From: Saccoglossus kowalevskii
Taxonomy: Eukaryota > Hemichordata > Enteropneusta > Harrimaniidae
Assembly (NCBI RefSeq): GCF_000003605.2
Contig: NW_003119936.1
Coordinates: 2,422-66,421 of the forward strand
DNA: 64,000 nucleotides
Direction: 5' to 3'
Positions 1 to 64,000 of the stretch are shown in pieces (within the stretch, counting starts at the first letter, position 1; each line of letters starts with the position of its first letter). The translations under genes and the position numbers were made by a program. Under the pieces are notes generated by a model. The model had not been told where the DNA came from and ran no database searches. It saw nothing but the letters and a program-made list of their open reading frames with translations.

Positions 1-424
1 TACAATTTGTTAATTGAGAGAATAAATGTGTGGACAAATATTTGAGACTTTTTTGGTGTAGAAAAGTCGCGTTTAATTAACTTCCACCAATTACAAGTTG
101 TTAAATTGAAAGAATAAATGTCTCAACAAATATTTAATACTTATTTTGGTGTAGAAAAATCGCGTTTAATTAACTTCTACCAATTACAAGTTGTTAAATT
201 GAGAGAATAAATGTCTCAACAAATATTTAATACATATTTTGGTGTAAACAAGTCAAGTTTAATTAACTTCCACCATTACAAGTTGTTAAGTTGTGAAAAT
301 AAATGTGTGGACAAATATTTGAGACTTATTTTGGTGGAGATAAGTCGCGTTTAATTAACTTCCACCAATAATGAATTACAAGTTGTTAAATTGAGAGAAT
401 AAATGTCTCAACAAATATTGAGAC
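1..424. repeat. ~92-bp minisatellite, about 4.5 units
   Basis: Units begin with tacaa(g/t)ttgttaa at 1, 92, 185, 277 and 377, giving spacings of 91, 93, 92 and 100 bp. Each unit carries an AATAAATGT core and ends in TTAATTAACTTCCACCA. The last unit breaks off near 424. The first unit starts at the window edge, so the array probably continues to the left. No coding potential is seen. Confidence 0.9.
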
Positions 425-668
425 TGTTGCCTGAATTGTTTTCGTAATATAGGGAACGCCATCGACACTTTAACAAAACTTACCTTGACTTGGGTCTTGT
501 TTATCTCTTGTCACAATCTGAAAACTGTTGAACAAATTGCGCGTCGTCCAGTTTAAGATGCATGTTATTTTATTATTTATTCATTCAGTTTTTCATGGTG
601 GAGTTTCGTGAGGTTTATTATTTTTTCGCGACGTTCTTTGTTTACTTGCAGTTTGAGGAATTTCAGTT

Positions 669-760
669 TATTTTATTTACGTTTTTACGGTAGCTCTAAG
701 CGGGACTCGAACCCACTCGATGGCACGCTTGTGTACCACGCCACGACGTTGGTCATTGAG
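669..760 (-). repeat. tRNA-like SINE relic (B box and A-box-like)
   Basis: On the minus strand a perfect B-box (GGGTTCGAGTCCC) can pair as a T-arm (GTGGG/CCCGC). It is preceded by an A-box-like TGGCGTGGTAC. The A-to-B spacing is only about 30 nt and no acceptor or anticodon stems can be folded. It is therefore read as the head of an old tRNA-derived SINE and not a working tRNA gene. Confidence 0.35.
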
Positions 761-819
761 TCGTGTTCATTTTTATAACTACTCCAATGTTCCGATGAGT
801 TGATCGGGAAAGCCAAAAC

Positions 820-1635
820 GATTGCAGACTATGACTGATAAAGAAAACTCGTGTATGCGGTGGTAATTATTTCTTACAATGAACACTATTGTTGTTGATT
901 TAATAACGCAAAACACCTAGTCAATTAAAGCGGGAGGGTCGTCACCTGCGCACGCGCGAGAATTGAGTCCAAGGCGACGATAACAAGACACGCTATAAAC
1001 GCAAAGGCTCATGGACAGAGGCTTGTTTGTAAACAATGACAAGCTATGGCACATGCCCAGATGATGATCCCCCCCCCCCCGCCGCTTTAAAGGAAACATC
1101 AATTCAAACAACATAATGACCTCTAAAAAAAAGCTTCACAAATGTGGGAGAATGCAATTTACAGTTTTTTATGTTACTTTTCATTCTCTGGATATTCAAC
1201 TTTTCGTCAGTATTATGGAGTCCCATCTTGATTTTCAAGCAAAAGATAATGGGTAAAATTGTCAGAAATTGAGAAAATGATTTCATCTATAACTTCAAAA
1301 GTTGAACCTCAAATTGGCTGAAAGTTTAGAAATTAGTAGCATACATGTACTGCTTCCACCCATGTTTATAAAATAGTTGTCATGGAAACAGAACTGAAAA
1401 TATTTATTTTCATGTTTTTCTACCAAATGCTCAAATTTCCTTATATTGTATACAATTTACCATTGTGAGTAGGGTATATAGGTGATATATTACATGTTGA
1501 CCACAATAAGGGACAAAAAATGTCATTCCCAGATGATGACCCCCCCCCCCGACGACTAAAATACGACTAAAATATCGATTTTAATTTTTTTAACGTTTTT
1601 AGCAATATCTTCACTTTATATGTATTTGTAATATT
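820..1635. repeat. Copy 1 of an ~820-bp dispersed repeat
   Basis: This stretch matches 15761-16592 almost base for base, in the same orientation, from ttgcag(a/c)tatgactgat to gtatttgtaatatt. Both copies contain the same TTAA-flanked MITE at the same place. The two copies differ by scattered substitutions, a 40-bp segment next to the MITE (present only in copy 2) and a ~35-bp poly-C-containing insertion (present only here, 1525-1560). No open frame of note lies in it, and no terminal repeats were recognised at the outer ends. Confidence 0.88.
929..1086 (+). mobile_element. TTAA-flanked MITE, family A, copy 1
   Basis: The 158-bp element is bounded by TTAA at 925-928 and 1087-1090. The left end reads AGCGGGAGGGTCGTCACCTG and the right end is its imperfect complement, expanded by a 12-C run (1069-1080). 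Two other copies are at 15910-16064 and 28152-28308. TTAA target sites with AG...CT termini fit Kolobok- or piggyBac-type transposases. The element carries no transposase, so it would depend on a helper. Assignment to one superfamily is inference. Confidence 0.75.
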
Positions 1636-2160
1636 TTGTGATATCTGATTTGTTTCTAATGCCAAGTACAAAGTTGTCCAACATCAAATGTTAAACCCCA
1701 ATGCTAATTTGTACACATGTTCCAGGTTGCATGCTCGTATCATAGCGTACAATTATGTTCAGCTATGGCACAGAACTTGAACGCCTAACCTTCAAACAGA
1801 ATTTTGTGACGCAATTGGTTCACCTAAATTCCTACTCAAAATTGTAGAACCATTTTCCGCAATATCCGTTTTAGAATAGCAGTATTATTCTCAGATATAA
1901 AAACAAATACATCAAATGAAGCTTAAACCATTCATGTTAATATATTCACAACTACTCGCAATTTAGCTACAGCATTTCTTATCTATTAAATCAGAACCGG
2001 TACACACCGATATTGTACCTAGGTCTTGTTATCAGCAAACATGTCGAGTTAAAATGAGTATAAAAAGCCAAGGAATATAAAAATATATGTAAAATAAAAA
2101 TAACTAAAAAAAATTAACAGTAACTATATAACTACCACCGTCTTATAAAACATCCACAAG

Positions 2161-2222
2161 CATGTTACTATTCATTGGTCACGTGGTCACATTCATTAAA
2201 CAATAACTTTTATCTAGATGAG
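2161..2222. repeat. 62-bp dispersed repeat, copy 1
   Basis: Nearly identical to 10919-10980 in the same orientation. It starts CATGTTACTATTCATTGGTC and contains a CACGTG E-box. Similarity fades after GATGAG at the right end. In the second copy the left end lies directly on an assembly gap, so the true left boundary is unknown. Confidence 0.75.
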
Positions 2223-3850
2223 AAATATTATACTGCTAGTCAAAGAGACACGATACACGGCGCGAAAAGATACGGAAGTTGACCTGCACATGCATGAACA
2301 AGATATTGCACGGCAGCGGTCTTTGAAACTGACGTGCGCGCCTACCAGAAACAAGTATAATTTTGTATTTGGTCTTAACTTGGTTTTTAGTACGACGAAT
2401 GCAACTGCAAAAGCGAAATATTTAGCGAAGTACGGATGCTGAATTGTCAAGGATTGACAACAGGTAAACACATTAAAATTATAATTGACTATTCGCCACG
2501 TGTATATGACATGGAAATTTACGATTATACCGCATTTCCACTTTTTATACTGCCTGGATGGATTTAGTATATATTGTCTCCAAAACTACACTTAGTGACG
2601 CCCTCAATCCTCTGCTATTTATTCCTACATTATAGCGACATTAGCATAACTGCGTTACTCTCTATTATATAGCCATGTAATACAGATCATAGGTTACAAA
2701 GTGCCGTCGGTAGTTGTCTGCTTGTCCTTACGGGTGGACATATTGTAACTGCTTATATCGCACTGTCGGTGGTTGTCTGCTAGTCCTTCCGTTTAAATAA
2801 GGCAAGTTTGTTTCTAAATTGCATACATATCCACAATGTAACTGTAAACGCTACTTATTTCTGATCAGACACAAAATTTAAACTATATTTTCTGTCTCTG
2901 TGTATAAATTATCCTGACGAATATGGACAATATATAACAAAATGATCAAAATTCCTTACTGCACAAATCTAGGAAATGTTTCTATGATGTGTATGGAAAT
3001 CCGCAATATCGCATTGATGTACAGTGACTTAAGTTGGTATTTTCAACAGTACACAACAACTCTACTACATTGTTATTATGAAAACATATTGTTGTTAACT
3101 CTCACTAAAGCTTACCAGTGTAGCTTGTGTGCTCTTTACACATCGAATGACAATGTTTCTGTTAATTCAAATCATTTATCCGTGACTCATTAAAACTTAC
3201 TACTCGTAATGAACTAAAACAAAACAGGGAAATTTTTTTTTTTGTAATTTTAGTTGTGAACAATAATATCAGACAATGCGATGTCAACTCATCTAGACCT
3301 GACCACGGTATAAATAGTAAGAACTTCCCTTAGCAACCAGCTTCACAAAGCAATGCGAAAAGCGAGCATTGTTTCGCTTACTAATACAAATAGCTGCACT
3401 GCTGAATTATTTGGAGCATTGCCAAACGTCTCATTCACAGGCTGGCTTATATATACTCATAGATAGGTTATACTGAAAGGTATAAACAACCAACATGTAG
3501 AAATATGTCGTGATGCTCATACTTGTATTCCAAACTGTACATTCCAATATAGTTATGACAACATATACAACTGAAAAATAACTAGCTATGATGTCACAAG
3601 CTATATATAGCATCAGCAATGACAAAGTCTAGACTGTCTAGTTGAGCGTCGAATCAAGTTCAAAATCTAAAATTGTTCAGGGTTGCCATGGTTTTTTATC
3701 TGAATTGATTAGTATACATGTTTCTTCGCGTCATCTGACGCCTCCTGATAGTTGACTGGTAAAACGTATTGACAATTCTAAACACTGAAAACATACGACT
3801 GACATGCTTTCTCGGTAATGGCACCTCACTTGTGGAACAAATTACCATTA

Positions 3851-4233
3851 CACAATACGATAAAGACTTTCCGTTTTCGACATTATGATATATTATTTGG
3901 GAGTATTTTTGGAGAAAAACCTGAAAAAAAACTGATTTTGACAAGATAATTTAGAAATTTATATTATGCGCCCATAAATAATTTTCATAATTACCGATTA
4001 CACAAGAATATTACAGAATAAAATAATTTGCTGTATTCTCTATATTTTCGCCTTTTATTTGTCTTCAATTATGACTGAAAGAAGCTGAGGGAAATTACAA
4101 ACTATAAGTAGAATGTTCAACAACGCATGTATGTACAATAAATATGATTTTACTTGGTAAGAATACTGTATTTCTTCTGCATAAAAACGAAATAATTTCA
4201 TAATGTCGAAAACGGGAGGTCTTTATCGCAGTG
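3851..4233. mobile_element. MITE, family B, long copy
   Basis: Long inverted ends share CGATAAAGAC followed by CCGTTTTCGACATTATGA, reading inward from 3858 and, on the other strand, from 4226. The element is 383 bp and flanked by TTA on both sides, which would fit the 3-bp target duplication of PIF/Harbinger elements. The right inner part, on the minus strand, matches the left inner part of the shorter copy at 24647-24816 (TTTTTATGCAGAA...CCAAGTAAAATCATATTTATT). There is no transposase frame. Confidence 0.65.
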
Positions 4234-4385
4234 TTATTATGGCAACAGTCTTCACGGGACAGATTTAAACAAGATCTGATTACTTGACTTATACTAGCAC
4301 TCTGAAGGAATAATGTACTCTCAGTCGTAGTGAAGATGGTTATAAAAATGTGCATAATAATTCATGTTGTTTTTCGTTTTTCAAG

Positions 4386-4393
4386 TATAAATA
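4386..4393 (+). promoter_or_regulatory. Candidate TATA box of the CARD-Death gene
   Basis: TATAAATA lies 43 nt before the presumed start codon. If it is used, transcription would begin near 4417 and the 5' leader would be only about 20 nt. An upstream non-coding exon is an alternative that cannot be excluded. Confidence 0.35.
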
Positions 4394-4435
4394 AGTACGT
4401 CTTGTAGGTCGAAGTGGTACCCTCTGGATTATAAC

Positions 4436-7400
4436 ATGGCCAGCACCAGGAACCGTCTGCTCGCTGAAAATCTCACCTATTTAGCAAAGCAGATAAATGT
4501 TGATAAGGTTGTTTCGAAAACTAAAGAAATGTACCCAGCAGTCATAACACCTGAACAAGTTGTGGCTTTGAATGTAAGCTATATTTAGTTCATTGTTTTC
4601 TTTTAATGGTAGATCAGGTCAGTGTCCCCAGGGTAATATTTATTTTCGTTTATATTGGTAATGAAACTGTTCAATGATAAACTGGTCAATGGGCTTACCG
4701 TAACCTTTGAGGTAAAACCCTCCTTCTTACTTGCATTGTCAACAAGATTTTGGCCTTCGATCCATATACATTATCCTTCTTCTATTTGACCATATAAATA
4801 CAGTTTTTCGTGTGTTTTTGACTTAGACATTTTCGTTATTGCATTGTGAATCACAAAACATACACACGCACCACATCAATCTGATATAGTATTTCAAATC
4901 ATGGCTCGTTTACCTGCAGGGGCGAAGCGCTATGCTGTGTGCTAGTTCAAATCTCTTATTGTGTGTTGTTATGTAAATATTAATTTTCCTGAAATTATTT
5001 ATATTTCATCGTCTGATTGTTTATGCTGATGGACAGTATAGTCCCCAGGTTAAACATGAGCTGGGTGATGCGTACTGAACCTGTGTATCGTTAAAATACT
5101 AAATGTGGTTTGTGTTGTCAACTTGTATATCTAGTCACTGTGGGCGTTTTTTCACTGCACGCTATTTCGGGCTTTTTTTTTTGGTCAGTGAGTGTAATTT
5201 ACTGGTTAGTGTGTCTATCATGTGCTCGAGTTCGAATCCTGATTTGAGTGCTGTTATGTAAATGCTCGTTTGCCTGTAATTGTATATGTACTTTCAGTTG
5301 ACTATTAAAACTTGAAATCAAAACATTTTATATTTTCTCATTCACTAGTTATTATTATACAAGATAGCGACAATCATGGAATTGTTATCTATCAACAGCT
5401 ATTAACTTTCACTCATGTGTGATAATTATATGGTTCATGATTATTATAAAAAATAAAAGTAAAAGGAACGAAATAAAACATTTTATGGTTTAAATTTCTA
5501 CCAAACCAAAAGTGTTTCTGTTTTTATTTGCAGACACGAAAACGTGAAGCACGAACTTTATACCTCTTAGATATTTTTAAAGGAAAGACAGATGGCTATG
5601 ATATGCTTTATAATGTTTTAAAAGCAACCAACCACTCCAGCACAGTCTTGAAGATATTAGAACCAGGTGTAGAAACACCAGTAACACTATGTAAGTCATT
5701 TTGTATATAATTATATAAGTATTTATTATTTTGTATAATTCGTGTTCAAATAAAATATACAACTATAAGACGTGCGTACTGTACTGTGTGTCAAAATACA
5801 AATGAATTATGTTATTGTTTTACAATACGTCAGCAGTTATGTTAATCTTTTTTACAGTACCGACCTCTCCATCTAAGCCGTCTAATGGAGACCAAGGTAA
5901 TTTTGCAATAATTCCAACATACTACCTATCAATGCAAAAGTAAGTCGCGAGTAGTGTGTGTTCAAACTACATAAGTTATATTACAATACGTCATCACCAG
6001 TTATGTTATTCGTTTTACAGTACCGACCTATCCAGCTAAGCCGTCTGATGGAGACCAAGGTAATGTTGCCAAAATTTCAACAGAATATCTATCAATGCAG
6101 GAGTAAGTCACGTGTACTGTGTGTTCAATCTACATAAGATATGTTAAGATACGTCACCAGTTATGTTAATCTTTTTTACAGTACCGACTTCTTCAGCTAA
6201 ACCGTCTGATAAAGATCAAGGTAATGGCTTCAACGTAAACCTTACACTCGTGAACAATAATATGTTGAACGAAGAATATTCGTCGCTGCGAATTCATATT
6301 AGTTAATATATTGAAATTCGTGGGTGCATTATTTGAATGCATTAATAGTTTCTGTGAAAATAGTAGTATATGGAAATTCAATCTCTCAAGACAATTTTCC
6401 GCATTATTAAATAATTAATTAATTGTTGTTCTTCTTATACATTCTAGCATATCTCTTAGCTCTAGAAAAAATAACAAAAGACTTTCAAACTGGACAACAG
6501 CAGACGTCTGAACAGATCTCCAATTTGCGATCTGACATACAGTCGGGCCAAGATAAAATGGCCGCACAGATATCCTCAATTAAATCCGACTTAGTGAACG
6601 AAATAACGGGTTTACGGAACGCCATGGATCGCATCGGAAACTTGGAAGAAGGTAAGTACATACCATATACAAAGATTTATTCATTACAGTTTCATTATTG
6701 ATCGAATATATAATAAGAGCGATGAGCCAAAATTTTGCAAACGACAAAAATATGCATAAATATGCAAAATATTATCGCCTTCGTTCAGCCAATCAAGACA
6801 AAGAATGTAAACGGAAATGAGTCGAAAGAAACGAAAAATAGAGCGTCTGGCCAATCACATGACGTGTATCATTCCTTTCATTTTGTTTCGTCCATACATT
6901 TAGCAAGTAATATACCTATCCTTCAGTATCCCGTATCATTGTATATATGACTCAGGCACCGCGCTATATCTTTATATCGTCTACGCAAACCATGGTTCAA
7001 TCTGTGTTAAATATTTAATCGTAAACTCTAACCAATTTACAGATTTTACTTCAAAACTGCTCATATTACTGAGAGCAAAGGAGCTTGTATTGTGTACACG
7101 AATATTGCCTTCCAATACATGGTGACCGTGTTTCACATATGTGTTTTTAGGGTGGGATAGTGAATACAGGAAAACGAGTTAAACGAGTAAACTGGTCAAA
7201 TCATGTATATTTCAAGCCCTCGAGTAACCGATTGTGAAATCTCAGCTGAAATCCTGGCTGGAAAAAATCTAATGCGGTAGATTATTTTTGTCAGTGAATA
7301 TGATTAGCCAATGCCTTAAAAATATATATATTGAGTATTGCCAACCATGGCACACTTAGATACATGTTGGTTGACTTATCTACAAAGGTATAGTGGTGAG

Positions 7401-8887
7401 ACTATCGAAAGAATATTGTACTTGTTACTGTGAGACTGGGGAGGCTTGTAATGTACACGCTGTCAGTATTGTCAATCACTGTTGACGTAATTATAACAGC
7501 ACCGTACTCTAGGCGCATGTACATAGTATGCGTTACTATAGGTCTGTTCTGTTCTGGGTTGTATTAATATATATGCTACATGCAAGACAAATAACACAAT
7601 GTATCATCAGTATTCAACTCCGACACAGCAGAACTCGTTGCCCGTATGTGTGGCGTTTTACGTGCGTTAGAGGTCACAGTGAATCACAGTCACGTGTTCT
7701 TTCTTTCCAGCATTGAAATTGGAAACAATGTCAAGAGAAGAGCTGAAAAAAGTCGTACAGACAGTGTTAAAGGAACTCACGACTTACAAAGAAGAACACA
7801 GAAAAACAGCTGAAAAAATCGACAAGTTAGAAAAACGAGGTAAAGATGCCTGTGTCCTTCAATATTTTCTAAATTGATATTGTTAATTCATAGCTACAGA
7901 AAGTTCACTGTCGCATGTAAATACTGGCAAATATTGATTGAAAACTGCTTATTCGCGTCTTGTCTTTTATACCACACATTGCGGTATAACAAGGTAATCC
8001 TAATCAATGTGAACGTACACAATTGTTTTTATTGATATGCGTGTTATTTGGGGGGGGGGTCGACAAATACAGCCATGCTATAAACGAGCGCAGCTCATAA
8101 AAAAATAATTCGACAACGATTACTTTTGAGTTTAGGTTCCAGTGAGGACGAAATATTGAACAAGTTTATAGATCAATTGAAAGACATTAGTACACTTGGT
8201 GAAGAGAAATTATGGCAAGAGATTGTAAAGTTGAAGCAAGAGATGGCGTCACTGCGAAAATGGTCAAAGGAAAACTGCGGGAAAATGCAAACAAGATTGA
8301 ATGCTATTGAACAGGAACGAAAAGGTGAATTACTTACTGTGAAACATGATTTTGACTGCAACATCCAACCAATTAATGGCTCAACTCTCCCGAAATTCCT
8401 GTCTATAACATATTTTAATATACGAATGTCGTAAAGATGTTGGTAATATTGCCTAAAATTGTAGGAAAGTATTACAACGGCGGATTTTGTTATTGTGACA
8501 ATATTTTCAAATCAATATTGTTATATGTCTATACGTCATACTGTGTATTCAAACTATACTATAACTATAATATTGTTTATGCTGTCTGTAGTGCGAACTC
8601 AGAGCCATCTAATTCAAGAAACAGATATTCAATTTATTGCCGTGAAAATAGGAACATACTGGGAGGTGGTTGCCAAGGAAGTTGGTATACAGAAAGACAC
8701 CGTCGCAAAAACTGGTAGCGAAGCTACAACCGCCGCTTCCGACATGATGTCCAGGTGGCTGGAGCTCAGCAAAACCGGTAGAGTAGCTCCACCAACGTGG
8801 GAATCGCTGGATGAAATTATCGGGAGACACGATAGACAAGTAGCTTCTGAGATTGAAAAGCTGAGAAAATCAACTGATAACAAATAG
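4436..8887 (+). CDS. CARD / coiled-coil / Death-domain adaptor, 9 exons
   Basis: Nine exons join to one frame of 409 codons: 4436-4573, 5534-5690, 5858-5896, 6021-6059, 6182-6220, 6448-6651, 7711-7839, 8136-8324, 8592-8887 (TAG). All introns are GT-AG. The first is phase 0 and all the others are phase 1. Residues ~1-95 read as a CARD (helical pattern ending KREARTLYLLDIFKGK...YNVLKATNHSSTVLKIL). Residues ~99-137 are a Pro/Ser/Lys linker. Residues ~140-311 are three charged, heptad-rich coiled-coil exons. Residues ~320-405 read as a Death domain (IGTYWEVVAKEVGI...MMSRWLELSKTGRVAPPTWESLDEII). CARD and Death domains join proteins in caspase, NF-kB and inflammasome-like assemblies; together with coiled coils they suggest an oligomeric cytoplasmic scaffold. 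CRADD/RAIDD has the same two end domains but no coiled coils. The domain calls are by eye. Confidence 0.82.
4905..4990 (+). repeat. tRNA-derived SINE fragment in intron 1
   Basis: A degenerate B box (TAGTTCAAATC) is followed by a body (gtg(t/c)tgttatgtaaat) shared with the better-preserved copy at 5155-5310. Confidence 0.4.
5155..5310 (+). repeat. tRNA-derived SINE in intron 1
   Basis: An A-box-like ACTGGTTAGTGTG and a good B box (GAGTTCGAATCC) are spaced as in a tRNA-derived SINE. They are followed by GTGCTGTTATGTAAATGCTCG, partly shared with 4905-4990. Exact ends are not determined. Confidence 0.5.
5858..6220 (+). repeat. Three tandem copies of a 39-bp exon with flanking intron
   Basis: Exons 3, 4 and 5 of the CARD-Death gene start at 5858, 6021 and 6182. 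Each is exactly 39 bp and phase 1-1, and encodes PTSPSKPSNGDQ, PTYPAKPSDGDQ and PTSSAKPSDKDQ. The intron sequence before each acceptor (ending CAGTTATGTTA(a/t)TC(t/g)TTTTACAG) and after the first two donors is also repeated. The unit is therefore a ~162-bp genomic tandem duplication, not convergence. Any copy can be skipped without shifting the frame. Confidence 0.9.
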
Positions 8888-9103
8888 TTTTGGGTGGAAT
8901 TTTCCCAAAATCGCATAGAATATGGCATCTTTTAACCGAGGGTTTTAATTAAAAGTCAGTTCTTGGAGACATGTATATAACTAGGTGTAATTTGCAACCC
9001 TTCACGACACTTAAAGTAAACAAATAATACTAGTATTTTGAATACTGACAATATTTTGATTTATGTTTTGTGTTAAAAACATAAAATTTGGCAGATTTTA
9101 AAA

Positions 9104-9109
9104 AATAAA
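9104..9109 (+). terminator. AATAAA polyadenylation signal, CARD-Death gene
   Basis: First canonical AATAAA after the stop codon, about 217 nt downstream, implying a 3' UTR of roughly 240 nt. Confidence 0.5.
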
Positions 9110-9589
9110 TATTAGCATTCATGTACTTTATCCCAAACGCTTGCATGAAAATATATTTTCGGGTTCAAAACAAAAAAAATGTTGATATAAAATAGGGTGA
9201 ATATTAGATGACTTCTTGAATTTGTTTTTTCCTAATTTATGATAACGGCAACTAACACAAATGCTGAATTTCCCTACCTGTAAGTCAAATTGGCCTTGAA
9301 CTGAAAGGGTCACTTCGGGTCATTTATCGAGAACCAATCTGAATCCTGACAATGATACTTATATATAAAAACTACCAATCAATTACTATAATTCTAAAGA
9401 TGCAATATACACATCAATTTTAGTTTTCTTGTAGATTTATTATTTAAATTATGTATTATCAATCATTAAAAGAATTGATTATATTTTTCAATGTTTAAAA
9501 AGTATAACAAGTTGGTTGTATTGGTTTTTAAAACTAACATCAAGTATATTTAAGTAAATATATAAATTTCACCATAGTAATGCATCAAA
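9110..9589. other. AT-rich spacer, nothing recognised
   Basis: No open frame, inverted repeat or RNA gene was recognised between the polyadenylation signal and the decayed gene copy that follows. Confidence 0.5.
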
Positions 9590-10570
9590 TCGTCGTCGTC
9601 GTCAAGTTGACGGGACGGGAATACATTGGTAAGCAGCTCGTAGTATATGTGGCATTAGTTCATCATTGGTTGGTGGAACAACTTCAATCAGGCGTTCCTT
9701 CTTAGTCAACTTAGAAATGGCGAGCGTCATTAACCATAGTAAATGTTATAATGGAAACTCTCTGGGACACTTTTTAGTTAATTAACAAACAAGGAATAAC
9801 GTTTTACGTTTTCGGTAGCTACAACCTGCTTTCCGGAAGTTCGAAAATTGCTGGTTTGATGTGAAACCAAACTAAACAACTATTTGCTATTATCAGCAAG
9901 TCGTGAGAATCTTTGCCAATTTCCAGGGATAGTTTCAGTTTGTGTGGATGATTTTAAAATTGTAGTAAAATATTCATTCAACATTAGGCCCAGTCCAGTC
10001 AACTTGCTCTAGTCCCTGTGCTGTATATGATACGAAACCGTGCTCAGTGTGGTTCAGTTTTTCATATTCATTGTGGTTTTAACATCTCCATGAGTGCTGC
10101 ACCATCTGTTATTCATCTATGTAGTTGAGTTCATCTTCTGACAGTACATGTATACGTGTCTTAAACGTGAGTAAATCATTTATTGTCTCTAGCCAGTTTT
10201 CCATCATCAGAAAATTGGAGGAGACTTTTCCTGCGAACAAAATTCAGGGTTACCATTATTGTTTTGACAACTAGAAGACTGTTTTAGTTGACAATTTTTG
10301 GTTTTGCCTTCTTCTTTCTTGCTTTAGTTTAAAGTGGTAACTTATTTTGATGTATGGCAGATTTCATGTGGTTGGATCTGGAAACCAGCCTTTCATCAAG
10401 TCATTTTGATTGTCTGCACTTTTAAATTGTCATTCGTGAATTCTTCAAAAAGAACATGTTATAAGATATAGTTGGTAACTGAACCATATCTCTCATATGT
10501 ACCGATGACCAGCGGGCATAGTTTGTCAAATTGTTCAATGCAAACCTTTATTGGGCCAGTTTAGTCAGTG
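9590..10570 (-). pseudogene. Decayed copy of a multicopy invertebrate gene family
   Basis: Two islands of coding similarity survive on the minus strand, in the expected N-to-C order. Near 10480-10545 is NYARWSSVHMRDMVQLP, followed by a FEEFTNDN-like segment. Near 9610-9715 is KKERLIEVVPPTNDELMPHI with HILRAAYQ after it. I recall these signatures (NYARWxxVHxRDM and xPPTxDxLxxHIxRAxYQ) from a large set of uncharacterised, often repeat-associated proteins in cnidarian, mollusc and deuterostome genomes; their function is unknown. The region has many breaks and is a fossil. Whether the family is host-derived or mobile is not settled here. Confidence 0.5.
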
Positions 10571-10797
10571 CTATAAACAAAACACATTTTGACTCTCTTA
10601 GTGACCAGAGAAACCCCAATATGAGAAACTATTTCAAAAGTCAAGCTCTAATAGTGAAGATGCGGATTCTTTTTAACTCTACCACTAAACCAAGGAGAAA
10701 ATGCTAAGTTAATAGGGTCAGACGAAAGGCACTTTGTCTATATGGTAATAATTAATAAAAAATAATAAAGAGTGGTTTTTAAGGTGTGGTTTGCAGT

Positions 10798-10917
10798 NNN
10801 NNNNNNNNNNNNNNNNNNNNNNNNNNNNNNNNNNNNNNNNNNNNNNNNNNNNNNNNNNNNNNNNNNNNNNNNNNNNNNNNNNNNNNNNNNNNNNNNNNNN
10901 NNNNNNNNNNNNNNNNN
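10798..10917. other. Assembly gap (120 N)
   Basis: A run of 120 N. Immediately to its right is the second copy of the 62-bp repeat found at 2161-2222, so the gap may have been caused by repeat collapse. Confidence 1.
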
Positions 10918-10918
10918 A

Positions 10919-10980
10919 CATGTTACTATTCATTGGTCACGTGACCACATTCATTAAACAATACCTTGTGTCTAGATGAG
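10919..10980. repeat. 62-bp dispersed repeat, copy 2
   Basis: Matches 2161-2222 with few differences and abuts the assembly gap at its left end. Confidence 0.75.
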
Positions 10981-11195
10981 CATCATTTAAACTGCTTGCG
11001 AGGGTGGGAGGACGCTGTGTATCAGCCGGAAATTATTCATGGCATAGATCCTGGCATTAAGGTAAAATGATCAGTCTCGGGAAAAGTACATTAGCCGACA
11101 TTCGCTGATCACTAGTTACAGTAAACGAGCAACTGGATGGCATATAAAATGAGTCTGCTAAGTTCTACTATCAAATGTATCTGAATTGTTCTGGA

Positions 11196-11560
11196 TTTAA
11201 TTAGTAAATATTGTGATGACTTCATTTGCATATGATCTGCGAGTATTTATTTGAATAATTAAGCCTGTTGTATGTCTGCATATTTCATTATCAATAATTA
11301 CAATATAACAAATGAATTAGTTATTATTGTGATGACTTCATTTGCATATGATCTGCGAGTATTTATTTGAATAATTAAGCCTGTTGTATTTCTGCATATT
11401 TCAATATCAATAATTACAATAAAATTTTTACAAATGAATTAGTAATTATTATGATGACTTCATTTGCATATAACCTACTAGTGTATATTTTGAATGATAA
11501 ATAAGCCCGTTGTATATCTCCATATTTCTTTTCAATATCAACGATTACAATCTAATTTTT
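11196..11560. repeat. ~118-bp tandem repeat, 3 units, each with an octamer motif
   Basis: The units are anchored by t(g/a)tgatgacttcatttgcat at 11212, 11329 and 11450 (spacings 117 and 121 bp). Each contains ATTTGCAT, the reverse complement of the POU octamer ATGCAAAT, and a shared AATAA(T/A)AATTACAAT-type end. The third unit is more diverged. Confidence 0.85.
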
Positions 11561-13214
11561 TACAGCACAAAAATATATTCCGACCCAACTTAAGCCGACA
11601 TGATTACTAATTTCCTCCCCTATCTTCTTGTATGGCATATTCTGTTACGTAAATGTCGACTTTTTCAAACAAATACAACAGTAAAGTTTAATGTCGCTCT
11701 TCAAATTTCAACTGCACATTATTTTCTTCCAGTATGGTACAAATTACTGAATTGATATAAACCATAGTTTTCTTTTCTACTTCCCACAAAAAAAATCGCT
11801 TTTGTACATCCAGTGGCGGTGAAATGAAGAACAAATAAAATAATTACATTTTATATAAATAACAATGTACATTGAAAAATCATTTATAAACTTAATCACA
11901 GCATCTGTATGTCCATGTACTCAATTGTATAATCTCGTTCTCTCCACCACTGTGGTACAACGTAACTTGTTCCCAACAGTAAATATGCACACGTGCAAAA
12001 TAGTGGTTCAGCACATCGGTATGGCGTATAATACAGTTCCAGCTCATGGAATCATGATGTTTGTTGCGACATTTTCTTCGAGCAGACTGATTGGTATTCA
12101 GCACAAAGGACACACACACAAGCAACAGCCTATGAAATACAAGTACAATATAGAGTTAGGAAAAATCGACAAATGCATAAAGATGTTTGGCCCAATTATT
12201 ATTTGTCGACTTATTGAAAGTATTTGCAAAGTCGGAACACGTCCCTGTCTTTGTCCTGTCATCACATAATAGGGGCAGCGCGTATTTCCTAATCATAATA
12301 ACTTTTGGCAGTGACTAAAATTCGCGCATTGCAATTTCAATATTTACCTATACAGCGGCTGCAGAGTCAATAAATCGCACATTTCGCTGCTATACGACAC
12401 TGTTGAGCTCGACTTTGTAACGTGTATTTGTGTGTTTTGATAGTGAATCTAATATAATGCGTAATGTACGTGTTGAAAGGCAGGGTGGAAAGTTAATTAT
12501 GGTTTGGCGTTTTACATTGCCCTGAGCAGCACATAGGGTTCGAATGTAGTTATTCGAAAGGATTAATATACTGGGAATATAGGTTGAAAAAAAACATCTG
12601 GTAGATTAATAGTCATGATAATAAAACCCAGTAGAATTCTATCTGAACTCTTTCAACTTGTAGATTTGTGCAATGCATTCTGCTCTATGAGATCCCACCG
12701 TAGGTTCTATATACGGCGTAACATCACGTTTTCTGTTTTAGAGATTTATTCGGTATAACAATACAAATGCTCACCACAACAGCGATACACTTGTTTGACG
12801 ACTTCCTCTGTTAAATAAAACTATGTCTATCTCTGTTGAGGTTAAAACCTGTATAATGTGTGTGGGGGTGGGGGGGGGGGTTAATTAGTCATACCACCCA
12901 CAACTGACCTCTATTAAAAAATAAACATGTACGGTACTCCTAAATGGGAGAATGACATGTTGTCGAATAAAGCTGCTCTTTCCGTGTGCCGTGATTTTGC
13001 ACGCGCAATGCGAACAGTATTATTGTAGCAACGAGTAGGGAACTACGGTGGACTACCTGGAACGCGGGAGATAAGCTTAAACGGCTACTGTGAATAAATA
13101 ACTTCGATAAGCAACATTAATGAGCGGGCAATGATAAACTAATCAGTCACGTGATGGCACTTAAGGAATCAATGAATTCAGTTGATACAAATATGAAGAA
13201 CATTGCAAATGTGC
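11561..13214. other. Intergenic, no gene recognised
   Basis: Holds an 11-G run (12870-12880). The open frames, the longest being 11865-12269, show no recognisable domain, no splice context and no biased composition. Confidence 0.5.
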
Positions 13215-13512
13215 ATGTAATAGAAAAAAATTATAAATACGTTGAACTAGTATTCTTAATGAGCTCCGTCTTTGTGAATACGTCGAACAATTCTAAATTT
13301 GAATATTGTTAGTCACGTTCATGTAAATACGTAGTACAATGCAACATTTGTATATTATGAGTTCCGTCTATGTAAATACGTCAAAATATTCGACATTTGT
13401 ATATATTATGTATTTCAGTCTTTGCAATTCCGTCGAACAATGCAACTTTTGCATATTATTGTGTTCCGTGAATGCAAATACGAAGTAACACTACAACTTT
13501 CGCACGTACTGA
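13215..13512. repeat. Degenerate ~55-bp tandem repeat
   Basis: About five diverged units share (t)aaatacgt(c)gaacaat, then (a)cattt(g)tatattatgag, then ttccgtct(a)tg. The similarity is clear but units are heavily mutated, so exact boundaries are uncertain. Confidence 0.65.
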
Positions 13513-15760
13513 GATCACCCGGTTATGCGTTACTGCCAGTGACTATATTAAATGTATCTTGTAAATATAAATTAATGACGATACTTCTAAGGTCACAATT
13601 CTTGATAAATATCACGTAGTGAGGACAGACAACTAGAAGTGAGTTCACTGACCTCTGTTATTCAACACATGATATTGTAAATACCACTGATACTCACAGC
13701 TCTTTGAGTTATTACAACAAAAACAAGGATCACAATTCATAGTGTAGTCTGACCTGTACATCTGTTGCGTTGGTTGCGGGGTAGGTTGGTGGATTATAAC
13801 TCTAAAGCCATCGTCATTGACACGGGCATCCTGCAACGAATAAAGCTCAGCTGGGTGTATTTGTGGAATGTGTTTACATCAGTTGGAAAACGCATTAAAA
13901 TATATGATAGCGCTAAAGTAGCGACCGATTTGGGTTGGGATCACACGCGAGGCCTTCTAACTAAACTGTACACATGAAGGCATGATGTTTTTCCTGTACG
14001 CAATTCCAAACAGTGGATGTCTACGGCTCTGTGTCATGTTTGTCACAGTGAATGCATGATTCGCCGTGTAAACACGTAATTGTTTCTCGAAGGCATTCAC
14101 AGGGTGGCATTTCGCTTACCTGGATTGATCGTTGTTGATATACAGCCCGATACTCGCCGTGCACACGATCATCGTCGACGAGTCTCTGACGCGATTCTCG
14201 CTCAGACGAAATTTGCTGCAGTTCCATTCTCTTGCAGCATTGTTAATAGTCGTGAACGCTAAAGTTCAAGTGTTGTTCAACAGGAAATGTCTAAGACTAA
14301 AACCTCGGCATACTATATTAAAGGGCAACGTCCACTGAAGCAGGATACCGAGGACGCGACAAGGGTAGTTGTTCAGCGGTCGGCTTGTTTATCGTGGTTT
14401 CGTTGACCGTGTCACGACCCTTGTGAGTATAGCACGCACACCTAGCATTGTGCTAAGGAATGCAGTTTACTTTGCGACACAACGACAACGCGCGGAAACA
14501 CGAGTAATGCAGTGAAACATACAACGTCTAAGACCGAGTAATGCACACTCAAGTTATAGAATATTATCTGATATTATGTACAGAAAGTTTCCGTTCCCAT
14601 TGTGGATACACCTTTTTTAAATTACGCACTCTAGTGCCGGGCGCTTCTGTGATGTAATTGGGTGACTAGAAACCCGTTCAAAGTGTCGATATCGTTTTAA
14701 TCTTTAGTCGTTCATTAATGACGATTATGTTTTGGGAAGATTGTACAATATTCTAGATGACTTTCCAACCGAGCACAATTTAAACGACAATGTCTTCACT
14801 CGCATGCGCCATGATAATGTCACAGAAGCGCTTCGTCACTCGGAAGCGCGATTTAGTGGAATGGTCTATTAGGTCCATACAAGTTCTTCACTCAATACTA
14901 CCAAACAGAGCCCAACAGTTTAAAGTGTCTACACTAGGCCAGGGCGCTAGACCTAAGGTTGGACCCGGAAGTAGAATGTTACTAACACTCATCCACATTA
15001 AGGTAGCCGGCGTCTCCAAACATGTGTTGGTTTTAATGGAAAGCACGTTTTATTGTGTAGAAAAAAAATGTATTTTTGAAGTCGGTTTGACAACAATTAA
15101 TACACAGACACAACTAGTACAATAGGAAATAGCAACTACGTTCAATACGTAGAGAAAACTAATAACCATAAGATTATACGCAGATTATATAGGGTAAAAC
15201 ACAGTCTATTCCTGGTCCCGTGGATTCCTTGGCCCCGTGTTAGAGGAACTGTGGTTAAAATGACCGTTCGGCTAGTGGCGGGAAAACTTAATCTCGAATG
15301 TAATTGTAATTGTTCTATTAATATTATTACTGATTGGTCAAAAATAATGACCCCTGATTCGTTAATTTAGATGGCCTGCCATATCCCAAATTGACTTCAA
15401 GCTCAGTGTGTTAGAAACACGATATTAGTTTCCGATAGTTTTATGCGGCATATAAGTTCCACTTTAGTCCCCTGCAATGCGTAACCAGGGCAACCTGCAA
15501 AATCCAACATTCTTATCAAACCGAAATCGGTCAGTTGACGTGCATGCATGCATGTATTTACATGTACGTAATTTGTTGAAGCTGTCTGGGACTAAGTGCG
15601 GCGTTGCATCTCCGCGGGACAAGCAGTCTAGTCAGTCATATTCAGTTGTTCCGGGACACAATATTCAATATTATCTTTTTATCAGTGTTTGTCCTAATCT
15701 CCACGGCGCAGTCAGTATTAGAAAGAGTGTACCATGGCATTTTGCCTTTATCATGTCAAC
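13513..15760. other. Intergenic, no gene recognised
   Basis: Several open frames of 60-110 codons overlap each other in different frames and show no known domain. A single TTAAAGGGCAACGTCC end-like motif at 14319 has no partner within reach. Confidence 0.5.
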
Positions 15761-16592
15761 GCTTGCAGATTATGACTGATAAAGCAAACTCGTGGAGGCG
15801 GTGGTAATTATTTCTTATAATGAACACTATTGTTGCTGATTTAATGACGTAAAACACCTAGTCAAGCAGATACAAAATACTGTATCGTGGAAACTGATCT
15901 TTCAATTAAAGCGGGAGGGTCGTCACCTGCGCACGCGCGAGAATTGAGTCCAAAGCGACGATAACAACACACGCTAAAAACGCAAAGGCTCACGGGCAGA
16001 CGCTTGTTTGGTAACAATGACACGCTATGGCACATGCGCAAATGACGACCTCCCCCCCCCCGCTTTAAAGGGAACATCAATTCAAACAACATAATGACCT
16101 CTAAAGAAAAAGCTCCACAAATGTAGGAGAATGCAATTTACAGTTTTTGATGTCACTTTTCATTCTCTAGATATTCAACTTTTCGTCAGTATTATGGAGT
16201 CAGCCATCTTGATTTTCAAGCAAAGGATTATGGGTAAAGTTGTCAGAAATTGAGAAAATGATTTCATCTATAACTTCAAAAGTTAAACTTCAAATTGGCT
16301 GAACGTTTAGAAATTGGTAGCATACATGTACTGCTGCCACCAATGTTTATAAAATAGTTGTCATGGAAACAGAACTGAAAATATTTATTTTTATGTTTTT
16401 CTACCAAATGCTCAAATTTCCTTATATTGTATACAATTTACCAATGTGAGTAGGTTATATAGGTGATATATTACATGTTGATCACAATAAGGGGACAAAA
16501 AAATATCATTCTATATTTCTCGACTAAAATATCGATTTTATTTGTTTTAACGTTTTTAGCAATATCTTCACTTTATGTGTATTTGTAATATT
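15761..16592. repeat. Copy 2 of the ~820-bp dispersed repeat
   Basis: Same orientation and order as 820-1635. It has 40 extra bases (15865-15904) between acctagtcaa and the MITE; copy 1 lacks them at a TCAA microhomology. It also lacks the poly-C insertion seen in copy 1. Confidence 0.88.
15910..16064 (+). mobile_element. TTAA-flanked MITE, family A, copy 2
   Basis: A 155-bp element between TTAA at 15906-15909 and 16065-16068. Its ends are better matched than in copy 1: AGCGGGAGGGTCGTCACCTG on the left and, on the other strand, AGCGG followed by a G run and AGGTCGTCATTTGCGCATG. The right end contains a 10-C run. Confidence 0.78.
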
Positions 16593-16782
16593 CTAATTTC
16601 CATTACTATAATTATATACATGAGTAATATGCACAACGAAAATTTGAACTAATTCGCATCAGTATTTCTCATGTTATAGATGAAATAATTTACTATAAAT
16701 GACGACCTTAGTAATTGCTGAGTCATGGTCGAATGACTGTTGTCGAAAGCGTACATCCTCCCTATGAATTGCAAAAAATAAT

Positions 16783-16905
16783 GAGGTCAACAACTCTCAG
16801 ACTGAAACGCAGAGGATGGTATCGATGAGGTCAACAACTCTCAGACTGAAACGCAGAGGATGGTATCGATGAGGTCAACAACTCTAAAACGCAACGGATG
16901 ATAAA
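16783..16905. repeat. 44-bp tandem repeat, ~2.8 units
   Basis: Units gaggtcaacaactctcagac...ggtatcgat start at 16783, 16827 and 16871. The first two are identical and the third carries an internal deletion and substitutions. Confidence 0.92.
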
Positions 16906-17704
16906 AGGCCGTGCAGTGTCGACATCGATCAACTACATTATTTGTTATGGGGAGATTTACTACATACTAAATGATGAACGACTACGCAAAAAATCCAAAG
17001 TAGGTTTCTATCGTCTACGCTATTTTGATGCTACTGTAACGCATGGTGTAGTCCATTGAATTGTTCATCTAAAGCTGTTCCAGAAAGATCTTTGAGGACG
17101 GGGAACAATTTCATGGGAAGGTTTTACAATTTTTCCGAGGACAGTGGAAATTGAGAGCAGAGTAGAGGGAGTTTTTTTCATTTGTTTTGTACTATATTTG
17201 TTCGAATATTTTGGAATTATTATTATTATGAAATTCTTATTGCGTCTAATATCTATTCTCGGATACATCTGAACTTTGTGGGCTTTCGCGTTTAATAACA
17301 GTTTAAATGAGCTGCAAGCAAATGAAAATCAATAAATTCAAATAAAATAAAGTATGTAACAAATAAATAATTAAATACATATTTAAAAAAATGACAAAAA
17401 ATGAAATGCGTAAACTAGGATATTTTTTTAATGGAATGCATCATGAATGTACGACAATTAGGATAGAGACCTGTTTAATAAACCAATGATATCTTCTTAT
17501 TTAAGTAGATTTTTTAAACAAATTTTAACAAAATGTTTTGTCAATTCTACACACATGAACTAAACAATTGCAGATTAATAGATATTAAAAGGTTGGCAGA
17601 CAGAATAAGGAATTGTCTTACAGCCACACATGAGTCAGAGCACAACAATAAAGTAAAATAACTTCATTGGGAATCGTTATTCGTATTATTGTGTTTCCAA
17701 TTTC
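16906..17704. other. Spacer 3' of the ArsJ-like gene
   Basis: AT-rich sequence with no recognisable gene or repeat. Confidence 0.5.
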
Positions 17705-17710
17705 TTTATT
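17705..17710 (-). terminator. AATAAA polyadenylation signal, ArsJ-like gene
   Basis: TTTATT on the plus strand reads AATAAA in the sense of the ArsJ-like gene, about 210 nt past its TAA stop. Confidence 0.4.
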
Positions 17711-17921
17711 CATATTCATCTACAAGTTCAATTATAAAATATGGAAACACATACATGAATAATGGAATAATCTCAGTGATATTGCCGAACAACATGCGTG
17801 TCAACCCTCAATGAGAAAAATATATGAGCCCAAGGGACGCTTCGCATCGGTCGATACTCCAGCTGTACTGTCTTCATTCATACTGTGAGTTATTCTTGTA
17901 ATAACCTCATAGTATGCTACC

Positions 17922-19440
17922 TTAGGCAGTGTGTGTCACCGCTGACGACTGAGTTGGTTCATTGTCATCTTTATTGTCAATTACCTCATAGCGACCCTCT
18001 CCTGTACCACTCCTAGAATTTAAACAGTTTAAACATGGCCCACATTGCAATCCACCTGAATTGTCATTCAGGAAGAGGGCTACACACGCAGCTACGACAG
18101 CAAATCCTACGGAAACCCAGAAACAGGACGCGAATCCCTGAGCGGTGGAAGTAGCAGCGCCAACATAGTCGTAGAGGACACCTGAAAGAAGCGTACCAGT
18201 GAGTCTTCCCATGGCGTTAGCCATATAGTAAAAACCAACATTCATTGCTACTTTGTCCCCTTCCGAATATTTAACAATCAAGTAACTATGGACCGCCGAG
18301 TTGACAGCAAACACAACAGCAAACATGATAAGGCCAACGGTTATGGCAGCAGTCATGATTTCAACAACATGTTCTTGAATGGCGTGGGAGAACTGCAGGA
18401 AACAGCCAAGGAACACTGGACACACTATCAAAATAAACCCCCACAGAGCACAGACCCATTTATTGGCTGGAGATTGCCGCAACGGCTTCAGAAGTAGCTG
18501 CGGACTCCAGCTTTGAACCTGCCCGTATATAATTATCCAGCCTGCAAGGTACGCTCCAACTGCAGCCCGCTCCCATCCAATCCCGTCGTCGCTCCGAAGA
18601 AAAAACGGAAGAGGCACCTCAAACCAAAGATCGCGAGATCCAAATAAGAAAAAACGTGCGAGAGATAAGATATTGACATTGAAGTTTTTCTTGAATATTG
18701 TACTCAACTTGATATTCTCCCGTCTTGTACGGCCTAAGTCTTTGGAGAGTCCACATATAGCCCATGGAAGTGCACATACAATCAGTACACACATAACCCC
18801 CAATGATAAATAGTAATTAATCATTAACAAAGCCGATCCTAGAAAATATCCAACGCCTTTTAGGGTGTTCTTCCACCCAGTCAGCAAAGAAACTATTTTG
18901 AACAGGCGTGTCTGTTTATCTTCTGGAGTGACGAGTTTTGTAACAGTCTTCCCCCCGAGTTTGACGAGATCTTTGGATATTCCGCAGAACATCTGTGCCA
19001 CTGTGACGTAAACTATGCCAATTGACTTGGTCCAGTTCTCCTGCCAGCCAAACAACATGCCAATACCAACGAACTGGAGACACAATCCTGTAATGAGAGT
19101 TGACTTTATCCCCCAACGTGCACCAGCAACACCTGCGACCAGGTTTGTGAAGACGCCAGCCAGTTCATAGAGGGAGAACATGATGGCCGTCTCCAAGGCT
19201 GTGAAGTTCAAGCTGAAGGCATGAAGAAGTACAATCATTCGCACAGCTCCATCGGTGATGGTATAAAGCAGATGAGGAGCTGATGATCACAAATGGCTTC
19301 AGTGCACCATAAACTCGAGTTATTTTCTCTTTTGTAGTCTCGGTGACATTATCGCTTAGAAGGGGTACTTTTTCATCTGACTGATCGTTGTCAATCTCGT
19401 CACCTGGAATATCTTCACGTGAAAGCTTATTCGATCTCAT
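17922..19440 (-). CDS. arsJ-like: ArsJ-like major-facilitator transporter with one apparent frameshift
   Basis: From residue ~60 onward the protein follows bacterial ArsJ nearly end to end: TITDGAVRMIVLL, LYELAGVFTNLVAGVAGARWG, GISKDLVKLGGKT, LTGWKNTLKGVGYFLG, ARFFLFGSRDLWFEVPLPFFL, FAVNSAVHSYL, and GDKVAMNVGFYYMANAMGRL. Bacterial ArsJ exports 1-arseno-3-phosphoglycerate made by a partner GAPDH and so confers arsenate resistance. Total length is ~504 aa against ~400 in bacteria. The extra parts are a ~47-residue acidic N-tail with EKVPLL (an acidic dileucine sorting motif, residues 23-28) and a ~50-residue C-tail with CGPCLNC and YEVI. The coding exon has no intron. The N-tail frame and the transporter frame meet around 19262-19280 with a one-base offset: sequencing error, null allele or early pseudogene. 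No GAPDH gene is nearby. Function in this animal is inferred from family only. Confidence 0.85.
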
Positions 19441-19460
19441 ATTGCCTGATGTGTACGTTT

Positions 19461-19477
19461 CTGGAAAAAAGTAAAAG
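19461..19477 (-). promoter_or_regulatory. Splice acceptor before the ArsJ-like coding exon
   Basis: In the gene's sense the sequence reads CTTTTACTTTTTTCCAG and then 20 nt of leader before ATG. This is a strong pyrimidine tract plus CAG, so the gene very likely has at least one upstream non-coding exon. A possible donor (CCTCG|GTATGT) lies at 21791/21790 on the minus strand, unproven. Confidence 0.6.
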
Positions 19478-19909
19478 CAACATTAATGTTGTTTTAACTG
19501 CGTCTGATACAGTGAATGACTACGTTTTGGAAATCGGTGTACACTTCTATTTATTAAATATTGAAATTGATATTAAACGCAAACGTCAAGGTCATAACAT
19601 AATACACCTCTAATGACAACGCGCCTCTGTGATGTTAAGGTAACATACATGGATAAAAAAAATGTTGTTCAAATGTTTTAATGGTTGCTTAGTAGTTAGT
19701 TATGAACTAATGATGTTTCAATGACGTTTACACACGATTTGCATGTGAATTATTAATACCTTATTTATCTAACATCAAATTTTCTTTGTTCGCGGAAAAA
19801 TGACCAATTGCCTCATTGTGATGGCCGATTGAAGTTTCATGTCTGACATTTGTGTTCGGTAACCATAGTGAAAACATATTTGTTTGGTGCTCATGCTGGC
19901 TGGAATAAT

Positions 19910-20558
19910 ATAATCGTATTTGATTGGTGTGTCACGAAATATAACCTCCTATTTCATTGGCGATTGGTACTTATATCTGTCACGATTGGATTTGATTGGT
20001 AGTTGTGATGGGAGTTACGAATCATAACATTAGATTTGATTGGTGGTTATAAGGTTTGTACGAATTATAACATTGGACCGATTGTGAGTTATGATGGGAG
20101 TTACACATTATAACATTGGGTTCCATTGGTAGTTATGACTGTTACGACATATAAGATTGGATTTTATTTGTAGTTATGTTTGGAGGTACGAATTACAACA
20201 TTGTATATGATTATATGGCTGTCACGAGTTATAACAGTGGATTTGATTGGTAGTTATGATGGGAGTTACAAATTATAACATTGAATTTGATTGGTACGTA
20301 TATGGTTGTCACGAGTTATAACAGTGGATTTGATTGGTAGTTATGATGGGGGTTACAAATTATAACATTGAATTTGATTGGTACTTATATGGTTGTCACG
20401 AGTTATAACATTGGATTTAATTGGTAGTTATGATGGGAGTTACAAATTATAACATTGAATTTGATTGGTACTTATATGGTTGTCACGAGTTATAACAGTG
20501 GATTTGATTGGTGGTTATGATGGGAGTTACAATTTATAACATTTGATTTGATTGGTAC
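19910..20558. repeat. 43/44-bp minisatellite with 87-bp higher-order unit, CCAAT-rich
   Basis: The right part (20221-20558) repeats with an exact 87-bp period: GTCACGAGTTATAACA at 20221, 20308, 20395 and 20482. Each 87-mer is itself a dimer of related 43- and 44-bp halves. The left part (19910-20220) consists of more diverged monomers. Nearly every monomer contains ATTGG, the reverse complement of CCAAT, about fourteen in all. The array lies 0.45-1.1 kb upstream of the ArsJ-like coding exon. Confidence 0.9.
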
Positions 20559-22684
20559 CGTTGGCTTTTGGTAATTATAACAGGGCCATTCATTCGGGTT
20601 CTTTCCTTCCATCCGAGCATTTTCTTGGAAGCATTATCAGATCTTTTACCCGAAGACATATTGGTATACATTAATGATCTGAGAAAAAATGACTTCTTAT
20701 ATTCTGACACTATAAGTTGTCCTGAGAAATTTATCACAGTCGACCGAGGCGATTTTGATCAAACTTGGTATGTTTATAATGTGTATGGCCGAATGGATGC
20801 CATTTTGTTTTATTATTTCATGTCTTCGTTTGTTTCAGTCACTTTTGATTCTACAATACAATACAATGTATTGAGACATAAACATGCACTGCACCTTGTT
20901 TTGGAATCGATTCGTTCAACAACATAAAACAGTTCTACAACTGTTTTTCTGAGATAGCTGACATGAATTCGTTCAAAGTAAATATAATGACTCTACATAC
21001 TGGATTTCGGTTGCATATCATTATTTTTCTCTTTTTTGCGATTCAACCAAATATGCTTCACGCAACGACTGGACATAGCACTATATGGACAAAATATCAC
21101 CACACTCATGGGTCGCTGTTAGTTAAGTACAATACAGGAACTGCACATTGTTCATGAATGTTTACAAGTAGGCTGAATACCTGCTGCCACCGTAAGAGGG
21201 CGTAATCAAGTAGTATCAGCTGATAATTCCGAGCTTTGTTATCTCTTATCTTGTTACAACTACTGTAATATGCACGACAAACTATCGCATTGTAAAAAAC
21301 AGTTTACCATATCTTATTTTAACTGTTTGCTTATTATTCTTATTAATATTGTAAGTTTTCATCTTTCGTAATACTTGACGATTGTAATTTCTTTGAAGTT
21401 TATGCGACTCTGAGGGGGAGTTTCGGTACATTTGATTTCTACCTTTATGCACATTTTGGCAACTGATGTAGAAAAAACATCGACGACACCTCGTTATAGT
21501 CAGCCTTTGATTTATAGTGACGTTAGTGGGTTTGTTTGGGCGTTAGGTAGTTAAACGGTGCCATGTTGTGCTCATATCGCCATGCGTACGAACATCACCG
21601 AGTAACGGGGATTATGAACATCTCGAGATACAACTCAAACCCCCGGCCACAGTCCTGGACACAGGTTTACCCAAAATGCAGAGATAACTCACCGATTTAA
21701 ACGCGGTCTATCACAGCGACCCAGAAACGATGTTCTCAAGCTCTGCTGAATAATACAAAGGTCACCTTGCACAAAGTAGGTGTTACATACCGAGGTCGGA
21801 TGTCACGTGATTGCAAAGAAACCCAATACACGCGACCTTAATGCCCGGTCTGAAAGTCCGTCTTTTGTGATGTTGATTCACCCCCACAAGGACGTTCATT
21901 CAGCTGTGTGAGCGCATTGTATTGTGGGGTTGTTTTGAGAATGATGATCCTTGATTTTACAAGGATGCCACGCATTGTGGGTTTATTCTGAAAATGATCT
22001 TTTTTCCACGAAGTAAAAAACAATTACTTAATTAATATAAACAGTATGCCCAGCAGGATTTACACTAGAGGGTGCTATTTTGGCCAAATAAAACGACGCT
22101 CCTAAACCGGCGAAGTTAATGGTCGTCGTCGTTACATAGAAGGGTGATTTGTTGAAGTAGTATGCATTAGTCAATGTCTGTTCTGGCTGGAGTGCCATCT
22201 ACGCGTGTACACCAAAGCAATTCTTCGAAATGCATACTAATTTGGCAATTGCAATTGGCAGTTGACATTTTATACACTATGAAAGGCCTTCAATGGACAG
22301 AAATCAGAAGTCGTTAGTTCAGAAGTCAAATCTTAGAGGTTCAGAAATGTAAAATAAAAGAAAAGAAAACAAAATATTCTGATTAAATACTTTGTATTTT
22401 GTTTCATTGTCACTAAGCTGTCATTAGTGCTGAGATCATGTTTCACTAATGGTCTGTGATTTAATGTGCACAGCAATCTGGGTCAATTTTGCTTCACTCA
22501 TGATGACCCACACTGTTTTCAGTGACAATTTTACTCAGTGTTGATGCGGTCGATCTATGGCTGTGACAACCAATAAGTTTATTAGTTGTCTGAGACTGTA
22601 TTAAGGATGGTTGAATGTAAATAGTGAATATTCAACTACCCGTGCAAATGCCCCGTGATGTTCTCACTTCCTCAGTAGTAATCA
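20559..22684. other. Intergenic, no gene recognised
   Basis: A 119-codon open frame (20568-20927, +) has no recognisable domain. A local imperfect duplication (gcattgt...tgtgggtttg/ttctgaaaatgat) sits at 21905-22005. Nothing else was identified. Confidence 0.5.
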
Positions 22685-22687
22685 TTA

Positions 22688-23090
22688 GGCCAATAAAAAA
22701 AATTATGTTGCCCTCAAGTCAGAAAATTGAAAAATTGTGTCGGTCGGTCGGGTTTTTTTTTTTAAACTCGTGAAAACTAAGGGTATCGTAAACAGCCGAG
22801 GTATATGGGAATCAATCAAACGACATTAAACACAAAAATCAAAGTGTTTCCTTCAGTCTTTTGTATTTAAATACAGATCAACCCGAGGTTCAAAGTCACC
22901 ACTTATTCCCCCTGGGACCCTGAGGATCAAACAACGGTCCAGGATCGTTAATTTTTAGAGGAAACACTTTTTTACTGCTTAAAATGTTTTTAAATTTTGA
23001 GCCTATTAAAACAAAACAATAAAAAAACTGCGACCTGATATTTCATATTTTTCGGTCAGTCGCTGATGGCAACAAAACAATTTTTTGGCC
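22688..23090. mobile_element. Harbinger-like MITE with GGCCAA ends
   Basis: A 403-bp element starts GGCCAATAAAAAAAATTATG and ends with the imperfect inverse (...CAATTTTTTGGCC). Similarity between the arms extends ~60 bp inward, including TTGCC, TCA and GGTC blocks. It is flanked by TTA on both sides (22685-22687 and 23091-23093). GG-starting ends and a TTA duplication are characteristic of PIF/Harbinger. No transposase frame is present. Confidence 0.6.
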
Positions 23091-23093
23091 TTA

Positions 23094-24646
23094 ATGTTTT
23101 GTTTTTTGTTGTTGTTTTTTTGGAATAGTTCCTAATAAGAAACACTGACAAGCTTTTGATTTTGTTTTCTTTTCTTTTCTAGAAAGGGTATTTATCTTAT
23201 AATAGCTTGTTGCTGTACTAATACAATATATTGTTTTGAAATTACTGTTATAATATAACATATATACAATAGTTATTACATTGAAACGCCGGGGTTCTGA
23301 GATGGGGGGAAATGGTATTTAAATTATATAAAAAAATGGTGTGGCCAAGTTGTGTGTTTGGTTGTATTATATGATTGAAATAAAGTGAATTCAGTGTTTA
23401 TGATACAGGGAATTTCAAATAGGCAATAGCGTGTTTGCTATAGCAGCTTGTATAAACGTTTCAAAATAAATTAGCCCAATAATTAAACGAGTGTGTATAT
23501 TATCCCTGAAATATGCCCATACAGTCTTAATAATATGCAATCAATATCTACTGAATGCATCCCATATGTTTTTGTCCGAAAGATTTCTGCACACAAATAG
23601 AACGGTGAATATGGTCTCAGCTCTGAAGCGACTCAAATGGCTATTATTATACACAACTTTTGGAAATTTTGTGAGCATTGAATCTTGACAGGAACAATAT
23701 TATATGTCTTTATTTATAGGATGACAAACTAATAAATATGCATCCAGGTACTTTACAACAAGTTACTATTTGACTACTTGACCATAATGATTTTTTATTT
23801 AAAAAAAGGTTCAACCAAATATTATTAACATTGCCTCTTTGATTTATGGAAAATTATATTACCACGCACTTTGAATATGTATCACACATTCAAAATAAAT
23901 ACTTCCCGCAATAATAGAGAACTGCCAAATATTCTCCCGGTTTGTTGACATGCGCCCTTTACAACCATAAACTTATGTTAGCCCCCCCCCCCCCATCACA
24001 TTTCATCTGATCATGACTATGCAAACTGCCGTAATTTGAATAATAATAGTCAGCCATTCTTCACCGAGTGGAACGAGAATGCTCGTTGAAGAAAATCGAC
24101 GAGTTAACAGAATTTCCGAAAACGTAATTTTCTTTATATGCCAGAATATAAGAAAAGGTCAATGCGTATTAGAAGAAAAGCTGCATAACATGTGTATTTT
24201 AGCTCTTGTATTTATAGAAGCAATCAACCCACTCTTATTATACCAAATACGTTGCAAGGTGTGCTTTAACATTATCTCTTTACCGTTATATCTGTTTCCA
24301 CATACTTTGGGTTCACTTGTTATTTCTTCATACAATATCAACATTAAAAACACATCTATTGATTGTTCTTCCCCAGCGAATTATGTTCTGTAGCTTCTGT
24401 TACCAGTACAGAAAAGTATGGGTATGAGTATGGCTGAATGAAATAAGACATCCATTTTAAAATTACCACTCTGGACTAGCTGTGTTTCCCACTATTTCTT
24501 AATCACGTTGCAGATTATCCTCTGTTGATTGTTTATTTTTTGAGCGATGTTTCCCCGTGAAGCGCGTTTTGAATCAGATTCAAATATTAAAACGTGACTT
24601 CGTTTGTCCCATGAGGTATTACACCTCAATCAAAGTTTAATAAAAA
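23094..24646. other. Intergenic, no gene recognised
   Basis: Contains a 13-C run (23982-23994). Open frames here are short and unrecognised. Confidence 0.5.
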
Positions 24647-24816
24647 TACTGCGGTAAAGTCTTTCAGTTTTCGACATTGTGAAATACTTTTGTTTTTATG
24701 CAGAAAAATACAGCATTTTTACCAAGTAAAATCATATTTATTAAAGTTATTGTTTTTTTCTTCCACAAAACAATATAATTTCGCAATATCGAAAACGGAA
24801 AGTCTTTATCGTAGTG
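24647..24816. mobile_element. MITE, family B, short copy
   Basis: A 170-bp element with ends ACTGCGGTAAAGTCTTTCAG and, inverted, CACTACGATAAAGACTTTCC, running on through GTTTTCGA(C/T)ATTG(T/C)GAAAT. The arms and the TTTTTATGCAGAA...ATCATATTTATT core match the copy at 3851-4233. No clear target duplication is visible. Confidence 0.7.
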
Positions 24817-27800
24817 TTTACAAAATGCTGTCGTGTAAACGCAGCTGTCTGCAATAGATATTTCCGGCATACTGTGTCACCGTTATGATTCATACAAATG
24901 AAAAGATGATCTCATCACCAGCTTACACAGACGTATACTTTCCGGTCGTACCCTCTAGCTATGCAAGTACATGCATCGTGCCATGATACTAGTGTCTAAG
25001 ACCCCTATTGTGTCGACTTTATTACAATGGATTAAAATAAAATCACGATAAAAAAAATATTTTAGAAACGAAATCAAGTTGCTTAGTCACACTCACATTC
25101 TAAACCTATTGAACATATTAAAAATCGGAAAAAGCAAAAAAAAACAAACAACAAAAACAATCGGTTGTGTGAAATCCGTTAGTATTCATGTAGATTCAAC
25201 CAGTACTAATAGATCATCCACCGAACGTCACAACCCCGACGTGGTCGACGGTTGTTATCGCAAAAATAATTGTTTTTCTCCCGGGCCAATGAATCAAGAA
25301 TCATTTGGGTATCAGTACGTTATTTTAGAATGATTTTGATTTGGTTTCACGTGACACTTAGTCTAGCATTATCATATAGCATCAAAAAAGTATACCCCAG
25401 ATCACTCGTTTCGCTTGTGGTTAAAATAAAACATGGATAAGAAGAGGTTTGTGATAATTTAGATATTTGACGACGGATTATTACTATTGAGATGAAATTA
25501 TCACGTCTAGGGGTGAATTGTTAATAGGGTGAAGTGATGTTGAAAAAACATAACAAGAGTTGTCAGATCCATCTCAATGCTGGGAAAATAAGAGTATTCA
25601 AAGGCGTGTTTTGGAGCAATGGATTGACGAACAGGCAGAAAATAAAGAAATCTGAGAGGGTACGTGTTATTATTTATTTATTTTGGAAACTCAAATTTTA
25701 ACTAAAGGAATTAAACTAAATTAAATAGTCATGTTTGTTTATTTTGAACCTTAGAATTGACTACTGCCAGTGTTCAGATCGGGACGTTTAATTGTACTTA
25801 GCGTATGTTACTATGACAATCAACCAATTCGAGAAAAACAGTCGATATCGACTAAATGCATGGCCACAAGCAAATCGCTGTTTAATTGAAATAAAAATCA
25901 AGGAAAACAGAGAACTGTAAGACAGAACAAGAATCACTAGCGATGTAGTCGAACAACAGGCATTACGGCAGCGATTTTTGTTTCACCTCGATCAATACAG
26001 TATAACCCACGATGCACTATTCCCATTAGCGTGAGTATGTGGAAGTTCATAGCCAAGCGTACTGCGATCAAGAACAAGGTAAGAAATTACGTGACAAGAC
26101 CAACCTGATTTGCTGTCGATTTCCGGGTTCGGGTGCGTTTCATATAATAGATATATATATACAAGAAGATCGATACCCACTACACCACCGAGTGTAGTAG
26201 ACATACTCCCGATGGCAATGGGAAGTTCGAAGGATAATACTACAGTTCAATAAGTTTACAAACACCACGGCCAGTCACACAAAATCCATCAAAGGGGAAC
26301 TGCGTATAATGCCAAAACAGTACCATGATTTCACAACTTTCGAAATACGTTTGCTTTTATCGATAAATTATTGAAGTTCGAAGCATGAACAAATTCACAC
26401 AAAACGAGAAACTTTTACAAACTTTTTTTAACCATCAACAACCCGAATGTAGATCAATGGTTCCTCAAAAGCCCCACGCCATTTCATGCTGTTTCACTAC
26501 AGAATAAATCAACATATGATAGAAAATACGTCGACTTACCAATAGTCTTCCCAGGTAAGAACAACAAACACAGCGAAGCAAAACAACGCGACCTTGATTT
26601 CAGCAGTTGCAACTGAAAACAGCTCCCCCGCGAAGTTAACAAAAATCGCTTGCGAACGGGAAATATTTACTGGTGTACAGTGGACATGGATACTTGAAAG
26701 AACAGCCCTTAGAACACAAAGCCTAAACTATCAGAAATTCGTAACACATGATTCGATTGATAATATAACAAAATAACTCGGCATTTGAAAATTCAGTCTA
26801 TCAAAAAAGTATAAAAAACATTTTCATTTTTATTATATAAATACATTTTGAAAAGAAACATGATTCATAAACATAAATCTATTTGAATACAATCTCACTA
26901 CAATTAATGGCGTTTTTTCACAGCAAAAACTCTTGGAATCATGCACACGTGTGAGTACTTCGGTGACACATTTTATAGCTACGCTAATTTTTTGTCATTT
27001 TAAGCCTTTTAGATAATCCGCCGAACTTCCTCTCTTACCTTGACCATTTGCCGGCATCACATAGAATTGTGTACGTTCCCGGCGTCCGCGTTCAGTAAAT
27101 CTGTATAGGAAACCTCTTACTGTAATCGGAACATTACAGTTGTATTTAAAAAAAACAATTGAAAGTTTTTCCGTGCTCGACCACCGTCCCTCCGTTGAGG
27201 GGCGGTGGCTCGACATAACTCTTCTACAGTCCTTTGGGCGTAACCCCGGAGTAAAACCCTTGTCCACAGGGCCCAAATTAACAGGAAGTAAAACACAGTA
27301 TTGGAAGAGCTGTTCCATGTATTGACCAATCGTACGAAAACTCACAAACACCAGCAAAATATTTGTTGTTGTACCCAACAATGGAGCTTAGCACTAAACA
27401 CAAAGGAACGTTTATAGGATTAAAGAAGAATTTAAATCGTGTTATAATCCAAATCCTTCGAAGTGTTCTGAGCAGAAATTGTCATATGGCCCTTCGCGAG
27501 CCATGCGTTTGTTGTGAGTGTACTGCCCTCATCGACCAATTTTTCATTTAACATTTCAGATTTAACAGCACGTCTTGCTAGTGATAAAAATTGTAAGGGA
27601 CAACATCAAAAGTTCAATGTAGGATAAAAAACTTAATTCCTTAAGTTTCCCCACCCCCACCCCCACTGAAACTTAATTGATAAATATTGATCATATTATC
27701 AGACTACATTCATCATTAAATACAAATTGAGAATCGGACAGTAGTATGGCACTATATACTATAGCAGTTAATTTGACCATGGAGGTACTCAGACCAAACC

Positions 27801-28151
27801 ATTTTCTTCATTTTTTTCATTTTCTGTTATTTTTGTCCATGATTGAATAAAAAAAACGAACTACAAATACTCCAAGATTTTTTTGACTTTTTGTAGGATG
27901 GGATTTTGGATGGGATTTTTTTGAGGTCAAAATCCCCCACCCCAAACTAAAGCAAATAAGAGTTTTATCCACCATCGATCTTTTGACGTCGTCAATTTAC
28001 AAATAAACATTTTCATGCTCGCAACTAAAAGTATGCAACATAAAGATAGTTTATGAAGAAAGCATAGTCAATAACACCGTTATGACACCGCCATCTGCCA
28101 TGTTGCTGTCGTAAGAGCACGATACATTCAAATTCACTTTTAACCCTTTAA
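24817..28151. other. Intergenic, no gene recognised
   Basis: Includes a GC-rich hairpin at 27175-27214 inside a 128-codon minus-strand open frame (26995-27381) that matches no family known to me. No splice-supported coding exon was identified. Confidence 0.5.
27175..27214. other. GC-rich imperfect palindrome
   Basis: CCACCGTCCCTC and GAGGGGCGGTGG face each other across a 4-nt loop (CGTT). Pairing could continue into gctcga/tcgac with a bulge. It stands out in AT-rich surroundings. It could be a hairpin RNA, a small foldback remnant or chance. Confidence 0.5.
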
Positions 28152-28308
28152 AGCGGGGGAGACATCACCTGCGCATGCGTCAGATGGCCATAGTGTGTCA
28201 TTGTTTACAAACAAGCGTCTACCCATGAGACTTTGCGTTTTTAGCATGTGTTGTTATCGTCGTTTGGGACCCAATTCCCTCGCGTGCGCAGGTGACAACC
28301 CTCCCGCT
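28152..28308 (-). mobile_element. TTAA-flanked MITE, family A, copy 3
   Basis: A 157-bp element between TTAA at 28148-28151 and 28309-28312, inverted relative to copies 1 and 2. Its ends are AGCGGGGGAGACATCACCTG and, on the other strand, AGCGGGAGGGTTGTCACCTG. It has no expanded C run and is not embedded in the 820-bp repeat, so it gives an independent view of the element's ends. Confidence 0.8.
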
Positions 28309-31300
28309 TTAAGGAACTGCATCACGATATAATTGGTCCACAGTCAGACACTACTTGCATGCCATGTGACTATATTGGCTGTCACTTCACGCTTATCCTC
28401 CTATTTGGTATGTGTTAGCGCCCTCATACGGCTCAATAAAAGAATGCATTACGTATCATCTAGGTAGTTTTATGCAAGCTCTTAGCATGTCTGGGACCGT
28501 AAGCACATGAAACACGATATGGCCGCGTCTTAGTTACATCAAAGACTGTACGATAATGCGTGAATTTAAATTATCAGTTGTGTTTTTTTTTTCAGTAGAA
28601 ACTGTGCAGTATTGACAGTCATTACAAAATAGTGACACTATCGATTCAGACACTACTGGTGAAAGGGTCAATGTCCGAAACATCTGGTTAAATTGAATAA
28701 TTACAAATGACTACAATTACGTTCTACATTTGATTACATTCTAGACAGTATACAACGTGTACATAATAGAGAATAATACATCACACAGGAATGCTACGCT
28801 GCGTCATGTCAAATCTCGGCAGTGGAGTGAAAAAGCAATTACTATACAGCAGCCTGTTGAGAAAACAAAATGGCGCCTGTATTTCCCGGCTTAGTAACAT
28901 GTTTACTTCTTCAGGCCTTGAATTATTATATTGATATCAATTATTATTTTTGAAAAATAATGGTGAGTACTGGGTGTTAAATACAATTCAATTCAAGGAT
29001 GTGACATTCGTATGGATTATTTTGTTCGTGCAGGTGACTGCCCGTCTTTAATTCAATACTCGTATATCGATTGCAGTTGTATTATTGATGTACTAACGCA
29101 TGTGACAACTAGGTTTGTATGAACGAAATAAACACTGCGATTTTCTTTATGGCTATTGTCCTACGTGGAAAAGTCGTTATTAAGTCTAATACACGAAACA
29201 GCTGCCGTACATCATTACATGTCATGAATTAATACCTCGGCTCTGAGTTTAGCTGTATGGCTTTGTCTACTGAGTTTAAACGATGTATTCCGCTGTTTCG
29301 GAGTCTGGTAAACATCAAAGACCTGCCATGAATGATACGCATAGATAGACACATGAATACATGCTACTTATTTTACTCTTCAGTACAGAGAAAGCGCGTT
29401 ATTCACCCTTCAGTCCCTCTAGCGACAAATCTCTCCTTTGACGTAAAGGGGTGAAACGAAACCTGACCAATCTCGTTTTGTTCAGTAGTGGTCCGCCAAA
29501 GAAGATTATGTTTATAGATTTTAATATATTCTAGACCACATGGCAACACAAGAAAATGAATTACAGTTGTCGATTTGAATGACATTGCCTTCGATCAATA
29601 TTAATACGTCATTTTGACGGCACTGGAGCGTCCCTCCACTAGAGGGCGCAATGTATAGGAATTGTGGAATGCAGACCACTATTCTGTTTCATGTATTACA
29701 AAAGAGTTATGGAATAGCTATATCTATCTATAAATATCTAGCTCTAAAATCCGAAGTATGTGCATCAATAAAAGAAAAATCACACTTCATAAAAAATAAT
29801 ATAGAAAATAATAATACTAATAATGGATAATAATTTTCTGGCTCACAACAGCTGAATACGACAACCCAAATATAACAATATACTCCCACATGGACGAACC
29901 TGAGTTACCGACAAAATACAGGTTTCACACAACAATTGGACTCCCATATACGATAATGTAAACACTTGAAAAGCAGGGAAATGTTACACACAGGGCAAGT
30001 ATCAAAATTAAAAAAAAGAGTGGTTTGTTTATTTTGAGTTGCTGTTATCCCAAAAAGGATTCTATTCAACCACACAGTGCCTACAATATTTGAACGATTT
30101 TACCCAGCAGAAATATGCACGCAAAGCTCTGAAGATTCTGATACTAATGCGATTTCAAGGGGGAGATTAGAATCGCATGTACATATGTGACCCGCGATTG
30201 TTCGAGATATAACGAAGGTTTAATAAATTATCTTGAATTTACACAGTATTGTAAAAAAAGAAGGCACCCTGAGTGTGTAAATCTCCGCAATTGATACAAT
30301 CTACACATCTTCTCTAATATCTCTGCATTATTGCATATATTGATTATTCTCACATAATAAGCTTCTAATTTCTTTCGAAAAAAGACCAAATTGAATCCCG
30401 AATAGGTTTTGGGATCAGAGGATGATCCTATCTTCAATGGTGAAGAATCGTTTAGAAAATTGTCTCCAAAGCAAGCGAATAATTTTTTTTTTAATTTAGT
30501 CTTTAGGCTATAATAGTCATCGACAAATTTGGCTGCCATATCTACAAGATCAAAATCTTGTTCAACCTCGCTCTTACTGATTGGTACACTTTCTGTCATG
30601 AGAATCCATCTATACGTATTTCATAAGTTATAAATATTTGATCATTCCTGAAATTGCGTTTTTTCTCTGGCATGCATATGCAGATTCACACCTTTGGCCA
30701 AATATTTTCGATATGGTTGTTTCCATAACAACCGTACGCACATCTCTGCCAGCATATAATGAGTTCGTTCTTGTATCAAGAACATCACTTCCTTCCCGTA
30801 AAATTTTGATTCATAAATGACAAATCATTTCCAAAATTGTTGTATCCTCAGTATCTGTACGCCTGTATGTTGTTTACCGCATTTCAGAGTATAGCGGTAA
30901 ACTACCGTGTATTCATGATAGCAAACAAACAAGACTATGCCATGTAGGTTCTCCAGGGGTATTTAAGTGTGGGACAGAATTGTGGAATACCAGTCTAGGC
31001 CAGTCTCACCACACTGCAGTTTTCAGATTAATTTATTTATAATTATTTTATTTTGCTGTTGCCACAAAGGACACGCTTGGCACGCCCTACTTTGCAACGT
31101 GTACAGGCTTTCAGGGATTGTTTTGTCCAAATTTCTTAAGGAAAGAGATGTTCATGCTTGTCTTTTTGGGCGGGGCGGCGTGCTAGTAACAGGGGTGTTA
31201 TTTTGTTATTTATATTTTTGATTGCATCTTTTATTTGTTGTTATTTTTGTCAGTAGTTATTTCTTTCCCTAGTAATGTTGCTGTGGCCGTGCGCAAGTGT

Positions 31301-31508
31301 TTTTCACAACCCATGTCGGCTTTTCGAGGATGTAGAATCCTAATTCAGGATGATTTGTTAATATAGTTTAACTTTCAAGCAGTAAATTTACACACTACAT
31401 GCAATGCAATGGCAGCCATTTTAGTCTGCTTTTATTGGGTATTTGTAATTAAATGGTTCGCTGGATTGACTGCATATACGTGGCCGCACCTGGCATGAAC
31501 CTTACCTT
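28309..31508. other. Mostly non-coding; one unrecognised open frame
   Basis: Apart from the 30228-30599 open frame (listed separately) no gene, RNA or repeat was identified. Confidence 0.5.
30228..30599 (-). CDS. Unrecognised 123-codon open frame
   Basis: Begins with ATG (MTESVPISKSEVEQDFDLVD) and has a balanced, soluble-protein-like composition, with a Lys-rich stretch (KTKLKKKLFACF) that depends on a ten-A run, and RKKLEAYYVRIINICNNAE later. No family is recognised. It could be a real exon of an unseen gene, a fragment of an old transposase, or chance. A promoter, splice sites and a polyadenylation signal could not be assigned. Confidence 0.22.
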   Translation of the reverse strand: MTESVPISKSEVEQDFDLVDMAAKFVDDYYSLKTKLKKKLFACFGDNFLNDSSPLKIGSSSDPKTYSGFNLVFFRKKLEAYYVRIINICNNAEILEKMCRLYQLRRFTHSGCLLFLQYCVNSR

Positions 31509-31515
31509 ATGTAAC

Positions 31516-32148
31516 CATAGACCTTAGAAAACAGGGACATGCTACTGTGGGTATCCCTTTCACGTAACCTTAGTTATAATCCTTTACCCAATTAACACCT
31601 TAGGTAAACTGACAATAAAGTTATGTCAACACCACTGTTACATCCTCTACTGTTCCATAAGCCAAACAACTTTGTGGTTGGAATATAATCAGACAAATTA
31701 CATTTAATTCAAACTGAATAGCCAGGCCCATTCTATCGATACGAGTGAAACTAAAAATTGCAAAGTTAACAGTTTTGATTTTACTATGAAAACAGGAAAG
31801 GGAAACAAAAAATGGTCAGTTTTCTCTACAAGAAAACAAAACTGCCAAAACGTAAACAATGACCTGTCAAAATTTGTGTCAATATAACAAGTGAATTTTT
31901 CATCATATTTAGAACAGATATAGCATAGTGCATCCATTATACACTCACAAATGGGATAATTGGCACAGCATAACTTATCAAACATATAAAAAAGCGTAGA
32001 AACGTAAACTAAAACTGTTTCGGATGTATAGGTATATGCATTAATGGTAATGTCTATACAGAAGATCATAACCCACGGTGCACACAGGAAACTAGATTTA
32101 CCTTTGTCTCAGCCAGAAGTTGCATGTCCCTGTTTTCTAAGGTCTATG
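31516..32148. mobile_element. Non-autonomous DNA transposon with 27-bp perfect terminal inverted repeats
   Basis: The two ends are perfect inverted copies over 27 bp, starting CATAGACCTTAGAAAACAGG. They are flanked by a direct repeat ATGTAAC (31509-31515 and 32149-32155). The 633-bp interior holds a 121-codon minus-strand open frame (31704-32069) that resembles no transposase. Target-site length (7, possibly 8) and CA-starting ends point to hAT or P-type elements. The perfect ends suggest a fairly recent insertion. Confidence 0.85.
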
Positions 32149-32155
32149 ATGTAAC

Positions 32156-35100
32156 TATGTGTTGTAAATCTTTGAATATGGTGAGTCTTTATTAAACTAA
32201 TGTTTTGAATTATTCTGCTAGCAGACAAACAAACCAGTGCTACTGAAAATGTAAACTCCTTGACGGCGTTATATATTAGTTTCATTCCAATTAAAACAAA
32301 TATTCGTCAAAATAGTTTAAAGTAATATAGGCTAATATGAAGCATGCATTTTCAATAAAGTTAGGTTTATTATGGAATCAATGATTCTAGGAAATTGTAT
32401 TTAAATATTTGCGTCTTACGAAATTATAATATGACAATAATCGATTCAACATTGGGCAATTGCATTGGGCAATTAGAATATTATTTCCTGCAGTGTTTCC
32501 ATACGAATGCCTTATAGATGCAGATATTTAAGTACAAAACGTCGCCAATTTTAAATGAATTGGTTATACGATACACTTTGAAACTGACGATGTATATGAA
32601 CATGGTATTGATAATTCAACTTGATTTATCAAGGGTATGGTAATTCAACTAATGAATTTCTCTGAAGAAGCCTACCATCAAACTAACACAGAATAATCCC
32701 AAGATCGGGGATGAAACATTTATTGAGATTATTAATTGTTTTTTTCTTTATTATTAAACGATTTTCTTTACAAACACAGCTCTATAAACATAATGAGATT
32801 AACACAATGGCATAAGATTACATGAAGTAGAGCTAAATGTATTGCATGTATCAAGTTTAAACGAAATTCTATTCCAATAACTGGAGAAAAACTACTTATC
32901 CGACTTGACCTTTTTTCATCTATTTTTAATGGCTCAATGAAGCACGTTAATCAATGCAGCCACTGGAAATCCCAATATGACCCATTTAATTGCATCGTCG
33001 CGTACTAACAATTCAAATATTCTCAGTGTTACCTCGGCTCTTACCTACTATGTTTTTCTTTGAAAAGACAGATTAGGTATACTCAGAAAACACATAATTG
33101 GACTACGTAATTCAATCATACGATATAAATATACGATAACGTGAGGGTATTGTGAAAGTACAAGGCAGCGCGTTTGTTATTTCATATTAATGGGAAATGA
33201 TTGAGAAGACTTATTCAGTATTAATTTTATATGTCACTCATTCTACTTGTAAAGATACAAACAAGCTATTAAGTCACCATTCCAGGTTGTTCTATCAGTC
33301 ATTTGTGTAAATTCCCCACGCTTATTATCGATTGAGTCGAAAAAGAGGGCTGCAAAATCTTCCTTAATGACATGCCGCAATTATTACCCTAGCACCCCTG
33401 GTATTGTTTATCATCAGAGCGTCATCTGATAATAATTATCACCTTGGAATCCCTGGTAACAATTGGCACGTTAGCTCCCCTGGTACCGGCAATTTATTCA
33501 ATCGCCACTGTGAGATTGTTGTAGTACTCGTTTTGAAATACGTCACAGTTATGAAATCAATGAAAGAAAAATTGATGTGTGGTACATGTATCGCTTTATT
33601 TGAACGGGTAATGGAGAACAGTGTGACAGACAGGAATGGAATATTATTGTAATTACGCTATGATGCCCACGCAGTTAGGTAGCGAAAACAAAATTGCGTC
33701 ATCGCAATTCAATGTAATGGCACTGTTAAATAACAATCGCTGAATACAAACATAGTACTACTGTGTTGGAATTCTATCTATGCAATTTACAATTGATTAT
33801 CTCTTTTTTTTATAAAACACTATTTTAACAACACATACTTCTTAGAAATATGCCTACAGCAATTTTGATTAAATTGTTAACCCCTGTATAATGAATGTAG
33901 GCCAAAGTCAGCCATACTGTCTAGAATCAGTGTAAAGACAACACCTCTGAAGACAGGTCCTGCATATTTCTCTATCACGAGGTCTAGCAATTTACAACCA
34001 TGAATATGATAGTCCTTATCGTATGCTAAATTTATAATGTTGATTACTTGAAGGTGCTCAAGATTTCCTTGTAAATCTAATTAGATTCGATTGCCGACAA
34101 GAACTCGATAAACTCTATCATGGATAAACTCATGTTATTATAACTGTTACCATGTAAGGTAGAAGGACTAAGATAAATTAACTACTAACTTTTTGATATG
34201 TTTTTAAGCAGGTTTTCCGTATTTATATTATACACTTCATCAGATACACAGTTAACAACTTCGATTTGAATCATTCATCCTTGGCGAAGACCTTTAACCT
34301 TCAGATTATTAATCGACTGGAATAGTGTTTAATAGTAGTACGCACACCCCCGAGTATATCATTACATTTAAGTTTATTGTTATGATTACACTAGTCGTTA
34401 TTCTATCAGATTGTTCAGTAAGATAAACCTCTTCAACACCTGAATACCATACGCAGTGGGAAATACCCCCAAAGAGATTCAAATAAGAACGCCCTGGGAA
34501 ATTAAGCTTGTCGGTACTTTGCAATGTGATATATATTGATACTCGCTATTCAATACAACTAGTAATATTCATCAAAACGATTTATTTATTTTTTATTCAC
34601 AATTCAGTGCGATCTAATATAGGGTTCATCTTATGTCCGCAACATGTAGTACATGTATGTTTACCGAAGTCATCACTTTGCACATTTAGTATTGTATTGC
34701 ACATTGATGTATTGTGCATTTATACATAAATGAGACAATGTTTACTTCCAAAAAACATTATCGAGTGTACGTACTGCCCATATCCATCATCGTATGACAT
34801 ACTGAGTAACGCCAACGCAATGACTCTGCAATCAATAATACATTTTATTTACCAGTATAATTCACTCCTTAATTTGACACAATTCAAAGTTTCCAACAAA
34901 TTATTTCTATACTAAGTCTGGCCAGAACATATTACTATTTTCTGGCTCTACTATTTGCGAATTACAATAATTCAATATATGTACTGTAATGCATGTACTA
35001 CAGTAACTTTCAACTGAATTATATTGACGAGCATTTAGGTCATTCGTCTCAATTTATTTGCGCGATATTGTTTAGCCTCCAAAGTTCTCCTGTTACAACG

Positions 35101-36329
35101 GATTGATTATATGTTTTCATGATTCAATTTCAATGAGAATCAGTGCGCCAGCTGTTGAACTTTCTACTATGTGCATTTAGCACTAATAATATCACAATAA
35201 GAAAATAGCAGCATCAAAAGTTGCGCATCACCAAGCACTGTCGCATTTCACACGTTGATTTCATAACTACTGCTAGGATCAGTGATTTTATCGAGATGCC
35301 TGTCAACAATACATTAGCTGAACAATGTAGCCACCCAACTATTGATCGCACCTAATTTGCAAACATCCAATTGACTTCATAATTGGTTACTGTAAATCCC
35401 GTGGATAATGTGGTTTCTACTAGTAACTAGGGGAATTACAAGGTTTTTAAAATACGACCTTTGTATTATTAATCTTCTACGTAGTCGTTGCCATGGAGAC
35501 GTTCATTAGCCTTTGGAAATTAGATTACATCTTGCTTATTTTGCATTCAAATAAAACAGAAGGGAATTGCACTAAATGAGACGCATTCTTGTAGTTTTGA
35601 GTAGTGGCACAAATGTTACTCTCGTGCTTCCTCTCTAGGCAAAATAACATAGACTCAAGCGTCATACATTTCCCAACGGAAGGTCGATTTATTTCCCTCT
35701 TGTTGTGCAGTGAATTCCTCTCGATTGCTTTTTAGACTTCATTTGGGGATTGCATATGATTCGATTTTTCTATAACACATATCGATCTATAACACACGAC
35801 ATTGCTAGAAATCTGAATTACCCTAAGTCGGCAATCACCCCTTAAAAAATCCATGTTGTTTACGAGTAAACAGTTGTCTGAATACCCTTCATTGTTTAGA
35901 GAAGGTTTATTGAGATAATATTTGTACATAGTCTACACCACGAGTTGCCAAGATACAGGAGACCGTTAATGTACAAGGCTAAATGATAGTTTAGTTTTAT
36001 TAACACTCAAATACCGGCTCGGCGTCTATCAGACTAAATAGTCCAAACCGATGGGTCGAACATTTTTCAGCCCTGAAACAAAAGGCTACCATCACCGATT
36101 TCGCTGATGTTTTGCAGATCCCTTGAATTGTTGGCTACTCCCAGCAAAGACACAACATACTAGTATTTATTCAATCATTGACAATTATAACGTATATATT
36201 TCCCCCATGACATGTGCTCAATATTATGAACAATTTATACCAATTAACATTAGGAACAATTATTCTACTCTGTTTTAACTTGCAATAAGAGGTTCAGTAA
36301 TTGATTCGTTTTATAGTGTTTTTATGCCA
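32156..36329. other. Intergenic, no gene recognised
   Basis: AT-rich with only short, unrecognised open frames. A small duplication cattgggcaatt at 32453/32464 is the only repeat noted. Confidence 0.5.
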
Positions 36330-38032
36330 AATTACACTCAACCTGTGTCTGACTTTTTTAGAATCGGGTCATTTCATGCCCCTCTCATTACCAAACAAAT
36401 TGGTTCCCGCACTACCCCCAAAAATCCCTGGTTAACTATAGAGTTAAAAAAGGCAATAAATAAAAAACATAAATTGTTTTCAAAAATGATTAGATGTAAT
36501 TATAATGCGGACAGCGTGGCTAAATATAAACGCTATATAAATTATGTGACAAATGCTCTAAGAGATGCCAAACGTAATTTCTATTCACAACAATTTGTTG
36601 AATATAATGGGAAAACCGATAAAACCTGGAAAATAATAAATGAAATATTAGGAAGAGGACATTCAAAACTAAAATTACCGGACCACATTGATGTCCATTG
36701 CCCCGGTAGCAACGACTACACTGAATGACCAAGATGCAATTGTGAATGGGTTCAATAACTTTTTTACCAGAGTTGGGGTGAACCTTGCAAACGAAATCCC
36801 ACCACGTACATTCGACATTTACAATGCACATGTGACAAATTCATTTTTCTTGTGTGGTACCACAGCTCATGAAGTGTCAGATATATTGAGAGGGTTAGAT
36901 AAAAAGAAGGCAGTTGGTTATGATCAAATAAGTGCTAAGCTACTCATACATGCAGCGGAGTATATTTCTAAGCCCCTCTCTCACATTATAAATCTTTCAT
37001 TCTCTTCTGGTTCGTTTCCAAATGCTCTTAAAATAGCAAAGGTTACCCCTATCTTTAAAAAGGGAACTCCTTTTGACCCTGGTAATTAGACCTGTCTCAG
37101 TACTGCCCCAATTAAGTAAATTATTCGAGAAAATAATCAACAAACAATTAACTGTTTATTTGAATAAATTCAATATATTTTATTCCAAGCAGTACGTTTA
37201 GAGAAAAATTTAGTACAAAACTCTCTGTTATAGACCTAGCACAAAAGATATTAGATGAAATTGATCAAGGGAATGTAGTTCTTGGAGTTTTCTTAGATCT
37301 TAGAAAGGCGTTCGACACTGTTAATCACTCAATTTTACTCAGAAAATTATCTGGATATGGTATTCGAGGTCTACCTTTGGACTTGATCGAGAGCTATTTA
37401 CAAAAAAGGAAACAACATGTAAGTGTGAATGGTGTAACATCAGACTCGCTTCCAATAATATGCGGTCTTCCGCAAGGGTCTGTACTTGGTCCTACTTTGT
37501 TTCTTTTTTATGTTAATGATATAGCATTATCATCCACGTACTTTGTTTGCAGACGACACCAGTCTATTTCATACATTTCAATCTGGGAAAAGTATTGATC
37601 TACACTATGTTAATGAAAAGTTAAATCAAATAGTTGACTGGTGCGACTGCAATAAACTGACAATAAATACTAACAAAACTGAATATATACTATTCAGAGG
37701 TAAAAATACAAAGGTAGTGACTTTTGGGAGTTTGACAATTAGAAACCAAAGCATTAGTGACGTAAAGTGTACTAAATATGTTGGTGTGCTGCTGGACCAC
37801 AAGTTAAATTGGAAAAAACATATTGATCATGTGATGAGCAAAATAAGTGTCAAAGCAGGTATCATATATAAATTAAGAAAAATTGTTCCAAGGCCAACTC
37901 TATTATTATTGTATAACTCGTTTATTTTGCCACATATTTCATATATGTTAGAAACCTGGGGAAATACCTATAAAACTTGTTTACATCCAATACTAATTAT
38001 TCAAAAACGAATTGTACGTACTATTTCTGGTT

Positions 38033-38082
38033 NNNNNNNNNNNNNNNNNNNNNNNNNNNNNNNNNNNNNNNNNNNNNNNNNN
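38033..38082. other. Assembly gap (50 N) with identical 40-bp flanks
   Basis: The 40 bases before the N run (37993-38032) are identical to the 40 after it (38083-38122). The reading frame is also continuous if one copy is removed. The gap is therefore most likely two overlapping contig ends that were not merged, and no sequence is missing. Confidence 0.95.
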
Positions 38083-38463
38083 CTAATTATTCAAAAACGA
38101 ATTGTACGTACTATTTCTGGTTCACCTCCTTTTTCACATACTCTCCCATTGTTTAACAGCTGTAATATACATGTACTTGATATATACAAACAACACCAGC
38201 TCCAATTAGCCTTTTTCGTTTTTGATAGTATTCATGGACATTTTCCTAATTCAATATCCCAACTCTTTCGGCATGTACCCAAAACTTATCATACTAGATT
38301 TCAAACCAAAGGAAATTTAATAATTCCAAAGTACCGTATTAATGTAGGTCAACGTTCTATTAAAAATACTGGCCCCAAGCTATGGAACCAGCTACTACAG
38401 AATATAAAAGACATTACGTCAAGGAAATTATTTAAGTTAAAAATGAAAGAAAAATTAATTGAA

Positions 38464-38484
38464 TAATAATAATTATCATTATTA

Positions 38485-38547
<63 letters not shown>
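38464..38547. repeat. (ATT)n microsatellite in the LINE 3' UTR
   Basis: A long ATT/TTA run with a few interruptions at its left end, beginning at the LINE stop codon. Confidence 0.95.
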
Positions 38548-38744
38548 GCTTCACTTACAGGTTCAGGTTATTATAAATCACCCTCAAAGATAGTGTAATT
38601 CACTTTGTTTTTTGAGGAATCAGACTAGATTAGCCAACGGCTATTTCTGGTTCCTATTTTACCTATTTATAATTGATTCTAGTTTTGTAAACTACAAGTG
38701 TACATTATTAGGTAAAATAAAATATTTGATTGATTGATTGATTT

Positions 38745-39676
38745 CTACACTTGTGTTTAATAAACTTTCGGTAACCGAAATTTTTGTCACCCCGTTCAGC
38801 GTATCATTGAGTTGTGTTGTGATTCCATACAACTACTACACAGTTCACGGTTTTTAGGTTTTAACGGCAAATAGTTCAACGAATGTGACGGATAGTAATA
38901 ATCACTCTAGGCACATGTTTGATAGTTCACTTTACATAACTGTGTCTACTGTGTCACAGAAAATTGTATGAAGAAACGCCCCCCCCCCCCATTAAATTAA
39001 TACAGTCATAAAATGTTCGATATTCGGTTGGCTATCAATTATTGTCATATTAAGAAATAGGATACATTTGTTTGTTTTCTGAGTAAACTGCTGTGTAAAT
39101 TGTCTTCATTATTAGTTTGACGCCTGATGGACTGATTGTTCAAACATAAGCTTGTCGCCTGTACGTGTGCTGATTCAGGAGAGTGTGAGTTATTTTACCG
39201 CGGGTTTTTCCGATGTCGTTGACTTTTAATGTACAGGGCTTCTGGTCAGATTAGTTTACTGATGTTTTTTCGCCAAATGAAACTTGATACCGTCTTTTGG
39301 TGTCAATATTCCTTCAGACAATAAAGCAAATAAAGGCCTGCATTTACCGAACTCGCTGTTAACAACAATATTATTTGCAAATGTATGACATACATGCGTG
39401 TGCTATGAATAATTAAAGATGTGCCGTCAACTGTTTTCTATTAATACATTAATAAGTAATTACTGTATTTTTTTTTTCATTTTTCTCAATTGACTTATAA
39501 GTTATGTGTCGTACAATTAGCTTAATATTATTCATAAACCTCAATTTATCTAAATATCCATCTATGTACGTTGTTAGATATAATAGCACACTCATATGAT
39601 TGGTTTGTTCCTTATAAATAATGCTACCCCGTACGAGTTTACCCATGTCCGACCTCATCAGAAGCAGATCATTCCG
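38745..39676. other. Intergenic, nothing recognised
   Basis: Contains a 12-C run (38979-38990). No gene or inverted repeat was recognised. Confidence 0.5.
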
Positions 39677-39950
39677 TACCGGGCACTGGTAGCACAGTGG
39701 TTGTTGCATCAGACTCATGATCGTTAGACCCATGTTTGAATCCTACCTCAGGCTGAACACCAAAAAGGGCCGACCCCTATCTTGGGTGAGTGTGCCACCA
39801 ACTCATTGAGAAGACCAATTCCACTGGCCGAGAGTCATTCACTAACGAATGTGATTTGTGGAGAACCTTGGTTAAGGTCCGCAGGTGCTTGTGTTCGACC
39901 GAGCCTGGTTGACGCCAGAATAGCGCATTAAATTGCCATATGATGAAGAG
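39677..39950 (+). mobile_element. tRNA-derived SINE
   Basis: The head resembles a tRNA: A box TGGTAGCACAGTGG, a CAT-containing anticodon-loop-like segment (CAGACTCATGATC) recalling tRNA-Met, and B box TGTTTGAATCC. It is followed by a ~200-nt unrelated body (CACTAACGAATGTGATTTG...GGTTGACGCCAGAATAGCGC). The acceptor stem does not pair, so this is a SINE and not a tRNA gene. The 3' end is approximate; no clear tail or target duplication was found. Confidence 0.65.
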
Positions 39951-41439
39951 ATGGAGATGTAGTTCCATGGCTTCTGTGGCAAAAAAATCACTATGTGTCA
40001 GCACTAGCACTTGCAATTCGCACATATAACAAATAGTCACTAGAGACAACTGTGACATCCAATGTCCATAACTGTGGCAGGGCACAAAAACATTTTTTTT
40101 TTAAACGAAGCAAATCATTTATTCATCTATGTTAATAGAACACTCACACACAAAAACTCTTTCCCAAAAGGTGCAACGGCGGTTTTGATATCAGGGGTTC
40201 AGAGTGTCGTAGCTTTTGTTTGTGATAGCACTTAAGTGTTGTGTAATAACCGGCAACTACTAGAGGGCTTGTAAAGACGTAAAGTTGTAAAGACGAATAG
40301 TTCAATGACATCACTGCATTGTATAATGGTATCCCTGTGGACTAGAACCACCAGAGGCACACGTCTGGCAGTACATTCAATTCTAATGATATGAGCCACG
40401 ACTGCATACGTAATCAGTACTTACCTTTCTAAAATACATCCATAACAATGTTTATTTTACCCTGACTGACAGTACGTGGTTGGCTATTCAGATAACGAGG
40501 TAACGAGGAAGAGATTTATGTCTATTATCCTGGGAATCGAGGCGCCATCGTCTTCTTGTGGATTGGTATTATTCAGACTTTGGCGTCTCGCATGGGCATC
40601 ATAGACCTTTGCTGATCTTCCAGTTTATGAGCTTAAGTTAATTCTACCGTGTTTAATCCGAATATGTGTTCTGACGTACAGCGGGTGACATCGGCGATCT
40701 TTACTTTACTGCGTATACGACCATCATTGCTGTATATAATTATAGTGCATGACAATGCCGTATGTCAAGTGAAGCTCTAGCTGCAATGTCAAGGGGCTGT
40801 CTACTGTCTTTGGTATAGATGGATATAAAAGTAGGACATATTTTTTTAGATAAACAATAAACATAGTTAATATACACTTAGCTGATTGACCCAGCAATCA
40901 GTGACGTAAATACATATGTATCTTCATATAAATTATTCACTTCAACCATAACCATGGAAGAACTAGATTATGTTCATAAATAAGTTAGCTAGCAAGGTAC
41001 AAACTAAAGGGTTTGTACGACAAATTTTGATTGACGCGATGTAAATATACAATTGGTGCTTCGTTCATATATTTTGTTTGGAAATAGATCAATGTTTTTA
41101 ATTTGTCCCTCCAAGTCCTGGGCAAATGTTGATTTCAATTAACTATTTTTGTGTGTGGAAATAGACTTTATAAGTTCGTAGTGAATACTACATCACTGTG
41201 TATGTACGATCACTGCCATACTCCCAAAGTCATTACTTGATGTTGAATTTGTCAAACACGTGATATGTTCTTAAAATGTGCACGTAAGTTTGAAAATATT
41301 CTGTTTTTCATCAACAAACAGCTTGTCAGGAAACACATCAATTGCCCGAAACATACAAGGTTAGTAATTTGTGGTTTAAAGATTATGAGATGGATTTGCC
41401 GTCCATTGTTGTAAACAGTTACAAGGCTGAAGTTTATAA

Positions 41440-41560
41440 TAACGGTTTATAATTTGCATATGAATACAACCATATAAGTTTATAATTGCACATAAATACA
41501 AACAAAGCGGGTTATAACTTTTTTCGGAATACAGCCATAGAGGTTTATAATTTCCATGTG
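41440..41560. repeat. Degenerate ~32-bp tandem repeat
   Basis: About four units of the form gtttataattt(g)catatgaatacaaccatataa, diverged from one another. Confidence 0.65.
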
Positions 41561-43166
41561 AGAAGAAGAGAAGAAGCATGGCAGTTAATCATTTACGTGT
41601 GAATACAAGTATAGATGTTTCTAAATTGCATACGAATACGATATTTTTCCATGACATTTCAGTCTCTTGTATCTCCAAAAAAGAGACCACTGTCCCTTTT
41701 GAAATATATATTCTTTAATTCGACTCAAACCTTCATGTGTGAACTTTATTTCTAAATGCCGGTGATTTATAATCATTTATAATTATGGGTTCTTATTTTT
41801 TTGTTAAACACGAAAAATTTGGCGTACACTGAACGAGAGTTAAGTAACGATGATACACAATTTGAATACACAAAGTATATATGTTTTAAGTACATTGTGT
41901 TAGTTGTTGTGTGAAACAGGAAAATGCATTACATATGATGAGTTTATCTAAGAGATTAATGCATGAAAAAAATTGTGTGTTGATTAGTGACATCAATAAA
42001 AGACCGAGATTGGATTTAACTATTTATCCATCTCCCTAAGCCCTCTGTATAAATACGTTAATATCCGAGGTGTTAATAACACATGACACATACCACGAGT
42101 TTAGTTATGGTTGTTATATGGTCCAATCGCGTCCAATAATTTCAGACTTAATCCGTTCAATTTTAAAATCAGAATTGTATTTTCCACGGCCGTCCAAATA
42201 ATTTAACCAATTTTCCTCAGATCTACACGGAACGCATATAAATGGTTCATTATGTAACAACAAATGAATTGCTATGTCTGATCTAATTCTATATAACCCA
42301 CCATACATTGTAATTATTGTCATTCAGCGCCATCGCGCATTTCATCAAGAAAGCTGTCACTCATAATAATCTTATAATACAAACAAAAACGATTAACATG
42401 CATACATAAATCAAAACGAGGCTCGCGCTGTAATTGCAATTTTCCCCGTGAATGAGCACATTATTATTATTATTATTATCAATATCACATAGGGGTGATT
42501 ACAGGTTACAGACAACATATATACATTGAAAAACAAATTCATATGAAAATATACTTTGAAAAAATATGATATGCACAGTATGTCAATACGGTTAAAGCAA
42601 ACAGATGACTGTCGTTCGAAAAATCATTTCAATGAATCTTCAATTAATTTGTTACATTTGTTTGACTAGTCACCACAGATGTACTTTTATTGAATTAACT
42701 ACTGTAATAATGTAGCTGTCAAACTGACCAAAATTATATGATCGATGCTCGGACTGTATATCTAACTTGATATGCTGGGGGTTAAGGATCATGCTGCGCA
42801 TATGCCTTGGATTCTTGGAAGATTTGGTTGCCAATAGAAAATTTAAACTTATTGTTTACCCTACTGGTGTATATCTTGCATCTTCCACATATTATTATGT
42901 TTATCATTCGTGTTATACCCTGGAGAGTCTTGTTAATTAGTGAACTTTGAAAGGCCATTATCACGCTCTTATTTATTAACTTGAATTATTGTCACTCATA
43001 ATGTCTTTAAATAGTGCATTAACATCCTTAATCAATACTGCACTCATACAACTATTCAATACTGTTTTCATGCTGCTCCATCATTGATTATGTCTGTACA
43101 TATCACGCTGTACAGTAGAAAGAAGAAGGAAATGATTGGCAATACGGATGGCATTAGTTGGTCACT

Positions 43167-43202
43167 TGTTTGTTTGTTTGTTTGTTTGTTTGTTTGTTTG
43201 TT
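43167..43202. repeat. (TTTG)n microsatellite
   Basis: About nine uninterrupted copies of the tetranucleotide. Confidence 0.97.
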
Positions 43203-44967
43203 GTGTATTGGTTTCTTCAGGGATTTGTACATCAGTTTACAGACTATGAATTATGATATTAATTTGGGTTATTTGTCTGGATGAATAACGTTTATATGCA
43301 AAGTTGCCAGCAATGTGCTGGAGTTACTCGCTTTATGTCACTGATATTTGGGCGGGGATGGGTAGAATGTTTTCCATGCCCTATGGAATATGGAATTTTA
43401 CCATCTGTTATAAAAAGCAAATAAACAGCTATCAAGCATTTATGACAGATCGACACGTACGATGCCATCGATGATGTCGTTGACATTTATCTAAGGGGTT
43501 TGATAGATTACATCAATATTTTAACACTGAGTTTCAATGCAGCAATACAAAATTGACCCCACAGGCGAGTTACACTGATCTGAGTGACAGAGAATGTTGA
43601 CTTATTGATGATTGTGATGCAAAAATACACGATAAGTTGTATGTATTTTGTATTTAAGGAATTATAATATCATGTCACAGGATGTTCCGAGCACCGTGCA
43701 CGATTCAAGGAACACACGCACACGTACGGCACACAAATAGTGAACGGTTCACAGTATATACGTGTATTGCGTGTGTTATGGTTAACACTGACGTGACGCA
43801 TGTGGCGTTGCTTGGCAACATGACATTCTGACAATTAGATATGTTACCAGTATTCAGCTGCGGCAGACAATGTGACTAACATGCATACAGTATATATGTC
43901 AATAGTGTCCTAACATATTCTAAGTGAACTAATTATTGGTGAATGTAAATGTGACACAACTGCAGATGTAATTGTGTTCAAATGATGTTTTTTATAACAG
44001 AATGACACGTCACGTAATACCAGAATATACAAACTCAAACGATAATAGCGTTATGATCAGTAGTTGATATGATATTCAACGAAACCTTTTCCAATAGCAT
44101 TCACATTTCAAAAGATTTACAGACAGACAATACCATTACTGTTTACCTGATAATATTGTAATATGATCTACATAAGATAATTCGCATGTAGGTTGACTTA
44201 TTTCGCATTAAAAATACATTTCACCCCCTACATTTTATGTATTCACTGCCAGCACTATAATTGAAATTGAAATTCTCGAATAATAGTTTTTTTGGTAGTT
44301 TTGTTTCAGAAAATGTTCAGTTTTTCGAGATTTGTCGGTACGGAAATCAACACTTGAATTGATTCTGAAAAATAACATGTCTCAGAACATGTCAGCATAG
44401 TATCAATTTCAACATTTTTAATAAAATATTGATTTCCGTCATTTTAGAAACTTTATACAATATCTGAAAAACATTATATAGTTAATTTTGATGAGAATCA
44501 TGTGCGACATTTCAGACAAATCGGTTATTTATTAATTATTATTTTCTAATCAGTGAAATTCACAGAAAGGTCAGAAAAAGCTAATTTGTATACCAGACGG
44601 CAAACGCAAGAATAAGATTACGAAATCAATACTATTTTCTCACTTTTAGGTAATTTGAATCCATTTTGTCATGTAATCAATTAAGTTACAAAAAAATATC
44701 ATTACAAAACATTCCAAAAGACTAACAATGTATTCCACTCAAAATAAAACGCTTTCGCACACTGTCATTGAGTTATATATGAAAAGTGCAGTAAAAACTA
44801 AAGGTATTAGCTGCGAACTGTATGAATACATTGCCTTCATTACTGAGGATATTGATTATGCCTGTTTTAACAGAAACGATTATTACAGTAATGAGTTTTA
44901 TATGCGAGAATCATTTGTGAAAAATTTGAACTTATAGTTGCCCTTGCTCTTGCAATCTCTCTTGTAA

Positions 44968-45119
44968 AGCATTGCGGAGATTGCAGTAGCGGCGGCACCT
45001 GGGTGATCAAGCTGAAATTCCCAGCAAAATTTGACCTTCGGGAAATAGCGTTTCAGCCGGTCTAGATTTCAGATCTCGTCCTCTCATGCAAGATTCCGTG
45101 CCGCCGCTTCTGCAATGCT
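44968..45119. mobile_element. GC-rich foldback element with ~22-bp inverted ends
   Basis: The right end, read on the minus strand, is AGCATTGCAGAAGCGGCGGC-AC. The left end is AGCATTGC, nine extra bases (ggagattgc), then AGTAGCGGCGGCAC. The 152-bp element is about half G+C in AT-rich surroundings. An additional small hairpin (TTGCAATCTC/GAGATTGCA) straddles the left boundary. It has no coding potential. It is likely a MITE or foldback element; no target duplication was recognised. Confidence 0.65.
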
Positions 45120-48100
45120 AAAGATAGTTTTCCCGTAACACATACAGTAGGCAAAATCGCATTATGATTGATTATCAACTAAACATGTTACGTTTGCAAG
45201 ACACGACAAGCTCAAGAATATTCAGTGTTTATTCGAATGGCAACTTAAATATGTACTACAAAAATGGCGTTTTTATTTTGTTAATAAATCACAATGTAAT
45301 GTATTTATCAAAATATATTATCAAACAAAAAACATTTATTTCTATGCTCTCGTCAGTGTTTAGTCTTTTCAAGACGTTTATGTATATGTTTATACCATTA
45401 CGTCATTGGGAGAATGACGCAAGCAAATATGATTGTCTATTCGAATGACGTTCCATCTACGTAATTATTATTTTTTACGTAAGCTTTTCGATGCTAAAGG
45501 GCACAAATGGGTATTCCACTTTGTATATGGGTTTATCAATTACTGTGAATCTGCTCAAACAGAAACAAACGGTCTTTTGTGTGCAAATGAACATGAAATG
45601 GGATATGGTACTGATAGTCTGTGTAACAGCAATCTGCATCTTAGACAATTGTATGGTAGTGACGTGGATGTTGTTTCGTCACCAGTGTACTAAGTGATTG
45701 TAAAGAAAAGAATTGACTCATCGTCATAGTGAAATATATGCCCATAATGCTTTTACCAATATCTTATTCGTCACATTTGTTCTTTGAGCCGTGCACGATC
45801 TCGATGGAGACATATCCGGTTAGAATCCAGTGTAGCTTCACATATTATCTGCAAACCGTAAAATGAATTAAGACTATATATCAAAAGCATCGCACTGAGC
45901 AAAGTAGTAATACTTCCGTTTCACAAATGGATTAGGCAGATGTGTTTGATCGTGATCGGCATGTGTATTGGAATGTGTCTGTTTAATCCGGGGTATTAAA
46001 GTCCGCGTTGAAGTACCAGAACTGTTTATGCATCGTGGATTCGCTGGTTGGTTCTCCAAAGTTGTTTGGTGACGTGCTCGCCGCATACATTTGACAAATT
46101 CGGTGAGATAAAAAGCTTACAATTGGAAACAGTGAATAAATAAGTAATGTAATATACGTGATATATACATATATATATATATATCTATGCAATGTCATGG
46201 GTAGCTGGTAGATTAGATCTTGTTGTCAGACTGACATGGTAATCCGGTTACTTCGAATGATATCTACTCTGCATAATCAAGATTAATATCTTTTTAATCT
46301 TTTACATCGTAAACTCACAGATTGAAAGTTATCTTAAATAATGCATCATCCAACACTGACGATAAAAAATGAAGTGAGCAAATATAACGTTGCTATGGCA
46401 ACGTGGTGAGTCAACTTTCCATCAGGCTAAAGGATATTGTTATTTGACTTTGGGTGACACGATGAACGACATTTGTCGTGAAATTTTAGAAAATGTACAT
46501 AGTGCTTAGTAATACATGCACTTTGCTGAACTGACAAAGGTCACGAGTGTTTGCCATCAATTCCATGTTGCTGTCGTCTCAGGATTACCAACCTGATCGC
46601 ACAGTTGTGAAAGGATGAAACAGAATTCGTGTTTGATGTATATACAACCCCTCATTTAAACATGTGCATGTACTGATCATTTTAAGCTAGTGTGTGCCGG
46701 TGGAAGTTTTGTGTTTAACATGTGATATCCGTAAGGTCTACAAAGACGAAACCTGTCGACTAAAACGTATGTAAATAATTTAGAAACCATGCTGGACGTG
46801 AAATGTTATTATAGGCGATCGAACCGCATAATACTGAGCACACGTACGTGACAGCTATGATTAGCTATGATTAATACCGTCCATGACAATACACCTGTTA
46901 TATGATCTGAACAAATACGACGTTCAAAAGCTCCGATGAAATACTTCGACGATGTAAGGAACCCGAAAACACCACTCATCAAAAAAAATATTACGGATGA
47001 TTGGAGTGTAAAACTATATAGACCGCGATGTGTTCATAACGACAGTATGCGAGTATGTAATGCCTAGGCTAATAATGCAATTCGTGTCATTTTATTTGTT
47101 CGTCTTATACTTTTATAATACCCACCTAAGCATTCATATTTAAACGTACCTGCCACCTGATCAACTTTAAATAGCTCGCATCAGCCAGTTGCTATGGATA
47201 CGGTTTGACGGCGTGTCAATTACATTTCATCAGGTGTGAAGACACTCAAAAGCAAGGGGTATTAAATAAAGTGAGTCGAAGGTAGGAGGGTCTTAAAGAG
47301 AACTGAGAAATGTTGTACATTGCTTTCCAGACAATGTCAATTGCAGCGTTCATCAGAGATTAATGCATTTCATAGTGACACGTGCGTAATGAGATGGAAC
47401 AAGTGAATCATCGTCAGCGGCGCCAGATCATCCTACACCAATATCGTCGCACGGGTAGCGAGGCGACACCGATGACTGAATGACATGGTCTTTTAAAACT
47501 AATGTAAAACCGGACAGATAAATAATTAGATCAGAATAGCCATTTTGTGAAAGAGCAATAACCGTGTGAGCAAAATGCGAAACGTACTCCTCGGCAGCTG
47601 CGAGGACGGGACAGAAGCTTTATCGACCGATAAACTCCAATTTAGTCTGCGGTAGTTGAATGGAATGTTAATTGGTGTTAGTTTCAGCGTTTACGTTGTC
47701 TCTGCAATAATATCAATTTATGTCGGGTATTTCATGGATGCTGTGCCATATGTACCGCTGCACATTAATGTATTTATCAATTCCCGTAACCTCCGAAAAT
47801 GCGAATCCAATCTATCGGTAATGTGTGGTCGGATAATAAAGCTATTCAGAACATGTTTTCAGGTATTCTATAAACGGATGCAGTAAAATACCTGCGCCAT
47901 ATTGTAGATATGCTAATCAGTATTGATCGTTTCGTTTGCAAAGGCTGCGACCACTTCCATCATTTCAGACAACCACTTTGCGGTTGAGCTGATAACACGC
48001 AGTCACATAGCAACCTGTTCACCTTTTTATTCGCGACTACAATTGTTAGGTCTAATCAAAATAAGGGATTCGCGCATTTACCTAGTCTTAGCACGTGGCA

Positions 48101-51100
48101 ATACACATTGGCGTAATCCCGGTTTAGTGTCGGAAGGAATGGACAGATGGTACGAGGCATATTAACACTGAGACGTCGGTGCAGGATTACGAGTATACAT
48201 ACCAATATGTATAATGCATCTCGCTTGTTATGAGATGAAAACAATCAGTGACGTCTTAAATATATATATAAACGTATACACTTGGAGGCAGTCTGTCACT
48301 GTAGTTTTTCGTCGCCTGGCTATGGCGAGTGTACCACTATGGAATGCCATTCAAAAGATATGATATATAAATAATCAGTGAGTAACTCGTGCTATTGGCG
48401 CGTTTTACGTAACAACTCTTACCGGATATATCTATGGTTACCAGATACATGATGTGTAAAGATAAGAACACGTATTCGTTAATTAAAAAAACACTCCTGA
48501 AAGGAAAAACACCCAATGCATTGTATTATGATAATATATCACCCATACATTTCATGTCGATTACAGGATATGTGAGATATAGACAGAAATATTAATAGAT
48601 ACATTGGTGACATTCTTATATTACAGAGAATGTATTTTGCGGCCACGTGTTTATAGGCGGTATGACGTCATACATATAAAAGCATGCTTGTAAATGAAGA
48701 CAAATGTACACGCAGTACAGAATGTAATATAAACGACATGATCCAGGGTAATATATGCTGAGAAAATGTTGAGTTTGGTATAATTGACAGTGCCAACAGT
48801 TGTCAGAGAAGGCGTGTCAGTGGAAATGTACATAATCCGCACTGTGATATTGCTGAAAAATATAAATAATGCACCAAGGCAGAAGAGGTGTTTTAACTTC
48901 AGTCATGAACAGATACAAGTTACAGCGTGCGATATAATTGCGATAGTGTATGAAGTGTGCTCCCTTATTAGGAAACGCAAATGAAATGGAATGATTACGC
49001 AGTATTTTTGGAATAGTTTCAATAATTCTCTCCTTTTAGCTCAATTCTGGATTTCATGAATCGGTTTGATTGTTTAAACTTTAATAACAATGTTATTATG
49101 AGGATAACACTTACGAAGCACAGGGGTTTGTCATGTCAGAGAAGAGAGGACACTCCTCAGCGTCGATGAAAATACGGGGATTTTAGACAGTTTTAAACAG
49201 TTTTAAAAAAAAAACTGTCTATTAATTTTTTTGTAGATATAGTTAAACCACATCTATTATCAAATCATGCAAATATTGGGCTGAGCTGGAAGTTGTTTGA
49301 ACGTTTATTCTTGTATGTCAAAAGAAATATGGCACAAAGGTTTACGCCAATTGGCGCACACTCGTTCCCATGGAGACAACCATCAACAGAAAGTGTGTTG
49401 TATTCCCGACCTTATACAACACAGCATAAAGCAAAAACAAATCGTGTTCCGGAAGAAGTTTGCGGCTTACAATGTCCTCTCCGGCGACATTCCTCGTCGT
49501 TCTCCGTTACCCCTTCCGATTTCTTCGAGCATATTTTGCGGTGTTCCTGCAATAACCTTACAGTACCCACGTCCTCGTCCTCGTCCACGTTATATTCGTT
49601 TTACTTTAAGCCACGAAAGACTGGCTCCCCTGTGTGGTTTATTTAATACATTTTATTGTCAAAGAAGCATTTTCTGTGTGCGTGACACTGCAGTTTAATG
49701 GTCGTAATTCTGGCAGTGCCTACATTTTCATACCATATTTTCATAGCTTTTTATAACAGCATTTTATGTACAATGCGCTGAGACATGTGTGTTGTGCGTT
49801 TTGTAAAACAACAATAATAATAATAATCAACGATAGTGTCACTGAATATCACCATCTGGAGATTTACTGAATACACGTGTACGTCATCCAGAGTAACGTG
49901 AATGACAGAAAATATAACCTCGACTCATAATTGATCGGTTGATAACTGAGTGTGTGAAGCACGATTTTGATATGAAGCATACAACGACACTTTATGTATG
50001 CGCATGCGTAGTGCAATAATGATCACGTTTCATTAGTATAGTTTATTCAGCTATAGAAAATAATTACAATAATGCATGGAGTAAAAAGGGTTTGTGTGTT
50101 GTCAGAACGCAAAATGAAAATTAAACAATGCACATTCGACACAGACAGGCTACTTCAAGAGTAACGATAGGTGGGGGTCACATTTATTAAGGAATGGCAC
50201 AAATGATTGGGCACTGTTAGCTGTCATACATGTGGTGAACAAACTTACAACGGTATCGATCGAATTGTCACTCTCTATATATCTAATGAAATATGAGAAA
50301 ATGTATTTTTGTGACCAACTCAACCCCTTGAATATTATGCCGCCAAAACGTGTAGATAATATTGATCAAATGATTTCAATTTTGGAATCTTGGTCACAGT
50401 GTTAGAATAAATATTGAAAACATTGGGAAGGGGTATTTGTAAATAGGTGACAGGCGTTGACGTAAGCGTAAATAAGGTTAATGTCACAGCAATCGATGCG
50501 TTCATTCCGCAACTTCATTTACATAGCATTTAGAAAAAAAAAATATTTTCTTCCTTATGCTCATTTTCCTTGTTGTTCTTTGTGTAACGTAAAACACCTG
50601 ACATCCGTATCTTAAGGTTCCATTAGCGCTTTCTCGTAATGTGCCAAAAGGTTTGAGCTTCAAATAGCACTAACATTGTTATTTTTCAATACCCAGCGAG
50701 AGTATTGTACGACTGCCTACACGAATTGAATAGATGAATTACGTGAAAAAGAATGCATCGAAGAAAAAAAAGAAAACAGTCACCCAACGTGTAAATCATT
50801 GAGAAGGTGTCTGTAAATGTGATTGCAACATTGCACACCAATAGCCTGCCTGTGTGCATATGTCAATCAAATAGTATATTATCAATTTTGTTCAGACATG
50901 TATTATGTTAGAAACCTAATAATCAATATTGAAAATCAGATTTAACACTTGACTGAGCAAAATAACAATACCAAAAATGCCAAAAAAGCAATAAGTTTAA
51001 ACAAATTACACATATTTACTAATGTACGTTGTTTACACTGGTAAACAATCGTTCTTGACATCTCAATAATCGGACCCATCTTCGATTGCATAAAGTACTT

Positions 51101-54100
51101 GAATATTACGAGTGGTGACCAAATTATATTACCATTTGAGATATTACTCGGTGAACTATCGCTTTAAGGTCAAAATAACTATAGGGGATAAACATAAACT
51201 GACGTCAGTGGCATTATATATAGAATGAGAAATTACAAAAGATAGATGGCATCCTATGAAATATTTGGTATTATTTACAGATATGCGATTGTATATAATA
51301 AATACATAGTCTGTCATAATGTAGTTATAAATCAAATATGAACATAAATATATATCATATTTGTATACTATCATGCATGTAATATTAACATGGGCTTTCC
51401 ATAGAACTCACAAATGACATGTTTTAAGTTGTACTTATGCGAAGACAAAATAGAGCTATAAAGTATGCATATATGTATTACATACAACAGTACACAAGGA
51501 AACAAAGCTCATACCACAGTGACCTATTTACATTGATGTGTATTTATGTTCTTAGATAATGACTAATCATGTTCTGTTACGAATGATTACTCTTGTAGCA
51601 ACTTTCAGAAATCACTGACTAGTATTTAGCTTATTAACATTTGATGCAATGAGAACTGATGATCCGATCAAATATCTGTACATTTAAACTCCATTTCCCA
51701 ATCAAGATAGCAGCAGGAAAGAACTAGTCAATAATTGATCTATAATTCAAACATTTACTATAAAAGTTACTAAAGTGGAAGTAACATAGCTAACCGTAGA
51801 TCGATAACAACATATACATATAGCTTGTCTAAGCGATTACCTGGCGGCCATTTTTTTTTAATATTTAGACCGTTGAAAACATCGTTTTTTAAACTTTCAG
51901 TCACGCAGTAACAGACGTTCCTAACACTGTAGGCTAATCTCGATTTTTTCTTTATCTGCCCCTTATTTCCTAGCTACGAACATTTCTTCTTGGGGTGCAC
52001 AACTATATGACTTAAATAATAGCACGAACCAGTTCAAACACACTCTTTTTGCGACTTACAACTTTCTATCACAAAATGCTTCAAATCGTTGCGACAGTTA
52101 TACAAGTTGTCCATGTTGATGTAAGTAAGGCACCTCTCCATACCGACTATACCTAATAACACGTCAACTACCACATTATTTATAGAAAAAAGCAATAATG
52201 CTGTCGAGATCATTGTGCCGAAACGCATCATCTGTCAGTGGTGTAGACCATCTGGCAGAACAAAGGCAGACATTCAATTAGAGAGACATGCCAGTAACTA
52301 TCGACCAGATCAAACATGATTACTTATTGCGCCTGACCTGAGGAATTCATTTAACTCAACCATCAATCCATAGAACATGATACAAAATTAAGTTCCAGTG
52401 AAGTTATAGTAGTATAGTAGTCCTATATTCTACATATCTATGACGTAACAGCATCGGTAATCTTTTTTCACCCAAAGTTCGTTCTATAATCAATTTATTA
52501 TATGTATTTTCTTTCTCTTAATCATTGGATGATTGATATTAATGCGGAATGAATGCCGTTTAAGCACCACATTTTACGTCAACGTCGACCAGGCGTATTA
52601 AAAATTCAAGACGCCAACTGTATCCAGGTTCTACGGTTTATGTTATAATCTAATATTTTCTCATCTCCATGTTAGAATCGTTGTTCTATATCAATATTAT
52701 ATATAATTTTCGATTCAATAATTATTAACGACGTGCTATTTAAAAAATGATTTCCGCATTAGTTTTTGATATGTTGATAATGACACCTTCACTTCAAAGA
52801 TAGTATGGATAATGTTGTTCATTCTGAATGTATGTATGGACCATTATATCTTGCTTGCAGATATTTGTAGATATTCTATTGACATTCTACTAGGGGCAAG
52901 TATTTTTTCTTTCAAAAACATCCCATGTCTTACTATGTTCAACATATGGTAGTTTTTGATACAAAATCTCCAGCTGCGTTCTCAGTAAAAGATTTCAATC
53001 AGCACTAGGATCAGCTTTCTTAATTCTAATTAACTGACTTTTAACATTTCAATCTTTTAATTGGCTTCTCCCTTCCTAACGTATCGCCTTTGTTCAATGT
53101 GTTTGTTCACTAATTTGCGTGCAGAATCACGTGAAGGAAACAGTAAGTTGATCTTGCGATTTCATTATCACTATTCTCGTTCTTAGTAACCGCGACCAAT
53201 AACAATGTTACCTCCTGCTGGTAGAAACGTGGCTATTATTACGATAGAAACTCCCTAAATGCAATTTCACCTTTGACAGCACTTTGGCTTTTTCGGGGCA
53301 TGTTACCAAGCGAGAAGTCGAGAAATATAAGGAAATAGTTTCATCATTGAAACTAATGCATAAATAAATAAAATTAAGTGATGTCAATTGTAAACCACTC
53401 CACAGGTATTCTTCATGCGCTGTAACCACATATTTGAAAGTATTCTTGCTATGATACGAGCCTGTTTAATGTAGATATATAATTGGTCTAATGTGCGTCA
53501 AAAATTATATTATATGGTCAGTATAATCTATTTGTAGCTGCAGAAATTTTATTATTACTCAGTGGGAATATCTACAATCGTGATTTCTAACGTATGCGTT
53601 GCAACGGGAAATCTAACTTTATGAAAACGATGTTGCTTTGGCAACGTATATGGAGGTTGAAAGTGGTTCTTGAAATAATTGGCCCAAATCGATGTAAATA
53701 AAAACCATGAAAATAATAATTGTCCTAGCACTCAAAAAACGAATATGTTTTTAGAAAGATGTCACAAGTGGTCTTCACATTTTAATTTAAATATCCCATG
53801 CAAAGTTATGCATATGTATTAGTATAAAATACGCTCAATTGGTTTGTCACGTATGCAAGTATTCGTCTGTGACATTAAGTGTTGTATGTTTCATTACATA
53901 CAATTGTTGGGGTAAATAGCTCCTCCATCAAAAAATTGCAGTAATAATCTTCTTTAGTGGTGTACGTACAATTGTTCTTTCCATTCTGCCGCATATAAAA
54001 GTCGGAATGAAAAATGTGTCTTGACGTGAAATTGTCGTTACAGGAGGTCATGGACAAAATTAATGGAAAATTAAGAAAAAAATTTACGTTGAATGGAAGA

Positions 54101-56800
54101 GGATAAGCTTACTCAATCAGGTCAAGTGACAAGAGCGTTATTTATCCCTGTCAATTTCATAATGATGGCTACTGTAAGTGAATATTACAATGAAATTACA
54201 ATATAATAATTAAGAGTACCATCTGTCTTGCCAATAAACCACAAAATATGTTGAATCAGGTACATATTATGGAGTACGCTAGGATACATAAGTCGCATTG
54301 CACATCTTTAAAAAAACGGTATATTGTGAATGCCACGATGATGAATAGCTTTGGGTTTCTTCTCTACTTGTAAATTGTGCCGAGGAGTATATCCGGTAAG
54401 CGCATTAACTAACCACTTAATATTCTGAGGATTTTGCTTTTATTTTTATTGCACTATATTCTTTCGTGTTTTCTTTCATTTTTGCTCTTTGGTTGGTGTT
54501 TTTTTTTCAAAAAATACATTCGATTATAGAACACGTTTGTCCAATTTCCTGTAAACAGACGCAGTAAACCGGATGAGTGACATACTGATGATCTTTTTAC
54601 GCTTCTCCGTCTACTAACACTACGTTCTCCGATACGCAATTTGAATATCCATAGACACAGCAAGACCGGAGCGTGACTAGAATTGAACTGCGTAATACAT
54701 GAATACAAGTGACAATGCCTAACTGCGTGAAACTATTTCATTATATGTCAGCTAAAGGCACGACAATAATAAGAAGAATGCAATCTATACAAAGTTAGAA
54801 ACGCAATCACAAGCATGTTATTACTAAGTTGTAGAAACGTATAATGAACACAGAATATGCTGTTTGCTGGGTTCAACTTGCTTGTACGATAACGACTACA
54901 CTCCGTCGTTGAAAGATTCCTTATATATAGATACATCCAATACCGAATTTAATACAAAATTATTATCATATTTTTACTTTACTGTGAATCACTTAAGCTA
55001 CGCGTAATTCGTCGTCAATGTGTTTGTTAATCTTTCATTTTTAATTAATAATTGTACTAATTACGCGGTGAGAATAATAAACTTAATTGCGCGATGCTGT
55101 TACCGAGCACAGTTGTTATTGATGATTCAGTTTAAAAACAAAAATAGTTAATGGTCATGGAAATGTATAAAGATGGAATGGAAATATTGGATTGTGTTGA
55201 GGTTTATGCTTTAATGTAATATAACGCTTCGTATTGTAACAAGATACAGAAGACACTGTTCCAATCAAGTCTCTTTAAAATGTCTCTTTCAAATCTATTC
55301 TTCAAAATACCAAAAGGGCTTAATATTATGATTTGCATACGAGGATGAATATTCGCGAAACGGATGGGTGCAAATGGCGGGCACAACAATGGTCAAATTG
55401 GGCAAAACCGATTTTAATCTGACAAATGATTTCTGTACATTTTTCTACATTTGTCGATATATACCTCTGTGTGTTAACGCAATGAGGGGCATTGTAAATA
55501 CATTTATATCTACGAAATAAAATGACATATCCACAGTGAGTCTATCTGGAATTTCTGTTTATCACGTTTCTCGAGTAACTTGACGCTGCACCAACACAAT
55601 TTGACGTACAAGAAACTAATATTGTTAAGGATTCTTATAGACAATCGCGTGTTGATACACTGCCCAGTATTTTATAGTAAATAAAAATAAATACGCTGTA
55701 CATGTTATTAGTAAAAATATAAATGCGCCGAATAATTGCGGCACTGTATTTTACATGTTCTGTAAAATATACACACACATAAACATACCTAACATAATTA
55801 GTCCGCACAACACGCACCAAACCAGCAAAACATTGACATGACTGATGGACTAAATCGTTAATTACTGGGAATAGTGCTTCACTGGACACTCTAGATACAT
55901 GCACCGCATAATTTCGAAAAGAGCATTGAGAAATTCTTTTATAAATATGCAATATACTTAATGATTTGAGTTGGATAAAAAAAACTTCATATTTAATTCC
56001 CCTTGCTAAAAGCCGAAAAAGACAGAATATTGCCACTATAGCGCAAGTGTTACTCAATATCACGCCGACTGTAATTGATGCTTTGGAAAAAAATCGTTAC
56101 TTAACGCATCATTTGATTTGCTCAGAGCGGTCTCTGTGGTTATATTTCCTTTTTTTATAATGAAGGTAAAGCGACAGCGCCGAAAACGATTTCAGTGTAT
56201 GACCTTATTGAAGGTATTTTGTCAATGGGGACCAAACTGCTAATCAGTATAGTTAGAAGGGGGTCTTACTCTGACAAAAATACCGCCGGCATGGTTGTCA
56301 TATGTATGATTTGAAAGGTTGTTTCAATGTACACATTCAGGTCAAAGCAGTGATCATCAAATCCATCAATCAAGTGGTGGGTAATGGGATATCTTGTTAT
56401 TTAGTGTGACCTACAAAAACTATCGGTAATATTATTTAGTATTAAGTTCAATGTGTACTATATAGGTAACAGTCATTTGATTATGTTAATTGTGATGAAT
56501 TTTACGATTCTATGTTGAATATAAACTGATGAAACGTGATCGCTCGCTACAGTAATGTATGTGGCAATGTATAAGCTATAGAATGGGGAGGTTATATTAT
56601 ACTATCAAAATATACAAATATATATTTTCGTAAATTAATATTAAATAAAATATAATTCAAAATAATTAATAAACGCAACTGTTTTATGAATGACTCACTA
56701 GCAAAAATATTCGATTGTTCACCTCCAGGGGTTCAGTCATATGAATATGTATTTACGTTTTTCTCCGCATCAAGTAGTGTGTACCAAAAATATTACTATT
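45120..56800. other. Gene desert upstream of the KCTD gene
   Basis: No exon, RNA gene or transposon was recognised with confidence. There is an (AT)n at 46158-46183. Open frames at 49293-49698, 52034-52231 and 55635-56063 have no recognisable domain and are probably chance. Long-range regulatory elements of the downstream gene could lie here, but no conserved signal can be judged from one sequence. Confidence 0.45.
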
Positions 56801-57066
56801 GTCGAAAGAAGTCGGCGTGTTTGTTCGTAATCCCCAATAAATGAGTAGCGATCACGCCGTGTTCATAGTAACGCACCTGCATGACAATTCGTTCTGCGCA
56901 GACGACGTGCTAATTGTAATATTCGATTACCCAGAACTCTTTGCGATCCGTGTGAACAACAAAGCTGTATTCTCCCGCTCACTCAGTCGAGTACTGCAGT
57001 GCGCAACCAGCAACACTCGTATTGCGTAGGTCTTCAGAGCAGATTGACGCGATATTGAGAGTCAAA

Positions 57067-57861
57067 ATGACGAGTTCATCAAACAACGACACATTTCCAT
57101 CGATTCTAGAGTTAAATGTCGGCGGACAGTTGTATACAACGGCGCTTTCGACGCTGGTTAAAGAGACCGACTCGTTATTAGGGCAGATGTTCAGCGGCAG
57201 TGCTAAGACGGGCGTTCAAAGAGACTCCCGTGGTCGTTATTTCATAGATCGTGATGGCATACTGTTCCGTTATATTCTGGACTACCTTCGCAACAGTAAA
57301 CTGGTGTTACCGGAAAATTTTACTGAGAAGGAAAGGCTGAGGCAAGAGGCTGAATTCTACAAGCTCGGCGGTTTAGTCAAGGCGATTGCGAGAGACGGAG
57401 GAGCAGTAACGCAAACTGGCCGACCGACTTTAGCGCCAATAAATAACACACCGCAAAATCATGTTAACAGCGTTAATGCAAATGCGATTGGTAAGACCCC
57501 TGCTTATATTACACTGGGGTACCGAGGAACGTTTGCATTTGGTCGCGATGGTCTAGCTGACGTCAAATTTCGTAAAGTCACACGTATTTTGGTATGCGGA
57601 AAACAGATGATCTGCAAAGAGATTTTCGGCGAAACATTGAACGACAGCCGTGATCCAGACCGCGTACACACCTCGGATCGCTACTCTTCGCGCTACTTTC
57701 TGAAGCATAACTATCTGGAACAAGCCTTTGATATGCTTGCTGAGGGTGGTTTCCGTTTTGTTAGCTGTTGTGCATCGGGGACGAGTACTATTGTCGGCTC
57801 ACCGGAAAGCGAAGAGAGCAAATGGAATCATTATAACGAATTCGTATTTCAACGATCGTAG
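57067..57861 (+). CDS. KCTD12-like: KCTD12/16-type BTB protein
   Basis: An intact single-exon gene of 264 aa. Residues ~12-105 are a T1/BTB domain (ILELNVGGQLYTT...RGRYFIDRDGILFRYILDYLRNSKLVLP). Residues ~115-143 are a Ser/Asn-rich linker. Residues ~145-262 are the H1 domain of the KCTD8/12/16 group (YITLGYRGTFAFGRDGLADV, EIFGETLNDSRDPDR, SSRYFLKHNYLEQAFDML). In vertebrates these proteins assemble as auxiliary subunits of GABA-B receptors, binding via T1 and shaping G-protein signalling via H1. The C-terminal H2 domain of KCTD8/16 is absent, as in KCTD12, which is also intronless. The ATG at 57067 (context gtcaaaATGa) puts the T1 domain at the expected distance from the N-terminus. No upstream in-frame ATG precedes it back to the stop. 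Confidence 0.93.
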   Translation: MTSSSNNDTFPSILELNVGGQLYTTALSTLVKETDSLLGQMFSGSAKTGVQRDSRGRYFIDRDGILFRYILDYLRNSKLVLPENFTEKERLRQEAEFYKLGGLVKAIARDGGAVTQTGRPTLAPINNTPQNHVNSVNANAIGKTPAYITLGYRGTFAFGRDGLADVKFRKVTRILVCGKQMICKEIFGETLNDSRDPDRVHTSDRYSSRYFLKHNYLEQAFDMLAEGGFRFVSCCASGTSTIVGSPESEESKWNHYNEFVFQRS

Positions 57862-58899
57862 TTCTGCCTCGCAGGGGTTGTATATCTAAAAGGAGCTCCG
57901 TCATTGTGCCAATGAGCGGGAATGTGGTATCGACCGTTCTATCATTTACACTGTTGGCTACTCGACCGGCGAGTCAAAACCATTTGAAACACATTCATAT
58001 ATAATACCGGAATGTTTTCGTATGTTAATGCAAATTACGCTCCTCGCATGCATTGCGAAAAATTTCAAGTTAGAACATCTTTCTTCTGTACAATTGTACT
58101 AGACTTATAAATACACTGAACTGCAGATATCTACTTCGAAACTGTGCATAATGGTGATTATACTTCTGTGCTATTTTCTTTCCTTTGGCATACACGCCTT
58201 TATTAATACCAGACCGCTTCTTTGTAAGTTGGCAGTCTGGTTGTTATATTCGTCTCGTGTGTTGTCTGCATAGTATTCGACAAGGTGTACGCGGCGTTAT
58301 CATATAACCAACGGCATGGGTTCTTGTTAATCTACTTGTATATTATTCTCTTGTAGAGTATCGAGAGCTCATCACTTTTTTTTATAGATAAGCAATTTCT
58401 TACAGTGATAATATCATAACCGCCTCTGTACCTTAATGTAAATTTAGAATTAATTTAACATTGTTTTAGAGACGATGAACAAGTGTACATTTATCATGCG
58501 GTTTATCGTGCGTTTTCTTGATTGTGAACAAATGACCAACCCTGAATATGTCCCAGTGGAACAGCGCAGATAAAAACAAGCTACAACAGTCTTTCGGTAA
58601 TATATGTAGCATGGTATACTTACTATTCGTAAATTCGTATTTAGTTTTCTATCTTTTCTCGGTGTACTGGTATTTGATATATATTTGAAAAAAATAGTAT
58701 TCATAAACATGCAATACTGTGTACGTACCCCACTCATTCCGATCGGCGTATTCTGTTGTTAGTTTATCGCCAGTTTGAAACGCAATACATCTGACAACTA
58801 TTTCAAGGGTACTTATATTTTATTTAGTTGAATTAACAATCATGTCTAGAGGATAAAATCTGTATTATTAAGGACTGTATATACATTCATGTACTCAAC
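57862..58899. other. 3' flank of the KCTD gene
   Basis: Non-coding. I see no canonical AATAAA close to the stop, so the 3' end of the transcript cannot be placed. Confidence 0.5.
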
Positions 58900-58965
58900 C
58901 TGACCATTTGCGGGTTTCAGTGTCACGTGGTCTTTTTCCTCCAATACGTAATAATTATCCGCCAT
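58900..58965 (-). CDS. Possible isolated first coding exon (22 codons)
   Basis: ATGGCGGATAATTATTACG in a good start context (acaaaATGGcg) runs 66 nt as MADNYYVLEEKDHVTLKPAN-GQ to a plausible donor CAG|GTTGAG. The amino-acid sequence looks like a real N-terminus, but no further exon was found downstream on this strand (lower coordinates) before the KCTD gene. No family is recognised. Confidence 0.22.
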
Positions 58966-61321
58966 TTTGTCATCTTTGTTCGCTGTTCCTTGTTGAAAAA
59001 AAAATGAAGTATGCATTTGATATAACACCAACTGTTTGCAGATGTACGTTCGACTTACTGTACCGATACCCCATGGAAATGTGATGTTGCTTTGTACAAA
59101 TTGAGGTCAACATGATCTGGTGACGATGCACGTCGTGCATAAACTTGAAACGAGCCTGCTGCGTCACTGGCGTATTCGAACAAAATATCACGCGCACTTG
59201 AAACCCGCAAGCCGTTTATTCGAATTCAACAAGCTCCACAGACATGGCGTGTCTGGCTTGTAGATGAAATGATGTCGTAGGTGATGTTGTTCAAAACAGA
59301 TAATAGACGAGGTAGGAGATATGCCATTTAATCACATTGTTCAATCGTGAAAGAAACGTAAGTTTTTTTAATGAAATTGCATGTATTTATTTATTCGTTG
59401 TTCAATTGTATAGCGTGGGCAATATTGGCAAACGCGCATAGAGCATATGTCACGTGTTAGAACGCGTACTGAGACATTTCGAAATGATAACACGTAGATA
59501 TGCTACAACATTCAAGCATTGTATTCAAAACGCATTTTATTAAATGAAAAACGGTTCTCGCTGAAAGCGCATGCGCCAAAATAATTCCAGTCGTCTGTCT
59601 TATAAGGTAGTACCAGACTCTTCAAATGATTTGTCATCATTACATTGGCTTCGTTTTTTTAAATCGAGAGAATAAATATGTTATTTATTCAAGAATAAAC
59701 CATTTACTGTGCAATTAAGGATCTGGTATTTTCAAGTATGTGGCGATCCCAGGCTGATTAGAAATACTATGCGTGCAGCAATTAAGATATAAACAATTAT
59801 TATTAAGTCATTTGAGAAACAATGTTATGTACATTACAGAATTTTACTACTAATATATGCATTTAATATAAACGTATGAACGGGCAGGAAAATTTACGGC
59901 ATATAATTTGGGTCAAACAGAATATTCATGTTGAATAACTAAACTATGATCCGACGCCGTTGTAACATTGCTGTATTTCCCAAAGTTGCTTGCATTAAAT
60001 AAATAAAATAAAGGTTTCCGATAGTAAATATGTAACTTCCATCTACAGTTGACCGTGTCTCTTTATTGCATGCTTATTTGGAAACCAAACCATTCATCAT
60101 TTATGTTAATTCATTATTTGACATTTTTACATTGCGGTTTTTTTTTTCAATGTCAATGATAATATAATAATAGTTCAGAGGAAACGTCTGTGAATCGACG
60201 ATGTTATAGTCACCGCATTGTGTAGGGCTTTGTCAATTCATGTTTTCTTTTCAGTCTTATATCGAGTAGCTGTATTCTACTCTCCTGGCAGTATCTCATG
60301 TTGCCATGCCAACCCCTGTATATAATAACCAGCACGATGACGCTGAGATATTGTAGAACGGTTTTAATGAGTTAAACATGGAGGGGATGTTCCGATATAT
60401 GGCTTAACATTTTAATTATCCAAGATGTCGTTTATATTTAATCTACAGTGAATGCAGCTCAGATATTTTTTAAGGTTTTGTACAAGTGGGAGTTGTAACC
60501 ATGAATACTTCCTTTGAATAAATCCCGAAAAGTTGTTGTTTTAGCGAATGAACACAAATCCTCTGGTACATTTGCAACTAATAATCATTTTTTTAATTAT
60601 TTGACTAGGTTAAAAATGAAGTAGTACCAATTTCTCGTCACCGCGACCGTCGTCTGGGTCAAGTTCAGTGATGTGCTTCCTTCGAATTATACAAAATGCG
60701 TACGTGTTTATTGTGAATTTGAATATACGTATTTCCTAGAATTTGATCTTAGCAGCTTTGCGCTCTTAGGATGATGCACACACTGTCACAGCATCAAATC
60801 CAATTTGATTTAATCACGGACGTCATAGTGATGTAATAGTTAATATGACTAACAAACTCTACCATTAATGGAGCTCGCTACGCTTTACTCAGCTTGTGGA
60901 ATTTTCTCATAAAGATGGACAAACTGACTTCAGCCACGTTAAACATTGGTATATTTATTTACCATTTGCATGCGATCATGTATGTAATGCAATAACCCCT
61001 ACGCCGATTGAATCGCCATGCATCCGTAACCACGGTTGCGTGATTTGATTTCATTTGGGAGCGGAAATGAGCCTGGAGAAGACGGAAACTCGGGAAGATG
61101 GCACAGTTACCTTTCTTCGTTCGTGACGTGAAACTTCTTTTAGTAATTATGCTTCTATATTTGCCGTTATAGAAATAACTCGAGGGGTGTATTGCCATGG
61201 TAAACGGTGATTAAGAGAATGTTATGTTCTGTTATAACAGTTATTGCAACGGATGCGATTTGTCGGGCATAGTTGAACTTTGCAATCATATATAACGATT
61301 CGAACTGCATTCAATGTCACC
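58966..61321. other. Intergenic, nothing recognised
   Basis: No gene, inverted-repeat element or RNA gene was recognised. Confidence 0.5.
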
Positions 61322-61347
61322 GTATATATATATATATATTTATATAC

Positions 61348-61422
<75 letters not shown>
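61322..61422. repeat. (AT)n microsatellite with an adjacent palindrome
   Basis: Starts with a short AT-rich palindrome bounded by ccgta/tacgg (61320-61349) and continues as an uninterrupted (TA)n run to 61422. Confidence 0.97.
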
Positions 61423-61426
<4 letters not shown>

Positions 61427-64000
61427 GATGGAATTATTTAATTCCTTCACAATATTACATCTGAGTAACTGATAATTGGTTTTGTCGCATATCAATGTGA
61501 GACTATAGTACTTACAATTACCAGTAAATGTTACGCAGTGATTCTAAGCGGAGAACACATTTTCGTTTGCGAGTGTAATGATTTTTGAGTGAACTGATTG
61601 GAGACAATATATCACAGAATACCTACGTCATACTATACACTCAGGGAGTTGTCACCGAGATGTAATTGTGCAACATTGATATGTCAGATCAAATCCTTAA
61701 CAGACACTGTGTTAAAGCTTGGGGAATATTATACACGGCGCGCGAGAGTGTCTTGAGAGATATTACATGTGCATCTAAAAAAAACGTGGCTTTTTGTCCC
61801 GTGGTTATTTGAAATGGCCACTCTATTTTAAATTAAGACATACAGGTTTACAGCTGCGTGGTGATATTAAATATATTATCTGAATGTGTGTATGTAACAG
61901 ACAGGCGTATATACACTTCAATATCGGTCGTTCTACTCACACCTGCGTGTTTCATCTGTTTCATTTTTCCTTGATGTTTTCTGTGTTGCCAACAAATCTC
62001 CCCGATCAAACGTTTGTGCAGAGCTTATTTGCTGACTCATAATATTTTTTTTAAAACTGATATTAGGTGTTAATGTATGCAGAATAAGTTGCATGTTTTG
62101 TGTGTATATATACAGGTATGTATGCGTGTTTCTACCTTTGTTAACTGTTGCAGAATCGTATGATATCGAACATTACAGACATGATACTGAATCAACCGAA
62201 TGTATAATCTTATCTATGTATAGTAAGTCTCAATTTAATTTTCGCTAGTCTATGCAATGTCTATGTAATGTCAATGGGGAGACTAACAATATAATATGAC
62301 CTGTGGTATAATTGTTATAAAGTGACAGTTGTATCTTATTGTCTGTATGCCAATCTTAACTAGCAGTCAGGGACGTGGTTTAATATGTGCTCTCGTCTAT
62401 TCCGAAATGTTTGATGTTAATCTATAATAATAATATATTGTGTTCTAGCGTGTCGACTAGTATTCTGAACATTGTTTATATAGGCATTGTGTGTTTATAA
62501 GAAGTTGTAAATATAGTCTGGCAGTGTAATGTACGTGTACATCGTGTAAACGTGTTGTGTTCCCCGATGACGTCATCAATTTGGATAAATTGGAAATGGC
62601 AATTCATATCACATATTTCGAACAAAGATTCATGCAATGCATTGTGTTATCACATGACTATCACGTTAATATACGAGTAGTGGTTGTTGTAGTCAAACCA
62701 ATTTTCTATTTTTTTTTTATGTTTCAACGTAACAGTCACAATGCCACAGGTAACGATGACGTAAATTACCATCTGAGTGGAACGATCGAGACGTGAATTG
62801 TGAGTTATTGCCACTATAAGTATTATTCTGCTGCCGAATAGCCGCTAGGTGAACATAAATATTATTGAAATGCATGCATCGTCATCATACTTTGGAATCA
62901 GCGAGTCGCCAATCTAACCAAGCGAACAGATATATGCCGATACTTAAAGGGAAGTGGTCGTCGTGCCGCGTCCTGTTCGATATGGGACTCATAACGACGT
63001 ACACAACGTGTGTAATACGCATTGTTTGTTTACATGCCACTTCCCTTTAAGTGGGTTTCAATGAATTCAATTGGAATATTTACCAGCAGTTAAAAAAGGG
63101 ATTCATTCCTTTCAAAAAAGGTTATTTGACAAAGTATTGCATCTAAAGTACATGGTCATGATAACAAACCCCGTAAAATGTTATGGTCCTACAAATGGAG
63201 GTTAAAATATTACTACAAAATTACTTTGGAATAGTTTCCCTCCAATGATAAGTATAAAAACGCGCAATTACCAGTTTCAAAAGAAGAAACCAAACAATGC
63301 AGCTTGAGATGATGTCCTCGTGTCGTTGATATATTGTCATTTGATAAAAGAGATTCAAAGTAAAACCATTCTTCGTGATTGTGGGCCTTTAAAACCGTAC
63401 GTATACATGTATAAATGGGGAAAAACGTGCGCATGTCAAATAGCTATCATAAAAATCTATCTCAAAGAAGGAGAATTTGAAGAAGGAAACGTTGTTACAA
63501 TAAAGTGATTGAATAAAAACATTCATTTTACTATTTCAAATTGACCTCCCAGGCATGGTTGGATGGGGCACACAGTAATGTATATATTTGTCTCAAGTGT
63601 ATTAAACTGAATTTCCCAAAATTAAAACTGCGCATTAAATGTGGTGCTTTATTTTTTAATTCAGTTGTTTATGTTTCAGTGTATAATGCACTTTAATTGT
63701 GGCGGTATATGACATGAACATCATGGATAGATTTACTGTAGTTGACAGTGCTAACATTTGGTCGAAGATTCGTTGAGCAAACTGGCTGCTTGTAGTTGCG
63801 TTTTTCTTGAGAAAAATATGTTTCTATCCTCATTCATTATCAGTGAAATTTAGCCGACCGACTTCAATTATCTGGAACTGAATTCCACACATCTCGAGCA
63901 AAATGAGTGACTTTGAGAATGAATCGAGTCCATTTTATTACCGGAACTATTTTTCAACTAGAAATTGATTAGCGGTCTTGTTCCGTAGTTAATGCTTTGT
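61423..64000. other. Intergenic, nothing further recognised
   Basis: Apart from the small MITE at 62948-63046 no gene or repeat was recognised up to the window edge. Confidence 0.5.
62948..63046. mobile_element. 99-bp TTAA-flanked mini-MITE
   Basis: Ends AGGGAAGTGG and CCACTTCCCT are perfect inverted copies flanked by TTAA at 62944-62947 and 63047-63050; the symmetry extends one or two bases further out (ac/gt). The same target site as family A but a different end sequence suggests a second TTAA-type family. Confidence 0.7.

Follow-up and report, generated by a model that had tools for sequence, protein, structure and literature searches.

An ArsJ-family gene, of which a single copy was found, is, as judged from its sequence, present in the nuclear DNA of an acorn worm, a burrowing marine deuterostome. 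The gene was located on the minus strand of a 64-kb stretch of genomic DNA (the window in the following), its core frame spanning positions 17922-19286. The ArsJ family itself was known before from bacteria and algae, and the novelty lies in this unexpected host. A lateral origin of the gene is likely, and we regard it as reasonably probable that ArsJ was acquired long ago in this way, was refitted with host features and exports 1-arseno-3-phosphoglycerate or the arsenate freed from this ester. Within this reading, we infer expression, substrate, membrane and direction of transport, and likewise that the gene has not truly lost its function despite a break in the assembled reading frame.

The core of the encoded protein was matched by the NCBIfam profile NF033734 (MFS_ArsJ) with an E-value of 1.9e-117 and 392.8 bits over profile positions 13-390 of 392 (378 of the 392 positions), the next NCBIfam family scoring 12.8 bits. 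This value lies slightly below the curated cut-off of NF033734 (400 bits), profile positions 1-12 being absent from the scanned frame, and six bacterial ArsJ members reach between 558 and 601 bits. The segments DKVAMNVGFYYMANAMGR and FAVNSAVHSYL, on which the preliminary description had based an ArsJ-like membrane core, were found verbatim in the minus-strand open reading frame, and the profile match bore this assignment out.

To evaluate conservation, the animal protein was aligned with 35 bacterial ArsJ sequences picked from 80 fetched loci, to which it is between 41% and 46% identical. The animal ArsJ keeps 92 of the 108 columns that are invariant in these bacteria (85%, n = 35) and 110 of the 145 columns that are 90% conserved. 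When the bacteria were left out in turn, every one of the 35 kept at least 99% of such invariant columns, which makes the animal protein a clear outlier. Nevertheless, all 14 invariant charged residues were retained, ten of them being lysine, arginine or histidine, and these ten basic residues would suit the transport of an ester or oxyanion with several negative charges.

It is hardly conceivable that the gene represents an ordinary animal MFS transporter merely resembling ArsJ. A general match to Pfam MFS_1 was indeed obtained for the core (8.8e-16), but its 58.2 bits compare with the 392.8 bits achieved by the ArsJ profile. Moreover, mapping of the ArsJ protein on the host genome (572 Mb, 4830 contigs) revealed no other place at E 1e-3, even though host MFS genes exist, and already the loose first look of this search had yielded one candidate. 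Among PDB chain sequences, the ArsJ family profile matched only a VMAT2 construct, with an E-value of 0.0086. Within the tests applied to the sequence, membership in an ordinary animal MFS family was thus rejected, in agreement with the earlier assignment. The scan of the host for MFS_1 members is no census, since scores were calculated for nine of 190 candidates and its list does not include ArsJ. The host locus L081 (G000:C4136:146025-147032) features a single-exon MFS frame of approximately 545 amino acids that resembles a vesicular acetylcholine transporter by eye; intronless MFS frames alone are therefore no sign of transfer.

The host was assigned to Saccoglossus or close kin by means of its mitochondrial contig (17,037 bp). 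On this contig, cox1 is inverted, nad2 precedes nad1, and nad4L is situated between nad3 and nad4; ATA occurs at some positions typical of isoleucine, AAA reads as lysine, a few AGA codons stand at typical serine positions, and AGG is missing from the seven genes checked (gene names and conserved residues by eye). For Saccoglossus kowalevskii, an inverted COX1, a transposed ND1 or ND2, AUA for Ile, AAA for Lys, AGA for Ser and a lack of AGG are described (PMC3121625). The contig carrying the gene (C1274, of which the window covers bases 2422-66421) belongs to the same 572-Mb assembly, and ArsJ is embedded in host nuclear DNA inside a gap-free stretch (positions 10918-38032) with host repeats on both sides. 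Upstream, at a distance of 1.5 kb from the ArsJ exon, a dispersed repeat (20937-21058) was identified, of which 17 other copies occur on 17 other contigs. Downstream, a second dispersed repeat (15906-16049) shares 86% identity with part of contig C1273, and another copy of this C1273 sequence was found at 28148-28313 (88%). A degenerate retrotransposon with a reverse transcriptase is located on the plus strand at 36279-38466 (RVT_1 7.9e-15 in 37164-37595; outer limits set by eye), and its left part, up to 38032, shares the gap-free stretch with ArsJ. Furthermore, an exon of an animal gene of the KCTD8/12/16 type (BTB + H1; plus strand, 56956-57861; H1_KCTD8_12_16 3.7e-54, BTB_2 9.2e-19) lies on the same scaffold, with one 50-N gap in between. 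Bacterial contamination of the assembly, with which the bacterial type of the family and the intronless coding stretch would agree, is accordingly very improbable and was ruled out by the host repeats flanking the gene in one gap-free stretch. The animal exon on the same scaffold, the identity of at most 48% to any bacterial sequence found, and the lack of a GAPDH active-site motif in the window likewise argue against it. The linkage to flanking eukaryotic DNA, on which the preliminary description had made its reading depend, could hence be confirmed.

The assembled reading frame is less simple than initially supposed. As described previously, the core is free of introns, 454 codons being open on the minus strand from 19286 to the TAA stop at 17922-17924; they encode membrane helices and the carboxyl tail. 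The single intact coding exon assumed for 17922-19440 was, however, not found, because the frame switches within membrane helix 1 (approximately 19262-19286, minus strand; limits set by eye). Following a stop, the core frame becomes open at 19286, and the ATG at 19440 is out of phase with it. This ATG begins the amino-terminal segment MRSNKLSRED... (19287-19440, minus strand), which differs in frame from the core and represents, by eye, a cytosolic tail and the start of helix 1. As assembled, no intact frame gives all membrane helices, a finding that bears on the intactness of the gene and not on its family. Scanned alone against NCBIfam and Pfam, the amino-terminal segment gave no family match; by eye, its KPFVIISSS...TITDG string resembles the start consensus of bacterial ArsJ (RNYxxVTxAYWAFTxTDG).

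The frame break may represent an assembly error, an allele or a recent lesion, which are not separable because no second ArsJ copy was found for comparison. A tiny intron behind the frame change is not favored: the phase-restoring GT-AG pair near the break would delimit approximately 28 bp (by eye), and splicing these out would cost helix 1 the very portion in which it is similar to bacterial ArsJ starts. Neutral decay of the core was simulated in 500 runs with indels at one-tenth of the substitution rate. Stop-free outcomes with one indel or none made up 36%, 9%, 2% and 0.2% of the runs at 1, 2, 3 and 5% divergence, respectively. Since an open core is thus rare under simulated neutral decay, the gene appears to be in use, or to have been so until recently, and any loss would be recent. 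That ArsJ is recently dead, with a real and fixed break and no full-length transporter being made, is in our view rather unlikely. The position of the break inside helix 1 and the single copy found in the genome agree with such a loss, but approximately 450 further codons are open, the 14 invariant charged residues are intact, and neutral drift beyond approximately 3% would usually have given stops or more indels. In addition, a small consensus error is plausible because the assembly is fragmented (4830 contigs, N gaps).

Host-type features of the gene were identified as predicted motifs. A consensus for a 3' splice site, TTTTTTCCAG, was found immediately ahead of the exon, its AG occupying positions 19461-19462 (minus strand), so that a putative exon would begin at 19460, and an AATAAA polyadenylation signal consensus is present at 17705-17710 (minus strand), 212 nt beyond the stop. 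Two string matches to sorting signals were found on the minus strand, namely DEKVPLL, an acidic dileucine-type motif in the amino tail (19357-19377), and YEVI, a YxxI motif in the carboxyl tail (17979-17990). The former resembles the sorting signals of the acidic dileucine type that lysosomal carriers possess. In shuffles of the same tails, the form [DE]xxxLL arises in 11% and YxxI in 16% of cases, the proline form [DE]xxPL[LI] being found in 0.5%. Hence, of the eukaryotic trimmings listed in the preliminary description, the splice-site consensus and the polyadenylation signal stand as predicted motifs, whereas strings like those in the tails also emerge by chance. Given these shuffle frequencies for the general and the proline form of the dileucine motif, vesicular targeting of the animal ArsJ via its tail, as in the route of a fern, is a mere suggestion. 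The animal protein features 58 residues ahead of the aligned core, compared to 17-30 in six annotated plasmid ArsJ sequences.

Regarding nucleotide composition, the third-position GC content of the ArsJ core (0.471) is close to that of the KCTD exon (0.470). The observed/expected ratio of CpG, by contrast, is lower in the core (0.70) than in the window (1.0) and the KCTD exon (1.41), which counts against the favored reading. Upstream of the ArsJ exon, a degenerate tandem array with units of approximately 44/87 bp and many CCAAT boxes extends over 19927-20555 (minus strand). On the ArsJ strand, 19 CCAAT boxes are located in 19461-20600, out of 89 across the window. The array could serve as a promoter element, or its boxes could be a mere by-product of the repeat.

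To place the gene among its bacterial relatives, the best 80 loci of a GTDB scan were considered. Among these, a same-strand open reading frame with the GAPDH active-site motif is located upstream in 70 cases, and within 300 nt in 67; the neighbors were called by motif and not by family scan, and some of the other ten loci lie on cut-off contigs. In six of eight plasmid ArsJ loci, an annotated GAPDH lies beside the match, the remaining two records being without annotation, and five of these six GAPDH neighbors are named 'ArsJ-associated'. These bacterial relatives look like genuine ArsJ. The earlier statement that ArsJ is known from bacterial ars operons agrees with such loci as far as the neighboring GAPDH is concerned, but falls short in that algae are described as carrying the family, too (PMC7826186, PMC9812998).

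None of the bacterial sequences found in the GTDB scan, on plasmids or in the phyla of the bacterial genomes G001 and G004 is more than 48% identical to the animal ArsJ. In the phylum of G001, matches at E 1e-20 were obtained for 12 out of 288 genomes (best 48%), and in that of G004 for 17 out of 294 (best 47%; a short fragment reaches 48%). Among plasmids, 66 records were obtained, none of them at 60% identity or above. A single-protein search of viral contigs revealed no relative; an alignment search recovered two, at 36-39% identity, and one phage fragment was found at 40%.

Three trees were calculated. Tree 1 comprised 75 rows, 14 of the 88 bacterial rows having been removed as near-duplicates; tree 2 comprised 70 rows, 19 of the 88 having been removed, namely the 14 near-duplicates and, in addition, five plasmid rows, of which two had been flagged as long branches in tree 1. 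The 41 rows of tree 3 consisted of the animal sequence, 29 of the 88 bacterial rows used before and, from the phylum of G001, 11 out of 12 rows. The animal branch is very long in all of them (4.29, 2.21 and 3.46 changes per column in trees 1-3, respectively) and deviates in its letter make-up. In trees 1 and 2, the animal ArsJ fell into a mixed set of starred support, separate from the remaining bacteria, together with rows from Kiritimatiellae, Thalassospira and Myxococcota (tree 1: 11 rows, 100/98, including two long plasmid rows; tree 2: nine rows, 98/96). In tree 3, containing more rows of the mixed-set kind, no starred set was obtained. Within tree 2, the join with Thalassospira is weakly supported (78/8), and clades of the animal ArsJ with cyanobacteria (AU 0.388), Myxococcota (0.396) or the Kiritimatiellae row (0.099) were not rejected. 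Thus, the animal ArsJ has no stable place across the three trees from which a donor could be named; as regards the nesting in bacterial ArsJ that the preliminary description had anticipated, two of them show a mixed set and the third no starred set.

Two database records in tree 1 deserve mention. The ArsJ of L003, a MAG titled Bifidobacterium breve, sits with sequences from Thermoleophilia and other actinobacterial MAGs, which suggests a mislabeled record title. The ArsJ of L022, on a MAG contig titled Halobacteria archaeon, pairs with Ectothiorhodospiraceae on very short branches, which suggests a misbinned contig and not an archaeal ArsJ.

The long branch and the occurrence of eukaryotic ArsJ in algae leave room for an algal or older eukaryotic route. 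Accordingly, of the ancient horizontal acquisition proposed earlier, the lateral origin is retained as likely, but not a direct transfer from bacteria, eukaryotic ArsJ being known in algae. That the gene arrived via eukaryotes, either as an old eukaryotic ArsJ common to green and red algae and lost in most animals or from an alga that had been eaten or lived in symbiosis, is a serious possibility, to which we give somewhat less than an even chance. It is in line with the finding that no bacterial sequence exceeds 48% identity, and green algae are described as having ArsJ with GAPDH3 and PGK neighbors (PMC7826186). In addition, the ArsJ of Cyanidiales is reported to stand alone and to be monophyletic in a tree with Viridiplantae and other eukaryotic lineages (PMC9812998). 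On the other hand, algal ArsJ and GAPDH3 are described as being either both present or both absent (PMC7826186), and no second GAPDH was found in the acorn worm. The green algal gene (Chlamydomonas Cre07.g354150, with GAPDH3 and PGK3; PMC7826186) has in common with the animal one that it is a eukaryotic ArsJ; the animal gene is single and without GAPDH3/PGK neighbors. The ArsJ of Cyanidiales resembles it in standing alone in a eukaryote (PMC9812998) and differs in the host. Both algal comparisons were made by published description.

Compared to bacterial ArsJ (NF033734, including members from P. aeruginosa DK2 and the V. cholerae var operon), with which it has the whole membrane core and all 14 charged residues in common, the animal gene differs by its longer amino tail, the splice acceptor consensus, the broken frame and its neighborhood. 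The adjacent ArsJ-associated GAPDH that is usual in bacteria was not found: the window is free of the GAPDH active-site motif, the search applying to motifs not split by an intron. The host genome yielded a single GAPDH locus, which is located on contig C1273, is divided into several exons and looks by eye like the ordinary animal enzyme; neither an ArsJ-type nor any second GAPDH was detected. Since no bacterial-type partner was found, the organoarsenical export put forward in the preliminary description would have to draw on the GAPDH of the host cell itself. The GAPDH contig C1273 (length 158,195) is numbered next to the ArsJ contig C1274 (length 160,193), which is probably due to chance; nothing shows physical adjacency.

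With respect to the favored reading of a laterally acquired exporter, the following route can be proposed. Arsenate would enter the cell on phosphate carriers, and host GAPDH would take it instead of phosphate, forming 1-arseno-3-phosphoglycerate. ArsJ, being an MFS carrier whose conserved lysines and arginines would suit a multiply negative substrate, would then carry either the ester or its released arsenate from the cytosol across the plasma membrane or into vesicles. The splice acceptor, the polyadenylation signal, the long cytosolic tails and the host-like third-position GC would represent host features gained by the gene. As GAPDH is able to join arsenate to glyceraldehyde-3-phosphate, a lone ArsJ could act in an animal cell, and one carrier gene may suffice because the glycolytic enzyme is in itself capable of producing the ester. 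According to PMC9601151, the first ArsJ work relied on the GAPDH of an animal, the rabbit. The same source describes the glycolytic Gap of V. cholerae as performing better with phosphate and poorer with arsenate, and makes the case that free arsenate is the main export of ArsJ in this bacterium. A Chlamydomonas arsJ mutant is reported to be arsenate-sensitive (PMC7826186), which supports the proposed function by homology. In the fern Pteris vittata, GAPC1 and OCT4 embody a common idea, in that a host GAPDH is described as making 1As3PGA and a carrier as loading it into vesicles (PMC9454679); OCT4 is not ArsJ, so that the analogy is purely functional.

More specifically, acorn worms might possess a working arsenate export consisting of the lateral ArsJ and glycolytic GAPDH, with the tails addressing an endolysosomal or cell-surface membrane, a proposal that we put forward tentatively and with clearly less confidence than the reading it extends. 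If true, it would be the first such arsenate-export route in an animal and a gain of detoxification by one gene.

The very long branch and the deviating make-up would also fit an altered function of ArsJ. We consider it unlikely, though, that the protein functions as a carrier but has switched to another substrate, such as a phosphate ester of normal metabolism transported into vesicles or lysosomes, and has thereby ceased to be encoded by an arsenic gene. Apart from the long branch, the 16 changed columns among the 108 invariant in bacteria, the longer amino tail with its DEKVPLL string and the failure to find an arsenate-specific GAPDH are consistent with this idea; however, the fact that none of the 14 charged residues fixed among the 35 bacterial sequences has been lost argues for the same kind of substrate.

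In literature searched for ArsJ with 1-arseno-3-phosphoglycerate, eukaryotes and Metazoa, no animal ArsJ was recorded in the titles and the opening parts of the abstracts among the papers listed, and the same sections of the literature on hemichordate horizontal gene transfer and arsenic held nothing on an animal ArsJ. The main texts of a hemichordate genome paper (PMC11175523) and of a compendium of horizontal gene transfer in Metazoa (PMC13342648) contain no word beginning with arsen-.

An arsenic gene with inferred horizontal spread has been described for animals before, namely AS3MT, whose distribution is attributed to transfer from bacteria to eukaryotes (PMC5398495). Inorganic arsenic is reported to be methylated by most mammals and other AS3MT-bearing animals (PMC5398495). 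AS3MT methylates arsenite, whereas the ArsJ route would act on arsenate. The animal ArsJ would thereby add a second, independent arsenic route beside AS3MT, operating on arsenate itself and without its reduction to the more toxic arsenite. In the acorn worm genome, exons resembling an arsenite methyltransferase by eye were matched by NF008823 below its cut-off (E 6.4e-15 and 3.3e-9); since this profile also gave matches in 14 out of 14 control genomes, it proves little on its own. No ACR3 match was obtained in the host genome by a search that might overlook genes divided into many exons.

Ten other open reading frames of the window were scanned, six of them being without matches. Two window frames matched virus-named families below cut-off (E 0.0055 and 0.001), which was taken as chance. 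Finally, three tandem putative micro-exons of 39 nt each were noted on the plus strand (5858-5896, 6021-6059 and 6182-6220). Each is preceded by TTTTACAG and followed by GTAAT, and all share one phase and code for variants of PTSPSKPSNGDQ, so that the arrangement looks like an in-frame exon duplication.
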